DNA of 35,751 nt from a virus. The stretch covers positions 1 through 35,751 of the IMG/VR virus record IMGVR_UViG_3300032315_000525; one strand, given 5' to 3'. The position numbers were made by a program, and so were the translations under genes. Below, piece by piece: positions 1 to 35,751 of this stretch (position 1 is the first letter of the stretch; every line of letters begins with the position of its first letter). A model generated the notes under the pieces. That model saw only the letters and a program-made list of their open reading frames with translations, did no database searches and had not been told where the DNA came from.

Positions 1-168
1 ATAGGTAAAGGTGAGCGTGGCAACGGTCTGCCCGCCGCTTCCGCCTTCCTTGTAGGTGACGGTGGCGAGGTTGTTGGTCGTGCTGACGTAGGCGAGGGCA
101 ACGTGGTCGTGCTGCGGGATGTTTAGACCGGCGATGTTTCTGACGGCTACGTTGGGGGAAAATGCCAT
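1..168 (-). CDS. Small virion-type protein, 5' part (continues across the window ends)
   Basis: This frame starts at an ATG at 168 and runs leftward off the window after 56 codons. The sequence (MAFSPNVAVRNIAGLNIPQH...) is rich in Val, Thr and Ala and looks like a small phage structural protein, but I do not recognise the family. Position 1 falls exactly at a codon end. The fragment at 35662-35751 begins in the matching frame, so the two probably form one 85-residue protein if the genome is circular. It lies immediately downstream of the portal gene (3 nt gap) and upstream of the tail genes, which fits a head-tail or tail component. The function is inferred from context only. Confidence 0.6.
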   Translation of the reverse strand, partial: MAFSPNVAVRNIAGLNIPQHDHVALAYVSTTNNLATVTYKEGGSGGQTVATLTFTY

Positions 169-171
169 AAA

Positions 172-2277
172 TTAAACCGCTGCTTGCGGGCCTCCGAGTT
201 GTTGACTTTGCGCCATCTGCTGGAGCGCGGGCTGGGCGCCGACTCGGCCGATGACGGCGTTTTGTTGCTGCTGGAGCTGGAACTGGAAGGCCTGGGCGCG
301 GGCGTCGATCATCTTTCTGAAGATTTCGTCGGACTGATACCGCTGCTGAACGGCCGGGTTGCTCTGGATGATGGTCTGCAAGGTCTGCAAGCGGACTTGC
401 GCGTTCTGGCCTCCCTCTTTGAGCGGGGGCTCTGTGCCAGCGGCGATCTTGGCGAATGCGCTTTGCTCGTCTTCCTGCTCGGCTGCGGTGGCGGCGCCGA
501 TGTCTTGAACGAGCATGCTGGCCATGTTCGGGTCGATGGCTTGGAACATGTATTGGATGAGGCCAACGCGATCTATGACTCCGAATGAATCCATCGGGAC
601 GAGGATCTTGGCTAGGTAGTCGAGCTTTGCGCCGAGGGCTTCGGCATCGAGAAGTCTCGCGTCAAACTCGGCAGTGATGTCGAATCGCCCACGGATGTCT
701 TGTGGGCTTGAGCTGAACGCCAGCGATGCGTTGCCGGTGACGCGAGAAACTTCTTCGGGCGTGAGATACTGCTGCGCCAGCGCCATCGTCTGGATGATGC
801 AGAGCTTCATATCCAGCAGCCACGAATCGACCATCTCCTGTGTGTGGATCATGGCCATCTGCGGCGGGACACCATCGGCCATGCGGCCGAAGTAGTTGTT
901 CACGTCAAATCTGGTGGCGTTCTCAACCTCGATGCTACCGGAGTCGGGGCGCGGCGGGTCCATCCAGCCGATCTCGCCGGGGCGGCGCTCGGGCACTTGG
1001 ACACCGGGGCCGAGGACTAGGTCAAACTTGCCGCGATTGGCCGGCACGCGCACGGGCGGGAGGATGCTAATGGAGGCGCGGTCGGCGCGGTAGTCGCGCT
1101 GGATCTTGATTTCCTCTTGGGCGGTCTGGACTAGCTCGGGGATGCCACGGCTCTCCAAGAGCGGGCGGGTGGCGCGCTCGCGGGGCATCTCGACGAAGGG
1201 ATACATGCCGTGGGCGTATGGCAGCAGCTCATGGACGGCGGCCTTGTCAGGAACGTGGTAGCTAATGACCGAGCGGGTCACGCGGACGGCATCGGTCTTG
1301 GGGTCATTCTCTTTGCGGAAGACGTGCCAAATTTCAATCATGTCCCGCAGTTGCTCAAAGAGGAACTGGTCGGTGCGGTGAAGGTTAAGGTGGATGCGCT
1401 TGAGTTGCCCCTTGTGCTTAACGGCCTCCTCAACCCAATCCTCATCCCATCCCTCGACAGCGGCCCGCTCGCGCAACTCCACTTCATTGAGTAATTCTCT
1501 GCGGGCAACGAACGCGGCGCGCTGGAGAGAGAAGGTCTGGATGGGGAAGATGACATCCTCCCACGCTTCTAGAGCGGTCCAGACGGGCTTAGATTCAAAA
1601 ATGTAGGGGCTTTCCCACTCGACTTCACCCTTGTCGCGCAGGGCGCGGACCTTGGAAACCTTGCCCAACTCGGGGATAACCTGGCCAAGCAACTCGGCAG
1701 CAGTCTCCTCTTGCAGCGGGTCCATGACGATCTCCAAGAGGGCGGCGAGGTTGGGGTCTTGCGACTGCTCCACCATCATCTGGGCTTCCTCTATCGTGAA
1801 CCGCTTGATCTCGGTGCGGGTTGTCTGCTGCCAATCAACAGCCATGATGGCCAAGCCATAGGTCTCGCGGAACTCAGCGGCCAAGCGGACCTCACGGCGC
1901 AGATCATCCAAGCAATGCTGGAACATGAGCCACTTGAGGACGGTCTCGGCGGCGTTGCGCTTGTCGAGGTCCATGCTCTCCACCGGCTGGACTTGGATGC
2001 GGCTCTTGAAGAAGGCGTTTGTTAAGATAGCGCAATGGTCCCGAATGATGTTGTCGGCCAAACGGACGCGCGTATCGGCTGCCCCGTCCCATGGCCAGGG
2101 CTGGCGGCCCATGGCGCCGGCGTGTTTGCGGCCGTCTTCCGACTGCCCCGGCCAGACGCAGTAACGGGTGTTCCAGTTGCGCAGCTTACGCTGAACGTAT
2201 TGGCTGCCGTCCGCATCGGCTTGGTCGATGTCGGTCAGGATCTCGCTGATCTTCTCGCGGTCGGGGGATTCGATCAT
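172..2277 (-). CDS. Portal protein
   Basis: This 701-residue protein is the likely portal (head-tail connector), the dodecameric ring at the capsid vertex through which DNA is packaged and ejected. The start is taken as the ATG at 2277 (MIESPDREKISEI), which overlaps the stop of the preceding gene as ATGA. The frame stays open further upstream only because it runs over that gene. The body has an alpha/beta portal-like core, with an N-terminal segment rich in Trp and Arg and a long helical stretch around residues 560-700. The C-terminal tail is Gln-rich (QFQLQQQQ), typical of the barrel or crown of podoviral portals. The order scaffold, capsid, decoration protein, portal supports the call. Confidence 0.85.
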   Translation of the reverse strand: MIESPDREKISEILTDIDQADADGSQYVQRKLRNWNTRYCVWPGQSEDGRKHAGAMGRQPWPWDGAADTRVRLADNIIRDHCAILTNAFFKSRIQVQPVESMDLDKRNAAETVLKWLMFQHCLDDLRREVRLAAEFRETYGLAIMAVDWQQTTRTEIKRFTIEEAQMMVEQSQDPNLAALLEIVMDPLQEETAAELLGQVIPELGKVSKVRALRDKGEVEWESPYIFESKPVWTALEAWEDVIFPIQTFSLQRAAFVARRELLNEVELRERAAVEGWDEDWVEEAVKHKGQLKRIHLNLHRTDQFLFEQLRDMIEIWHVFRKENDPKTDAVRVTRSVISYHVPDKAAVHELLPYAHGMYPFVEMPRERATRPLLESRGIPELVQTAQEEIKIQRDYRADRASISILPPVRVPANRGKFDLVLGPGVQVPERRPGEIGWMDPPRPDSGSIEVENATRFDVNNYFGRMADGVPPQMAMIHTQEMVDSWLLDMKLCIIQTMALAQQYLTPEEVSRVTGNASLAFSSSPQDIRGRFDITAEFDARLLDAEALGAKLDYLAKILVPMDSFGVIDRVGLIQYMFQAIDPNMASMLVQDIGAATAAEQEDEQSAFAKIAAGTEPPLKEGGQNAQVRLQTLQTIIQSNPAVQQRYQSDEIFRKMIDARAQAFQFQLQQQQNAVIGRVGAQPALQQMAQSQQLGGPQAAV

Positions 2278-2636
2278 GGACAGATGCCGGTAATTGCGGA
2301 GGGGCGGAAGCCGACCATTGTTTTGCGAGGGGTGTAGGGAACGGTGGTTTCGGGATGCTTCTTGGCGAACCAGTCGCGGAAGGACTTGTCGTGCCAGCAG
2401 CCATTCTCGACGGCATGCCATGAATGCCAGACATCGGCGTCCACGCTCATGGTGTGCTGTCCGACACCCTCGATGGCACAATGCTCCAAACGAGCGTTGG
2501 CTTCCGCGATACGGCTTTGTCGCACACCGGAGAGGACCGCCGAGGCGTTCCATCCAGTGAGCAATTCTTCCTTTACTGCGTGAGCCAGATCGTCGCCGAG
2601 ATCGGTGACAAATTCTGACCAGAGCGTATTTGACAT
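2274..2636 (-). CDS. Hypothetical 120-residue protein upstream of portal
   Basis: I do not recognise this 120-residue protein. It begins with MSNTLWSEFVTDLGDDL, has a helical N-terminal half, and has a Trp/His-rich centre (VWHSWHAVENGCWH). Its stop overlaps the portal start by ATGA, so the two are probably translationally coupled. Its place between the decoration-like protein and the portal suggests a head-assembly or connector role, but nothing in the sequence proves it. Confidence 0.7.
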   Translation of the reverse strand: MSNTLWSEFVTDLGDDLAHAVKEELLTGWNASAVLSGVRQSRIAEANARLEHCAIEGVGQHTMSVDADVWHSWHAVENGCWHDKSFRDWFAKKHPETTVPYTPRKTMVGFRPSAITGICP

Positions 2637-2644
2637 CCTAACTG

Positions 2645-2668
2645 CTGCGGCCCCCGAAAGAGCCGCAG
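2645..2668. other. Intergenic hairpin between head genes
   Basis: A perfect 7-bp inverted repeat (CTGCGGC/GCCGCAG) with a 10-nt loop lies in the 49-nt gap between the decoration-like gene and the 120-residue gene. On the transcribed (minus) strand no T-tract follows, so it is not a classical terminator. It could be an mRNA processing or stabilising structure that sets head-gene expression ratios. Confidence 0.4.
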
Positions 2669-2685
2669 AGTGTTAAGACGTAGTC

Positions 2686-3126
2686 TTAGAGGTTCGCCAG
2701 CTTGTTCACGCTAAAGAAGAAGTGAACTTCTCCCGCGTTGAGGGCCGACAGACTCTTTGCGGACATCGCCGCAAACGAGGCGGCAACCGTGCTGGCGCTA
2801 GTAGCGGTCAGCGGGGCGGTCGCGGTGTGTGCTTTGTAAAACACTTCCGTTCCGTTCACGTTTGTCTCGGTCGCGCTGATGAGAGCGGAGCCGGCGGCAT
2901 TGGTGGTAACGGCGGTCGTGTTGAACGCGGCGTCGGTCGTGTCTTGAAACGGCGTGACCAACTTGTAAGCGCCCGAGTGAACGACATCGCCAGCGGCGAG
3001 CGCAACTAGGGTGATGGACTGTGCCGTGTTGGCGGTGGTCTCAGTCAGGTCAGCGTGCGTGACGATGGCCTTGTGAGTGTAGCCGGAAGCGGCTTTGGTA
3101 TTTGCACTAAGTTCGTAGACTTTCAT
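2686..3126 (-). CDS. Putative capsid decoration / minor head protein
   Basis: This 146-residue protein is dominated by Ala, Thr, Ser and Val, with alternating beta-type segments (MKVYELSANTKAASG at the start, VHFFFSVNKLANL at the end) and no Cys. The composition is typical of small beta-rich virion proteins. It sits 28 nt downstream of the major capsid gene, the usual place for a decoration or cement protein. An AAGGAG Shine-Dalgarno sequence precedes the ATG at 3126. The call rests on position and composition, not on a recognised motif. Confidence 0.55.
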   Translation of the reverse strand: MKVYELSANTKAASGYTHKAIVTHADLTETTANTAQSITLVALAAGDVVHSGAYKLVTPFQDTTDAAFNTTAVTTNAAGSALISATETNVNGTEVFYKAHTATAPLTATSASTVAASFAAMSAKSLSALNAGEVHFFFSVNKLANL

Positions 3127-3154
3127 GGTAATTATTTCTCCTTGTTAGGTGTTA

Positions 3155-4165
3155 CTAGGAAGTCGCGTGGAACTTGCCGAGGGACTTCGGATTCCAGCAG
3201 ACGAGCGCGCAGATGGCGTCGATGAGACCGCGAGGTCCACCGCCCTGGTCTTCCAACTCTTGGAAGCGGGGGCGACGGCCGTAACGCAACTCGATCATGT
3301 TGGGATCAAGCAGGTAGCCACGGCGAAGCTGGGTGGCTTCGTTCTGGTCCTTCGCGTTGAACAACGAGGGCAACAGGCTGATTGTGCCGAAGTCGCCTTC
3401 AAAGGTGTCCACCTTCGCAGTGATCTTCCGAGCCTCTGTGGGCTGGGTGAACGTGCGGATGGACAACTCTTGGGCGCTGTCGGAACCAGTGGCGAAGCGG
3501 GTGAACTCGGTGAACTTACGCTTCAGCTCAGGTCCGCAAACCAAGACCATCGTGTTGATCTGACCAGTGACCGTGTAGATCGACTGGAGCATGCTCTGCA
3601 CGTTGGCTTCGGTGAGCGAGGCCATGGCGGTGTTGTTGATGCTGGCCGCAGGGGTGCGGAAGCTCTCGGGGCAGGGCAAATCAGATTGCGCTGAACTGCT
3701 GATCCAGGAACCGAGGCCGCGAGTCTTAAACGGCGTTGCGCCGCTCTGCTCTTGGCTGTCGTTGTCGGAGGCGATAGCGGATTCCAAATCACGCGCGATT
3801 TCAACCAACGAGCGGGAAACGCCACGAGCCATTTCTTTCTTCTTACCAACGCCGGCGATGTTATCGACGTTCTGCGCAAAGTCATCGACCTTGATGGAAC
3901 GGCGGAACTTCTGGGCGCGGCCTGAAAGGAGGGCGCGGTTTTTGGCGGGATCGTCGAACGTGGAAACGTCGGCGTTGGTGAGGACGCCGGCGAACGACGG
4001 ATCGTTGTAACTGTCGGCTTGCCATGAAAAAACCGAGCCATTGGCTAGGTCAGAACCCTTCTTAGCCATGGAGCTAATGGGGGTATTTTTGGCGTCAACA
4101 ACGCTAATTACGTCGGCGAGGTCTTCCCTCAAGCCGACTGCGGGGTGTGTAAGTCCTTGAGACAC
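3155..4165 (-). CDS. Major capsid protein, SU10-like (DUF5309-type)
   Basis: This 336-residue protein matches the SU10-type major capsid family (HK97 fold) in its N-terminal pattern: a THPAVGLREDLADVI segment, then NTPISSMAKKGS, then a Trp-containing segment (FSWQADSYNDPS). The C-terminal part carries YLLDPNMIELRYGRRPRFQEL, typical of this family's P-domain end. It would form the icosahedral shell. The start is a GTG at 4165, because no ATG gives the conserved N-terminus. The acidic scaffold gene lies immediately upstream (33 nt) and the decoration-like gene downstream, the standard head-gene order. Confidence 0.88.
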   Translation of the reverse strand: MSQGLTHPAVGLREDLADVISVVDAKNTPISSMAKKGSDLANGSVFSWQADSYNDPSFAGVLTNADVSTFDDPAKNRALLSGRAQKFRRSIKVDDFAQNVDNIAGVGKKKEMARGVSRSLVEIARDLESAIASDNDSQEQSGATPFKTRGLGSWISSSAQSDLPCPESFRTPAASINNTAMASLTEANVQSMLQSIYTVTGQINTMVLVCGPELKRKFTEFTRFATGSDSAQELSIRTFTQPTEARKITAKVDTFEGDFGTISLLPSLFNAKDQNEATQLRRGYLLDPNMIELRYGRRPRFQELEDQGGGPRGLIDAICALVCWNPKSLGKFHATS

Positions 4166-4198
4166 AGTATTATATATCTTTCTAAGTGAATTGCGGGT

Positions 4199-5236
4199 TT
4201 AGAGCAAACCTTCGGAGACGAATGCCTCAATGGCTTCCATTGAAACATCTCCAGACAGGATGCGGTTTTTTGCAGCGGTGCTGCCTTTGGTGGCAGATTT
4301 TGACGTGCTGACCGGCTTCACAGCGGATGGGGTTTTAGATTCTGACTTCTTTGACGAAACCTTCCTCTCAGCGGCGGCCTTTGCTTCCTTGGCCTTTTGC
4401 GAGGCCATGAGGGCTTGCTCTCCGTAGAGGGCGAGGCCGATCCAGTATTCATGCTGCGGGATGCGCAACAGTTCTGGGGCCGACTTGACCGTGGCCTGGT
4501 AGGCTTTGTTGAGATCCGTGCCGGATTTGAAGAGGTCGGGGAAGATGTTCTTCGCCGCCTCGACGGCAGGGGCTCTTTGCGAGAGCCACGCCCTGCGCGC
4601 TGGCGCATGCACGGTGAGGATGTCATCGGCTTTGATAAGGTAATCTTTCACCTCGTCGCCGCTGATAAACTGCTCCGAGCCGTCCGGTTTCTTGATCGTG
4701 GTGCCGTCACTGTTTTGCAGGGCCCAGCGTCTTACCGCTTGAGCGTTCTGCACTCGCTGTTCCAAGACTTCCTCGCCATCAACATCGGCCAACGGATTGT
4801 CGGCGGACGGGGAGAGGATGGGTCGGGTGGTCTGGTTGAGTTGGGCTTCTAGATCCGCCTTGGCGGCTTTTAGTTGCTCCAGTTCAGCCGAGACGGCGGT
4901 AGCCCGTTCTTCGGACTCACGCTGCTTGGCGACCAACTTGTCGATCCGCTTCTGAACCTTGTCCTTCGGGGCCTCGGCGCCGGCTTCTGTGTCGGCCGGC
5001 TCGTCTTCCTCGCTATCCTCGGGTTCAGTGACGGGATCTTCGCTCGGATCTTTGGATTGCTCCTCGGAGTCCTCTGTTTCGTCAGAATTGTCAGAGATCG
5101 TTTCCTCAGACTCCGTTTCGTCCTCTGGCTCTTTTTCCGGTGCGGGCGTCATGCCCAGATCGGCCAAAGCCATCGAAACTACATCAACATCGTCTGCTTT
5201 CGCTGCGACCGTATCGGTCGCCATTTCTGTCGCCAT
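4199..5236 (-). CDS. Capsid scaffold protein
   Basis: This 345-residue protein is probably the internal scaffold for procapsid assembly. Residues about 30-90 form an extremely acidic, low-complexity stretch of Glu, Asp and Ser. A Lys/Glu-rich coiled coil follows at about 90-140 (RIDKLVAKQRESEERATAVS), and a helical C-terminal half ends in a Lys/Ser-rich segment before the tail (SMEAIEAFVSEGLL). An acidic N-terminus, coiled coil and basic C-terminal region next to the capsid gene is the usual scaffold signature. Two in-frame ATGs exist (5236 and 5224); the first is preferred because a GAGGGG sequence lies upstream. Confidence 0.82.
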   Translation of the reverse strand: MATEMATDTVAAKADDVDVVSMALADLGMTPAPEKEPEDETESEETISDNSDETEDSEEQSKDPSEDPVTEPEDSEEDEPADTEAGAEAPKDKVQKRIDKLVAKQRESEERATAVSAELEQLKAAKADLEAQLNQTTRPILSPSADNPLADVDGEEVLEQRVQNAQAVRRWALQNSDGTTIKKPDGSEQFISGDEVKDYLIKADDILTVHAPARRAWLSQRAPAVEAAKNIFPDLFKSGTDLNKAYQATVKSAPELLRIPQHEYWIGLALYGEQALMASQKAKEAKAAAERKVSSKKSESKTPSAVKPVSTSKSATKGSTAAKNRILSGDVSMEAIEAFVSEGLL

Positions 5237-5324
5237 AAGGAAAGACCCCTCAAGTGGTGCGCCAGCGCTTTGGGGAACGGCGCGCAGGACCGTGAACGGA
5301 GGCGCGAAGCCTCACTTCCGCTTA

Positions 5325-5353
5325 CTAATAGCACACAACCGCACACACCACAA
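5325..5353 (-). promoter_or_regulatory. Candidate leftward promoter ahead of scaffold and capsid genes
   Basis: The 176-nt gap 5237-5412 is one of the larger gaps in the leftward block. On the minus strand it holds TTGTGG (5353-5348), a 17-nt spacer and an extended -10 box TGC-TATTAG (-10 at 5330-5325). The -35 is weak and the -10 matches four of six consensus bases. The gap also contains a short hairpin at 5299-5313 (GAGGC/GCCTC) and an imperfect inverted repeat around GTTTTACAATGTAAAC further upstream, possibly an operator. A separate head-gene promoter would fit, but consensus strength is modest. Confidence 0.35.
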
Positions 5354-5412
5354 GCAAAATGTTTTACAATGTAAACTTATTCGCTATTCGGGAACACGGA
5401 ATGGCGGGCAGG

Positions 5413-5712
5413 CTAGAGCTTCGCTGCCTCGGCGCGCTTGGCTTCTAGGTCTTCCCACAACTCTTGCAAGGCGTTGAGTTGGCCGGCAGCGTGGGCTAGG
5501 AAGCCGGGTTCCTTGGCCGTGGCCATTGCGCTAACCAAGAGAACGGCGTCGGCAATGCGGTCTTGCAGGGTGAGCATGATGGCAAGGACGCCGGCGGGCG
5601 CTTGCTCGCGGGAGAAGGCAAAGGCGGCATTGGGGTCGAAGTCCTCGTTGGCTTTGTAGAGGTCAAGAGGGACGGCTTTGGTGAACAGTTGGTGGATTTT
5701 CTTGAATAGCAT
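5413..5712 (-). CDS. Hypothetical 99-residue helical protein
   Basis: This protein is not recognised. It begins MLFKKIHQLFTKAVPLDLY, is almost wholly alpha-helical, and ends in a charged helix (LWEDLEAKRAEAAKL). It lies between the terminase cluster and the scaffold gene. Its leader is A/C-rich (CACAAACAACATT) with no clear Shine-Dalgarno sequence. It might be a small structural or assembly protein. Confidence 0.65.
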   Translation of the reverse strand: MLFKKIHQLFTKAVPLDLYKANEDFDPNAAFAFSREQAPAGVLAIMLTLQDRIADAVLLVSAMATAKEPGFLAHAAGQLNALQELWEDLEAKRAEAAKL

Positions 5713-5744
5713 AATGTTGTTTGTGTTTGGTGCATACTTTGGGG

Positions 5745-5948
5745 TTAGTGCGCGAAGCGCATGAAATAGAGGAGCTTGTCGGCGTCAATGACGTGCGGCG
5801 CGCACTCCATGCAGCAGGGGCCTAGTTGCGGGTCTTTGAGCCATTTAACCGTAAGGGGCTGTTCGCAGACTTGGCATAGCGGGGCGCCCCTAGCCGTGAC
5901 TTTCCAGTCATCCGGTGGTGGAGGTTGGTTGCGGGCGAGCGTGGTCAT
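5745..5948 (-). CDS. Small zinc-ribbon-like protein
   Basis: This 67-residue protein has two Cys pairs, CQVC and CCMEC, about 20 residues apart, which fits one zinc-ribbon or knuckle. A Pro-rich N-terminus precedes it (QPPPPDDW). The start is the ATG at 5948. Small zinc-binding proteins of this kind are common near phage packaging genes. The zinc site is inferred from Cys spacing and the function is unknown. Confidence 0.6.
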   Translation of the reverse strand: MTTLARNQPPPPDDWKVTARGAPLCQVCEQPLTVKWLKDPQLGPCCMECAPHVIDADKLLYFMRFAH

Positions 5949-5970
5949 GGCTTGCGATGATCTTTGTCGC

Positions 5971-6225
5971 TCACCACTTGGAGGTCGCCGCCCAATAGGC
6001 CGCGCTGCTTTTGCCTTTTGCGATGTTCTTGGCGTGGCGGGCTTTGAATGCCTTGTTGCGCGCGCTGCCGTCAGGTGAGCCCTTGACGCCTTGCTGGCCG
6101 AAGCGGATCAGCTTGCCGCCGACCGGCAGGGCATCGCCGCAGGCTTTAACAACGTGGGACTTGGTTGGGTGGCTCGGCGTGCGCTTGGGTTTGTTGCACG
6201 CCATCTTGGCTTTGTCGGTTTTCAT
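5971..6225 (-). CDS. Basic 84-residue phage protein next to terminase
   Basis: This is a strongly basic protein whose C-terminal half (LIRFGQQGVKGSPDG, then FKARHAKNIAKGKSSAAYWA) resembles a small protein common in phages of this kind, encoded beside packaging or head genes. I know the pattern but not a proven function. Its charge suggests nucleic-acid binding. The start is the ATG at 6225, two nt after the terminase stop. An upstream extension of the frame would run into the terminase gene and is rejected. Confidence 0.68.
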   Translation of the reverse strand: MKTDKAKMACNKPKRTPSHPTKSHVVKACGDALPVGGKLIRFGQQGVKGSPDGSARNKAFKARHAKNIAKGKSSAAYWAATSKW

Positions 6226-6227
6226 AA

Positions 6228-7877
6228 TTAGTAGCTCCCGCCTCCGCGCGCCATGAGGATGTCGCCCTCGACGTTGTTGACGCCGGAAAGGCACAAATAT
6301 CTGACCAAATCTGGGAAGTCTTTTGAGCTACCCTTGGCCCCGTCTTGCCCCGTCCATTCCTTGAGGCAGTAGATGACATTCTTGCACCGCTCGCTGATGT
6401 AGAGCTTGGGCTGATTGAGCGCGCTGATCGGCTTGTCGCGGTCGTAGTGCAGCCAGGAGTTAATCATCTGCACGCCCTCATCAATCGTATCGCCGGGGGT
6501 GGCCGTGAAGTCCATACCTAGCTCGCTCATCTCCTCGATCAACGTGGTCGGGCGTTCCTTGGCCAAGGTCTGCGCGTTGCCGTAGCGGCTGTCCATCCAC
6601 CGCTCAAATATCTTCTCGCCGTTCTCCACGTTGCGGATCTCTTCGACATAGCGAGAGAGACCAAAGCCGAAGTCCTTCTGCGCGGGGCCTTGGCGCCCAT
6701 CGGCTTTCTTGCCATCCGGCTCGGCCCACATGCCGGGGTAGCCAACGCCTTCGACATACTCGTCGGGGCAGGGCCACTCGCGGTAGATGAAGCAGCGGTT
6801 GGCCGAGTCAAAAAGCGCCCAGAGCATGGCCCAGTTGCGACCGGAGCATGGGTCAACAAACTGGTAGCGGGTGCCGGTGGTCGGAATCCAATCGTGCTTG
6901 ATAACGTGGACGCGGTCGTTGAAGAGGGGGAAGCGGTTGTTGATGGAGCGGGTCGGGACACCATACGCACGGCAGAGGATCTTCTCCTTGGTCTCGTTGC
7001 GCAGCTCGGTCTGCATGCGCTCCCAGCCGGCCCAAGGGTTGTCCTTGGTGTGGAAGTAAATGATCGGGCGGTCCCTGCGGCCAAGCTGGACAACCGGCAC
7101 TTGGTCATAGCCGGTGAGGATCTTCTCGCCTTTGTCATCCTTGAACTTGGGCAGCAACTCGGCGTCAACCGCTTCCACCGTGCGGGCGCCTGTGAGGTAG
7201 TCTTTGACCGTGGGACTGTAGCCCTCGATGGGGGTGAAGGTGACGATGAGGACGCCGTTGCGGTCGAGCAGCCGGAAGCGCAGGGTTTCCAGAAAGTCAA
7301 TGGGCACCAACTCATCGCACCATGCGATGTCAATTTCCCCGCCTTCAATCGTGCTGATGTCCTGAGAGTAATTGCGGAAAACACACTGGCTGCCATTGGG
7401 GGCGACCATCTTGCTTTCTGTGAACCCTCCTTTAACCGAGAAGGTTATATTGGTCACGGTTCCCTTGCGCGCCGTGCGCCATTCGCTGGGGAGATACTTG
7501 AAGAGGCGGGGCTGCTGCATCTCGACGCTGTTGGGCGCAGTCGTTTGGAAGCACCAGGCGATGGACTGCTTCTTCTCCCAAAGCCGGCGGACCACCTCAC
7601 TTGCGGCCCATTCCGTCTTGCCCGAGCGGTTGCCGCCCATGACAAGCAATTCCCGGTGGGTCTCCAAAAGCTCGCTCGCCTTCTTCCAATTCTTCGGGCG
7701 GTAGCCGTAGCGGAAGGGGTCGATCTTCTCTTTGAGGATCAGCTCTTCCCGCTTCATCATTAGTTCCCATCCCTTCTCTGGTCCCATAGCGAGCAAGGTC
7801 TCCTTGGGCGGGAGCTTCATCACCGGATGAGCGGTCGGCGTGAAGCGGCTGGCGGCGGACTTGGGTTTGGCGCTCAT
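6228..7877 (-). CDS. terL: Terminase large subunit (TerL)
   Basis: This 549-residue DNA-packaging motor pumps phage DNA into the procapsid and cuts the concatemer. The ATPase half shows Walker A GGNRSGKT at residues 81-88, Walker B IDIAWCDE at 182-189, and a coupling motif TFTP near 213-216. The C-terminal half has the RNase-H-like nuclease pattern starting with FVDPCSGRNW. The start is the ATG at 7877 (MSAKPKSAA). The open frame further upstream only reads through a hairpin (7889-7916). No small terminase was recognised beside it. Confidence 0.93.
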   Translation of the reverse strand: MSAKPKSAASRFTPTAHPVMKLPPKETLLAMGPEKGWELMMKREELILKEKIDPFRYGYRPKNWKKASELLETHRELLVMGGNRSGKTEWAASEVVRRLWEKKQSIAWCFQTTAPNSVEMQQPRLFKYLPSEWRTARKGTVTNITFSVKGGFTESKMVAPNGSQCVFRNYSQDISTIEGGEIDIAWCDELVPIDFLETLRFRLLDRNGVLIVTFTPIEGYSPTVKDYLTGARTVEAVDAELLPKFKDDKGEKILTGYDQVPVVQLGRRDRPIIYFHTKDNPWAGWERMQTELRNETKEKILCRAYGVPTRSINNRFPLFNDRVHVIKHDWIPTTGTRYQFVDPCSGRNWAMLWALFDSANRCFIYREWPCPDEYVEGVGYPGMWAEPDGKKADGRQGPAQKDFGFGLSRYVEEIRNVENGEKIFERWMDSRYGNAQTLAKERPTTLIEEMSELGMDFTATPGDTIDEGVQMINSWLHYDRDKPISALNQPKLYISERCKNVIYCLKEWTGQDGAKGSSKDFPDLVRYLCLSGVNNVEGDILMARGGGSY

Positions 7878-7888
7878 CGTAAAAGGGT

Positions 7889-7916
7889 GGTGGCAGCACT
7901 CCCTAGTGCCGCCACC
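7889..7916 (-). terminator. Hairpin upstream of TerL, possible terminator or attenuator
   Basis: In the 121-nt gap between the nuclease gene and terL, GGTGGC-A-GCACT pairs with AGTGC-C-GCCACC (11 bp, one A/C mismatch, CCCT loop). On the transcribed minus strand it is followed by CACCCTTTTACG, a short run of four T, and the terL ATG lies 12 nt downstream. This could be a weak terminator dividing replication and packaging modules, or a structure limiting terL translation. Confidence 0.45.
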
Positions 7917-7998
7917 GCGCATTGGCAGACGCAGCGCGAGGCGCACCGACCCTCCCGGATCAGTAATCGCGGCCCCTGTTCTCCTTTGCGCAAAGTGT

Positions 7999-8478
7999 TC
8001 ATTGGTCTGCGAGGCTTGCCCACGTCACGCAGTCCAGTGGGCAGAAGTAGAACTCCTGCGTGTAATTCTGGTAGCGGCTGTCGGTGCGCTTCTCCGTGAC
8101 CCACCGAGCGCGGCTCTCGGCCTTGACGATGGCGGCGTGGGTCTTGGCCTTGTTCAGAATGATCCAGGCATACGGCTTCGGGCGGGCGAGGTCGTAGCTG
8201 TGGCGGGAGCAGACAATAAACTTGTCGCCGTGCGGCCAGTCGGCGGCGCCGGTGAAGTCGATGCCGCGCTTCTTAACCTCAATGCGTTGCTGCAAATAAA
8301 GGTCGCCGGAATCGGCGTGCTGCTTCCATTCGCCGTGTGTCTTGCTCTTGCTGGTCGGCGTGACCACAACATGATGCCCCTTGTTTTGCAGCCAGCGGGC
8401 CGCACACCAGACGGCATCGTGCGAGGCGTCCAGATGCTTGAGGAAGGTCAAGTGGTCTGCGTGGTCGGTGTCAGTCAT
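7999..8478 (-). CDS. Putative PD-(D/E)XK-fold nuclease coupled to the methyltransferase
   Basis: This 159-residue protein starts at the ATG at 8478, which overlaps the methyltransferase stop (ATGA at 8478-8475). It has an N-terminal helix, a beta strand (GHHVVVTP) and then GDLYLQQRIEVKKR, in which Asp59, Glu67 and Lys69 fit the D...ExK core of PD-(D/E)XK nucleases. The tail has aromatic beta segments (FIVCSRHSYD, AWIILN). An A/C-rich leader (CACAACACAACACA) precedes the start. Coupling to a DNA methyltransferase allows a restriction-like or DNA-processing role, but specificity cannot be read from the sequence. Confidence 0.62.
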   Translation of the reverse strand: MTDTDHADHLTFLKHLDASHDAVWCAARWLQNKGHHVVVTPTSKSKTHGEWKQHADSGDLYLQQRIEVKKRGIDFTGAADWPHGDKFIVCSRHSYDLARPKPYAWIILNKAKTHAAIVKAESRARWVTEKRTDSRYQNYTQEFYFCPLDCVTWASLADQ

Positions 8479-9217
8479 TGTGTTGTGTTGTGTGCTGCGG
8501 GGCCGCCAAGAAGACGCCATGCGAGAGCTGCCACTGCTGGAACTTGGGCGTTGCCACAGGCGCGAGTGCGGTCCAATCGGTCGGGAAGCCCATAACTTTG
8601 TCGAGCCAGCTCGGATTCGGATAGGTGACGCCAAAGCGGATCTTGACGTAGTGGCGAAGCTGATCCGTTCGCTGCCTGCCAGTATCCTTGCGAATAGTTG
8701 TCGTCCCTCCCTTGCCGTCTGTTGCAGTCGGAGTTGGCAACCAACCAGAACCTGGCTCGGTGATGTTGAAATCCACAGGCGTCTGCGCCAATAACTCCCC
8801 ACCGCGCATCAAGCCCCATCTCGGAAAGATCTCCAAGCACTCGACCGAGTCCGCGAACAACAATCGCTGGGCTGTTTTCCACGAACACGAATCGCGGTCG
8901 AATTTCGCCAATGATTCGGGCCATTTCGGTCCAGAGGCCGCTTTCTTCGCCCTCGATGCCCCCGCCTTTGCCGGCAACGGATATGTCGGTGCAAGGAAAC
9001 CCTCCCGAAACCACGTCAACAATTCCTCGCCACGGTCGTCCGTCAAAGGTTCGCACGTCATCCCAGATGGGAAACGGTTCCAGGCATCCGTCGTTTTGTC
9101 GCGCGACAAGAACGCTTGCGGCGTAGGCGTCGTATTCGACGGCGCAGACGGTGTTCCATCCAAGGAGCTTGCCTCCGAGTATTCCTCCACCAGCGCCTGC
9201 GAAAAGAGCCAGCTCAT
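8471..9217 (-). CDS. Long overlapping frame over the C5-methyltransferase gene (candidate overprinted gene)
   Basis: This 248-residue frame (MSWLFSQALVEEYSEASSLD...) lies in the +1 frame over nearly the whole methyltransferase gene. Its ATG at 9217 overlaps the stop of the 69-residue gene (ATGA), and its TGA lies at 8473-8471, five nt into the nuclease gene. A GAGGAGG sequence lies 10 nt upstream. I recall similar proteins beginning MSWLFS.ALVEEYS and containing WLPTPTATDG-like and MGFP..WTAL-like segments in phage and metagenome data, often near or over such methyltransferases. That memory could not be checked here. No catalytic motif of its own is visible. It could be a real dual-coded partner or an unusually long shadow frame. 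Confidence 0.5.
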   Translation of the reverse strand: MSWLFSQALVEEYSEASSLDGTPSAPSNTTPTPQAFLSRDKTTDAWNRFPSGMTCEPLTDDRGEELLTWFREGFLAPTYPLPAKAGASRAKKAASGPKWPESLAKFDRDSCSWKTAQRLLFADSVECLEIFPRWGLMRGGELLAQTPVDFNITEPGSGWLPTPTATDGKGGTTTIRKDTGRQRTDQLRHYVKIRFGVTYPNPSWLDKVMGFPTDWTALAPVATPKFQQWQLSHGVFLAAPQHTTQHND

Positions 9218-9221
9218 TCAC
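8475..9221 (-). CDS. DNA (cytosine-5) methyltransferase
   Basis: This 248-residue SAM-dependent enzyme methylates cytosine C5 in DNA, probably protecting phage DNA from restriction. Visible motifs are: motif I LFAGAGGG (residues 6-13), motif IV GGFPCTDIS with catalytic Cys77, motif VI ENS (115-117), motif VIII QHHRAR (152-157) and motif X GNAQVPAVAALAW (223-235). It is short for the family, with a target-recognition region of only about 40 residues (170-210). The start is a GTG at 9221, six nt after GAGGAGG. No in-frame ATG keeps motif I. Almost all of its DNA is also open in the +1 frame (8471-9217). Confidence 0.88.
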   Translation of the reverse strand: MNELALFAGAGGGILGGKLLGWNTVCAVEYDAYAASVLVARQNDGCLEPFPIWDDVRTFDGRPWRGIVDVVSGGFPCTDISVAGKGGGIEGEESGLWTEMARIIGEIRPRFVFVENSPAIVVRGLGRVLGDLSEMGLDARWGVIGADACGFQHHRARFWLVANSDCNRRQGRDDNYSQGYWQAANGSASPLRQDPLWRHLSESELARQSYGLPDRLDRTRACGNAQVPAVAALAWRLLGGPAAHNTTQ

Positions 9222-9423
9222 TTGCGCCCTCCTCAATATCCAACGTCGGATTCGGCGCCGACCGGATCTGGTCGATGCGGGCAGTGAGCCACTTGCCGTT
9301 GTCCTCGCGGGCAACGGTGATGTAGTCGTTCTCCATCCCGCCGTTGTCTACGCCGTATTGGATGCGGCACGGGCAGTCGATGCCGTCAACGTAGACCCGG
9401 TCTTTGGTGGGCCAGATGGTCAT
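9214..9423 (-). CDS. Hypothetical 69-residue protein
   Basis: This small protein (MTIWPTKDRVYVDGIDCPCRI...) has beta-type segments and an acidic C-terminus (LDIEEGASE). It is not recognised. It overlaps its upstream neighbour by ATGA at 9423. Its own stop overlaps both the GTG start of the methyltransferase and the ATG of the overlapping frame, so it is translationally coupled to that cluster. Confidence 0.6.
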   Translation of the reverse strand: MTIWPTKDRVYVDGIDCPCRIQYGVDNGGMENDYITVAREDNGKWLTARIDQIRSAPNPTLDIEEGASE

Positions 9424-9539
9424 AGGGTAAGGGCGACAGGCCCCGCTTTTGTTGCGGTTACGGGGCAGGCGGTTATGTGACTATCGGGGCGAATGCCACC
9501 TAACGCCGCAATACCTTTGACTGTCGCTTGTAAATTCAT
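9420..9539 (-). CDS. Hypothetical 39-residue protein
   Basis: This is a very short frame (MNLQATVKGIAALGG..., ending TKAGPVALTL) starting at the ATG at 9539. Both ends are stop/start overlaps of the ATGA type, with 9536-9691 upstream and 9214-9423 downstream, and this regular spacing is the main support. It contains a single Cys and no recognised motif. Confidence 0.45.
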   Translation of the reverse strand: MNLQATVKGIAALGGIRPDSHITACPVTATKAGPVALTL

Positions 9540-9691
9540 CGGCGCGCTTTCTTGGCGGCCATCTCGGCGCACAGGGCGTCGGCTTTTTTCTTGGCCGACT
9601 TGGCGACCATCGTGGCGCGCAAGCCCTTGAGGCGCATGATCTCGTTGTCGATGGCCTCGATCTCGGGCGTCATAGTTTTGTATTTTTCCAT
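9536..9691 (-). CDS. Small 51-residue basic helical protein
   Basis: The translation starts MEKYKTMTPEIEAIDNEIM and continues as one amphipathic, Lys/Arg/Ala-rich helix ending MAAKKARR. It fits a short coiled coil or nucleic-acid-binding peptide. The ATG at 9691 follows a TATGGAAAAA-type context with no strong Shine-Dalgarno sequence, and the stop overlaps the next start by ATGA. The function is unknown. Confidence 0.5.
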   Translation of the reverse strand: MEKYKTMTPEIEAIDNEIMRLKGLRATMVAKSAKKKADALCAEMAAKKARR

Positions 9692-9697
9692 ATAAAG

Positions 9698-9853
9698 TCA
9701 GGGTTGGCCGTTTACGCAGATGTAAAGGAAGCCAAAATTCGCGGCCGCATAGCCGGCGAATGCGATTGATAGGCCCATGTTGCCCTCGCGGTAGAATCCG
9801 GCGGCGGTGACGATGTAGCAGATCGTTGTGATTAGTAGGGGCGTGAAGGTCAT
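9698..9853 (-). CDS. 51-residue membrane protein, two predicted TM segments (holin candidate)
   Basis: The sequence has two hydrophobic stretches, TPLLITTICYIVTAAGF (residues 4-20) and GLSIAFAGYAAANFGFLYIC (27-46), separated by a short charged turn (YREGN). A two-pass, 51-residue protein is compatible with a class II-like holin or another small inner-membrane protein. No endolysin is recognised nearby, so holin is only one option. The ATG at 9853 overlaps the stop of the upstream zinc-ribbon gene (ATGA). Confidence 0.55.
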   Translation of the reverse strand: MTFTPLLITTICYIVTAAGFYREGNMGLSIAFAGYAAANFGFLYICVNGQP

Positions 9854-10116
9854 TCGTCCCATCCTTCCCGCAGATGGCCAAAGTCCCTCGGCTCAGTAAC
9901 CTCAATGCCCCCGGTGCCGCAGACACCGCAGGTGTCGATGTGCCAAGTTGCGCCGTAGGGGTTGCCTTCGGGGCGCTTGCCGTGCTTCCGGCCGCACTCG
10001 GCGCATATCCAACTTGGATATGGGCGTTTGGTTTTGTTGGGGAATATCATTTCAAAGTTGCGGCGATAGGCGTTGCCATTCACCGCACGCGGGGTGTCCC
10101 CTTTGCCTGCGCTCAT
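9850..10116 (-). CDS. 88-residue zinc-ribbon protein
   Basis: The start is the ATG at 10116 (MSAGKGDTPRAVNGNAYRRN), a beginning I have seen in many small phage proteins. Two CxxC pairs, CAEC at 38-41 and CGVC at 63-66, with His59 nearby, fit one zinc ribbon. Both ends overlap neighbours as ATGA. It may be a DNA- or protein-binding accessory factor; no enzymatic motif is visible. Confidence 0.65.
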   Translation of the reverse strand: MSAGKGDTPRAVNGNAYRRNFEMIFPNKTKRPYPSWICAECGRKHGKRPEGNPYGATWHIDTCGVCGTGGIEVTEPRDFGHLREGWDE

Positions 10117-10358
10117 CGCTTTATGTCCTCCCAAAACACTTGCCGGTAGTGCTCTTCGATTTTCTCCATGTTTTCTATGGCGCCGGGTTCGGCGACGATG
10201 CGCTCCAGATCCCAAGACATCGGCATGTGCTTGAGGCGGTTGCGTGCTTCGCGGCGGACCTCCGAGGGCACCCGCTTGATCTTGCCTGGCACGCACAGCT
10301 CCGACAGGAAATGTCGGGCCATGGCGATTGCGCGGGCTTGTTCAAGCGGGGTGCTCAT
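10113..10358 (-). CDS. Hypothetical 81-residue helical protein
   Basis: This Arg/Glu-rich, predominantly alpha-helical protein (MSTPLEQARAIAMARHFLSE...) has no recognised family. It is coupled by ATGA to the zinc-ribbon gene downstream and lies 2 nt after the 49-residue gene's stop. It is part of a run of very small genes between the nuclease and methyltransferase clusters. Confidence 0.6.
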   Translation of the reverse strand: MSTPLEQARAIAMARHFLSELCVPGKIKRVPSEVRREARNRLKHMPMSWDLERIVAEPGAIENMEKIEEHYRQVFWEDIKR

Positions 10359-10360
10359 GT

Positions 10361-10510
10361 TTATCGGCGGGTCTTGGCGGTCTTCGCGCTTTGCTTGAAT
10401 GCCTTAGCGGTGGGCGCGCCGGCAGATCCGGGTTTGCGCATGCGCTCACCGCTTCCGGCGGCGATGCGGGCCTGTTTGGCATTGATATTGGCGTATAGTC
10501 CTTTTTTCAT
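10361..10510 (-). CDS. 49-residue basic phage protein
   Basis: The sequence begins MKKGLYANINAKQARIAAGS and continues through RMRKPGSAGAPTAKAF to a basic end. This pattern (YANI.AK..RI..GSGERMRKPGS.GAPTA) recurs as a tiny uncharacterised protein in many phages, as I recall it. Its charge suggests nucleic-acid or scaffold binding. The ATG at 10510 overlaps the stop of the zincin-like gene. Confidence 0.65.
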   Translation of the reverse strand: MKKGLYANINAKQARIAAGSGERMRKPGSAGAPTAKAFKQSAKTAKTRR

Positions 10511-10878
10511 GGTTGGGTTTTTGGTTTTTTTTGGAGGCGAAGGAGGGCTTCGCGGAAGAGGTAAGATTGGATGTAGGCGCCGGTCTCCTCGTCGTTGCTG
10601 ACGATGTGGCGCAGGACGTGGGCGGTGACGTGATACAGCTCGTGGACGAGCGAGCCGATGTCTTCGGCGTCCTCAATCCAGACAACGGCGTGCGAGTTGT
10701 AGCACATTGCCCAAGCGGCATCGCCCTCGTCGGGGGCGTTGTCAGGGTCATTGGGATCAAGCTGCAAAATCGCCACGCACCGCCGCAACGCTGTGCTCTG
10801 AGGGGTGCCGGCGAAGAACTCAACGGCAAGGCCGAAGGTTCCCTCGCGCACAACGAAGCGGCGGGCGGGGCGTTTCAT
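10507..10878 (-). CDS. Small zincin-like putative metalloprotease
   Basis: This 123-residue protein contains the HExxH zinc-protease motif in VHELYHVTAHVL (His79, Glu80, His83). It is followed about 14 residues later by DEETGAYIQSYLF, where Glu97 or Glu98 could be the third ligand, the arrangement of small phage zincins. It is too short for a secreted protease, so an intracellular or head-maturation role is possible. The stop overlaps the next gene by ATGA. The family call rests on the motif and helix pattern. Confidence 0.6.
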   Translation of the reverse strand: MKRPARRFVVREGTFGLAVEFFAGTPQSTALRRCVAILQLDPNDPDNAPDEGDAAWAMCYNSHAVVWIEDAEDIGSLVHELYHVTAHVLRHIVSNDEETGAYIQSYLFREALLRLQKKPKTQP

Positions 10879-10879
10879 G

Positions 10880-11068
10880 TTAGAGCCCAGCGTCCTTGGC
10901 GCATGCGTCCAGCGCCGGGTTTACCTTGCGGCGTTCCTCTAGCTCGCGGCGGAATTCCTTGAAGGCGCCGTCATCAATCGCCGTCCACCAACCGAGCGCC
11001 CAAACGAGGTCCAAGGTCATCTGGCTGCTGAACATCAGCGACGAAACGATAAAGTCCTTTTCGCTCAT
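10880..11068 (-). CDS. Hypothetical 62-residue protein
   Basis: This protein has an amphipathic, partly hydrophobic N-terminal half (FIVSSLMFSSQMTLDLVWAL) and a charged C-terminal helix (FRRELEERRKV). The ATG at 11068 overlaps the RecB-family nuclease stop (ATGA), so the two are likely co-translated. It is not recognised, and no clear membrane span is asserted. Confidence 0.6.
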   Translation of the reverse strand: MSEKDFIVSSLMFSSQMTLDLVWALGWWTAIDDGAFKEFRRELEERRKVNPALDACAKDAGL

Positions 11069-11895
11069 GCTGCCTCCTTGAGCGTGCTAAACGCGGGCCG
11101 CCTCGGGTCGTAGCCCTTGATGTGACTCCAGAGGATGGCGCTGGCCTTGAACGCTTCCCAATGCGGGAGCAGTGATTCGTGCTGGTAGCCTTCGACGCGG
11201 CCGATCTCGGTGGTCGAGATGTAGACGTTCCACGCCTTGACTTCGGGCAAGCGGTCCAAGCCGTAGTGCGCGACGGCATAGGCGGCGAGCTGCATGCCCT
11301 GCGTGTCGTAGGGCTTGCAGACCTGCTTGGGCTTAGTCTTGCGCGTCTTGTAGTCGATGATCACCGGGGCGCCATTGGTGTCGTGCCCGAGCACATCGCA
11401 GCGGCCGGCATAGCCGACTTCCAAGTTGACCAAGACGTTCTCGATGGAGTCGTAGGTGATCTTGGCCTCCTTCTTCCATGCAACGACAGGGGCGACATAC
11501 GCCCACATGTCTTCGGCCACGGCGTCAGGGCCGTGCGTGAGCAGCTTTTCTAGGGCGTCATGCACCTTGCTGCCAAGATCGGCGGCGCCGGCTACTTGGT
11601 GGTGGCTGGCGTTGATGACGCGCTCGATGAAGTATTCCGCCGACTCTTCGCCGGTGGGTGGCTTTTCAAAAGCGGCAGCGGCTACTTGGGCCGCCTTCCA
11701 ATTCATTAGGGCCGGCTTGGCGACAATGTCGGTGATGCCGGTGACAGAGGGCAGGAGTCCGAGCTTTCTGGCGTCGGCCAGCGTGGTGTCACGCATGCCG
11801 CTGCCGTCAGCTTTGGGAACCTGGTGAAGCGGGGTGCCGTCTGGCTTATACCAGTGGCCGCCGCCCATGTTTTTGTTTTCGACGAGAATTGCCAT
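11065..11895 (-). CDS. RecB-family PD-(D/E)XK exonuclease
   Basis: This 276-residue nuclease is probably used in phage recombination or DNA end processing. The family motifs are in order: SVTGITDIVAKPALMNW (50-66), GSKVHDAL with His112, GRCDVLG with Asp167, VIIDYKTRKTK with Asp181 and Lys183, and QLAAY (202-206), the QxxxY element of RecB/Cas4-type nucleases. Length and motif spacing fit phage RecB-like exonucleases. It lies in the replication-recombination cluster with SSB, resolvase and helicase. The start is the ATG at 11895 after a hairpin-containing gap. Confidence 0.82.
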   Translation of the reverse strand: MAILVENKNMGGGHWYKPDGTPLHQVPKADGSGMRDTTLADARKLGLLPSVTGITDIVAKPALMNWKAAQVAAAAFEKPPTGEESAEYFIERVINASHHQVAGAADLGSKVHDALEKLLTHGPDAVAEDMWAYVAPVVAWKKEAKITYDSIENVLVNLEVGYAGRCDVLGHDTNGAPVIIDYKTRKTKPKQVCKPYDTQGMQLAAYAVAHYGLDRLPEVKAWNVYISTTEIGRVEGYQHESLLPHWEAFKASAILWSHIKGYDPRRPAFSTLKEAA

Positions 11896-11911
11896 AACTT
11901 TGGATAAGGGT

Positions 11912-11940
11912 GGGGAGCGGCCGGGACTGCACCGCTCCCC
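11912..11940. other. Strong intergenic hairpin upstream of the RecB-type nuclease
   Basis: A perfect 9-bp stem (GGGGAGCGG/CCGCTCCCC) with an 11-nt loop lies in the 54-nt gap between the RecB-type nuclease and the 62-residue gene. No T-run follows on the transcribed strand, so it is more likely an mRNA-stabilising or translation-modulating structure than a terminator. Confidence 0.45.
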
Positions 11941-11949
11941 GTGTGATTG

Positions 11950-12138
11950 CTACCGACCGAGCCTGCTGCGGTGCCAAACGTAGACACCGTTGCGGGTTTC
12001 TTCCTGCCGAACGTCTTTGTTGGCAGCTTGTGCGTCCCGAACGACCGCCGGGATGAGATGCACCTCGTAAGAGGCGTAGGGACCAGCGAGGCAGACGAAA
12101 CCTTCTTTGCTGAGTTGTGATTTGCCGATGATGCTCAT
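11950..12138 (-). CDS. Hypothetical 62-residue protein
   Basis: This small protein (MSIIGKSQLSKEGFVCLAG...) has beta-type segments and a basic end (VWHRSRLGR). It is not recognised. It follows the SSB-like gene with only 2 nt between them, so it belongs to the same leftward transcript. Confidence 0.55.
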   Translation of the reverse strand: MSIIGKSQLSKEGFVCLAGPYASYEVHLIPAVVRDAQAANKDVRQEETRNGVYVWHRSRLGR

Positions 12139-12140
12139 GG

Positions 12141-12620
12141 TCAGAACGGAATCTCGGCGCCGGTGTTGTCATTGCTTCCGAAGTCAGAGACTTTCGGAAC
12201 CTTGGGCAGCAACTCCTCCATGACCTCGGAGATGGTTCCGATGTCGCTGTAGGTGCGGTCGCCCTTGGTGTTCTCGACCACCGTGACTTGCGCGGGCTTG
12301 CCGATGAGGCTTGCCGTGTCAAAGCCCGGTTTCGGGGCTTCCCCTTGCCAGCTAACCAAGAAGGCGCGGAGGGCGCTGTTCTCATGGTTACTGATCTTCA
12401 TGGACTTGCTGGCCAGCTTGCGCAGCAATCCGTCTTTGGTTTTTACGCCAAAGATGAAGCGGGTGAGGTTGACGATTTCTGTCTCTTCGCTCTCATACTT
12501 GCGGCGCTCGACGTTGTATTGATCGACCACGTCGAGACAGACCGCGACGTAGGTTCCTTTGGACGGCGGCTCGCCAAGGTTAGCGAGGGCCGGTGCTTTG
12601 GTTTCTGGTATTTTAGCCAT
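12141..12620 (-). CDS. Putative single-stranded DNA-binding protein
   Basis: This 159-residue protein has a beta-rich central domain of OB-fold-like character (GTYVAVCLDVVDQYNV, TRFIFGVKT, AQVTVVENTKGDRTYSDIG). It ends in a flexible tail with the terminal residues AEIPF, closely resembling the DDDIPF-type acidic tip by which bacterial SSBs recruit partners. It lies beside Holliday resolvase, DnaB helicase and RecB-type nuclease. The ATG at 12620 follows an A/C-rich leader. The OB fold is inferred; the C-terminal tip is read directly. Confidence 0.65.
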   Translation of the reverse strand: MAKIPETKAPALANLGEPPSKGTYVAVCLDVVDQYNVERRKYESEETEIVNLTRFIFGVKTKDGLLRKLASKSMKISNHENSALRAFLVSWQGEAPKPGFDTASLIGKPAQVTVVENTKGDRTYSDIGTISEVMEELLPKVPKVSDFGSNDNTGAEIPF

Positions 12621-12621
12621 G

Positions 12622-12987
12622 TTACTTATTGTTGTTTGTTTGTGTTGTGTTGTGTGCTTGTGCAGCAACGAAATCGGAATGCGCGATGAGCGTGAGCAGG
12701 TCTTTGAAGCGGAGGGTGGCCAACGGTTCCTCGTTGTTGCGCTTGTGGCCGACCACAGGGAAGGGCTTGGCGCCGGCATCGCGGACGGCTTGGGCCATCC
12801 AGTCCTTGATTTTGACCACTTGGCAGAACTTGATTTCCCAATGGAAGTCGGGGAGGGCGGGAACGACCACGTCGGGGCTGTCGGTGCCGCCGCTGAACTG
12901 CTGCCCACGGCGGGCCTCAAAGCCAGCTTCGCGGAACATGTCGCGGAACATGCGTTCTCCTCGGGCTCCTTTTTGGCGGCTATTCAT
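12622..12987 (-). CDS. Holliday-junction resolvase-like (Hjc-type) nuclease
   Basis: This 121-residue protein has the compact archaeal-type Hjc/PD-(D/E)XK layout: GARGER with Glu11, SPDVV with Asp39, and WEIKF with Glu51 and Lys53, followed by a helix. It would cut branched DNA produced in replication or recombination, resolving concatemers before packaging. It starts at the ATG at 12987 inside the last eight nt of dnaB. Its last residues (HNTTQTNNNK) are encoded by the A/C-rich leader of the SSB gene. Confidence 0.78.
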   Translation of the reverse strand: MNSRQKGARGERMFRDMFREAGFEARRGQQFSGGTDSPDVVVPALPDFHWEIKFCQVVKIKDWMAQAVRDAGAKPFPVVGHKRNNEEPLATLRFKDLLTLIAHSDFVAAQAHNTTQTNNNK

Positions 12988-14386
12988 TGAGGAGGGCGTT
13001 GATCTCATGCAGATCGGGTTGGCGGGCGGAATAGGTGGCGGGCCCATCGGTAAGTCGGGGCGTGGGCTCAAACTTGGCAGCGTCAAAGCGGGTGAACTCG
13101 GGATGCCAAGTCATGGGCAGCATGCCGGTCTTGCCCTCGCGGTGCTTGACCATGTTCCACTCGGCGGGCTGGGGGTCGCTGCCGTTGTGCGCGTTCTCGT
13201 AGTAGTCGGGGCGGTAAAGGGTGGTCACGATGTCGGCGTCTTGCTCCAAGCTGCCGCTGTCGCGCAGGTCGGAGAGCTTCGGCCGGCTGTCGGTGCGCCC
13301 CTCGACCTGGCGGTTAAGTTGGGCGGCGGCAATCACCGGGATGTCCAGCTCCATGGCCATCGCCTTCAAGCCGCGACTGACCATGCCCACCTCGTTCTCG
13401 CGGCTCTTGATCGTGGCCCCGGCCACGCGGATGAGGCCAAGGTAGTCCACCATGATGATCTGGATGCCGTGCTTGCGGACCTCGCGGCGGGCGCGGGCGC
13501 GCAACTCGTAAATCGTCGGGGCTTCGGCATCGTCAATGTAAAGCGGGTCATCGGCCAGGCGCATGCTCTCCATTTGCAGGCGCTTGATCTCGTCCTTGCC
13601 CACGGCTCCGTTGCGCAGGCGGGTGCTGCTGACCCGAGCGCGGGAGCAGATGATGCGCTGCATGAGGTCAAAGCGTTTCATCTCCAAGCTGTAGATGAGC
13701 ACCTTGACCTTCTTGGCGGTCATGCGGCCGGCCAGGTTAAGAAGCATGGCGCTCTTGCCCATGCCGGGGCGGGCGGCGACCAAGATAAGCTGTCCGCCAC
13801 GCAACCCGCCGGTCATGGTGTCAAAGTCGCCGTAGCCGGTATGGACGCCGCGCGGCTTGCCCTTTTCCAAAATGGCGCGCTCCATCTCAACCATGACGCC
13901 ATGAATCATCTCGCTGGCAGCGGCGGCGGTATCGCGCTTGCCGCTCATGTCCACGCTCAAGACGCTCTCGCCGGCGCTGGCCAAGGCTTCCTCGATGTCA
14001 GCGGCCGGATCTTTGGCGGCGACCATCATGCGGCCGGCGGCGTCAAGAATGCGGCGGCGGGCCATGTAGCCGCGCAGGATGTTGACGTGGTAGTTGAGGT
14101 CGCGGCCACCGCCGTGGCTATACATCTCGGTCAAGACACCGGGACCGCCGACCCGCTCAAGTTCCCCAAGTTCACCCAAACGCTGGGTCACGGTGAGCAG
14201 GTCGGGCGATCCTCCGCTGGCGCGGATGGCAACGATAGCCGCCAAGATGCTTTGGTGGGCTGGGAGGAAAAAGTATTCGGCGGTCAGTTCGTCCCACTCG
14301 TCGATGATGTCGGCGTGCAGCATGAGCGAGCCAAGGACGTAGCTCTCGGCGGTGGTGTCGTGCGGGATGGCGGAAAGTTTTTTCAT
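12980..14386 (-). CDS. dnaB: Replicative DNA helicase, DnaB type
   Basis: This 468-residue protein is a hexameric 5'-3' helicase for phage replication. The N-terminal DnaB domain (residues 1-110) begins with the usual IPHDTTAESYVLGSLML. The RecA-like domain has Walker A ARPGMGKS (205-212), an SLEM motif (233-236), Walker B IIMVDYLGLI (310-319) and the AQLNRQVEGR...LSDLRDSGSLEQDADIV stretch (about 355-387). The length matches the family. It carries its own helicase but no separate loader was recognised. The start overlaps a 30-residue membrane-peptide gene by ATGA. Confidence 0.94.
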   Translation of the reverse strand: MKKLSAIPHDTTAESYVLGSLMLHADIIDEWDELTAEYFFLPAHQSILAAIVAIRASGGSPDLLTVTQRLGELGELERVGGPGVLTEMYSHGGGRDLNYHVNILRGYMARRRILDAAGRMMVAAKDPAADIEEALASAGESVLSVDMSGKRDTAAAASEMIHGVMVEMERAILEKGKPRGVHTGYGDFDTMTGGLRGGQLILVAARPGMGKSAMLLNLAGRMTAKKVKVLIYSLEMKRFDLMQRIICSRARVSSTRLRNGAVGKDEIKRLQMESMRLADDPLYIDDAEAPTIYELRARARREVRKHGIQIIMVDYLGLIRVAGATIKSRENEVGMVSRGLKAMAMELDIPVIAAAQLNRQVEGRTDSRPKLSDLRDSGSLEQDADIVTTLYRPDYYENAHNGSDPQPAEWNMVKHREGKTGMLPMTWHPEFTRFDAAKFEPTPRLTDGPATYSARQPDLHEINALLNE

Positions 14387-14475
14387 GGTGCAGAGGGTGG
14401 GCCGCCGGCCTCGATCAGCAGCGCGACGAGAACGACGACGGCAACGAATTCGATGAAGTAAACGAAGATAGGCAT
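14383..14475 (-). CDS. 30-residue single-span membrane peptide
   Basis: The peptide MPIFVYFIEFVAVVVLVALL followed by IEAGGPPSAP has one hydrophobic span (residues 3-20) and a short Gly/Pro tail. The ATG at 14475 and the ATGA overlap with dnaB support translation. It may be a small inner-membrane phage peptide, but peptides this short cannot be assigned a role. Confidence 0.45.
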   Translation of the reverse strand: MPIFVYFIEFVAVVVLVALLIEAGGPPSAP

Positions 14476-14515
14476 AACAACTGTGGACGTTTGTATTGTA
14501 ATGTGTGCTGTGTGT

Positions 14516-14710
14516 CTACAAGTTTTTTTGAGGAATTTTTAGGACGCCCCGGCGTTCCCAAAATCGGTCGCACGCCTCCCGCACCGAGCGGAGCAAATGC
14601 TCTGTCTCGGGCGAGGGTGTGCCGCAGGGAAGGAAGGATAGAACTTCCCCATTCTTGCGGGCAGTGGCGCCATCCAACTGCTCATGGAGCCATGCGTCCC
14701 GTGGGTTCAT
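14516..14710 (-). CDS. Hypothetical 64-residue protein
   Basis: This charged, largely helical protein (MNPRDAWLHEQLDGATARKN...) has a CG-containing loop and a basic end. It is not recognised. The start at 14710 overlaps the stop of the upstream 53-residue gene (ATGA). Confidence 0.55.
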   Translation of the reverse strand: MNPRDAWLHEQLDGATARKNGEVLSFLPCGTPSPETEHLLRSVREACDRFWERRGVLKIPQKNL

Positions 14711-14868
14711 TGCTTGTCGGCAATCAAGCGGTCGATGAGCAGGTCCAGGGCGACCAAGGCGCCGATGGCGCTCTTAATCGTGGTGCGCAGGTCGGCGACG
14801 TTTTGGGATTTAGGGGCGACGGGTTTCCGCTTAACGGCAGCGGCCTTCTTGGTGGGTTTTGTTTTCAT
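14707..14868 (-). CDS. Hypothetical 53-residue basic protein
   Basis: The N-terminus is Lys-rich (MKTKPTKKAAAVKRKPVAPK), followed by a hydrophobic helix (IGALVALDLLIDRLI). It could be a small DNA-binding or membrane-associated peptide. The start at 14868 is the first ATG after a 69-nt gap and the stop overlaps the next gene. Confidence 0.5.
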   Translation of the reverse strand: MKTKPTKKAAAVKRKPVAPKSQNVADLRTTIKSAIGALVALDLLIDRLIADKQ

Positions 14869-14937
14869 GGATATGTAAAAGTTTTAGCGTGGGGGGTAGG
14901 ACATGTGCTGTCGTAGGGGTAAATCGGTAAAAATTGT

Positions 14938-15351
14938 TTATCGGTTTGCGGTTGAGGATTCTGCGAGGGCGTCCAGCAGTTCCCAGTTGTCGGGGTCACG
15001 GTGACGGCCGGGGGAGTAGCTGATCTGACCGTATTGGGAAACCTCCTCTAGCCGCCAAAAGACAAACACGTTGCGGTCGGGGAGGTAGGCAGCCAAAACG
15101 TCGAAGTCGCCGGTGGAATACTTTTTTTGCCGCGCGGACGTGTGGACCTTGTAAAAGCCGTCCGCTTGCGTGTTGAGGCATGCCCGCTTGACCTGGATGC
15201 CAACGTAGGGGCCTTGGCCCATCTTGATGCAAACGTCGGCCTTGGGGCTGCCCACCAATGGCGTAAAGATGGTGTAGCCGCGAGCGCCAGCCTCGGCGCA
15301 GAACAGCAGCTCGGCGTGCGCCCCCTTGTCCCTAGCCGAGAGGACGGTCAC
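14938..15351 (-). CDS. PD-(D/E)XK endonuclease-like protein
   Basis: This 137-residue protein resembles the compact endonuclease domain known from I-Ssp6803I-like homing nucleases. GAHAELLFCAEAGARG has Glu14, SPKADVCIKMGQGPYVG has Asp39, and GIQVKR has Gln53-Val-Lys55, the Q.K variant of the catalytic triad. A beta-alpha region follows with FDVLAAYLPDRNVFVFW. It starts at a GTG (15351) that overlaps the replication initiator stop (GTGA). It may be a phage DNA-repair or resolving nuclease. Confidence 0.65.
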   Translation of the reverse strand: MTVLSARDKGAHAELLFCAEAGARGYTIFTPLVGSPKADVCIKMGQGPYVGIQVKRACLNTQADGFYKVHTSARQKKYSTGDFDVLAAYLPDRNVFVFWRLEEVSQYGQISYSPGRHRDPDNWELLDALAESSTANR

Positions 15352-16118
15352 GCTCCCACCGCCATCCTAATCTCAGCCAGCTCCCGCTCAAAGGCGGACT
15401 GACCGGAGGGTGCTGATGGGCGGCGGACAACGGCCATGGGAACGTCCTTTTGGGCGTTGCGGACGAAGGCCATAAACTGCCGGCGGCTTGCCACCTTGCT
15501 CTTGTCCTTGCACCACGCGAGGCAGCGGTCGAAGAGAACCGGGATGTCGATGTTGGGATTCTTCTCGCCTAGCCACCCGAGCCAATCCTCGTCGCTGAGA
15601 CCTTTGCCGAGAACGTCCTCTCGTTTGCGGACCAACCTTACTTCTGAATCCAGAGAGGGTGGCGAATTGGATTCTTTGATTACGGCGAGTTTGGGTGGCT
15701 GCGGGCGAGCCGTAGGCGAGCTACTATTATTATCTGTATTGTTATGTATTGTTGATTGGTCAATCTGACCAATAGTATTGGTCAATTTGACCAATAGAGG
15801 TTCCGGCCTATTGGTCAATTTGACTACTAGGTCATTTTGACCAATATGGAGTTTCGGGAGCTTCCACTCGTTGGCTACCTGCCCGCCATCGCCAAACTCA
15901 CCCTGCTTCAACTGCTCGACCTCACCCATTGATTGCAGGGATTTGAGAGAGCGGTATATGGTTTTCTGCCCCAAGCGGGTCTTCTTGACCAGCGTGCCGT
16001 AAGAGGCGTAACACTCGGCCTTCTCGTTGCAGAAGTCGGCCAAGGCCAAGAGCACTAGGCGATCCGAGCCGGCCGCCTCACTGTGCTTCCAGACCCAGTT
16101 GGTTGCTTCGGCGCTCAT
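15348..16118 (-). CDS. Replication initiator, O-like, with winged-helix N-terminus
   Basis: This 256-residue protein is probably the phage replication initiator. Residues 5-80 form a helix-turn-helix domain typical of phage initiators (DRLVLLALADFCNEKAECYA, then YGTLVKKTRLGQKTIYRSL). A linker at 90-145 is polar and rich in Asn, Ser and Pro. The C-terminal part is helical (DEDWLGWLGEKNP...). The linker DNA carries four palindromic repeats with an AT-rich edge, the lambda O / ori arrangement. The start is the ATG at 16118, overlapping the preceding stop by ATGA. The partner helicase dnaB is encoded four genes downstream. Confidence 0.75.
   Translation of the reverse strand: MSAEATNWVWKHSEAAGSDRLVLLALADFCNEKAECYASYGTLVKKTRLGQKTIYRSLKSLQSMGEVEQLKQGEFGDGGQVANEWKLPKLHIGQNDLVVKLTNRPEPLLVKLTNTIGQIDQSTIHNNTDNNSSSPTARPQPPKLAVIKESNSPPSLDSEVRLVRKREDVLGKGLSDEDWLGWLGEKNPNIDIPVLFDRCLAWCKDKSKVASRRQFMAFVRNAQKDVPMAVVRRPSAPSGQSAFERELAEIRMAVGA
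15721..15844. repeat. Iterons and AT-rich segment: putative origin inside the initiator gene
   Basis: Four copies of a palindrome (consensus TTGGTCA-N3-TGACCAA) lie at 15756-15772, 15778-15794, 15811-15827 (right half degenerate) and 15828-15844 (left half degenerate). The first two are perfect and keep an A and a T at the flanks. Start-to-start spacings are 22, 33 and 17 nt. They abut an AT-rich stretch (15721-15755, mainly T, A and TATT repeats), as an unwinding element would. The repeats are inside the linker-coding part of the O-like gene, as in lambda ori. Confidence 0.7.
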
Positions 16119-16543
16119 CGGCCCCCCTTCTTCTTCCACTTGGGACCATGTTCTTTGCTATTGAATACTAGATGGCCGTCACTGTTGGCTTGGACATACT
16201 CGCACCTAATCGTTGACCCCGCCGGCCACTCGCTCTGACTGTGAACGGAAACCTGCACCTGCTCCGACCACCCGCTCACCGTCGCCCATACTCGGCGCTG
16301 GTTGATCATCTGGCGGTTGGTCACCCTGCCAGTCACCGGATCGCCCACCTGCCAGCCAACCTGACGGGCGACCTCCTCTGTTAATGCCTTTTCGTCGTGC
16401 GGCGGTGGGTCCGTGGGCTCGGGGCCGGTTACAGTGACAATGGGCGGCTCATCTTCGGGCTGGCTGCTCTCGGCCGCCGGCCGTGTGTGCTGGGCAAACA
16501 TCGCCTTCAGCTTGTCGTGGTAGGGTTTTAGGGTGGATTTCAT
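16115..16543 (-). CDS. Hypothetical 142-residue protein
   Basis: The protein has a Lys-rich start (MKSTLKPYHDKLKAMF), a Pro/Glu/Thr-rich stretch at about 20-55 and a beta-rich C-terminal domain (VWATVSGWSEQVQVSVHSQS) ending in a Lys tail (KWKKKGGR). I recognise no family. It precedes the replication initiator with an ATGA overlap, so a replication-accessory role is possible. Confidence 0.6.
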   Translation of the reverse strand: MKSTLKPYHDKLKAMFAQHTRPAAESSQPEDEPPIVTVTGPEPTDPPPHDEKALTEEVARQVGWQVGDPVTGRVTNRQMINQRRVWATVSGWSEQVQVSVHSQSEWPAGSTIRCEYVQANSDGHLVFNSKEHGPKWKKKGGR

Positions 16544-16573
16544 GGGCTGAATGTGTGGGTAAATGGTTGTGGG

Positions 16574-17380
16574 TTAGGGGCTTTTACGAAAAATTTCGGC
16601 GTCGGATAATGAATCGGGTCGTGTCCTCTTGAAAGGAAGGCGAACCCCCTCCCCCCCTGTGCCGGTAGGGGGTGGGGGTGGTAAAAAAGGGGCCTCGACT
16701 GGCTCAAAGACTGACACACCATCCGCACCAACAGTGTCGGAACACTCGGAAACAGGCGGTTGTTCACCGCTTGGTCGGTCAGCCAAGGCGGGAGGCGGCG
16801 GCGTGGGGCCTTTTGGCGCGCGCGCTTGGCCGGTGATACCGGTTGAAACCGGCGCCGATTCAATCACCACACCCTCGACCACATCGCTCCACTCATCCAC
16901 AGCAGGGGCCGCGATCACTTCAACGCGAGACGTTGCACCACCGGCAAGCAACTCCGCTTTCTCAGTCGCAATCGCGGACAAGACGCTTAGGGCCTGGTCT
17001 TTCATCTGCGGCAGCCGGTCAACCAGTTCGGCAGTCCCAAGAGCGGCGAGCGTTCGCCAGTTGGCAGCCGTAATGTCCCGCGCGGCCGCGAGCAGTTCGG
17101 GCCGGTTGCGGATGAGTGCGGCAACCGAATGATACGAGACGCCAACCTCACCGGCGATCCGTGTGACCGGCACACCGGCCGAGTGCAGACGTGCGATTAA
17201 CTCTTGCTTCTCTGCGGGCAGGTGCAAGCCGGTTGACCCATGGTTTAGCCGGATGACCTCTCGGCCGTCCGTCTCTGTTGGGGCCGGTTCGGGGGCCTTG
17301 GCTGCCTCGGATTCTTGGGCCTTGGCGGGCTCTGTGGCGCGCTTTCTCGGGGCCTTGGCTGTCTTGGTATGGGCGCCCAT
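16574..17380 (-). CDS. DNA-binding protein with helix-turn-helix and Pro-rich tail
   Basis: This 268-residue protein has an Ala/Lys/Pro-rich, AT-hook-like N-terminus (1-40) and a helix-turn-helix at about 57-94 (LPAEKQELIARLHSAGVPV, then IAGEVGVSYHSVAALIRNRP). A helical region (100-145) and a long Pro/Thr-rich tail (185-255) follow. Such small resolvase- or small-terminase-type HTHs bind DNA. It could be a small terminase, although it is far from terL, or a transcription regulator. The start is the ATG at 17380, two nt after the upstream stop. Confidence 0.55.
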   Translation of the reverse strand: MGAHTKTAKAPRKRATEPAKAQESEAAKAPEPAPTETDGREVIRLNHGSTGLHLPAEKQELIARLHSAGVPVTRIAGEVGVSYHSVAALIRNRPELLAAARDITAANWRTLAALGTAELVDRLPQMKDQALSVLSAIATEKAELLAGGATSRVEVIAAPAVDEWSDVVEGVVIESAPVSTGITGQARAPKGPTPPPPALADRPSGEQPPVSECSDTVGADGVSVFEPVEAPFLPPPPPTGTGGEGVRLPFKRTRPDSLSDAEIFRKSP

Positions 17381-17382
17381 AA

Positions 17383-17598
17383 CTAGGCGGCGCGAACCAT
17401 CGACACCGGGACAGGTTGAGCGGTCGCAGAGTAGAACCTTGCAAGCTCGGCCGTGCTAATTAAGGTGCAACGCAAGGACGGCCGCGAACACCGAATCAAG
17501 CCTTTGGCTAGGTATCGGTTCAACGTGTTGCGGGAAATGCCAAGGCGCTTTGCAGCTTCAGCGGGTCGCAGGTATTCAAGCGGTGATGCGTTCGACAT
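17383..17598 (-). CDS. Small HTH DNA-binding protein, excisionase/MerR-like
   Basis: This 71-residue protein starts at the ATG at 17598. The core LRPAEAAKRLGISRNTLNRY followed by LAKGLI is a winged helix-turn-helix of the excisionase/MerR-like type (HTH_17-like). It is the first gene of the leftward block and divergent from a ribbon-helix-helix-like protein. It might be a regulator of the early/lysogeny switch or an excisionase. Upstream extension of the frame is rejected because it runs into the promoter gap. Confidence 0.7.
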   Translation of the reverse strand: MSNASPLEYLRPAEAAKRLGISRNTLNRYLAKGLIRCSRPSLRCTLISTAELARFYSATAQPVPVSMVRAA

Positions 17599-17727
17599 GA
17601 CAGCCGTTGTAGCGTAACAGCACACACGACACAACAACAACTTTCTGCAAGTTTTATTTGACAAGGGGAACACCCCAGAACGAATCACCTTGCACCCTCG
17701 GTTGACTAGTGCTTTGGTTGCTACGTT
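17599..17727. promoter_or_regulatory. Divergent intergenic region with candidate operator
   Basis: This 129-nt gap separates the leftward block (17598) from the rightward block (17728). It includes a perfect palindrome GGGG-AACA-CCCC (17665-17676), next to a plus-strand TTGACA (17658-17663) lacking a convincing -10 box. A second TTGACT (17702-17707) has its potential -10 on the start codon and is not credible. The A/C-rich leader stretch CACACGACACAACAACAAC (17622-17640 approx.) belongs to neither frame. Promoters must be here or very near, but I cannot position them with confidence. Confidence 0.45.
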
Positions 17728-18018
17728 ATGAAAAAGAATCCCAAACGTGTGCTGACACGCTCTATTCGGAGCGTGACCGTCAACACTCGCGTCACAAAAG
17801 AAACCAGAGACCGTGCAAGGACAGCCGCAAGTGCGCTAGGCTGGGTTCCGGCAGACGTTTATCGTGCCGCTTTCGCCTGGTGGCTAGACTGTTTTGATGC
17901 TGCGGGCGGGCGAGAACCCTCCGACATCGAACGCTCGGCGGCGCTGGCGTCCATCAAGCTCGCGCATTCACGCATTGCGGAGGCCCTGGCTGGCCACGAA
18001 ACCAAGGGCCGCAAGTAG
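17728..18018 (+). CDS. Ribbon-helix-helix-like DNA-binding protein
   Basis: This 96-residue protein opens the rightward operon. A basic N-terminus (MKKNPKRVLTRSIRS) is followed by VTVNTRVTKETRDRARTAAS, then a helix with a conserved Trp (AFAWWLDCF). The strand TVNTRVT followed by two helices is the ribbon-helix-helix layout. It could be a repressor of the divergent regulatory region. The family call is inferred from pattern; no homologue is claimed. Confidence 0.6.
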   Translation: MKKNPKRVLTRSIRSVTVNTRVTKETRDRARTAASALGWVPADVYRAAFAWWLDCFDAAGGREPSDIERSAALASIKLAHSRIAEALAGHETKGRK

Positions 18019-18095
18019 GGGGCCAGAAAAAAGTTTGCACCACCATGCTTTTTTATTTGACAGCACAGCACACAACGCGCATTGTTCGCATTGTT

Positions 18096-18362
18096 ATGAG
18101 CACAAACCGCACACACCAGAGCGCAACAAAACCTGTCGCGCTATATCATCATCCCCACCTTGAAGACCTGCGTGGCGCAGGATTCGCAGACGTTGCAGAC
18201 GCATTCGCGCAAGACGCATCATCTGCCATTCTCAACCGCGCGGACGCATCTCGGCACATTCGGCGCGCTTGCAAGTTCTTGCGCGAACTTCCCCAAGGTT
18301 CAACGCTTATCCCCATGCTGCAACGCATGGAGCGCCGCAACTACGAAAAACTCGGAGCCTAA
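18096..18362 (+). CDS. Hypothetical 88-residue protein
   Basis: The start is the ATG at 18096 (MSTNRTHQSATKPVALYHHP). The sequence is helical with a His-rich beginning and an Arg-rich middle (ASRHIRRACKFLRE). It is not recognised. It is followed by two tiny hydrophobic peptides. Confidence 0.55.
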   Translation: MSTNRTHQSATKPVALYHHPHLEDLRGAGFADVADAFAQDASSAILNRADASRHIRRACKFLRELPQGSTLIPMLQRMERRNYEKLGA

Positions 18363-18363
18363 C

Positions 18364-18447
18364 ATGACCGCCCTCGCAATCACCTTTTTCGTCATCGTCC
18401 CGGCCATTGCAAGCGCGCTCATCCTGCTAATTGACAGCAAGTCCTAA
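18364..18447 (+). CDS. 27-residue hydrophobic peptide A
   Basis: MTALAITFFVIVPAIASALI followed by LLIDSKS is a single membrane-spanning peptide with a short polar end. It begins one nt after the preceding stop and ends one nt before the next start. A second peptide of the same length and character follows at once. Confidence 0.4.
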   Translation: MTALAITFFVIVPAIASALILLIDSKS

Positions 18448-18448
18448 C

Positions 18449-18532
18449 ATGAAAACCGCACTCAACACACTGGGCGAAATCCTCGCCGTTCTTCTCATCT
18501 TTGCCTTGGGCGCTTTGCTCTTGGCATTTTGA
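18449..18532 (+). CDS. 27-residue hydrophobic peptide B
   Basis: MKTALNTLGEILAVLLIFAL followed by GALLLAF is a second 27-residue peptide with a hydrophobic C-terminal two thirds and a polar N-terminus. Twin micropeptides of equal length in tandem suggest a shared function (membrane peptide, toxin-like or superinfection effect), but nothing in the sequence decides it. Confidence 0.4.
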   Translation: MKTALNTLGEILAVLLIFALGALLLAF

Positions 18533-18575
18533 GCACACAACACACAACAAACAACACACACACGGAGACACACAA

Positions 18576-18971
18576 ATGAAACAAACTATCTACAAATTCC
18601 AAACTCGGCGCTTCATCGTCGAGGTTGTCGCACTGCCGGAAGACTACCTTGACTTGTCATGGGACGAGTCCGGCGAAACCGCGCAGAAGATTGAAACCGG
18701 CGAGCTGTGCGCGTTCCAAGTCGAAGCGCGCGTCTCGTTCTGCGGGGAGTATGGCGAGCCGATCAAACTGGGCGCTGATCACCTAGGCGGTTGCGTCCAT
18801 GAGTCGCCGCAGGCATTCCGTGACCATTTGGGCGTCCGCCCATACGAGCGCGAATTGTCCGCGAAGCGGGGCGGGCCGGTTACGGTCTGCCACTACTTCA
18901 GCAGCATGGTCCGCGAGGCAATCGCCCAGGCGCGTTGCAACATGGACACAATCGCACACGCCAACAACTGA
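18576..18971 (+). CDS. 131-residue uncharacterised phage protein
   Basis: The start at 18576 is preceded by CACACGGAGACACACAA, a strong GGAG sequence. The protein (MKQTIYKFQTRRFIVEVVAL...) has a beta-rich N-terminal part, a conserved-looking ETGELCAFQVEARVSF element and a C-terminal helix after YFSSMVREAIAQARCNM. I recall similar proteins in phages and plasmids without known function. Confidence 0.65.
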   Translation: MKQTIYKFQTRRFIVEVVALPEDYLDLSWDESGETAQKIETGELCAFQVEARVSFCGEYGEPIKLGADHLGGCVHESPQAFRDHLGVRPYERELSAKRGGPVTVCHYFSSMVREAIAQARCNMDTIAHANN

Positions 18972-18985
18972 CAAGGAGACACACA

Positions 18986-19273
18986 ATGACAACAGAAAAA
19001 ACACTTGAGTATTACCAAGAGCAAACAACGCGCCTCGGCAAATTCCAAGGCGAAGACCCTGTCACCGTCTTCATCTGGGAGGAATCTCTTAACGGATGTT
19101 TGGACACATTAAGCGACGAAGAAGATGGCGGCATCTGGGCCCAGAGCATCCGGTTGACCGGATCGGAAATGGAAATGTTCGGAAAGGACGTTGCCGAATG
19201 GGCGATTGTGCAGGATTCGCAGGGATTCGTTTTCTCGATGCCCTTGGACCAATTCGCAGCTTGGAAGGGTTGA
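18986..19273 (+). CDS. Hypothetical 95-residue acidic protein
   Basis: The start is the ATG at 18986, preceded by CAAGGAGACACACA. The protein (MTTEKTLEYYQEQTTRLGKF...) is acidic with beta-type and aromatic segments (VTVFIWEESL, GGIWAQSIRL). No family is recognised. It precedes the first of four intercistronic hairpins. Confidence 0.55.
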   Translation: MTTEKTLEYYQEQTTRLGKFQGEDPVTVFIWEESLNGCLDTLSDEEDGGIWAQSIRLTGSEMEMFGKDVAEWAIVQDSQGFVFSMPLDQFAAWKG

Positions 19274-19283
19274 CCCGCCGACA

Positions 19284-19307
19284 CCGCTCCCGGTTCGCCG
19301 GGTGCGG
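19284..19307 (+). other. Intercistronic hairpin A (TTCG loop)
   Basis: CCGC-T-CCCGG-TTCG-CCGGG-T-GCGG forms a nine-base-pair stem with one T/T mismatch and a TTCG tetraloop, 10 nt after the stop of the upstream gene. The downstream segment continues into AAACGGCCACCAAAC and an A/C-rich leader with GAGACACACA before the next start. The same layout recurs at 21147 and 21637. Confidence 0.7.
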
Positions 19308-19364
19308 CACGGTGAGCCAAACGGCCACCAAACAACAACAACAAAACACACAAAGAGACACACA

Positions 19365-19739
19365 ATGAAACAGACAATGACAACAAACGAAGTAGCGGCC
19401 GCCCTGCGCGCCGACGACAACGCAAATTGGTCCTATGCTGGCGCCTTGGCGCTTGCTGAATACCTGGAAGAATGGGAAAGGGAGGGCGCGTCAGAGATGG
19501 AATTTGACCGCGTAGCAATCCGCTGTGACTTCGCCGAGTGGGAAAGCCTGCAAGCCTGGGCCGTTGATTATTTCGGCGGCGAAAAGCAGGCAAGGGGGGA
19601 ATTTGGAGAGGAGCACATGCCAACCGCCGAAGACCTAGAAACCGCTGGAGAAATTCCAGAGGATAAAATCCGCGATTATATCCAGGAGAGCGGGACGCTG
19701 TTAGAGTTCAACGGTGGCATCATTGTTTCTTCGTTCTAA
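19365..19739 (+). CDS. 124-residue uncharacterised phage protein
   Basis: The start is the ATG at 19365 (MKQTMTTNEVAAALRADDNA). It contains the segment WSYAGALALAEYLEEWERE and RVAIRCDFAEWESLQAWAVD, a pattern I recall from small phage proteins of unknown function. The overall character is acidic. Its leader CAAAGAGACACACA is one of the recurring GGAG-type starts. Confidence 0.6.
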   Translation: MKQTMTTNEVAAALRADDNANWSYAGALALAEYLEEWEREGASEMEFDRVAIRCDFAEWESLQAWAVDYFGGEKQARGEFGEEHMPTAEDLETAGEIPEDKIRDYIQESGTLLEFNGGIIVSSF

Positions 19740-19753
19740 CGGAGACACACACA

Positions 19754-20077
19754 ATGAAAACACAAGCAACACACACGCCGGGACCATGGGAAATCGGCAG
19801 CATTAACAAGAGGGATAAAAACCTATGGTGGGCAGCCGTCTTCACTCCCAAAAACACCGGCAAGTTTCACACGCCGCGAGCGGGCGAAGCATTAGGCGTT
19901 GACCGCGAAGAGTGCGAAGGAAACGCGCACCTGATAGCAGCGGCGCCGGAAATGCTGGAGGCGTTGCGCAACGTGGCGGAAATCATGTCCGGCGCGGATT
20001 ACTCGCACGTAAAAGCGGACATGGTGCGGGCAATCTGTCGCCGCGCCATTTCCACGGCGGAAGGGGGTGCGGAATGA
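19754..20077 (+). CDS. HTPGPW-type small phage protein
   Basis: This 107-residue protein begins MKTQATHTPGPWEIGSINKR and contains NAHLIAAAPEMLEAL, the typical two halves (HTPGPW ... NA.LIAAAPE.LEAL) of a very common, uncharacterised phage protein group. Its leader has ACGGAGACACACACA. The next gene carries a second version of the same module. Confidence 0.7.
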   Translation: MKTQATHTPGPWEIGSINKRDKNLWWAAVFTPKNTGKFHTPRAGEALGVDREECEGNAHLIAAAPEMLEALRNVAEIMSGADYSHVKADMVRAICRRAISTAEGGAE

Positions 20078-20580
20078 GCGCACAAGAAAACAGAATCGCC
20101 GAAATCCGAAGCGCGATTGAGGCGGAAAACATCAGTTATGGCGAGATTGCCGAGCTGCAAGACACGGCGGCAGAGAGTCCGGAATTGTTCGCGGATGATC
20201 CGTTGCTCGCTGAATGGGCGGGGATTCCCGAGGAAAAATGGCGCCAAGGGATGAAGCCTGCGACACACACAAGCGCGCCCTGGTCCGTTGATTACGAGGG
20301 GCCCGCGCACCTCAGCATTGAAGACAGCGCCGGCCGCGTTCTCGCCTTTTGCAACCTGCAAAATGAGAACGGCGACGAAGACGAAGCAAACGCGCGCCTA
20401 ATAGCGGCGGCGCCGGATTTGCTGCGAACGCTCAAGAATGCCCGCGAATGGCTAGACGAATTGGCGGGACTACTGCAAGACGGCGCGCTTGATGCTGCCG
20501 AAGATTGGGCGGGCGCTAACGCTGTTTCAGTAGATAGCTCACTCGCCGAAGCAATCGCAAAAGCGGAGGGCGCACAATGA
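20074..20580 (+). CDS. Two-domain protein with a second HTPGPW-type module
   Basis: This 168-residue protein starts by ATGA overlap at 20074. Residues 1-60 form a helical unit (ISYGEIAELQDTAAESPELF). Residues 66 onward repeat the neighbouring gene's module in diverged form: HTSAPWSVDYEG then NARLIAAAPDLLRTLK. It is thus a fusion or a duplicated module in tandem with 19754-20077. The function is unknown. Confidence 0.6.
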   Translation: MSAQENRIAEIRSAIEAENISYGEIAELQDTAAESPELFADDPLLAEWAGIPEEKWRQGMKPATHTSAPWSVDYEGPAHLSIEDSAGRVLAFCNLQNENGDEDEANARLIAAAPDLLRTLKNAREWLDELAGLLQDGALDAAEDWAGANAVSVDSSLAEAIAKAEGAQ

Positions 20581-20822
20581 AAACCGCGCCCAAGCTAACA
20601 GCCAAAGCCAGCCGCGAAAACATGGCGCGCCGCAAACAAGCGCGCAAACTGTTGGACGCATACGCCGAAATGATGGGCCCGCACATGCACTTAGAAGGCG
20701 ACGAGACGCTTCTTTGCGACATCCTCGCGGACTGCATGCACCTTATGGGCCGCGAGGCCGTAGAGGGGCGCATGTTCATGGCGGGCGAACACTACGAAGC
20801 GGAAGCAAGGGGGGAAGAATGA
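20577..20822 (+). CDS. Hypothetical 81-residue protein
   Basis: It begins MKTAPKLTAKASRENMARRK and has a basic N-terminus, a helical middle (LLDAYAEMMGPH) and an acidic end (HYEAEARGEE). The start overlaps the previous stop by ATGA. It is not recognised. Confidence 0.55.
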   Translation: MKTAPKLTAKASRENMARRKQARKLLDAYAEMMGPHMHLEGDETLLCDILADCMHLMGREAVEGRMFMAGEHYEAEARGEE

Positions 20823-20992
20823 GCACACAAGACAGCCAGCACCGGCGCACAGTTGAAGTATCCAGGCCGCCGACACCGGGAGAAATCCGGTTCGGCTATG
20901 GCTGCCGACATTACGCAACCGTTCCGGCCGAAACAGTGCAGGGGCGGCGATATATCACCATCAACGGCAACCGCTACACCGTCGCGCGCTGA
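20819..20992 (+). CDS. Hypothetical 57-residue protein
   Basis: The ATG at 20819 overlaps the previous stop (ATGA). The sequence is MSTQDSQHRRTVEVSRPPTP followed by a beta-rich half ending RYITINGNRYTVAR. It is not recognised, but the overlap and spacing support it. Confidence 0.5.
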   Translation: MSTQDSQHRRTVEVSRPPTPGEIRFGYGCRHYATVPAETVQGRRYITINGNRYTVAR

Positions 20993-20993
20993 C

Positions 20994-21137
20994 ATGACCA
21001 CCGGCGACCACACACATGACCGTCCCATGGTCAACTGGTGCGCATTCTGGCAGGTGATGGCCGCCCGATCCGCTGAAACGCGGCCCTGGTGGGCAGTGAT
21101 GGCCGCCAAGGTCAGAGAATGGCTAACGCGCGAATGA
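20994..21137 (+). CDS. 47-residue Trp-rich peptide with internal repeat
   Basis: It starts at 20994, two nt after the previous stop. The sequence carries two copies of the short element VMAA(R/K), in FWQVMAARS and WWAVMAAKV, encoded by two perfect copies of the 12-nt motif GTGATGGCCGCC. It could be a small membrane-active peptide or a repeat-derived frame. Hairpin B follows it. Confidence 0.4.
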   Translation: MTTGDHTHDRPMVNWCAFWQVMAARSAETRPWWAVMAAKVREWLTRE

Positions 21138-21146
21138 GTTCCGCAT

Positions 21147-21170
21147 CTGTCCACGGTTCGCCGTGGGCAG
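21147..21170 (+). other. Intercistronic hairpin B (TTCG loop)
   Basis: CTG-T-CCACGG-TTCG-CCGTGG-G-CAG forms a nine-pair stem plus one T/G wobble, with a TTCG loop, 9 nt after a stop. It keeps the shape of hairpin A although most of the stem bases differ. It is followed by GCACGGAGAGC, then GTGATGGCCGCC at 21199 and AAAGGAGATACCCA before the next start. Confidence 0.7.
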
Positions 21171-21234
21171 CACGGAGAGCAAAACGCAATCCCGGCCAGT
21201 GATGGCCGCCAAATACACACAAAGGAGATACCCA

Positions 21235-21627
21235 ATGACACAAGAACAGTTAGATCAGATGTTTAACCACATATACCCACAGCTAGGCGCGGCCCGTTCG
21301 GCGGTGGAACTTTCAGACGCAATGGACAATTTGATTGTCGCCGTTTGGGAGTATCAGTCGGCGCACAATGCGCCCGAGTGCGACAATCTAGAGAAGGCGC
21401 TGGCAGTCGCCTCGCACGTTCAAGAACAATACACGGACGGACCGCAAGACGATGTCCAGAAGTTGTTCCACCTGCGCGGGCTCGATATGCTGCGCTACCA
21501 TGAACTGCGCGTTCAACACGCCTGGGAGCAGCGAGAGGCGGCGCGCAAGGCTAAGGACGCCAAGCCAAAGAAGGCCAAGCCAAAGAAGGCCAAGGCGCCC
21601 AAGGTCAAATTGGCCAAGGCAGCTTGA
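21235..21627 (+). CDS. 130-residue protein with Lys/Ala-rich tail
   Basis: The start is the ATG at 21235, 9 nt after AAAGGAGAT. The N-terminal part is helical (MTQEQLDQMFNHIYPQLGAA), with a middle region VWEYQSAHNAPECDNLEKAL. The C-terminal 30 residues are a repetitive Lys/Ala/Pro tail (KDAKPKKAKPKKAKAPKVKL), similar to histone-like or nucleic-acid-binding tails. No family is recognised. Confidence 0.6.
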   Translation: MTQEQLDQMFNHIYPQLGAARSAVELSDAMDNLIVAVWEYQSAHNAPECDNLEKALAVASHVQEQYTDGPQDDVQKLFHLRGLDMLRYHELRVQHAWEQREAARKAKDAKPKKAKPKKAKAPKVKLAKAA

Positions 21628-21636
21628 CGCCCGACA

Positions 21637-21665
21637 CCGGCCTTTGTCCAATGGGCAGAGGCCGG
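21637..21665 (+). other. Intercistronic hairpin C
   Basis: CCGGCC-TTTGTCC-AAT-GGGCAGA-GGCCGG forms a 13-pair stem with two wobble pairs, 10 nt after the stop. It lacks a TTCG loop, but shares the CGACACCGG lead-in with hairpin A and a downstream GTGATGGCCGC (21691), followed by AAAGGAGACAC and the next start. Confidence 0.7.
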
Positions 21666-21723
21666 AACGGACGGCAAACATGCTGACCCGGTGATGGCCG
21701 CACCATCTAAACAAAGGAGACAC

Positions 21724-22086
21724 ATGAAAACAGAATCAGAAATCAAGGCCGCGCGCGAGTTGCACAAACTGCTCGCCGAGGCATGCAAGACGGCGGACGC
21801 CAAGGACGCGAGCGCCATGTTGTGCAACGAGGACGGCGGGCCGGTGGACAATCTGCCCGATACCGAGCTGGCCGAGGCATGCGAATTGCATGTCGCACTC
21901 AGCTTCATCCCATGGCGGGACGGCGTTCGGCCCATGACCGAGTCCGGCCGGCGCGAGATGGTCGTTGAGCAAAACACGCTCGACGCTATCGAACGCTTGG
22001 CCGCCGAGCACGGCACACTGGGGGAGCAATACCATATCGACAGCATCGACGGCCCTGGCTACGGCTGGAACGTCACGGCAAAGTGA
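21724..22086 (+). CDS. Hypothetical 120-residue protein
   Basis: The start is the ATG at 21724, immediately after AAAGGAGACAC. It is helical at the N-terminus (MKTESEIKAARELHKLLAEA) with a WRDGVRPMT turn and a Gly-rich end (IDGPGYGWNVTAK). The stop overlaps the next start as TGATG. It is not recognised. Confidence 0.58.
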   Translation: MKTESEIKAARELHKLLAEACKTADAKDASAMLCNEDGGPVDNLPDTELAEACELHVALSFIPWRDGVRPMTESGRREMVVEQNTLDAIERLAAEHGTLGEQYHIDSIDGPGYGWNVTAK

Positions 22087-22235
22087 TGGCCGCCAAGCCC
22101 GACAAACGGAAGGCCGCGCGCAAACCCGCCAAGGGCAAGGCGCCGGAAACGAAGGCCGACAAGCTGAAGAAACTCATCATAGAGAAGGGCGGCATCAATA
22201 AGGATTGGGCCGACAAGCACCTTGTCGTGATGTAG
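22086..22235 (+). CDS. 49-residue basic protein
   Basis: The ATG at 22086 is part of a GTGATGGCCGCC copy, so the repeat supplies both the upstream TGA and this start. The protein begins MAAKPDKRKAARKPAKGKAP and is Lys-rich, with a helical C-terminus (LIIEKGGINKDWADKHLVVM). It is a likely small DNA-binding peptide. Hairpin D follows 14 nt after the stop. Confidence 0.5.
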   Translation: MAAKPDKRKAARKPAKGKAPETKADKLKKLIIEKGGINKDWADKHLVVM

Positions 22236-22249
22236 GCAACGCCGCTCAC

Positions 22250-22278
22250 AAGGGAGGGGGCAAATCGCCCTCTCCCTT
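22250..22278 (+). other. Hairpin D after the small-gene array
   Basis: AAGGGAG-GGGGC pairs with GCCCT-CTCCCTT (12 pairs including one G/T wobble, AAATC loop). No T-run follows, so it is not a standard terminator. It precedes another GTGATGGCCGCC copy (22289). The gap 22236-22560 holds this hairpin, that repeat, an inverted repeat, attP and a promoter. Confidence 0.6.
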
Positions 22279-22344
22279 CAGCCGGCTAGTGATGGCCGCC
22301 GAGCCCACCGAATAGCACAAGCGTGGACACAGGGATTTTACCCC

Positions 22345-22369
22345 GCCAATTTTACAGAGTAATATTGGC
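22345..22369. promoter_or_regulatory. Inverted repeat beside attP
   Basis: GCCAAT-TTTAC-AGA-GTAAT-ATTGGC is an 11-pair inverted repeat with one mismatch and a three-nt loop, 22 nt from the tRNA-derived core. It could be an arm-type integrase or excisionase binding site, or a hairpin. The position is suggestive and the role is inferred. Confidence 0.4.
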
Positions 22370-22390
22370 CGCCAGACTTAAAAAATCGGC

Positions 22391-22429
22391 GATTAGAAAT
22401 CCGCTGCTCTATCCCCTGAGCTACGGGCG
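22391..22429 (-). other. attP: attP core: 5' half of tRNA-Arg(UCU)
   Basis: On the minus strand, 22429 down to 22391 reads as the first 39 nt of a tRNA: acceptor strand GCGCCCG, D arm with TAGCTCAG...GATAGAGC, and the anticodon arm GCGGATTTCTAATC with anticodon TCT (Arg). After that the anticodon stem is not closed and similarity ends, so this is not a complete tRNA gene. A tRNA fragment 130 nt from an integrase start is the hallmark of a phage attachment core. The phage would replace the 5' half of a host tRNA-Arg(UCU) gene on integration. Confidence 0.75.
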
Positions 22430-22521
22430 CAATTTTGGGATAACAGATAAAAACACGCAACACATTAGCACACGTTGCACCACAAAGCCCCATATTATCC
22501 CGCACCATTTTGACTCTGTGA

Positions 22522-22550
22522 TTGACACCGTTTTGACACACGATTAAATT
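22522..22550 (+). promoter_or_regulatory. Candidate integrase promoter
   Basis: TTGACA at 22522-22527, a 17-nt spacer, and TAAATT at 22545-22550 give a plausible sigma-70-type promoter 10 nt before the integrase ATG. Two more boxes, TTGACT (22509) and TTGACA (22533), flank it, so the region may carry repeated regulator sites or several promoters. Confidence 0.4.
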
Positions 22551-22560
22551 GCCCATCGTT

Positions 22561-23742
22561 ATGACCGACCAATCGACATTCAAGGTGAGGGTGGACAAGT
22601 ATGGCCTCAAAGGCGCCGTGTTCTGGCGCTTGGGGGGCTGGTGGTTGCGCTTCACTGACCGCATGGCCAAGAAGATGCACCGCGTCACGCTGCGCACGTC
22701 TGATGCCAAGATTGCCAAGCAGAAAGCCATAAGCTACTTAACCATAAGCGGAGAGCAGGGACTAGCCAAGCTCAAGGAAGCTGCCCAAATGCGGGACTCC
22801 TCGCCGACCATTGGCCAGATCGTTGAGAACTACCTCGCCAAGTCGAAATGCGACTCAGCCGACAAGAATGTTAGTTGCCTTATTCGGGTCGTCGGCCGCG
22901 CCACCGGCCTTGCCCCTCGCCGGCCGCACCGCTCCGACCCGAGGCGCGCCGCGCCCATGACCAATACCGAGAAGGAGAAGGTGATGGCCGTCCGGTCCAC
23001 CGAACTGAACGCCGCCTTGGTCCGCAAATACAAGGAGCAATGCGGCACGGCAGACTACAGCATTGGGTCCGCGCTGGCCGGGGCCAAGGCGATCTTTGCC
23101 AAGACCGACGAATGGCTCGACTTAAAGCTGCCCGACCTCTCTGAGTTCAAGCGCGCGAGCAAGGACGCCAAGAAGAAATACGATCCGAATAGCTTTCAAC
23201 ACATTTCCAAAGAGGTGTTGTCTGCCATGGAGCAGGACAGCCGCATGGACCAAGTAATCCGCCGCGCCTTCATCTGCTGCCGCTACCTGGGCATGACGCC
23301 AAAAGAGGTTAGCTATGCCCGCAAGGGGTGGATGGAGAGCCGCACCGCTGGACAAACAATGTGCATCCGCGAGCGCAAGGACCAAGCATTCACCCTCAAG
23401 ACCGGCGGCGCCCGCGAGCGCGACATCACCCTGCCGGCGTGGATGGCCGAGGAACTGATGACCGCCGACGACTACCTAATCCCGCTACGCACCGAGTTTC
23501 TGCGCTACAACTTTATGCTGCGCGTCTTCAACACATGGCTGCGCAAGTATATCCCCGACCGCACCGGCGCCGCCTACGAGCTGCGCAAGCAAGCGGGCAG
23601 CGATTGGCTGGAGGCGACCGGACAAATTTCACAAGTGCAGAAGCTCTTGGGGCATTCTTCACCCACCACAACCGCCCGCTGGTATGCAACATGGCAAAAG
23701 GCCGTGACCGTGCCGCTGGTATTCCAAGAGAGACCGATATGA
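22561..23742 (+). CDS. int: Tyrosine-type integrase (diverged catalytic set)
   Basis: This 393-residue site-specific recombinase would integrate the phage at the adjacent tRNA-derived core. The ATG at 22561 is preferred over a TTG four codons earlier. The catalytic domain includes KTGGARERDITLP with Lys280, YELRKQAGSDWLEATG with Arg342, LLGHSSPTTT with His365, and RWYATW with Tyr375 as nucleophile. Two departures from the canonical pentad are visible. Where most integrases have G-(L/M)-R-x-x-E, this protein has GMTPKEV, so the first Arg is Thr246. The HxLR motif is also YELR (Tyr339). It overlaps the downstream lipoprotein gene by ATGA. Confidence 0.8.
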   Translation: MTDQSTFKVRVDKYGLKGAVFWRLGGWWLRFTDRMAKKMHRVTLRTSDAKIAKQKAISYLTISGEQGLAKLKEAAQMRDSSPTIGQIVENYLAKSKCDSADKNVSCLIRVVGRATGLAPRRPHRSDPRRAAPMTNTEKEKVMAVRSTELNAALVRKYKEQCGTADYSIGSALAGAKAIFAKTDEWLDLKLPDLSEFKRASKDAKKKYDPNSFQHISKEVLSAMEQDSRMDQVIRRAFICCRYLGMTPKEVSYARKGWMESRTAGQTMCIRERKDQAFTLKTGGARERDITLPAWMAEELMTADDYLIPLRTEFLRYNFMLRVFNTWLRKYIPDRTGAAYELRKQAGSDWLEATGQISQVQKLLGHSSPTTTARWYATWQKAVTVPLVFQERPI

Positions 23743-24146
23743 AACTACTGACCACAATAACCGCCGTTGCCCTGGTGATGGCCGCCACGGGGTGCCAAAC
23801 CATGGAGCAAAAGGGATACATTAAGAACGAATACGGCGATTGGATTCGGCCGGGGCAACCTTACTTTGGCGACAATCCGCCGGGAGTTGCTGACGAATCC
23901 CCGCTGCTTCGGCAGGCGCGGTTGCGCAAAGAGGCAAATCCCGGCGGGGTCACTCCACCCATGCCGAACCTAATTCCGACACCGGCCTACACGCCCATGT
24001 ATGGCGGGGCCGCGCCAGTGGTGGTGACGGGCAACGCGCCCATGACAACAGTTACGCCAACGCCATTCGGCGGAACGCGGGTTGTCAACTATGGCGCGCC
24101 GGATTACGTTCCTCCCGCAAGACCATATTCGTATTACGGCTACTGA
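23739..24146 (+). CDS. Lipoprotein, translationally coupled to the integrase
   Basis: The 135-residue protein begins MKLLTTITAVALVMAATGCQ: a short positively charged start, a hydrophobic core and a lipobox ATGC with Cys19, so it is probably a lipid-anchored envelope protein. The mature part is rich in Pro, Gly, Thr and Tyr (PYFGDNPPG, VPPARPYSYYGY). Its ATG overlaps the integrase stop, so it would be made with the integrase, as in lysogenic conversion or superinfection exclusion. A strong terminator follows. A spanin role is possible but no endolysin is nearby. Confidence 0.7.
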   Translation: MKLLTTITAVALVMAATGCQTMEQKGYIKNEYGDWIRPGQPYFGDNPPGVADESPLLRQARLRKEANPGGVTPPMPNLIPTPAYTPMYGGAAPVVVTGNAPMTTVTPTPFGGTRVVNYGAPDYVPPARPYSYYGY

Positions 24147-24194
24147 AACTTTTGTCGGGTGTCTCCGATAAATCGCAGGGGTTGTGCCCTGCCG

Positions 24195-24229
24195 CTGCCC
24201 TCTGGGAAACCGGAGGGCAGTTTGCTTTT
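24195..24229 (+). terminator. Rho-independent terminator of the rightward operon
   Basis: An 11-pair stem, CTGCCCTCTGG with CCGGAGGGCAG (one T/G wobble), and a GAAA loop are followed by TTTGCTTTT. It lies 48 nt after the lipoprotein stop and just before the convergent giant gene, ending rightward transcription. Confidence 0.85.
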
Positions 24230-27200
24230 ACCGGGGGGGCATCGACTGCCCGAGGGGAGAGTTGACCAAGTTGGCGCGCATCACACGCTGCCGGCGGGTC
24301 AGGCGGTTCACGTCATGGCCGAAGAGGGCGGACTTGGTCGCGGCATCCACATCTTCAATGTCTTGGGCGAAGATGCGCACCTTCTCGGTGTCGGGCAGGC
24401 GCGCGTAGCGTGGGCTGGCCATGCGCCAATTCATCATGCTGGCCGTGTAGTTGCCTAAGTAATACTGGTAGGCGCTGATCTGCTCGTTCGTCAGGTCGAT
24501 GTTCTGCCCGTTGATGGAGGCGCGGTTCTTTACCTGCTTGGGAAACTGGCTGGTCTCGCCGGTGGAGTCCATGAGCCGCGCGGCTTCTTCCAATACAGGG
24601 TTGGTTTTGACCCGAGAGGTCAGCGCCGGATTGAACAGCACATTGAACCAATGCCATCCAACATACTGATACCGTTCCTGCGCCTGCCCCATGACATCAA
24701 GGCGGGGAGGGAACTTATCGGCAACGCCGGGGGTGTTGGCCGCGATCTGGTTGAAGGCGCGCTGCACTGTGACCGGGACGGCCGAGGACTGGTTGGTTCC
24801 GCGCGTCTCTCTCAGCGTGTTATCGTAAAAGAGTTGGTTGGCTTGGCGGACAAGCTGCGGGACAAACATGGAAGGAATGCCGGCGACCGTTCTGGCCAAG
24901 GCGCCGATTACGCTCTCCGGTCGGCGGGTGTCGAGCTGGTCGATAAAGCTGGAAAGGCCAGACAGCAGCGGAAGATCCAACAGTGACTTGGCGCCGGCGG
25001 CAAGACTGATGGCCGGCATGGCAACTTTGGCCGCGAGTCCTTTCTTGATTCCGTTGCGGTCGTTCTGCTCGACCATCTTGGCCAACTCGGCACCGGCCGC
25101 AAAGGTAATGGCGAGCGGTTGCGCCCAGTCGTAGGATAGGATCACATCGCCCTCGTCCGTTTTTTGCGGCGTGCCCCACGCCATGGTCGTGAGCATGCGC
25201 TTGAGGGCAGTCACGTTGATCCGGTATTGCCCCATGCCCAGTGACCGGCGCATCGCCTCGACATCATCATCATCCTCTTGACTCGCGGTGATGACGCCCA
25301 TGGCATACAGGTAGTAGCCAGCGACATAGATGCCCGTTCCGCCCAACGCTCTTGTAAATGCTTTGGCAAACTCCTGCTGACTGAATGGCTTGCCGGCACG
25401 CTGGTTGCTCGCCTTCCACAAGATGCCGTTCATGGCTTGGCTAAGATTGGTGATAAGCCCGAGCGGCGACCAGTTGATGGCGGTCCTAGCGATAGCTCCG
25501 GGCACCTGAGTAAAGGCCATGAGCGCCGTGCCGAATCCGAATTGCTCGGTTGGCTTAACGCCGGGGAGGAAATAGGTGAGCAGCTTGGTGCTGCCGTAGT
25601 TGAGCGAGGACCGCCACTTGGCCGCAGTTTTGCTGATCGTGTTGGCGTTCTGGTAGATGGCCTCCGCTGCATCGGCGAACGCGCCGTCAACGTCCTCCGG
25701 TGTGTGGCGCCCCGTCCATTCGCCCATCTGGCGGGCGAGGGCCTCACGGTTGGCGAGGGATGCGTCGAGCGCCGACTTCCAGAAGGCGCGGTCGGGGCCG
25801 CCCAAGGCAATGGAGAGCGATGTCTCCAGCATGCCCATGAACTTGCTACTAAAGATCCGGCGACCAACCTCCTTGGCATCGGCGACCTCAAACTTGTTCT
25901 GCGTAGTCAGCTTGGAGAGCAGGCGCAAATGGTCGATACCGGCGGCAAGGTTCTGGCCGAATGTGGCCTGCGGGTTCTGCCTTGCGTTCCACTCCATGCC
26001 CTTTTGCACGTCCCAGATCGGAGTGAGCAGAGACTTGAGGCGCCCCGACTTCACTCGGTCGCCTGTCTTGCCTCCGCTAAAGATGCTGCCGCGACCGCCG
26101 GCAATGTTCATAGCCGTGTCCGCGCCAGCATTGGCCACGAACTGGATCACGTTGCCGCCGATGTTTCTGATCCACGTCTTGGGCGAGAACAGCATCATCA
26201 AGTAGCTGAACGCCCGCACCTTGATCCAGAAGTCCACCGGGACAAGGCTGTGGATCTCCTCAAAAATGCGACCGGCGAGGACAAGCTGCATGTCTTGATC
26301 GCCCTTGGCCTCATTAAGCTGGCGGGTCAGATCCTTCAGCTTGGCGCCAAGTTCTGGCGTCATGGTCGGCAGCTTGGCCATGAGTGAAAGGCCGGCCACA
26401 AAGTCTTCGTCGGTGATGCCGTCGCCATTCAATCGGGCAACCAGCTTGCTCCATATCTTGAGGAGTTTCGGCTCCTTCGGCTTGCGCTGCGCGGCGGTGG
26501 AGCGTCGAGCCTCGTCAAGAACCTTGTAGAACTTGCCGGTGATGGTGGCGGAAAGTGAATCTGCCTCGCTCTTGCTGAGGCCCGCGCCTTGCAAGATTTC
26601 CGAGATTTGTTTGGTCGCCTCTGCCTTGGTCGCCTTGCTCATTAAAACAGAGCGGACAGACGATAGCCTTTGCTGGCTCTCGGTCTTGTTTGGGATTCTG
26701 CGCTTGACCTTCTGCGCAATCTTCTCGCCGCCATGCTTGCCCTCAAGAATGACATCGTGCGCGATGTTCTTGCGGGTAGCGGGCAGCCCCTTTTCCGTTT
26801 CGGCAATGTCGTTCTGCGCGGCGCGGATCTGCTGCTGTCTCTCTTCGGGAAGGGAGTCGATGTGCTGCTCGATGATCTGGTTGGCGTAAAAGACAATGCC
26901 CTCCGGTGTTAGGCGGGACATCATGGCGAGCACGCTGATGGTCTGGCCAATGCTTGTGGCGCGGCGGGACATGATTCGGACAACGCGGGCCTGCCGCTGA
27001 TGCTCGCCCATCGCGCCGAGACGCGCTGCCATCTCAAGGCCGATGGCGAAGTCAACCGGAGTTGGGGTCAGCTCATCGGTGGAAAGATCAAGAATGCGCT
27101 GCTCGGCGGCGTCCAGGCCGTTCTCGTTGATCCATGCCTTGGCCTGGTCGGCCGTCCCCTCCAGCGTGATCGGCACATACTCACTGCCAAGTTCAGCCTT

Positions 27201-30200
27201 CGCCTCCTCAGTAATGGCACCACTCGCTTTCGCCTTCTGCTCAAACTGTCTCGGCTTGGCCTTCGGGCGCACATCGCCGACCGCTCCGGTCGTGTCGCTG
27301 TAAGGGCTGTCCTTGTAGGCTTGGACAATGCGGTCAAATGCCTGTTTCAAAAACGAAGCAATGCCCTGGCCAAACTCCTTGACCATCTGGCCAGCCCACT
27401 TGCCGAAGCTCATGCCGGCGCGGTAGATCGTCTTGCCGTATTCGACTAGGTCTTCAACGATGGACAAGTCAATCGCGCCAGATTGGGCGGTTATCTTTTT
27501 GATGCGGGCGCGGGATTTCTTGGCGGGGGTGTTGGGGTTGCCGGCCTCAAACATCTGAATAGTCTCAAGCCACTCGTTGCCAATTCTTTCTGGGATGACG
27601 GTTGATACGTCTACAACCAAGTCATTCTTCTTGCTCTGTATTGGCATTATTACAGCGAGCGCACCGTTGTCTCCTCTCAGCAGAATCGGAGTTGTTACGC
27701 CCGCCTCAGTTGCAGGCGCGGTTGCCGCTCTTACTGTCTTTGCCCCAGAAGCGACAAGTGCCTCTACCGAGTCTTTGACGTAGGAAGGATCAAGAAGCGC
27801 GCCGCCAATCATTATCTTGGCTGGGCTTACGGCCAACTTGCCTACTGTCTTGTTGACTCCCGAGAGGACTGTTCCTGCTCGCCGCGCTTTTTCAATGTCT
27901 ATGGAGTGTAATGTAAATGACCTGCTAAATGTTGGGATTACCTGCTTCCAATTCGGAAACTGACCCTGAATTTGGCGACCATCGACAGTGGCGATAATAC
28001 GAGACTCGCCATCAACCTTCTGAGGCATGACAAACATGCGCTTCCCGTCCGTGGCAACGACGGCCTGCGACTCGGCGTCGTAGTAAACGCCCTCCAAGAC
28101 AAACCGAGTTGCGTCGGTTGATGTGTGGGACTTGGCTGCAACGTCTGGGGCAGCCGGCTTGAGGGGCTTGATTGCAACCTTGCTTAAATCAACGCGGCCC
28201 GGAAGCGCCGGCCCTTCATAGGGGAAGGCGTCTTTGAACTTCTCTAGGCTTGGCAGGGGTTTGCCGGACTCGGCCGCCTCAATGATGGAGGCAACTATGG
28301 TTCCATCGGCGACCGCCTTGAACACGGCGAGCTTTTTGTCTTCGGTATTTTTGGCCGCCCTAAAGTCTTGGGCGAATGATGATGTTGCCGCCGCTGGTTG
28401 CGCTGCGGGTTGTTTGGCCAAGTAAGACAGCACCCGCTTCCCTCTGCCGCTGAATGGCAGGGCAACAATGTCTTGCGCTGCCTGCCTAGGAAGCATCGGG
28501 ACAAATGGGGCGATAGCGTCCCTTGCATCTTGCGTCAGTATTTCTGGGTCCATTGTCCCGGCCGCAACGGAAGCAAGCGCCGCCGCTTGGTCTTCGCTTA
28601 AGTTAATGGCGGGGCTTGCCGTAGCAGGCCCCGATCTCTTTCCACGCTTGGTGGATGAGCTAGATTGTTTTTGTTTGGCCTTCCCAAACACATGAAACTC
28701 CGCAGCCTGCTCGCCACCCAAGTCGGTGCCCGACTCATAGCGGATGCCCTCAAAGCCGCGCGCCTGCAAGACGGTCTTGGCTTCAGCGTCAAACTCTGGG
28801 GCGAAGGGCTCATTCTTGAGTTCAAGCTCGTCCTTCAGCGTCGGCTTGTCGGTGGCGGTGTAAAGATTCTTGGGCAGGGTTTCCGGCGTGGCTTCGTCAA
28901 TGGTGCCTTCGGTTCCGGTCTGCGCGGCGTAGTTCTCGGCAACCTCGCGGCTCTCGGACCAGAACTGGTCGCCGCTTGAATAGTCAACGTCGGGCGATAC
29001 GCCACGGAATATCTTTGGTGTTGCTGGCGGCCCCGAGGGTTGTTGCCTTTGCAATCCAGAAAACACATCCGCTTCCGCATCCATCTCGGGCGCGGTCGCC
29101 GTGTCATCGGCAAGATCAAATTGGAATGTTGGTGCCGCCGGCGGCTCCGTCACAATCGTCTCGCTCGGCTCTTGGACAACTTCAAAGTCTTGGCTCGGGT
29201 CAAAGGCGGGGGCGGCGGCCACAGGTTCAGCGGCGGCCGTGGTCGCATCGCCAAAGGTTTCTTCTATTACCACCGTCTCAGCGGCGGGCGGTGGAGTGAA
29301 GGGAGCGGGTTGGGGGGCGGCGGCGGGTGCTGCGGCGGGTGCGGCTGCTGGCTGCTGACCCTGCAACGCCTGCACGCCGGTTCCAACCCCAACCTCAATC
29401 ATGCTGGGGGCGATTTCTCCCAATCCTTCAGCGCCAACCTGCCTGACGCTAGTGATCTCGCCGGACTGTGATATTTGGCCGGCCGCCTCGCCGCCCATGC
29501 CGAGCACCGACTGAACGGCGGTCTCAACCATGCCCTTGCCTAGCTTGGCCAATACCGTCGCGGGCTTGGCGCCCATGACGCGGCCAGCAATCAGCGCGCT
29601 TACCGTGTCGAACGCGGCTACGGGAATAGCTTTCTTTTGGGCAAACTCTCGCGCCACCTGCATGCGTTGCTCGTCTTGCAAGGCTGCGCCCAACTCTTCG
29701 GGGCTGCCCATGTTCACGCCAGCCTGCTCCAGCGATTCCAAGATGCCACCCGCCATCTCCAAAGAATAGCTCGCCGCCCCGCCAGATTGGGCAAAGCCGG
29801 CCAGCGCGCCGGTCGCTCCCGCCGGAATCGCCCCGATACCAAATGCAGCAGAGCCAATGGCCACCCCAGACCCAGCGCCAATGGCTACACGGGCGGGCGC
29901 TTTCTCCACCATTTGCGAGGCGTAGGAGGCGAGCGAGTCGATCATCAACTCATTGACCACGCCAACAGGGTTGCTGGTAAATGCTGACCAGCTTTGCTGT
30001 GGTGTGGCGTTGTCGTCCATCACCATCTGGAACTCGGCAGACGGCGGGTTCTGAGCGATCTCGCGCTGGATCTCGATGATCTTGGTCGGATCGGGTTCTG
30101 GCTGCTCCATCTCGCTGGCCAAGCGACTTAAAGCCAGGCCGCGCCTTGCCGCATTCAAGCCACCCTCGATCAAGCCAGTCTGGCCGTCATCGACAACCTC

Positions 30201-30293
30201 AAATGCTTGCGAAGGATCAAAGCGTGGAGCGCCGCCGGCTTGCGCCTGCGGATCTTCCACCACCTCAAAGGGCTGGGTGGGATCAAATGCCAT
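24228..30293 (-). CDS. Giant polyvalent virion/ejection protein with ART-like and clamp-like regions
   Basis: This 2021-residue protein is typical of the large polyvalent proteins of podoviruses, probably ejected into the host. Motif FDPSQxFEVV occurs three times (residues 3-12, 25-34, 364-373). Residues 130-170 are Gly/Ala-rich. At 427-537 an ADP-ribosyltransferase-like layout is seen: FRGVS, SSGDQFWSESREVAENYA, and GFEGIRYESG...EQAAEFHVF. At 728-886 a pattern like a DNA sliding clamp appears: VVATDGKRMF, QFPNWKQVIP, and ALAVIMPI. At about 938-975 IDLSIVEDLVEYGKTIY precedes a helical part. Residues 1351-1400 (FSPKTWIRNIGGN) resemble a domain I recall as LPD38. Domain names are from memory, not a search. 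Confidence 0.82.
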   Translation of the reverse strand: MAFDPTQPFEVVEDPQAQAGGAPRFDPSQAFEVVDDGQTGLIEGGLNAARRGLALSRLASEMEQPEPDPTKIIEIQREIAQNPPSAEFQMVMDDNATPQQSWSAFTSNPVGVVNELMIDSLASYASQMVEKAPARVAIGAGSGVAIGSAAFGIGAIPAGATGALAGFAQSGGAASYSLEMAGGILESLEQAGVNMGSPEELGAALQDEQRMQVAREFAQKKAIPVAAFDTVSALIAGRVMGAKPATVLAKLGKGMVETAVQSVLGMGGEAAGQISQSGEITSVRQVGAEGLGEIAPSMIEVGVGTGVQALQGQQPAAAPAAAPAAAPQPAPFTPPPAAETVVIEETFGDATTAAAEPVAAAPAFDPSQDFEVVQEPSETIVTEPPAAPTFQFDLADDTATAPEMDAEADVFSGLQRQQPSGPPATPKIFRGVSPDVDYSSGDQFWSESREVAENYAAQTGTEGTIDEATPETLPKNLYTATDKPTLKDELELKNEPFAPEFDAEAKTVLQARGFEGIRYESGTDLGGEQAAEFHVFGKAKQKQSSSSTKRGKRSGPATASPAINLSEDQAAALASVAAGTMDPEILTQDARDAIAPFVPMLPRQAAQDIVALPFSGRGKRVLSYLAKQPAAQPAAATSSFAQDFRAAKNTEDKKLAVFKAVADGTIVASIIEAAESGKPLPSLEKFKDAFPYEGPALPGRVDLSKVAIKPLKPAAPDVAAKSHTSTDATRFVLEGVYYDAESQAVVATDGKRMFVMPQKVDGESRIIATVDGRQIQGQFPNWKQVIPTFSRSFTLHSIDIEKARRAGTVLSGVNKTVGKLAVSPAKIMIGGALLDPSYVKDSVEALVASGAKTVRAATAPATEAGVTTPILLRGDNGALAVIMPIQSKKNDLVVDVSTVIPERIGNEWLETIQMFEAGNPNTPAKKSRARIKKITAQSGAIDLSIVEDLVEYGKTIYRAGMSFGKWAGQMVKEFGQGIASFLKQAFDRIVQAYKDSPYSDTTGAVGDVRPKAKPRQFEQKAKASGAITEEAKAELGSEYVPITLEGTADQAKAWINENGLDAAEQRILDLSTDELTPTPVDFAIGLEMAARLGAMGEHQRQARVVRIMSRRATSIGQTISVLAMMSRLTPEGIVFYANQIIEQHIDSLPEERQQQIRAAQNDIAETEKGLPATRKNIAHDVILEGKHGGEKIAQKVKRRIPNKTESQQRLSSVRSVLMSKATKAEATKQISEILQGAGLSKSEADSLSATITGKFYKVLDEARRSTAAQRKPKEPKLLKIWSKLVARLNGDGITDEDFVAGLSLMAKLPTMTPELGAKLKDLTRQLNEAKGDQDMQLVLAGRIFEEIHSLVPVDFWIKVRAFSYLMMLFSPKTWIRNIGGNVIQFVANAGADTAMNIAGGRGSIFSGGKTGDRVKSGRLKSLLTPIWDVQKGMEWNARQNPQATFGQNLAAGIDHLRLLSKLTTQNKFEVADAKEVGRRIFSSKFMGMLETSLSIALGGPDRAFWKSALDASLANREALARQMGEWTGRHTPEDVDGAFADAAEAIYQNANTISKTAAKWRSSLNYGSTKLLTYFLPGVKPTEQFGFGTALMAFTQVPGAIARTAINWSPLGLITNLSQAMNGILWKASNQRAGKPFSQQEFAKAFTRALGGTGIYVAGYYLYAMGVITASQEDDDDVEAMRRSLGMGQYRINVTALKRMLTTMAWGTPQKTDEGDVILSYDWAQPLAITFAAGAELAKMVEQNDRNGIKKGLAAKVAMPAISLAAGAKSLLDLPLLSGLSSFIDQLDTRRPESVIGALARTVAGIPSMFVPQLVRQANQLFYDNTLRETRGTNQSSAVPVTVQRAFNQIAANTPGVADKFPPRLDVMGQAQERYQYVGWHWFNVLFNPALTSRVKTNPVLEEAARLMDSTGETSQFPKQVKNRASINGQNIDLTNEQISAYQYYLGNYTASMMNWRMASPRYARLPDTEKVRIFAQDIEDVDAATKSALFGHDVNRLTRRQRVMRANLVNSPLGQSMPPR

Positions 30294-30301
30294 AGATTGG
30301 A

Positions 30302-30844
30302 TTAGGGCCCGGTGACGGGAACCGGAGCGCCGTTGACGATCTTGTAGGTCACGCCATTTTGGCGAACAACGGAGCCTTCACGGAGCTGCTGCGGCGTGGG
30401 CGAGGGCGCCGCCGTGGGCGCATTGGTCGCGGCCATTCCCGGCCCGCCGATGCTAGGCATGGGGCCGCTGCCCATCGGGTCGGCGGCATAGCCCATAAGG
30501 GGCTGGCCGGTCTGCGGGTTGACCATCGGGACGGCGTTGGTCGGATTCACCATGGTCATAATCCCCTGCTGGGTATTCTGCACCTTGGGCTCCACCACCT
30601 GCGGTGTGCCATCTGGCTTGACCAGCACGTCAATGACGCGGCCTTCGGCGTTGGTCAGGGACATAAACTGCGGCGGTTGCACCGGCTGCGCTGGCATCAT
30701 TGCGGCTTGCAACTTCTGCTTATTGAACTCTTCGGCCGTTTTGACCGCCTGCTCGTATTCCAAGTCAGTCGGATCATAGCCGGGTTGGACACCCTTCATG
30801 CGAAAGATGTCGTCAACGGTAAGAAGAACTTTATTGGTATCCAT
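30302..30844 (-). CDS. Virion-associated 180-residue protein
   Basis: The protein starts MDTNKVLLTVDDIFRMKGVQ, is rich in Pro, Gly, Gln and Met, and has a long disordered middle with short beta segments. It lies between the giant protein and the other ejection proteins, as virion-associated proteins do in podoviruses. The family is not recognised. Confidence 0.6.
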   Translation of the reverse strand: MDTNKVLLTVDDIFRMKGVQPGYDPTDLEYEQAVKTAEEFNKQKLQAAMMPAQPVQPPQFMSLTNAEGRVIDVLVKPDGTPQVVEPKVQNTQQGIMTMVNPTNAVPMVNPQTGQPLMGYAADPMGSGPMPSIGGPGMAATNAPTAAPSPTPQQLREGSVVRQNGVTYKIVNGAPVPVTGP

Positions 30845-30847
30845 ATT

Positions 30848-31261
30848 CTAGGGGCCTTGGGCGCCTTGGTAGCGGTATCCATACTTGTTGCGCGACTGCG
30901 GGTCAGTGTTAGCGCCTCCCTGCCGATACTTGTCCCAAGCCTGCGCCTGGAATCCGGCCGACTGTCCTGCCGCAAAGGGCGCAAACATCCCTTGGCGCAA
31001 AAGATCAAAGACCATTGGCTTTTCGCGCCGCTCTAAGTTCATAAAGCTGTCCCTTATTTCGGGCTTGATTACCTCAATGTCCGACATAAAGCCAACGGCC
31101 TTGTCCATGGCGCCGGACATAGCTTTTTCGTCTGCCATTTCGGCAATGGCCCCGCCAAGCTGCATCAGCCCGTCCATAAGCATCTTTTGATTATACCGCT
31201 TCTGCTCCTGCTGGTTCTGCTGGTTTCCTTGTTCAATCTGCCAGAATTGTGCTGGTGTCAT
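30848..31261 (-). CDS. 137-residue helical virion protein
   Basis: It starts at the ATG at 31261 (MTPAQFWQIEQGNQQNQQEQ) with a Gln/Asn-rich helix, followed by amphipathic helices (LMDGLMQLGGAIAEMADEKA) and a Gly/Gln-rich end. Such composition suits an internal virion or ejection protein. A frame extension upstream to 31384 is not supported. Confidence 0.6.
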   Translation of the reverse strand: MTPAQFWQIEQGNQQNQQEQKRYNQKMLMDGLMQLGGAIAEMADEKAMSGAMDKAVGFMSDIEVIKPEIRDSFMNLERREKPMVFDLLRQGMFAPFAAGQSAGFQAQAWDKYRQGGANTDPQSRNKYGYRYQGAQGP

Positions 31262-31283
31262 AGTGTTGTTCCTTAGTTGGTTG

Positions 31284-32120
31284 TTATTGGCTGCCAAAAT
31301 ATCCCGTAAGGCCGCCGACAACGGCGCCGCCCGCCGCGCCATACGGACCCAGCGCCGAGCCCATGGCTGCACCCGAGAGGGCACCGCCCGCCGCGCCCAT
31401 TAAGGCATTAGAGCCGCCGGCCGAGCTAAACTGCCCGCCCGAATACATCGGCGAGAGTCCCTGCGCACCCGACACCATCTGCATCGACTGCGGCGTCACG
31501 TTGGCATACGGCGAGCCCATGCCCAGCGCCATCATTCCCGGGTTGCTGCCCAAGGCGAAGTTGTAAGCGTTCTGGCCCAAGCCCATCCGCCGCATCCGCT
31601 CCTGCTCGGCGAGCTGGGCCGACTGGCCGAGGATGCCGAGGTCTTGAGCCCGGCGTTGCTGGACGTAGCGATCACGGTTAAGCAACTCGGCACCGATACC
31701 AGCATTGCCCGTTGCCATGCCGCGTGCCGCCATGGCCGCCCGCGCCTGCTGCGTGGCATCCCGAGTGTCCTGCGCGGAAAGCATGCCGGCCCGCTCGCCG
31801 ACCGCACCCTGCAACTGCGCTTGCAGGCGAGTGTATTCCGGCGAGGAAGTGTCGGCCGCGTCCAGTTGTGCCAAGAGCGCATTGCGGCGCCGCATCTCGT
31901 CGGGCATGGCCGCCTCGTAGCGTTGGCGCAGGCTGGCGTCACCGAGCAGGCCGAGGCCGAAGTCGATGTTGCGCCGGTATTCTGAGCGGCTGGCCGTTCC
32001 AGCGGCGCGGGCCATCGGCCCCACGTTAGCGCGCTGAATGGCAAGTTGCTGCTGAAGCAGGTCTGCTGATTGCCCCACATCAAGTGTCGGTGCTGTTGGT
32101 TGTGATCCTCCCATTCCCAT
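31284..32120 (-). CDS. Internal virion / ejection-type protein with Gly-zipper C-terminus
   Basis: This 278-residue protein starts at the ATG at 32120 after an AGGAGG Shine-Dalgarno sequence. Residues 15-210 are coiled-coil helices (ADLLQQQLAIQRANVGPMAR, ARDAQQAR-like repeats of Arg and Ala). The last 55 residues are very Gly/Ala/Ser-rich (GGALSGAAMGSALG, GAAGGAVVGGLTG), like membrane-inserting ends of ejection proteins. A role in the ejection conduit is inferred. Confidence 0.65.
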   Translation of the reverse strand: MGMGGSQPTAPTLDVGQSADLLQQQLAIQRANVGPMARAAGTASRSEYRRNIDFGLGLLGDASLRQRYEAAMPDEMRRRNALLAQLDAADTSSPEYTRLQAQLQGAVGERAGMLSAQDTRDATQQARAAMAARGMATGNAGIGAELLNRDRYVQQRRAQDLGILGQSAQLAEQERMRRMGLGQNAYNFALGSNPGMMALGMGSPYANVTPQSMQMVSGAQGLSPMYSGGQFSSAGGSNALMGAAGGALSGAAMGSALGPYGAAGGAVVGGLTGYFGSQ

Positions 32121-32132
32121 AATGTTGTCCTC

Positions 32133-32471
32133 CTATTTGTTAAATCGTTTGATTAGTTTGTCCCAGTGGTGTGCCCGCCAGCGGCCGTCGTTGTTGCGTT
32201 GCCAGACCAGCCACTTGTGTTTGCGTGGCGCGATCCGCATGCCGCCGGTGATGACATTATGCCCCGCCGCCAACTTGCAGACCCAAGCGTTGGGCTCGCC
32301 TTCGGTGAATTGCTTTTGCTCCTCATCCCAGTGCGCCTCCCAGCCCAGCACGAACAAGTCGGCTGACGAATGCACCAGCCCGCCCACGATGCACTTGGAC
32401 ACCGCCTCGATAAGCCGCTCGTCCGGGCAGTGATCCTGTTGCCATTGTGCTGCTTTTTCCCATGGGGTCAT
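32133..32471 (-). CDS. Hypothetical 112-residue protein
   Basis: This Trp-rich protein (MTPWEKAAQWQQDHCPDERL...) contains HWDEEQKQF and KHKWLVWQRNNDG. It is not recognised. The start overlaps the tail-protein stop by ATGA. Its place between tail and ejection proteins suggests a small virion or assembly protein. Confidence 0.6.
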   Translation of the reverse strand: MTPWEKAAQWQQDHCPDERLIEAVSKCIVGGLVHSSADLFVLGWEAHWDEEQKQFTEGEPNAWVCKLAAGHNVITGGMRIAPRKHKWLVWQRNNDGRWRAHHWDKLIKRFNK

Positions 32472-33292
32472 CGGATAAACATGACGTTGACATACGACAC
32501 GTTAAGCTCTGCTGCTGTTGTGCTGTTTGCCACGCGAACATCACAAGCCATCGCCGTTTGGGCGTGCGTGTTGTTTCCCGAGACAAGTCCGGCCACATTT
32601 GCAGTGGTGTGGTTTGCAAATCCCGCCAAAGCGTAATTCTCATCCGGCAACGCCGTAGAAAAGTTGACGGCATAAATGCCGACCGCATTATAGTAAGTCA
32701 CGCTGGCCACATTGCCAGAGGCGCGTATTGCGCGGCGAGGCAGCGTTACGTTTCCGCTCGTTGTCCCACTTGTGCCGTGGGTGACGGTGAATTGTGTGGT
32801 TGTTGGGGCCGTCAAAACAGTGAAGGCTCCGTCAGCCGCGACTCCGCTTGTGAAGTCTAATTGGACCTTGTGACCGGCCTTTAGTCCGTGGGCAACCGTT
32901 GTGTCCACCGTTACGGTTGTCCCAGTCCTGCTATACGTTCCTCCAATATTGTCTGCCGTTGTGCCGTCGAAGTTGACCCAAGCCCTGCACCCATAGATCG
33001 GAGCGGAGCCGGTCTGTGCTCCGTCGAGCTTGGCCGCCGTGACCGCAGCGCCGGCGATGCTGGCCGTGGTCACGCTGGTGGCTGGCAGCGTGACGGTCTT
33101 GCCGGTTAGGTCCAGTGTGCTGGCCAGCTTGCCGGCCGTGATTCCGGCGCTGGCCGAAAGATCGGCGTCCACGATATTGCTGATTGCAACAACCGGAGTC
33201 TGCGCGGCGTTGAGCGTGGCGGGCGTGACGGTCTCGCCGGTGACAAATCCGGTCGGTGCGTTGTGTCCTTTGGTGACGGTAATGGTTGCCAT
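32468..33292 (-). CDS. Tail/fibre-type structural protein
   Basis: This 274-residue protein is dominated by Thr, Val, Ala and Gly, with repeated beta-strand patterns (ATITVTKGHNAPTGFVTGET, ITAGKLASTLDLTGKTVTLP, TSGNVTLPRR) and very few charged residues. This is typical of phage tail fibres or collar proteins that bind the host surface. The N-terminal repeats may join to the nozzle encoded just upstream. No specific receptor can be inferred. Confidence 0.68.
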   Translation of the reverse strand: MATITVTKGHNAPTGFVTGETVTPATLNAAQTPVVAISNIVDADLSASAGITAGKLASTLDLTGKTVTLPATSVTTASIAGAAVTAAKLDGAQTGSAPIYGCRAWVNFDGTTADNIGGTYSRTGTTVTVDTTVAHGLKAGHKVQLDFTSGVAADGAFTVLTAPTTTQFTVTHGTSGTTSGNVTLPRRAIRASGNVASVTYYNAVGIYAVNFSTALPDENYALAGFANHTTANVAGLVSGNNTHAQTAMACDVRVANSTTAAELNVSYVNVMFIR

Positions 33293-33298
33293 AATGTT

Positions 33299-35299
33299 TT
33301 AAGCTGCGTGACGTGTTTCGGTTTGTGGGAGACTGGGAATGGCGGCCTCAATGGAGACATTGCGGATCTCTGGCCGGTTGGCGTTGGTTAGGATTTCCAG
33401 CTCGCAGTAGTGAGCCTTGGCCCGGATGGGCAACTTCAAGCTGAAGTCGTTGCCGGCGCCCGTGGTGTTTTCCAGCCCAGGCACCAGCACTTCGGTCTTG
33501 TCTGGGTTGCGCAAGTTGGCCGTCACAGTGATCGACCCGGTGTTGGGCAGCACGGCGTCGGCCAGAGCGCGGGTGAAGCGTTTGCTGCTCATCGTTCCCA
33601 TGCCGTAGCGGCGTGTGAGGATCTTGCCGGGCACCGCGATTGTGAGATTGACCTCAGCGTCCGCAGACTCGTCGCCCGCCTCAACCTCGTCCATTAGCAT
33701 TAGCTTGCCGGCTTGGCTGCTGATCATTACGCGGCGGCGGTCGTCAATGTCAGCGACCAAGAAGTCGTTGACGCCGACTCCGTAGATGTCGCGGGTTTCC
33801 CAAGCCTCGTTGAGCTGGTTGTAAATAAAGACGCCGTTGTTGCTGTCAACCGCCGTGGCCAGCGGCACGGCTAGGAAGTAGCGGTTGTCAAAGTAAAGGG
33901 CCGTGGAGTATTCAACGAGGTCAGCCCGCAGCCCTTGGAGCTGGTCAGCGATGGGATCGCTCAATGGCTTGGTCTCGCCGCGCAGCTTGAGGTCCAGCTT
34001 GGTGTCCAGCCGGTAGACGCCGGAGTCGGAAAGGAAATAGATGAACTGCCCAGCCGTGCAGATCGTCCGGCGGGCCGCGCAGCCGATCTCGTCGGTTAGC
34101 AGGTCAAGGCGGCTCACCGCAGTGTCGATGGCAAAGTCACTACCATCCACCGCCGAGGTCTGGCTGATGGTGGCAATCCAGATGCTTTTGCGGCAGAAGA
34201 CCAAGACCGCGTTGTCCACCCAGGGATGCACCGCCACGATCTTGTCGTTGCCGCCCACGCCAACCCGGAAGGATTGCCAGAATAAGTCAAAATTATCTGG
34301 GTCAAGCACATCACTGAGCATGACGTTTTGCTTGCCGTCAGGAATCACCAAGCGGTTGCCGATGTAGCTGCCCCAAGGCGCCGACCGGAGGCGGCGGAAG
34401 GTCACGCCAACGTCCGGAACGCCAGCCGTTGAGCGGACAAAGCCGGTCGCAGGGTCGCCGGTCCAGTAAAGCGGAGCCTTCACCCGGCGGACCTTGATGT
34501 TGGCCGAGGCGTCCGAGGGAGTGCCGGTTGGGACGGTGATGGTGAAGTCGTTGGTGTTTAGGCTGGCGGCCTCCACTTGAAACTCATGCCCATCGAAGGC
34601 CGCGCTGCTGCTTTCCTCGATGCGCACGCGGGCGCCGGCGGGGTAGCCGTGGCCGGTCACATAGACTGTGGCGACCGTGCCCGTGACTGAGACGCCGCTC
34701 GCCGTGGTGTATTTCTGCTCCCAGCCGGCCTGCGAAGCGTCGGCCTCCCGAAAGAGATACATGCGGTCAAACGCTTGCACCATCGACACGGTATCTGAGG
34801 GCTGCACGCCTTCACCGGATGGATAGACAAGCGAGGAGGGCAGCCGGGCGATGACCAGCTCCTCGCCGGCGCCAAGGTCAAGGTTGTCGGTGCCGTCTAT
34901 GGCGAGCACTCCGCTGGCCCAAGCCGCAGAGAACCGCAGGCTTCCGTCCGTTAAGTAAACGTAGGCGCGGTCAGCGGCGGCCAGCAGGGTGACTTCCATG
35001 CTGTTGGCCTCATCGGGCGAGCGCATGACGGACGCGGCAAAGATGCCGCCGTCGTAGCTGTTGCGCACGATGGGGCCGGGATCGGTCAAGACGAAGGGCA
35101 CAGTCAGCGGCACCTCGCCTGGGGAGATGTCGTCGGCCAGCCGCTTGAGGCCGCGCCTTGTCACGGCAACGCCACGGTCAAGCCGCATGTTCTCGCTAAG
35201 TTGGAGCATGCCGGCGGGCAACGTGACGGGGTTCATGCGGCTGGAGTAGCCAATAAAACCCATCTCGCCGTCGCGCTGGACTGGACTTTCAAGAGACAT
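33299..35299 (-). CDS. Large tail protein, nozzle/stabilisation type
   Basis: This 666-residue protein begins MSLESPVQRDGEMGFIGYSS, followed by MNPVTLPAGMLQLSENMRLD and VTRRGLKRL, a start shared by podoviral tail nozzle or stabilisation proteins (P22 gp10-like or nozzle function). The body is beta-strand-rich with repeated short blades and several Trp-containing turns (PWGSYIGNRLVIP, VHPWVDNAVLVFC). Its size suits a tail-tube component. It overlaps the small tail protein by TAATG. Confidence 0.72.
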   Translation of the reverse strand: MSLESPVQRDGEMGFIGYSSRMNPVTLPAGMLQLSENMRLDRGVAVTRRGLKRLADDISPGEVPLTVPFVLTDPGPIVRNSYDGGIFAASVMRSPDEANSMEVTLLAAADRAYVYLTDGSLRFSAAWASGVLAIDGTDNLDLGAGEELVIARLPSSLVYPSGEGVQPSDTVSMVQAFDRMYLFREADASQAGWEQKYTTASGVSVTGTVATVYVTGHGYPAGARVRIEESSSAAFDGHEFQVEAASLNTNDFTITVPTGTPSDASANIKVRRVKAPLYWTGDPATGFVRSTAGVPDVGVTFRRLRSAPWGSYIGNRLVIPDGKQNVMLSDVLDPDNFDLFWQSFRVGVGGNDKIVAVHPWVDNAVLVFCRKSIWIATISQTSAVDGSDFAIDTAVSRLDLLTDEIGCAARRTICTAGQFIYFLSDSGVYRLDTKLDLKLRGETKPLSDPIADQLQGLRADLVEYSTALYFDNRYFLAVPLATAVDSNNGVFIYNQLNEAWETRDIYGVGVNDFLVADIDDRRRVMISSQAGKLMLMDEVEAGDESADAEVNLTIAVPGKILTRRYGMGTMSSKRFTRALADAVLPNTGSITVTANLRNPDKTEVLVPGLENTTGAGNDFSLKLPIRAKAHYCELEILTNANRPEIRNVSIEAAIPSLPQTETRHAA

Positions 35300-35652
35300 T
35301 AAGTGGCGATGAGGCCGAGGGTGCGCAGCTTGCCGAGCAGGGCGTTGAGTTGGGTGATGACGCTGGCGGCGTCCGTGGCGTCGGCCACTGCGGTGGGCTG
35401 AATGACCGGCGTGGCGTTGTAAAATCCGAGCTTTTGCGCGGTCGCCGTTCCGACCTTTGTTCCGGTCGTAGTTCCAAGCACAAGGTTCACGCCGTCAAAC
35501 ACGGTCTTGTTGCCTGACAGGTTGAGAGCGGCCGATACCAAGTTGCTGACCGAAATCTTCTTGGTCACGCCGCCATCGGAAATGACAAGGAGGTCGGCGG
35601 CTTCCGGTGTTGCGGCGAGTTCGTCGGTGATCTGTGAAATTGTCTTGGCCAT
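35299..35652 (-). CDS. Small tail-type protein, 117 residues
   Basis: It begins MAKTISQITDELAATPEAAD and has a mixed helix/strand body. The end, GTATAQKLGFYNATPVIQPT followed by VITQLNALLGKLRTLGLI, recurs in phage tail and fibre proteins as I recall it. Its ATG at 35652 follows the stop of the fragment at 35662 and its stop overlaps the large tail protein (TAATG). Confidence 0.65.
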   Translation of the reverse strand: MAKTISQITDELAATPEAADLLVISDGGVTKKISVSNLVSAALNLSGNKTVFDGVNLVLGTTTGTKVGTATAQKLGFYNATPVIQPTAVADATDAASVITQLNALLGKLRTLGLIAT

Positions 35653-35661
35653 AGTCGTTGA

Positions 35662-35751
35662 TTAGTTCAGTGCTGCTTTTAGTTTGCTGCGAAATCTTGC
35701 CGCATCACCGGGGCTGATGTCGGTCTTCCTGCTGGGGGAAACTTGCTGGTG
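35662..35751 (-). CDS. C-terminal fragment of a small virion protein (continues across the window ends)
   Basis: The last 29 codons (ending RSKLKAALN) stop with TAA at 35662-35664 and enter from the right edge in frame. Joined to the start at 1-168 through a circular junction, the frame is continuous for 85 residues. The upstream half is at the left edge and the gene order then continues from portal to tail, as in podoviruses. Confidence 0.6.
   Translation of the reverse strand, partial: HQQVSPSRKTDISPGDAARFRSKLKAALN

Follow-up and report, generated by a model that had tools for sequence, protein, structure and literature searches.

Two overlapping reading frames of a phage locus probably encode complementary parts of one C5-cytosine DNA methyltransferase

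A locus in the virus record IMGVR_UViG_3300032315_000525 of IMG/VR raises the question of whether a single piece of DNA, open in two frames, encodes two products and, if so, what the second of them does. Long overlaps on one strand seldom yield two functional products, and most such cases are difficult to prove. The window, which is the whole stretch of DNA analysed (35,751 nucleotides, positions 1 to 35,751 of the record), carries on its minus strand a frame with the hallmarks of a C5-cytosine DNA methyltransferase (MTase), denoted frame A, and a second frame of the same length in +1 phase relative to it, denoted frame B. An earlier note made from the DNA alone had drawn attention to the overlap and proposed that B is a conserved dual-coded partner of the MTase, giving it no identity.

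Frame A extends from a GTG at 9221 to a TGA at 8477-8475 and frame B from an ATG at 9217 to a TGA at 8473-8471, and each is open throughout its 248 codons (Table 1). The layout at both ends is as the earlier note had described it. One GAGGAGG site (9234-9228) serves both frames, lying 6 nt from the GTG of A and 10 nt from the ATG of B, and the ATGA at 9217-9214 fuses the start of B with the stop of an upstream open reading frame (ORF) of 69 residues, which also adjoins the A/B pair in near relatives. The end of B falls just within a downstream ORF of 159 residues that begins with an ATG at 8478. The latter was called a nuclease in the earlier note, a guess for which no family match was found; its relatives occur only beside the nearest MTase pairs (33-37% identity), and its sequence 'GDLYLQQRIEVKK' is a possible PD-(D/E)XK-like motif.

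Table 1. Positions of the overlapping frames, their motifs and the neighbouring features in the window
Feature	Position	Strand	Remark or basis
Frame A, catalytic subunit of a predicted C5-cytosine MTase	8475..9221	-	GTG start; motifs I-VIII and X; 248 aa
Frame B (+1), predicted target-recognition and motif IX subunit	8471..9217	-	ATG start; 248 aa
A motif I, FAGAGGG, SAM binding	9183..9203	-	sequence and PF00145 match
A motif IV, catalytic cysteine C77 (GGFPC)	8991..8993	-	sequence
A motif VIII, QHHRAR	8751..8768	-	sequence
B target-recognition module, LPTPTATDGKGGTTTIRKDTGRQRTDQLRHY	8648..8740	-	55% identity, E 2.9e-6 (small comparison set), to the frame-0 module of single-chain MTase L261
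B motif IX, NPSWLDKVMGFPTDW	8573..8617	-	hhalign to single-chain TRD/IX/X part
A motif X, GNAQVP	8538..8555	-	begins 17 nt past B motif IX
GAGGAGG ribosome-binding site, common to both starts	9228..9234	-	read from sequence
Upstream small ORF, 69 aa	9214..9423	-	its end overlaps the starts of A and B
Downstream ORF, 159 aa	7999..8478	-	its ATG (8478) is overlapped by the stop of A

The identity of B emerged from the distribution of the MTase motifs. With the profile PF00145, frame A gave a match of E 7.8e-27 that covers only profile positions 4-162 of 324, the catalytic half. Motifs I-VIII of a C5-cytosine MTase, with the catalytic PC motif, were found in A, and the target-recognition domain (TRD) and motif IX, instead of following within that chain, were both found in B. 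The statement of the earlier note that A holds all core motifs was thus correct for I-VIII and X and incorrect for the TRD and IX. At the level of the DNA the order is canonical, running from I-VIII (A) through TRD-IX (B) to X (A) with two switches of frame, and the spacing between IX and X is close to invariant (median of 17 nt, interquartile range 17-17, over 107 loci). C5 MTases carry their TRD between motifs VIII and IX; being placed there and being variable, the region of B built from modules with an LPTP signature fits a TRD. By sequence comparison, the partner frame is most likely the target-recognition and motif IX part of the enzyme of A.

Comparison by hhalign of the C-terminal part of B with the TRD/IX/X part of single-chain relatives was strong (97.4%, E 1.1e-11). 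Directly matched with the profile of canonical C5 MTases, the motif IX of B aligned weakly (E 0.053) but in the right columns, and the C-terminal part of a single-chain relative likewise aligned weakly, in the right columns, with the IX and X motifs of canonical enzymes. As the PF00145 match in the single-chain relatives itself stops short of IX-X, the assignment of motif IX rests on hhalign together with the fold. The fold was predicted for a natural single-chain relative, which was modelled as a C5 MTase, with IX-X predicted confidently, and which aligned with M.HhaI across approximately 400 columns (E 1e-13); the LPTP modules were of low confidence even within this predicted structure. An AlphaFold2 model of B alone was poor (pLDDT 58, pTM 0.28) and was judged unfit for a structure search. 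B alone belonged to no curated Pfam or NCBIfam family, and neither B nor its profile gave a significant match in a sequence search of the PDB; it matched three PHROG families, one of which is labelled DNA methyltransferase.

Very probably, the two chains read from this DNA are the parts of one C5-cytosine DNA methyltransferase. Frame A would contribute motifs I-VIII, with the SAM site and the catalytic Cys77, then a linker of low conservation and motif X, while B would supply, after a stretch overprinted on I-VIII, the variable TRD of LPTP modules and motif IX. With starts that lie within 4 nt of each other behind one ribosome-binding site, A and B are expected to be made in step, and they would then assemble as A-B. 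We infer that the two chains bind each other, that the assembly methylates DNA and that B sets its specificity; its role would probably be to protect the phage DNA from restriction, or to mark it.

Both frames were found to be open well beyond chance. At this locus, shuffling of codons synonymous in A left B open in approximately 1% of shuffles, with 3.3 stops expected and none seen. Across 127 loci, selected for a B no shorter than 200 codons, the same procedure predicted 573 stops in B where none was observed; in the third frame, taken as control, stops were slightly more numerous than expected (1846 against 1522). Conversely, the linker of A showed no stop against 270 expected when codons synonymous in B were shuffled. 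Because the 127-locus set had been filtered beforehand on the length of B, an unselected scan with A is the fairer measure of openness. With B as query, a scan of viral contigs had recovered relatives in at least 579 viral stretches, and A was present over the same DNA in the same phase in all 80 of the loci kept. As these loci had been chosen by B, the scan was repeated independently with A as query, and B was retained in 80 of 80 loci, giving 160 of 160 with both frames for the two queries together. In the A-query loci where the start of A was matched, B was open over 226-375 codons.

A single polypeptide could also be made from the two frames by programmed ribosomal frameshifting, from A to B after motif VIII and back before motif X, and the collinearity of the DNA motifs with a single-chain enzyme and the fixed distance from IX to X agree with such a mechanism. 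It would, however, require two shifts; A has no stop across the TRD region and B none ahead of it, where stops would be expected in each, and B has its own start next to that of A with a common ribosome-binding site. Frameshifting is for these reasons considered improbable, and two separate chains are preferred.

The relatives of the pair take several forms. With single-chain relatives from phages of Gordonia and Mycobacterium, motifs I-VIII are followed in one frame by an LPTP run, 'LNxxFxEWMMGxPxGWVT' and then 'IGNGV'. In split actinophage pairs, one gene carries I-VIII and is followed by a +1 gene with LPTP-IX-X, and both are annotated as DNA methylase. A further group holds I-VIII, IX and X in frame 0 and the LPTP part alone in +1; a good part of the loci first classed as single were found to have their TRD solely in +1. 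In the nested type of the present locus, LPTP-IX lies in +1 and X is back in frame 0. Where motif IX is in an ORF separate from I-VIII, that ORF is in +1 phase in 288 of 291 loci. On their collinear motifs, the single-chain, split and nested forms are a continuum. TRD modules of approximately 32 residues that share 84-91% identity are read in +1 in certain phages, and in other phages they form part of frame 0 of single-chain MTases. The number of LPTP modules in B ranges from one to six across nested loci (L014 is an example), and recognition modules have thus seemingly been gained and lost.

These relatives bear on a further alternative, namely that B is a real protein of separate function, acting for instance in regulation or together with the downstream ORF, and no subunit of the MTase. 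Its want of a curated Pfam or NCBIfam family and of a confident fold when taken alone would suit such a protein, but the module and motif IX of B are homologous to the TRD and IX of single-chain MTases, exactly the region that A is without, and in split phage pairs of the family each gene already carries a DNA methylase annotation. A separate role is consequently judged very unlikely, in favour of a recognition subunit.

Selection was estimated by simple site counting on raw distances, with no likelihood model, for 36 independent close pairs, and the +1 shadows of 31 flanking genes served as control. For B in the overlap, dSN/dSS was 0.37 (0.32-0.43) and dNN/dNS was 0.69 (0.61-0.78), compared with 0.67 (0.59-0.79) and 0.94 (0.86-1.02), respectively, for the control; the intervals do not overlap, and purifying selection on B was thus found beyond that imposed by A. 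Resolved by region, A was constrained in I-VIII (dNS/dSS 0.11) and in X (0.13) and relaxed across the TRD (0.62), where B was constrained (dNN/dNS 0.55). The constrained frame along the DNA is therefore mainly A over I-VIII, mainly B from VIII to X, and A again in X. For the first 64 residues of B, which are overprinted, the signal was partial (dSN/dSS 0.35 but dNN/dNS 0.98).

That B merely shadows the conserved MTase frame without coding for a protein, as the mirroring of conserved A motifs in much of its N-terminal half and the weak B-like +1 shadow of canonical streptococcal MTases might suggest, is scarcely credible given the absence of the expected stops, a selection in excess of the flanking-gene control with B as the constrained frame across the TRD, and the presence of the same modules in frame 0 elsewhere, since a shadow depends on phase and is unable to change frame. 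The earlier proposal of a conserved dual-coded partner is accordingly upheld, both by homologues of B outside MTase shadows, its TRD module matching frame-0 modules of single-chain MTases, and by the frame-specific selection in homologous loci. Matches to the core of B in canonical streptococcal and clostridial MTases were rejected as B genes and taken as shadow similarity. In Streptococcus phage P0091 (1309-2172, 1460-1879), the annotation lists a +1 ORF over a complete canonical MTase as a further DNA methyltransferase; this ORF is probably also a shadow similarity.

At the sequence level, hundreds of phages and prophages share the two-frame arrangement. Of 70 loci in bacterial genomes, many of them from Pseudomonas, Acinetobacter and other Pseudomonadota, nearly all were dual-coded, and the pair was also found in a Leptospira plasmid and in phages of Mycobacterium, Bacteroides, Stenotrophomonas, Vibrio and Microcystis; with the phages of Mycobacterium and Bacteroides, B is without its first 65 residues and starts inside A. 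Public annotation mostly records one frame, A in some records and B as 'hypothetical protein' in others; both are annotated in the record of Paenibacillus phage Likha. Among E. coli genomes only 4 of 5,426 had a match, and in the chromosome of PCP07014 (1512-2273) the pair lies in a prophage-like region annotated as a single pseudogene ('DNA cytosine methyltransferase, internal stop'). In four prophage or metagenome copies (L063, L177, L183 and L203) a stop interrupts A and B is intact, reflecting either decay or sequencing error. The N-terminal pieces of A and B exchange frames in a Gallionella metagenome-assembled genome (MAG; 3886-4984), giving mixed A/B ORFs by frameshift or natural swap. 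A nested core-type pair on a contig of an Alkanophagales archaeon MAG (1413-2141), in an archaeal bin, suggests an archaeal virus or plasmid as its carrier.

Two-polypeptide MTases have precedents. The smaller gene of M.EcoHK31I is nested within the larger in another frame. This C5 MTase (YGGCCR) has motifs I-VIII and X on its larger chain and IX on the smaller (PMC3404938), and by this published motif partition the present pair is divided in the same manner. The literature assigns its predicted TRD to the larger subunit, whereas the TRD modules here are in B, and it belongs to a restriction-modification system, whereas the present pair is in a phage. M.AquI (CYCGRG), another naturally split C5 MTase, is divided within the variable region, and its second subunit carries both IX and X (PMC3404938), in contrast to the location of X in frame A here; its split resembles that of the split phage pairs (BangNhom 76/75) and not the nested type. 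The pairs BangNhom 76/75, Vash 32/33, Vorrps 6/5, Kingsley 70/71 and Likha 51/52 are of the same family, with the catalytic half in frame 0 and TRD-IX in +1. Likha 51/52 is nested as at this locus; the actinophage pairs differ in that their annotated genes overlap by 26-209 nt only, with X in the second ORF. Gordonia phage Jabberwocky gp4 and Mycobacterium phage Nimbo gp63 share the motifs and the kind of TRD module, but are single-chain LPTP-type MTases with everything in one frame. The ShiLan insertion, a mobile out-of-frame HNH endonuclease in mycobacteriophage methylases (PMC11855218), is also an overlapping ORF within a phage DNA methylase gene, but the endonuclease is no part of the methylase. 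No earlier description of this MTase family was found in the open papers searched, and against that literature the breadth of the family, its nested recognition subunit and the passage of that part between frames appear to be new.

In a tree built from I-VIII with canonical MTases as outgroup, nested forms were on the deep branches and a single derived clade (100/98) held all forms that are single-frame, split or TRD-only, and constraining the nested rows to one clade was rejected (p-AU 0.015); the rooting involves a long outgroup branch, sampling was uneven, and the clade sets were partly picked after the first tree. The deep position of the nested forms suggests an origin by overprinting with later escape, and the near-identical modules found in both frames point the same way. 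In +1 correspondence, 'DLSEMGLDAR' of A becomes 'IFPRWGLMR' of B, and 'FWLVANSDC' becomes 'GWLPTPTAT'. Tentatively, and with somewhat less than even confidence, the recognition part may have been born when LPTP and WPxWG modules arose from the +1 reading of the motif VII-VIII region, then turned into a nested subunit for specificity and subsequently escaped to frame 0 several times, yielding the single-chain enzymes.

Public annotation often records one gene of the two, and specificity subunits would thus be missed in phage methylome work. The two products here would be complementary parts of one enzyme, with hundreds of natural replicates and a constrained frame that visibly switches along the DNA. 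The family would thereby offer a large natural system for the origin, upkeep and separation of overlapping genes, and for how methylase specificity may change through the exchange of modules.
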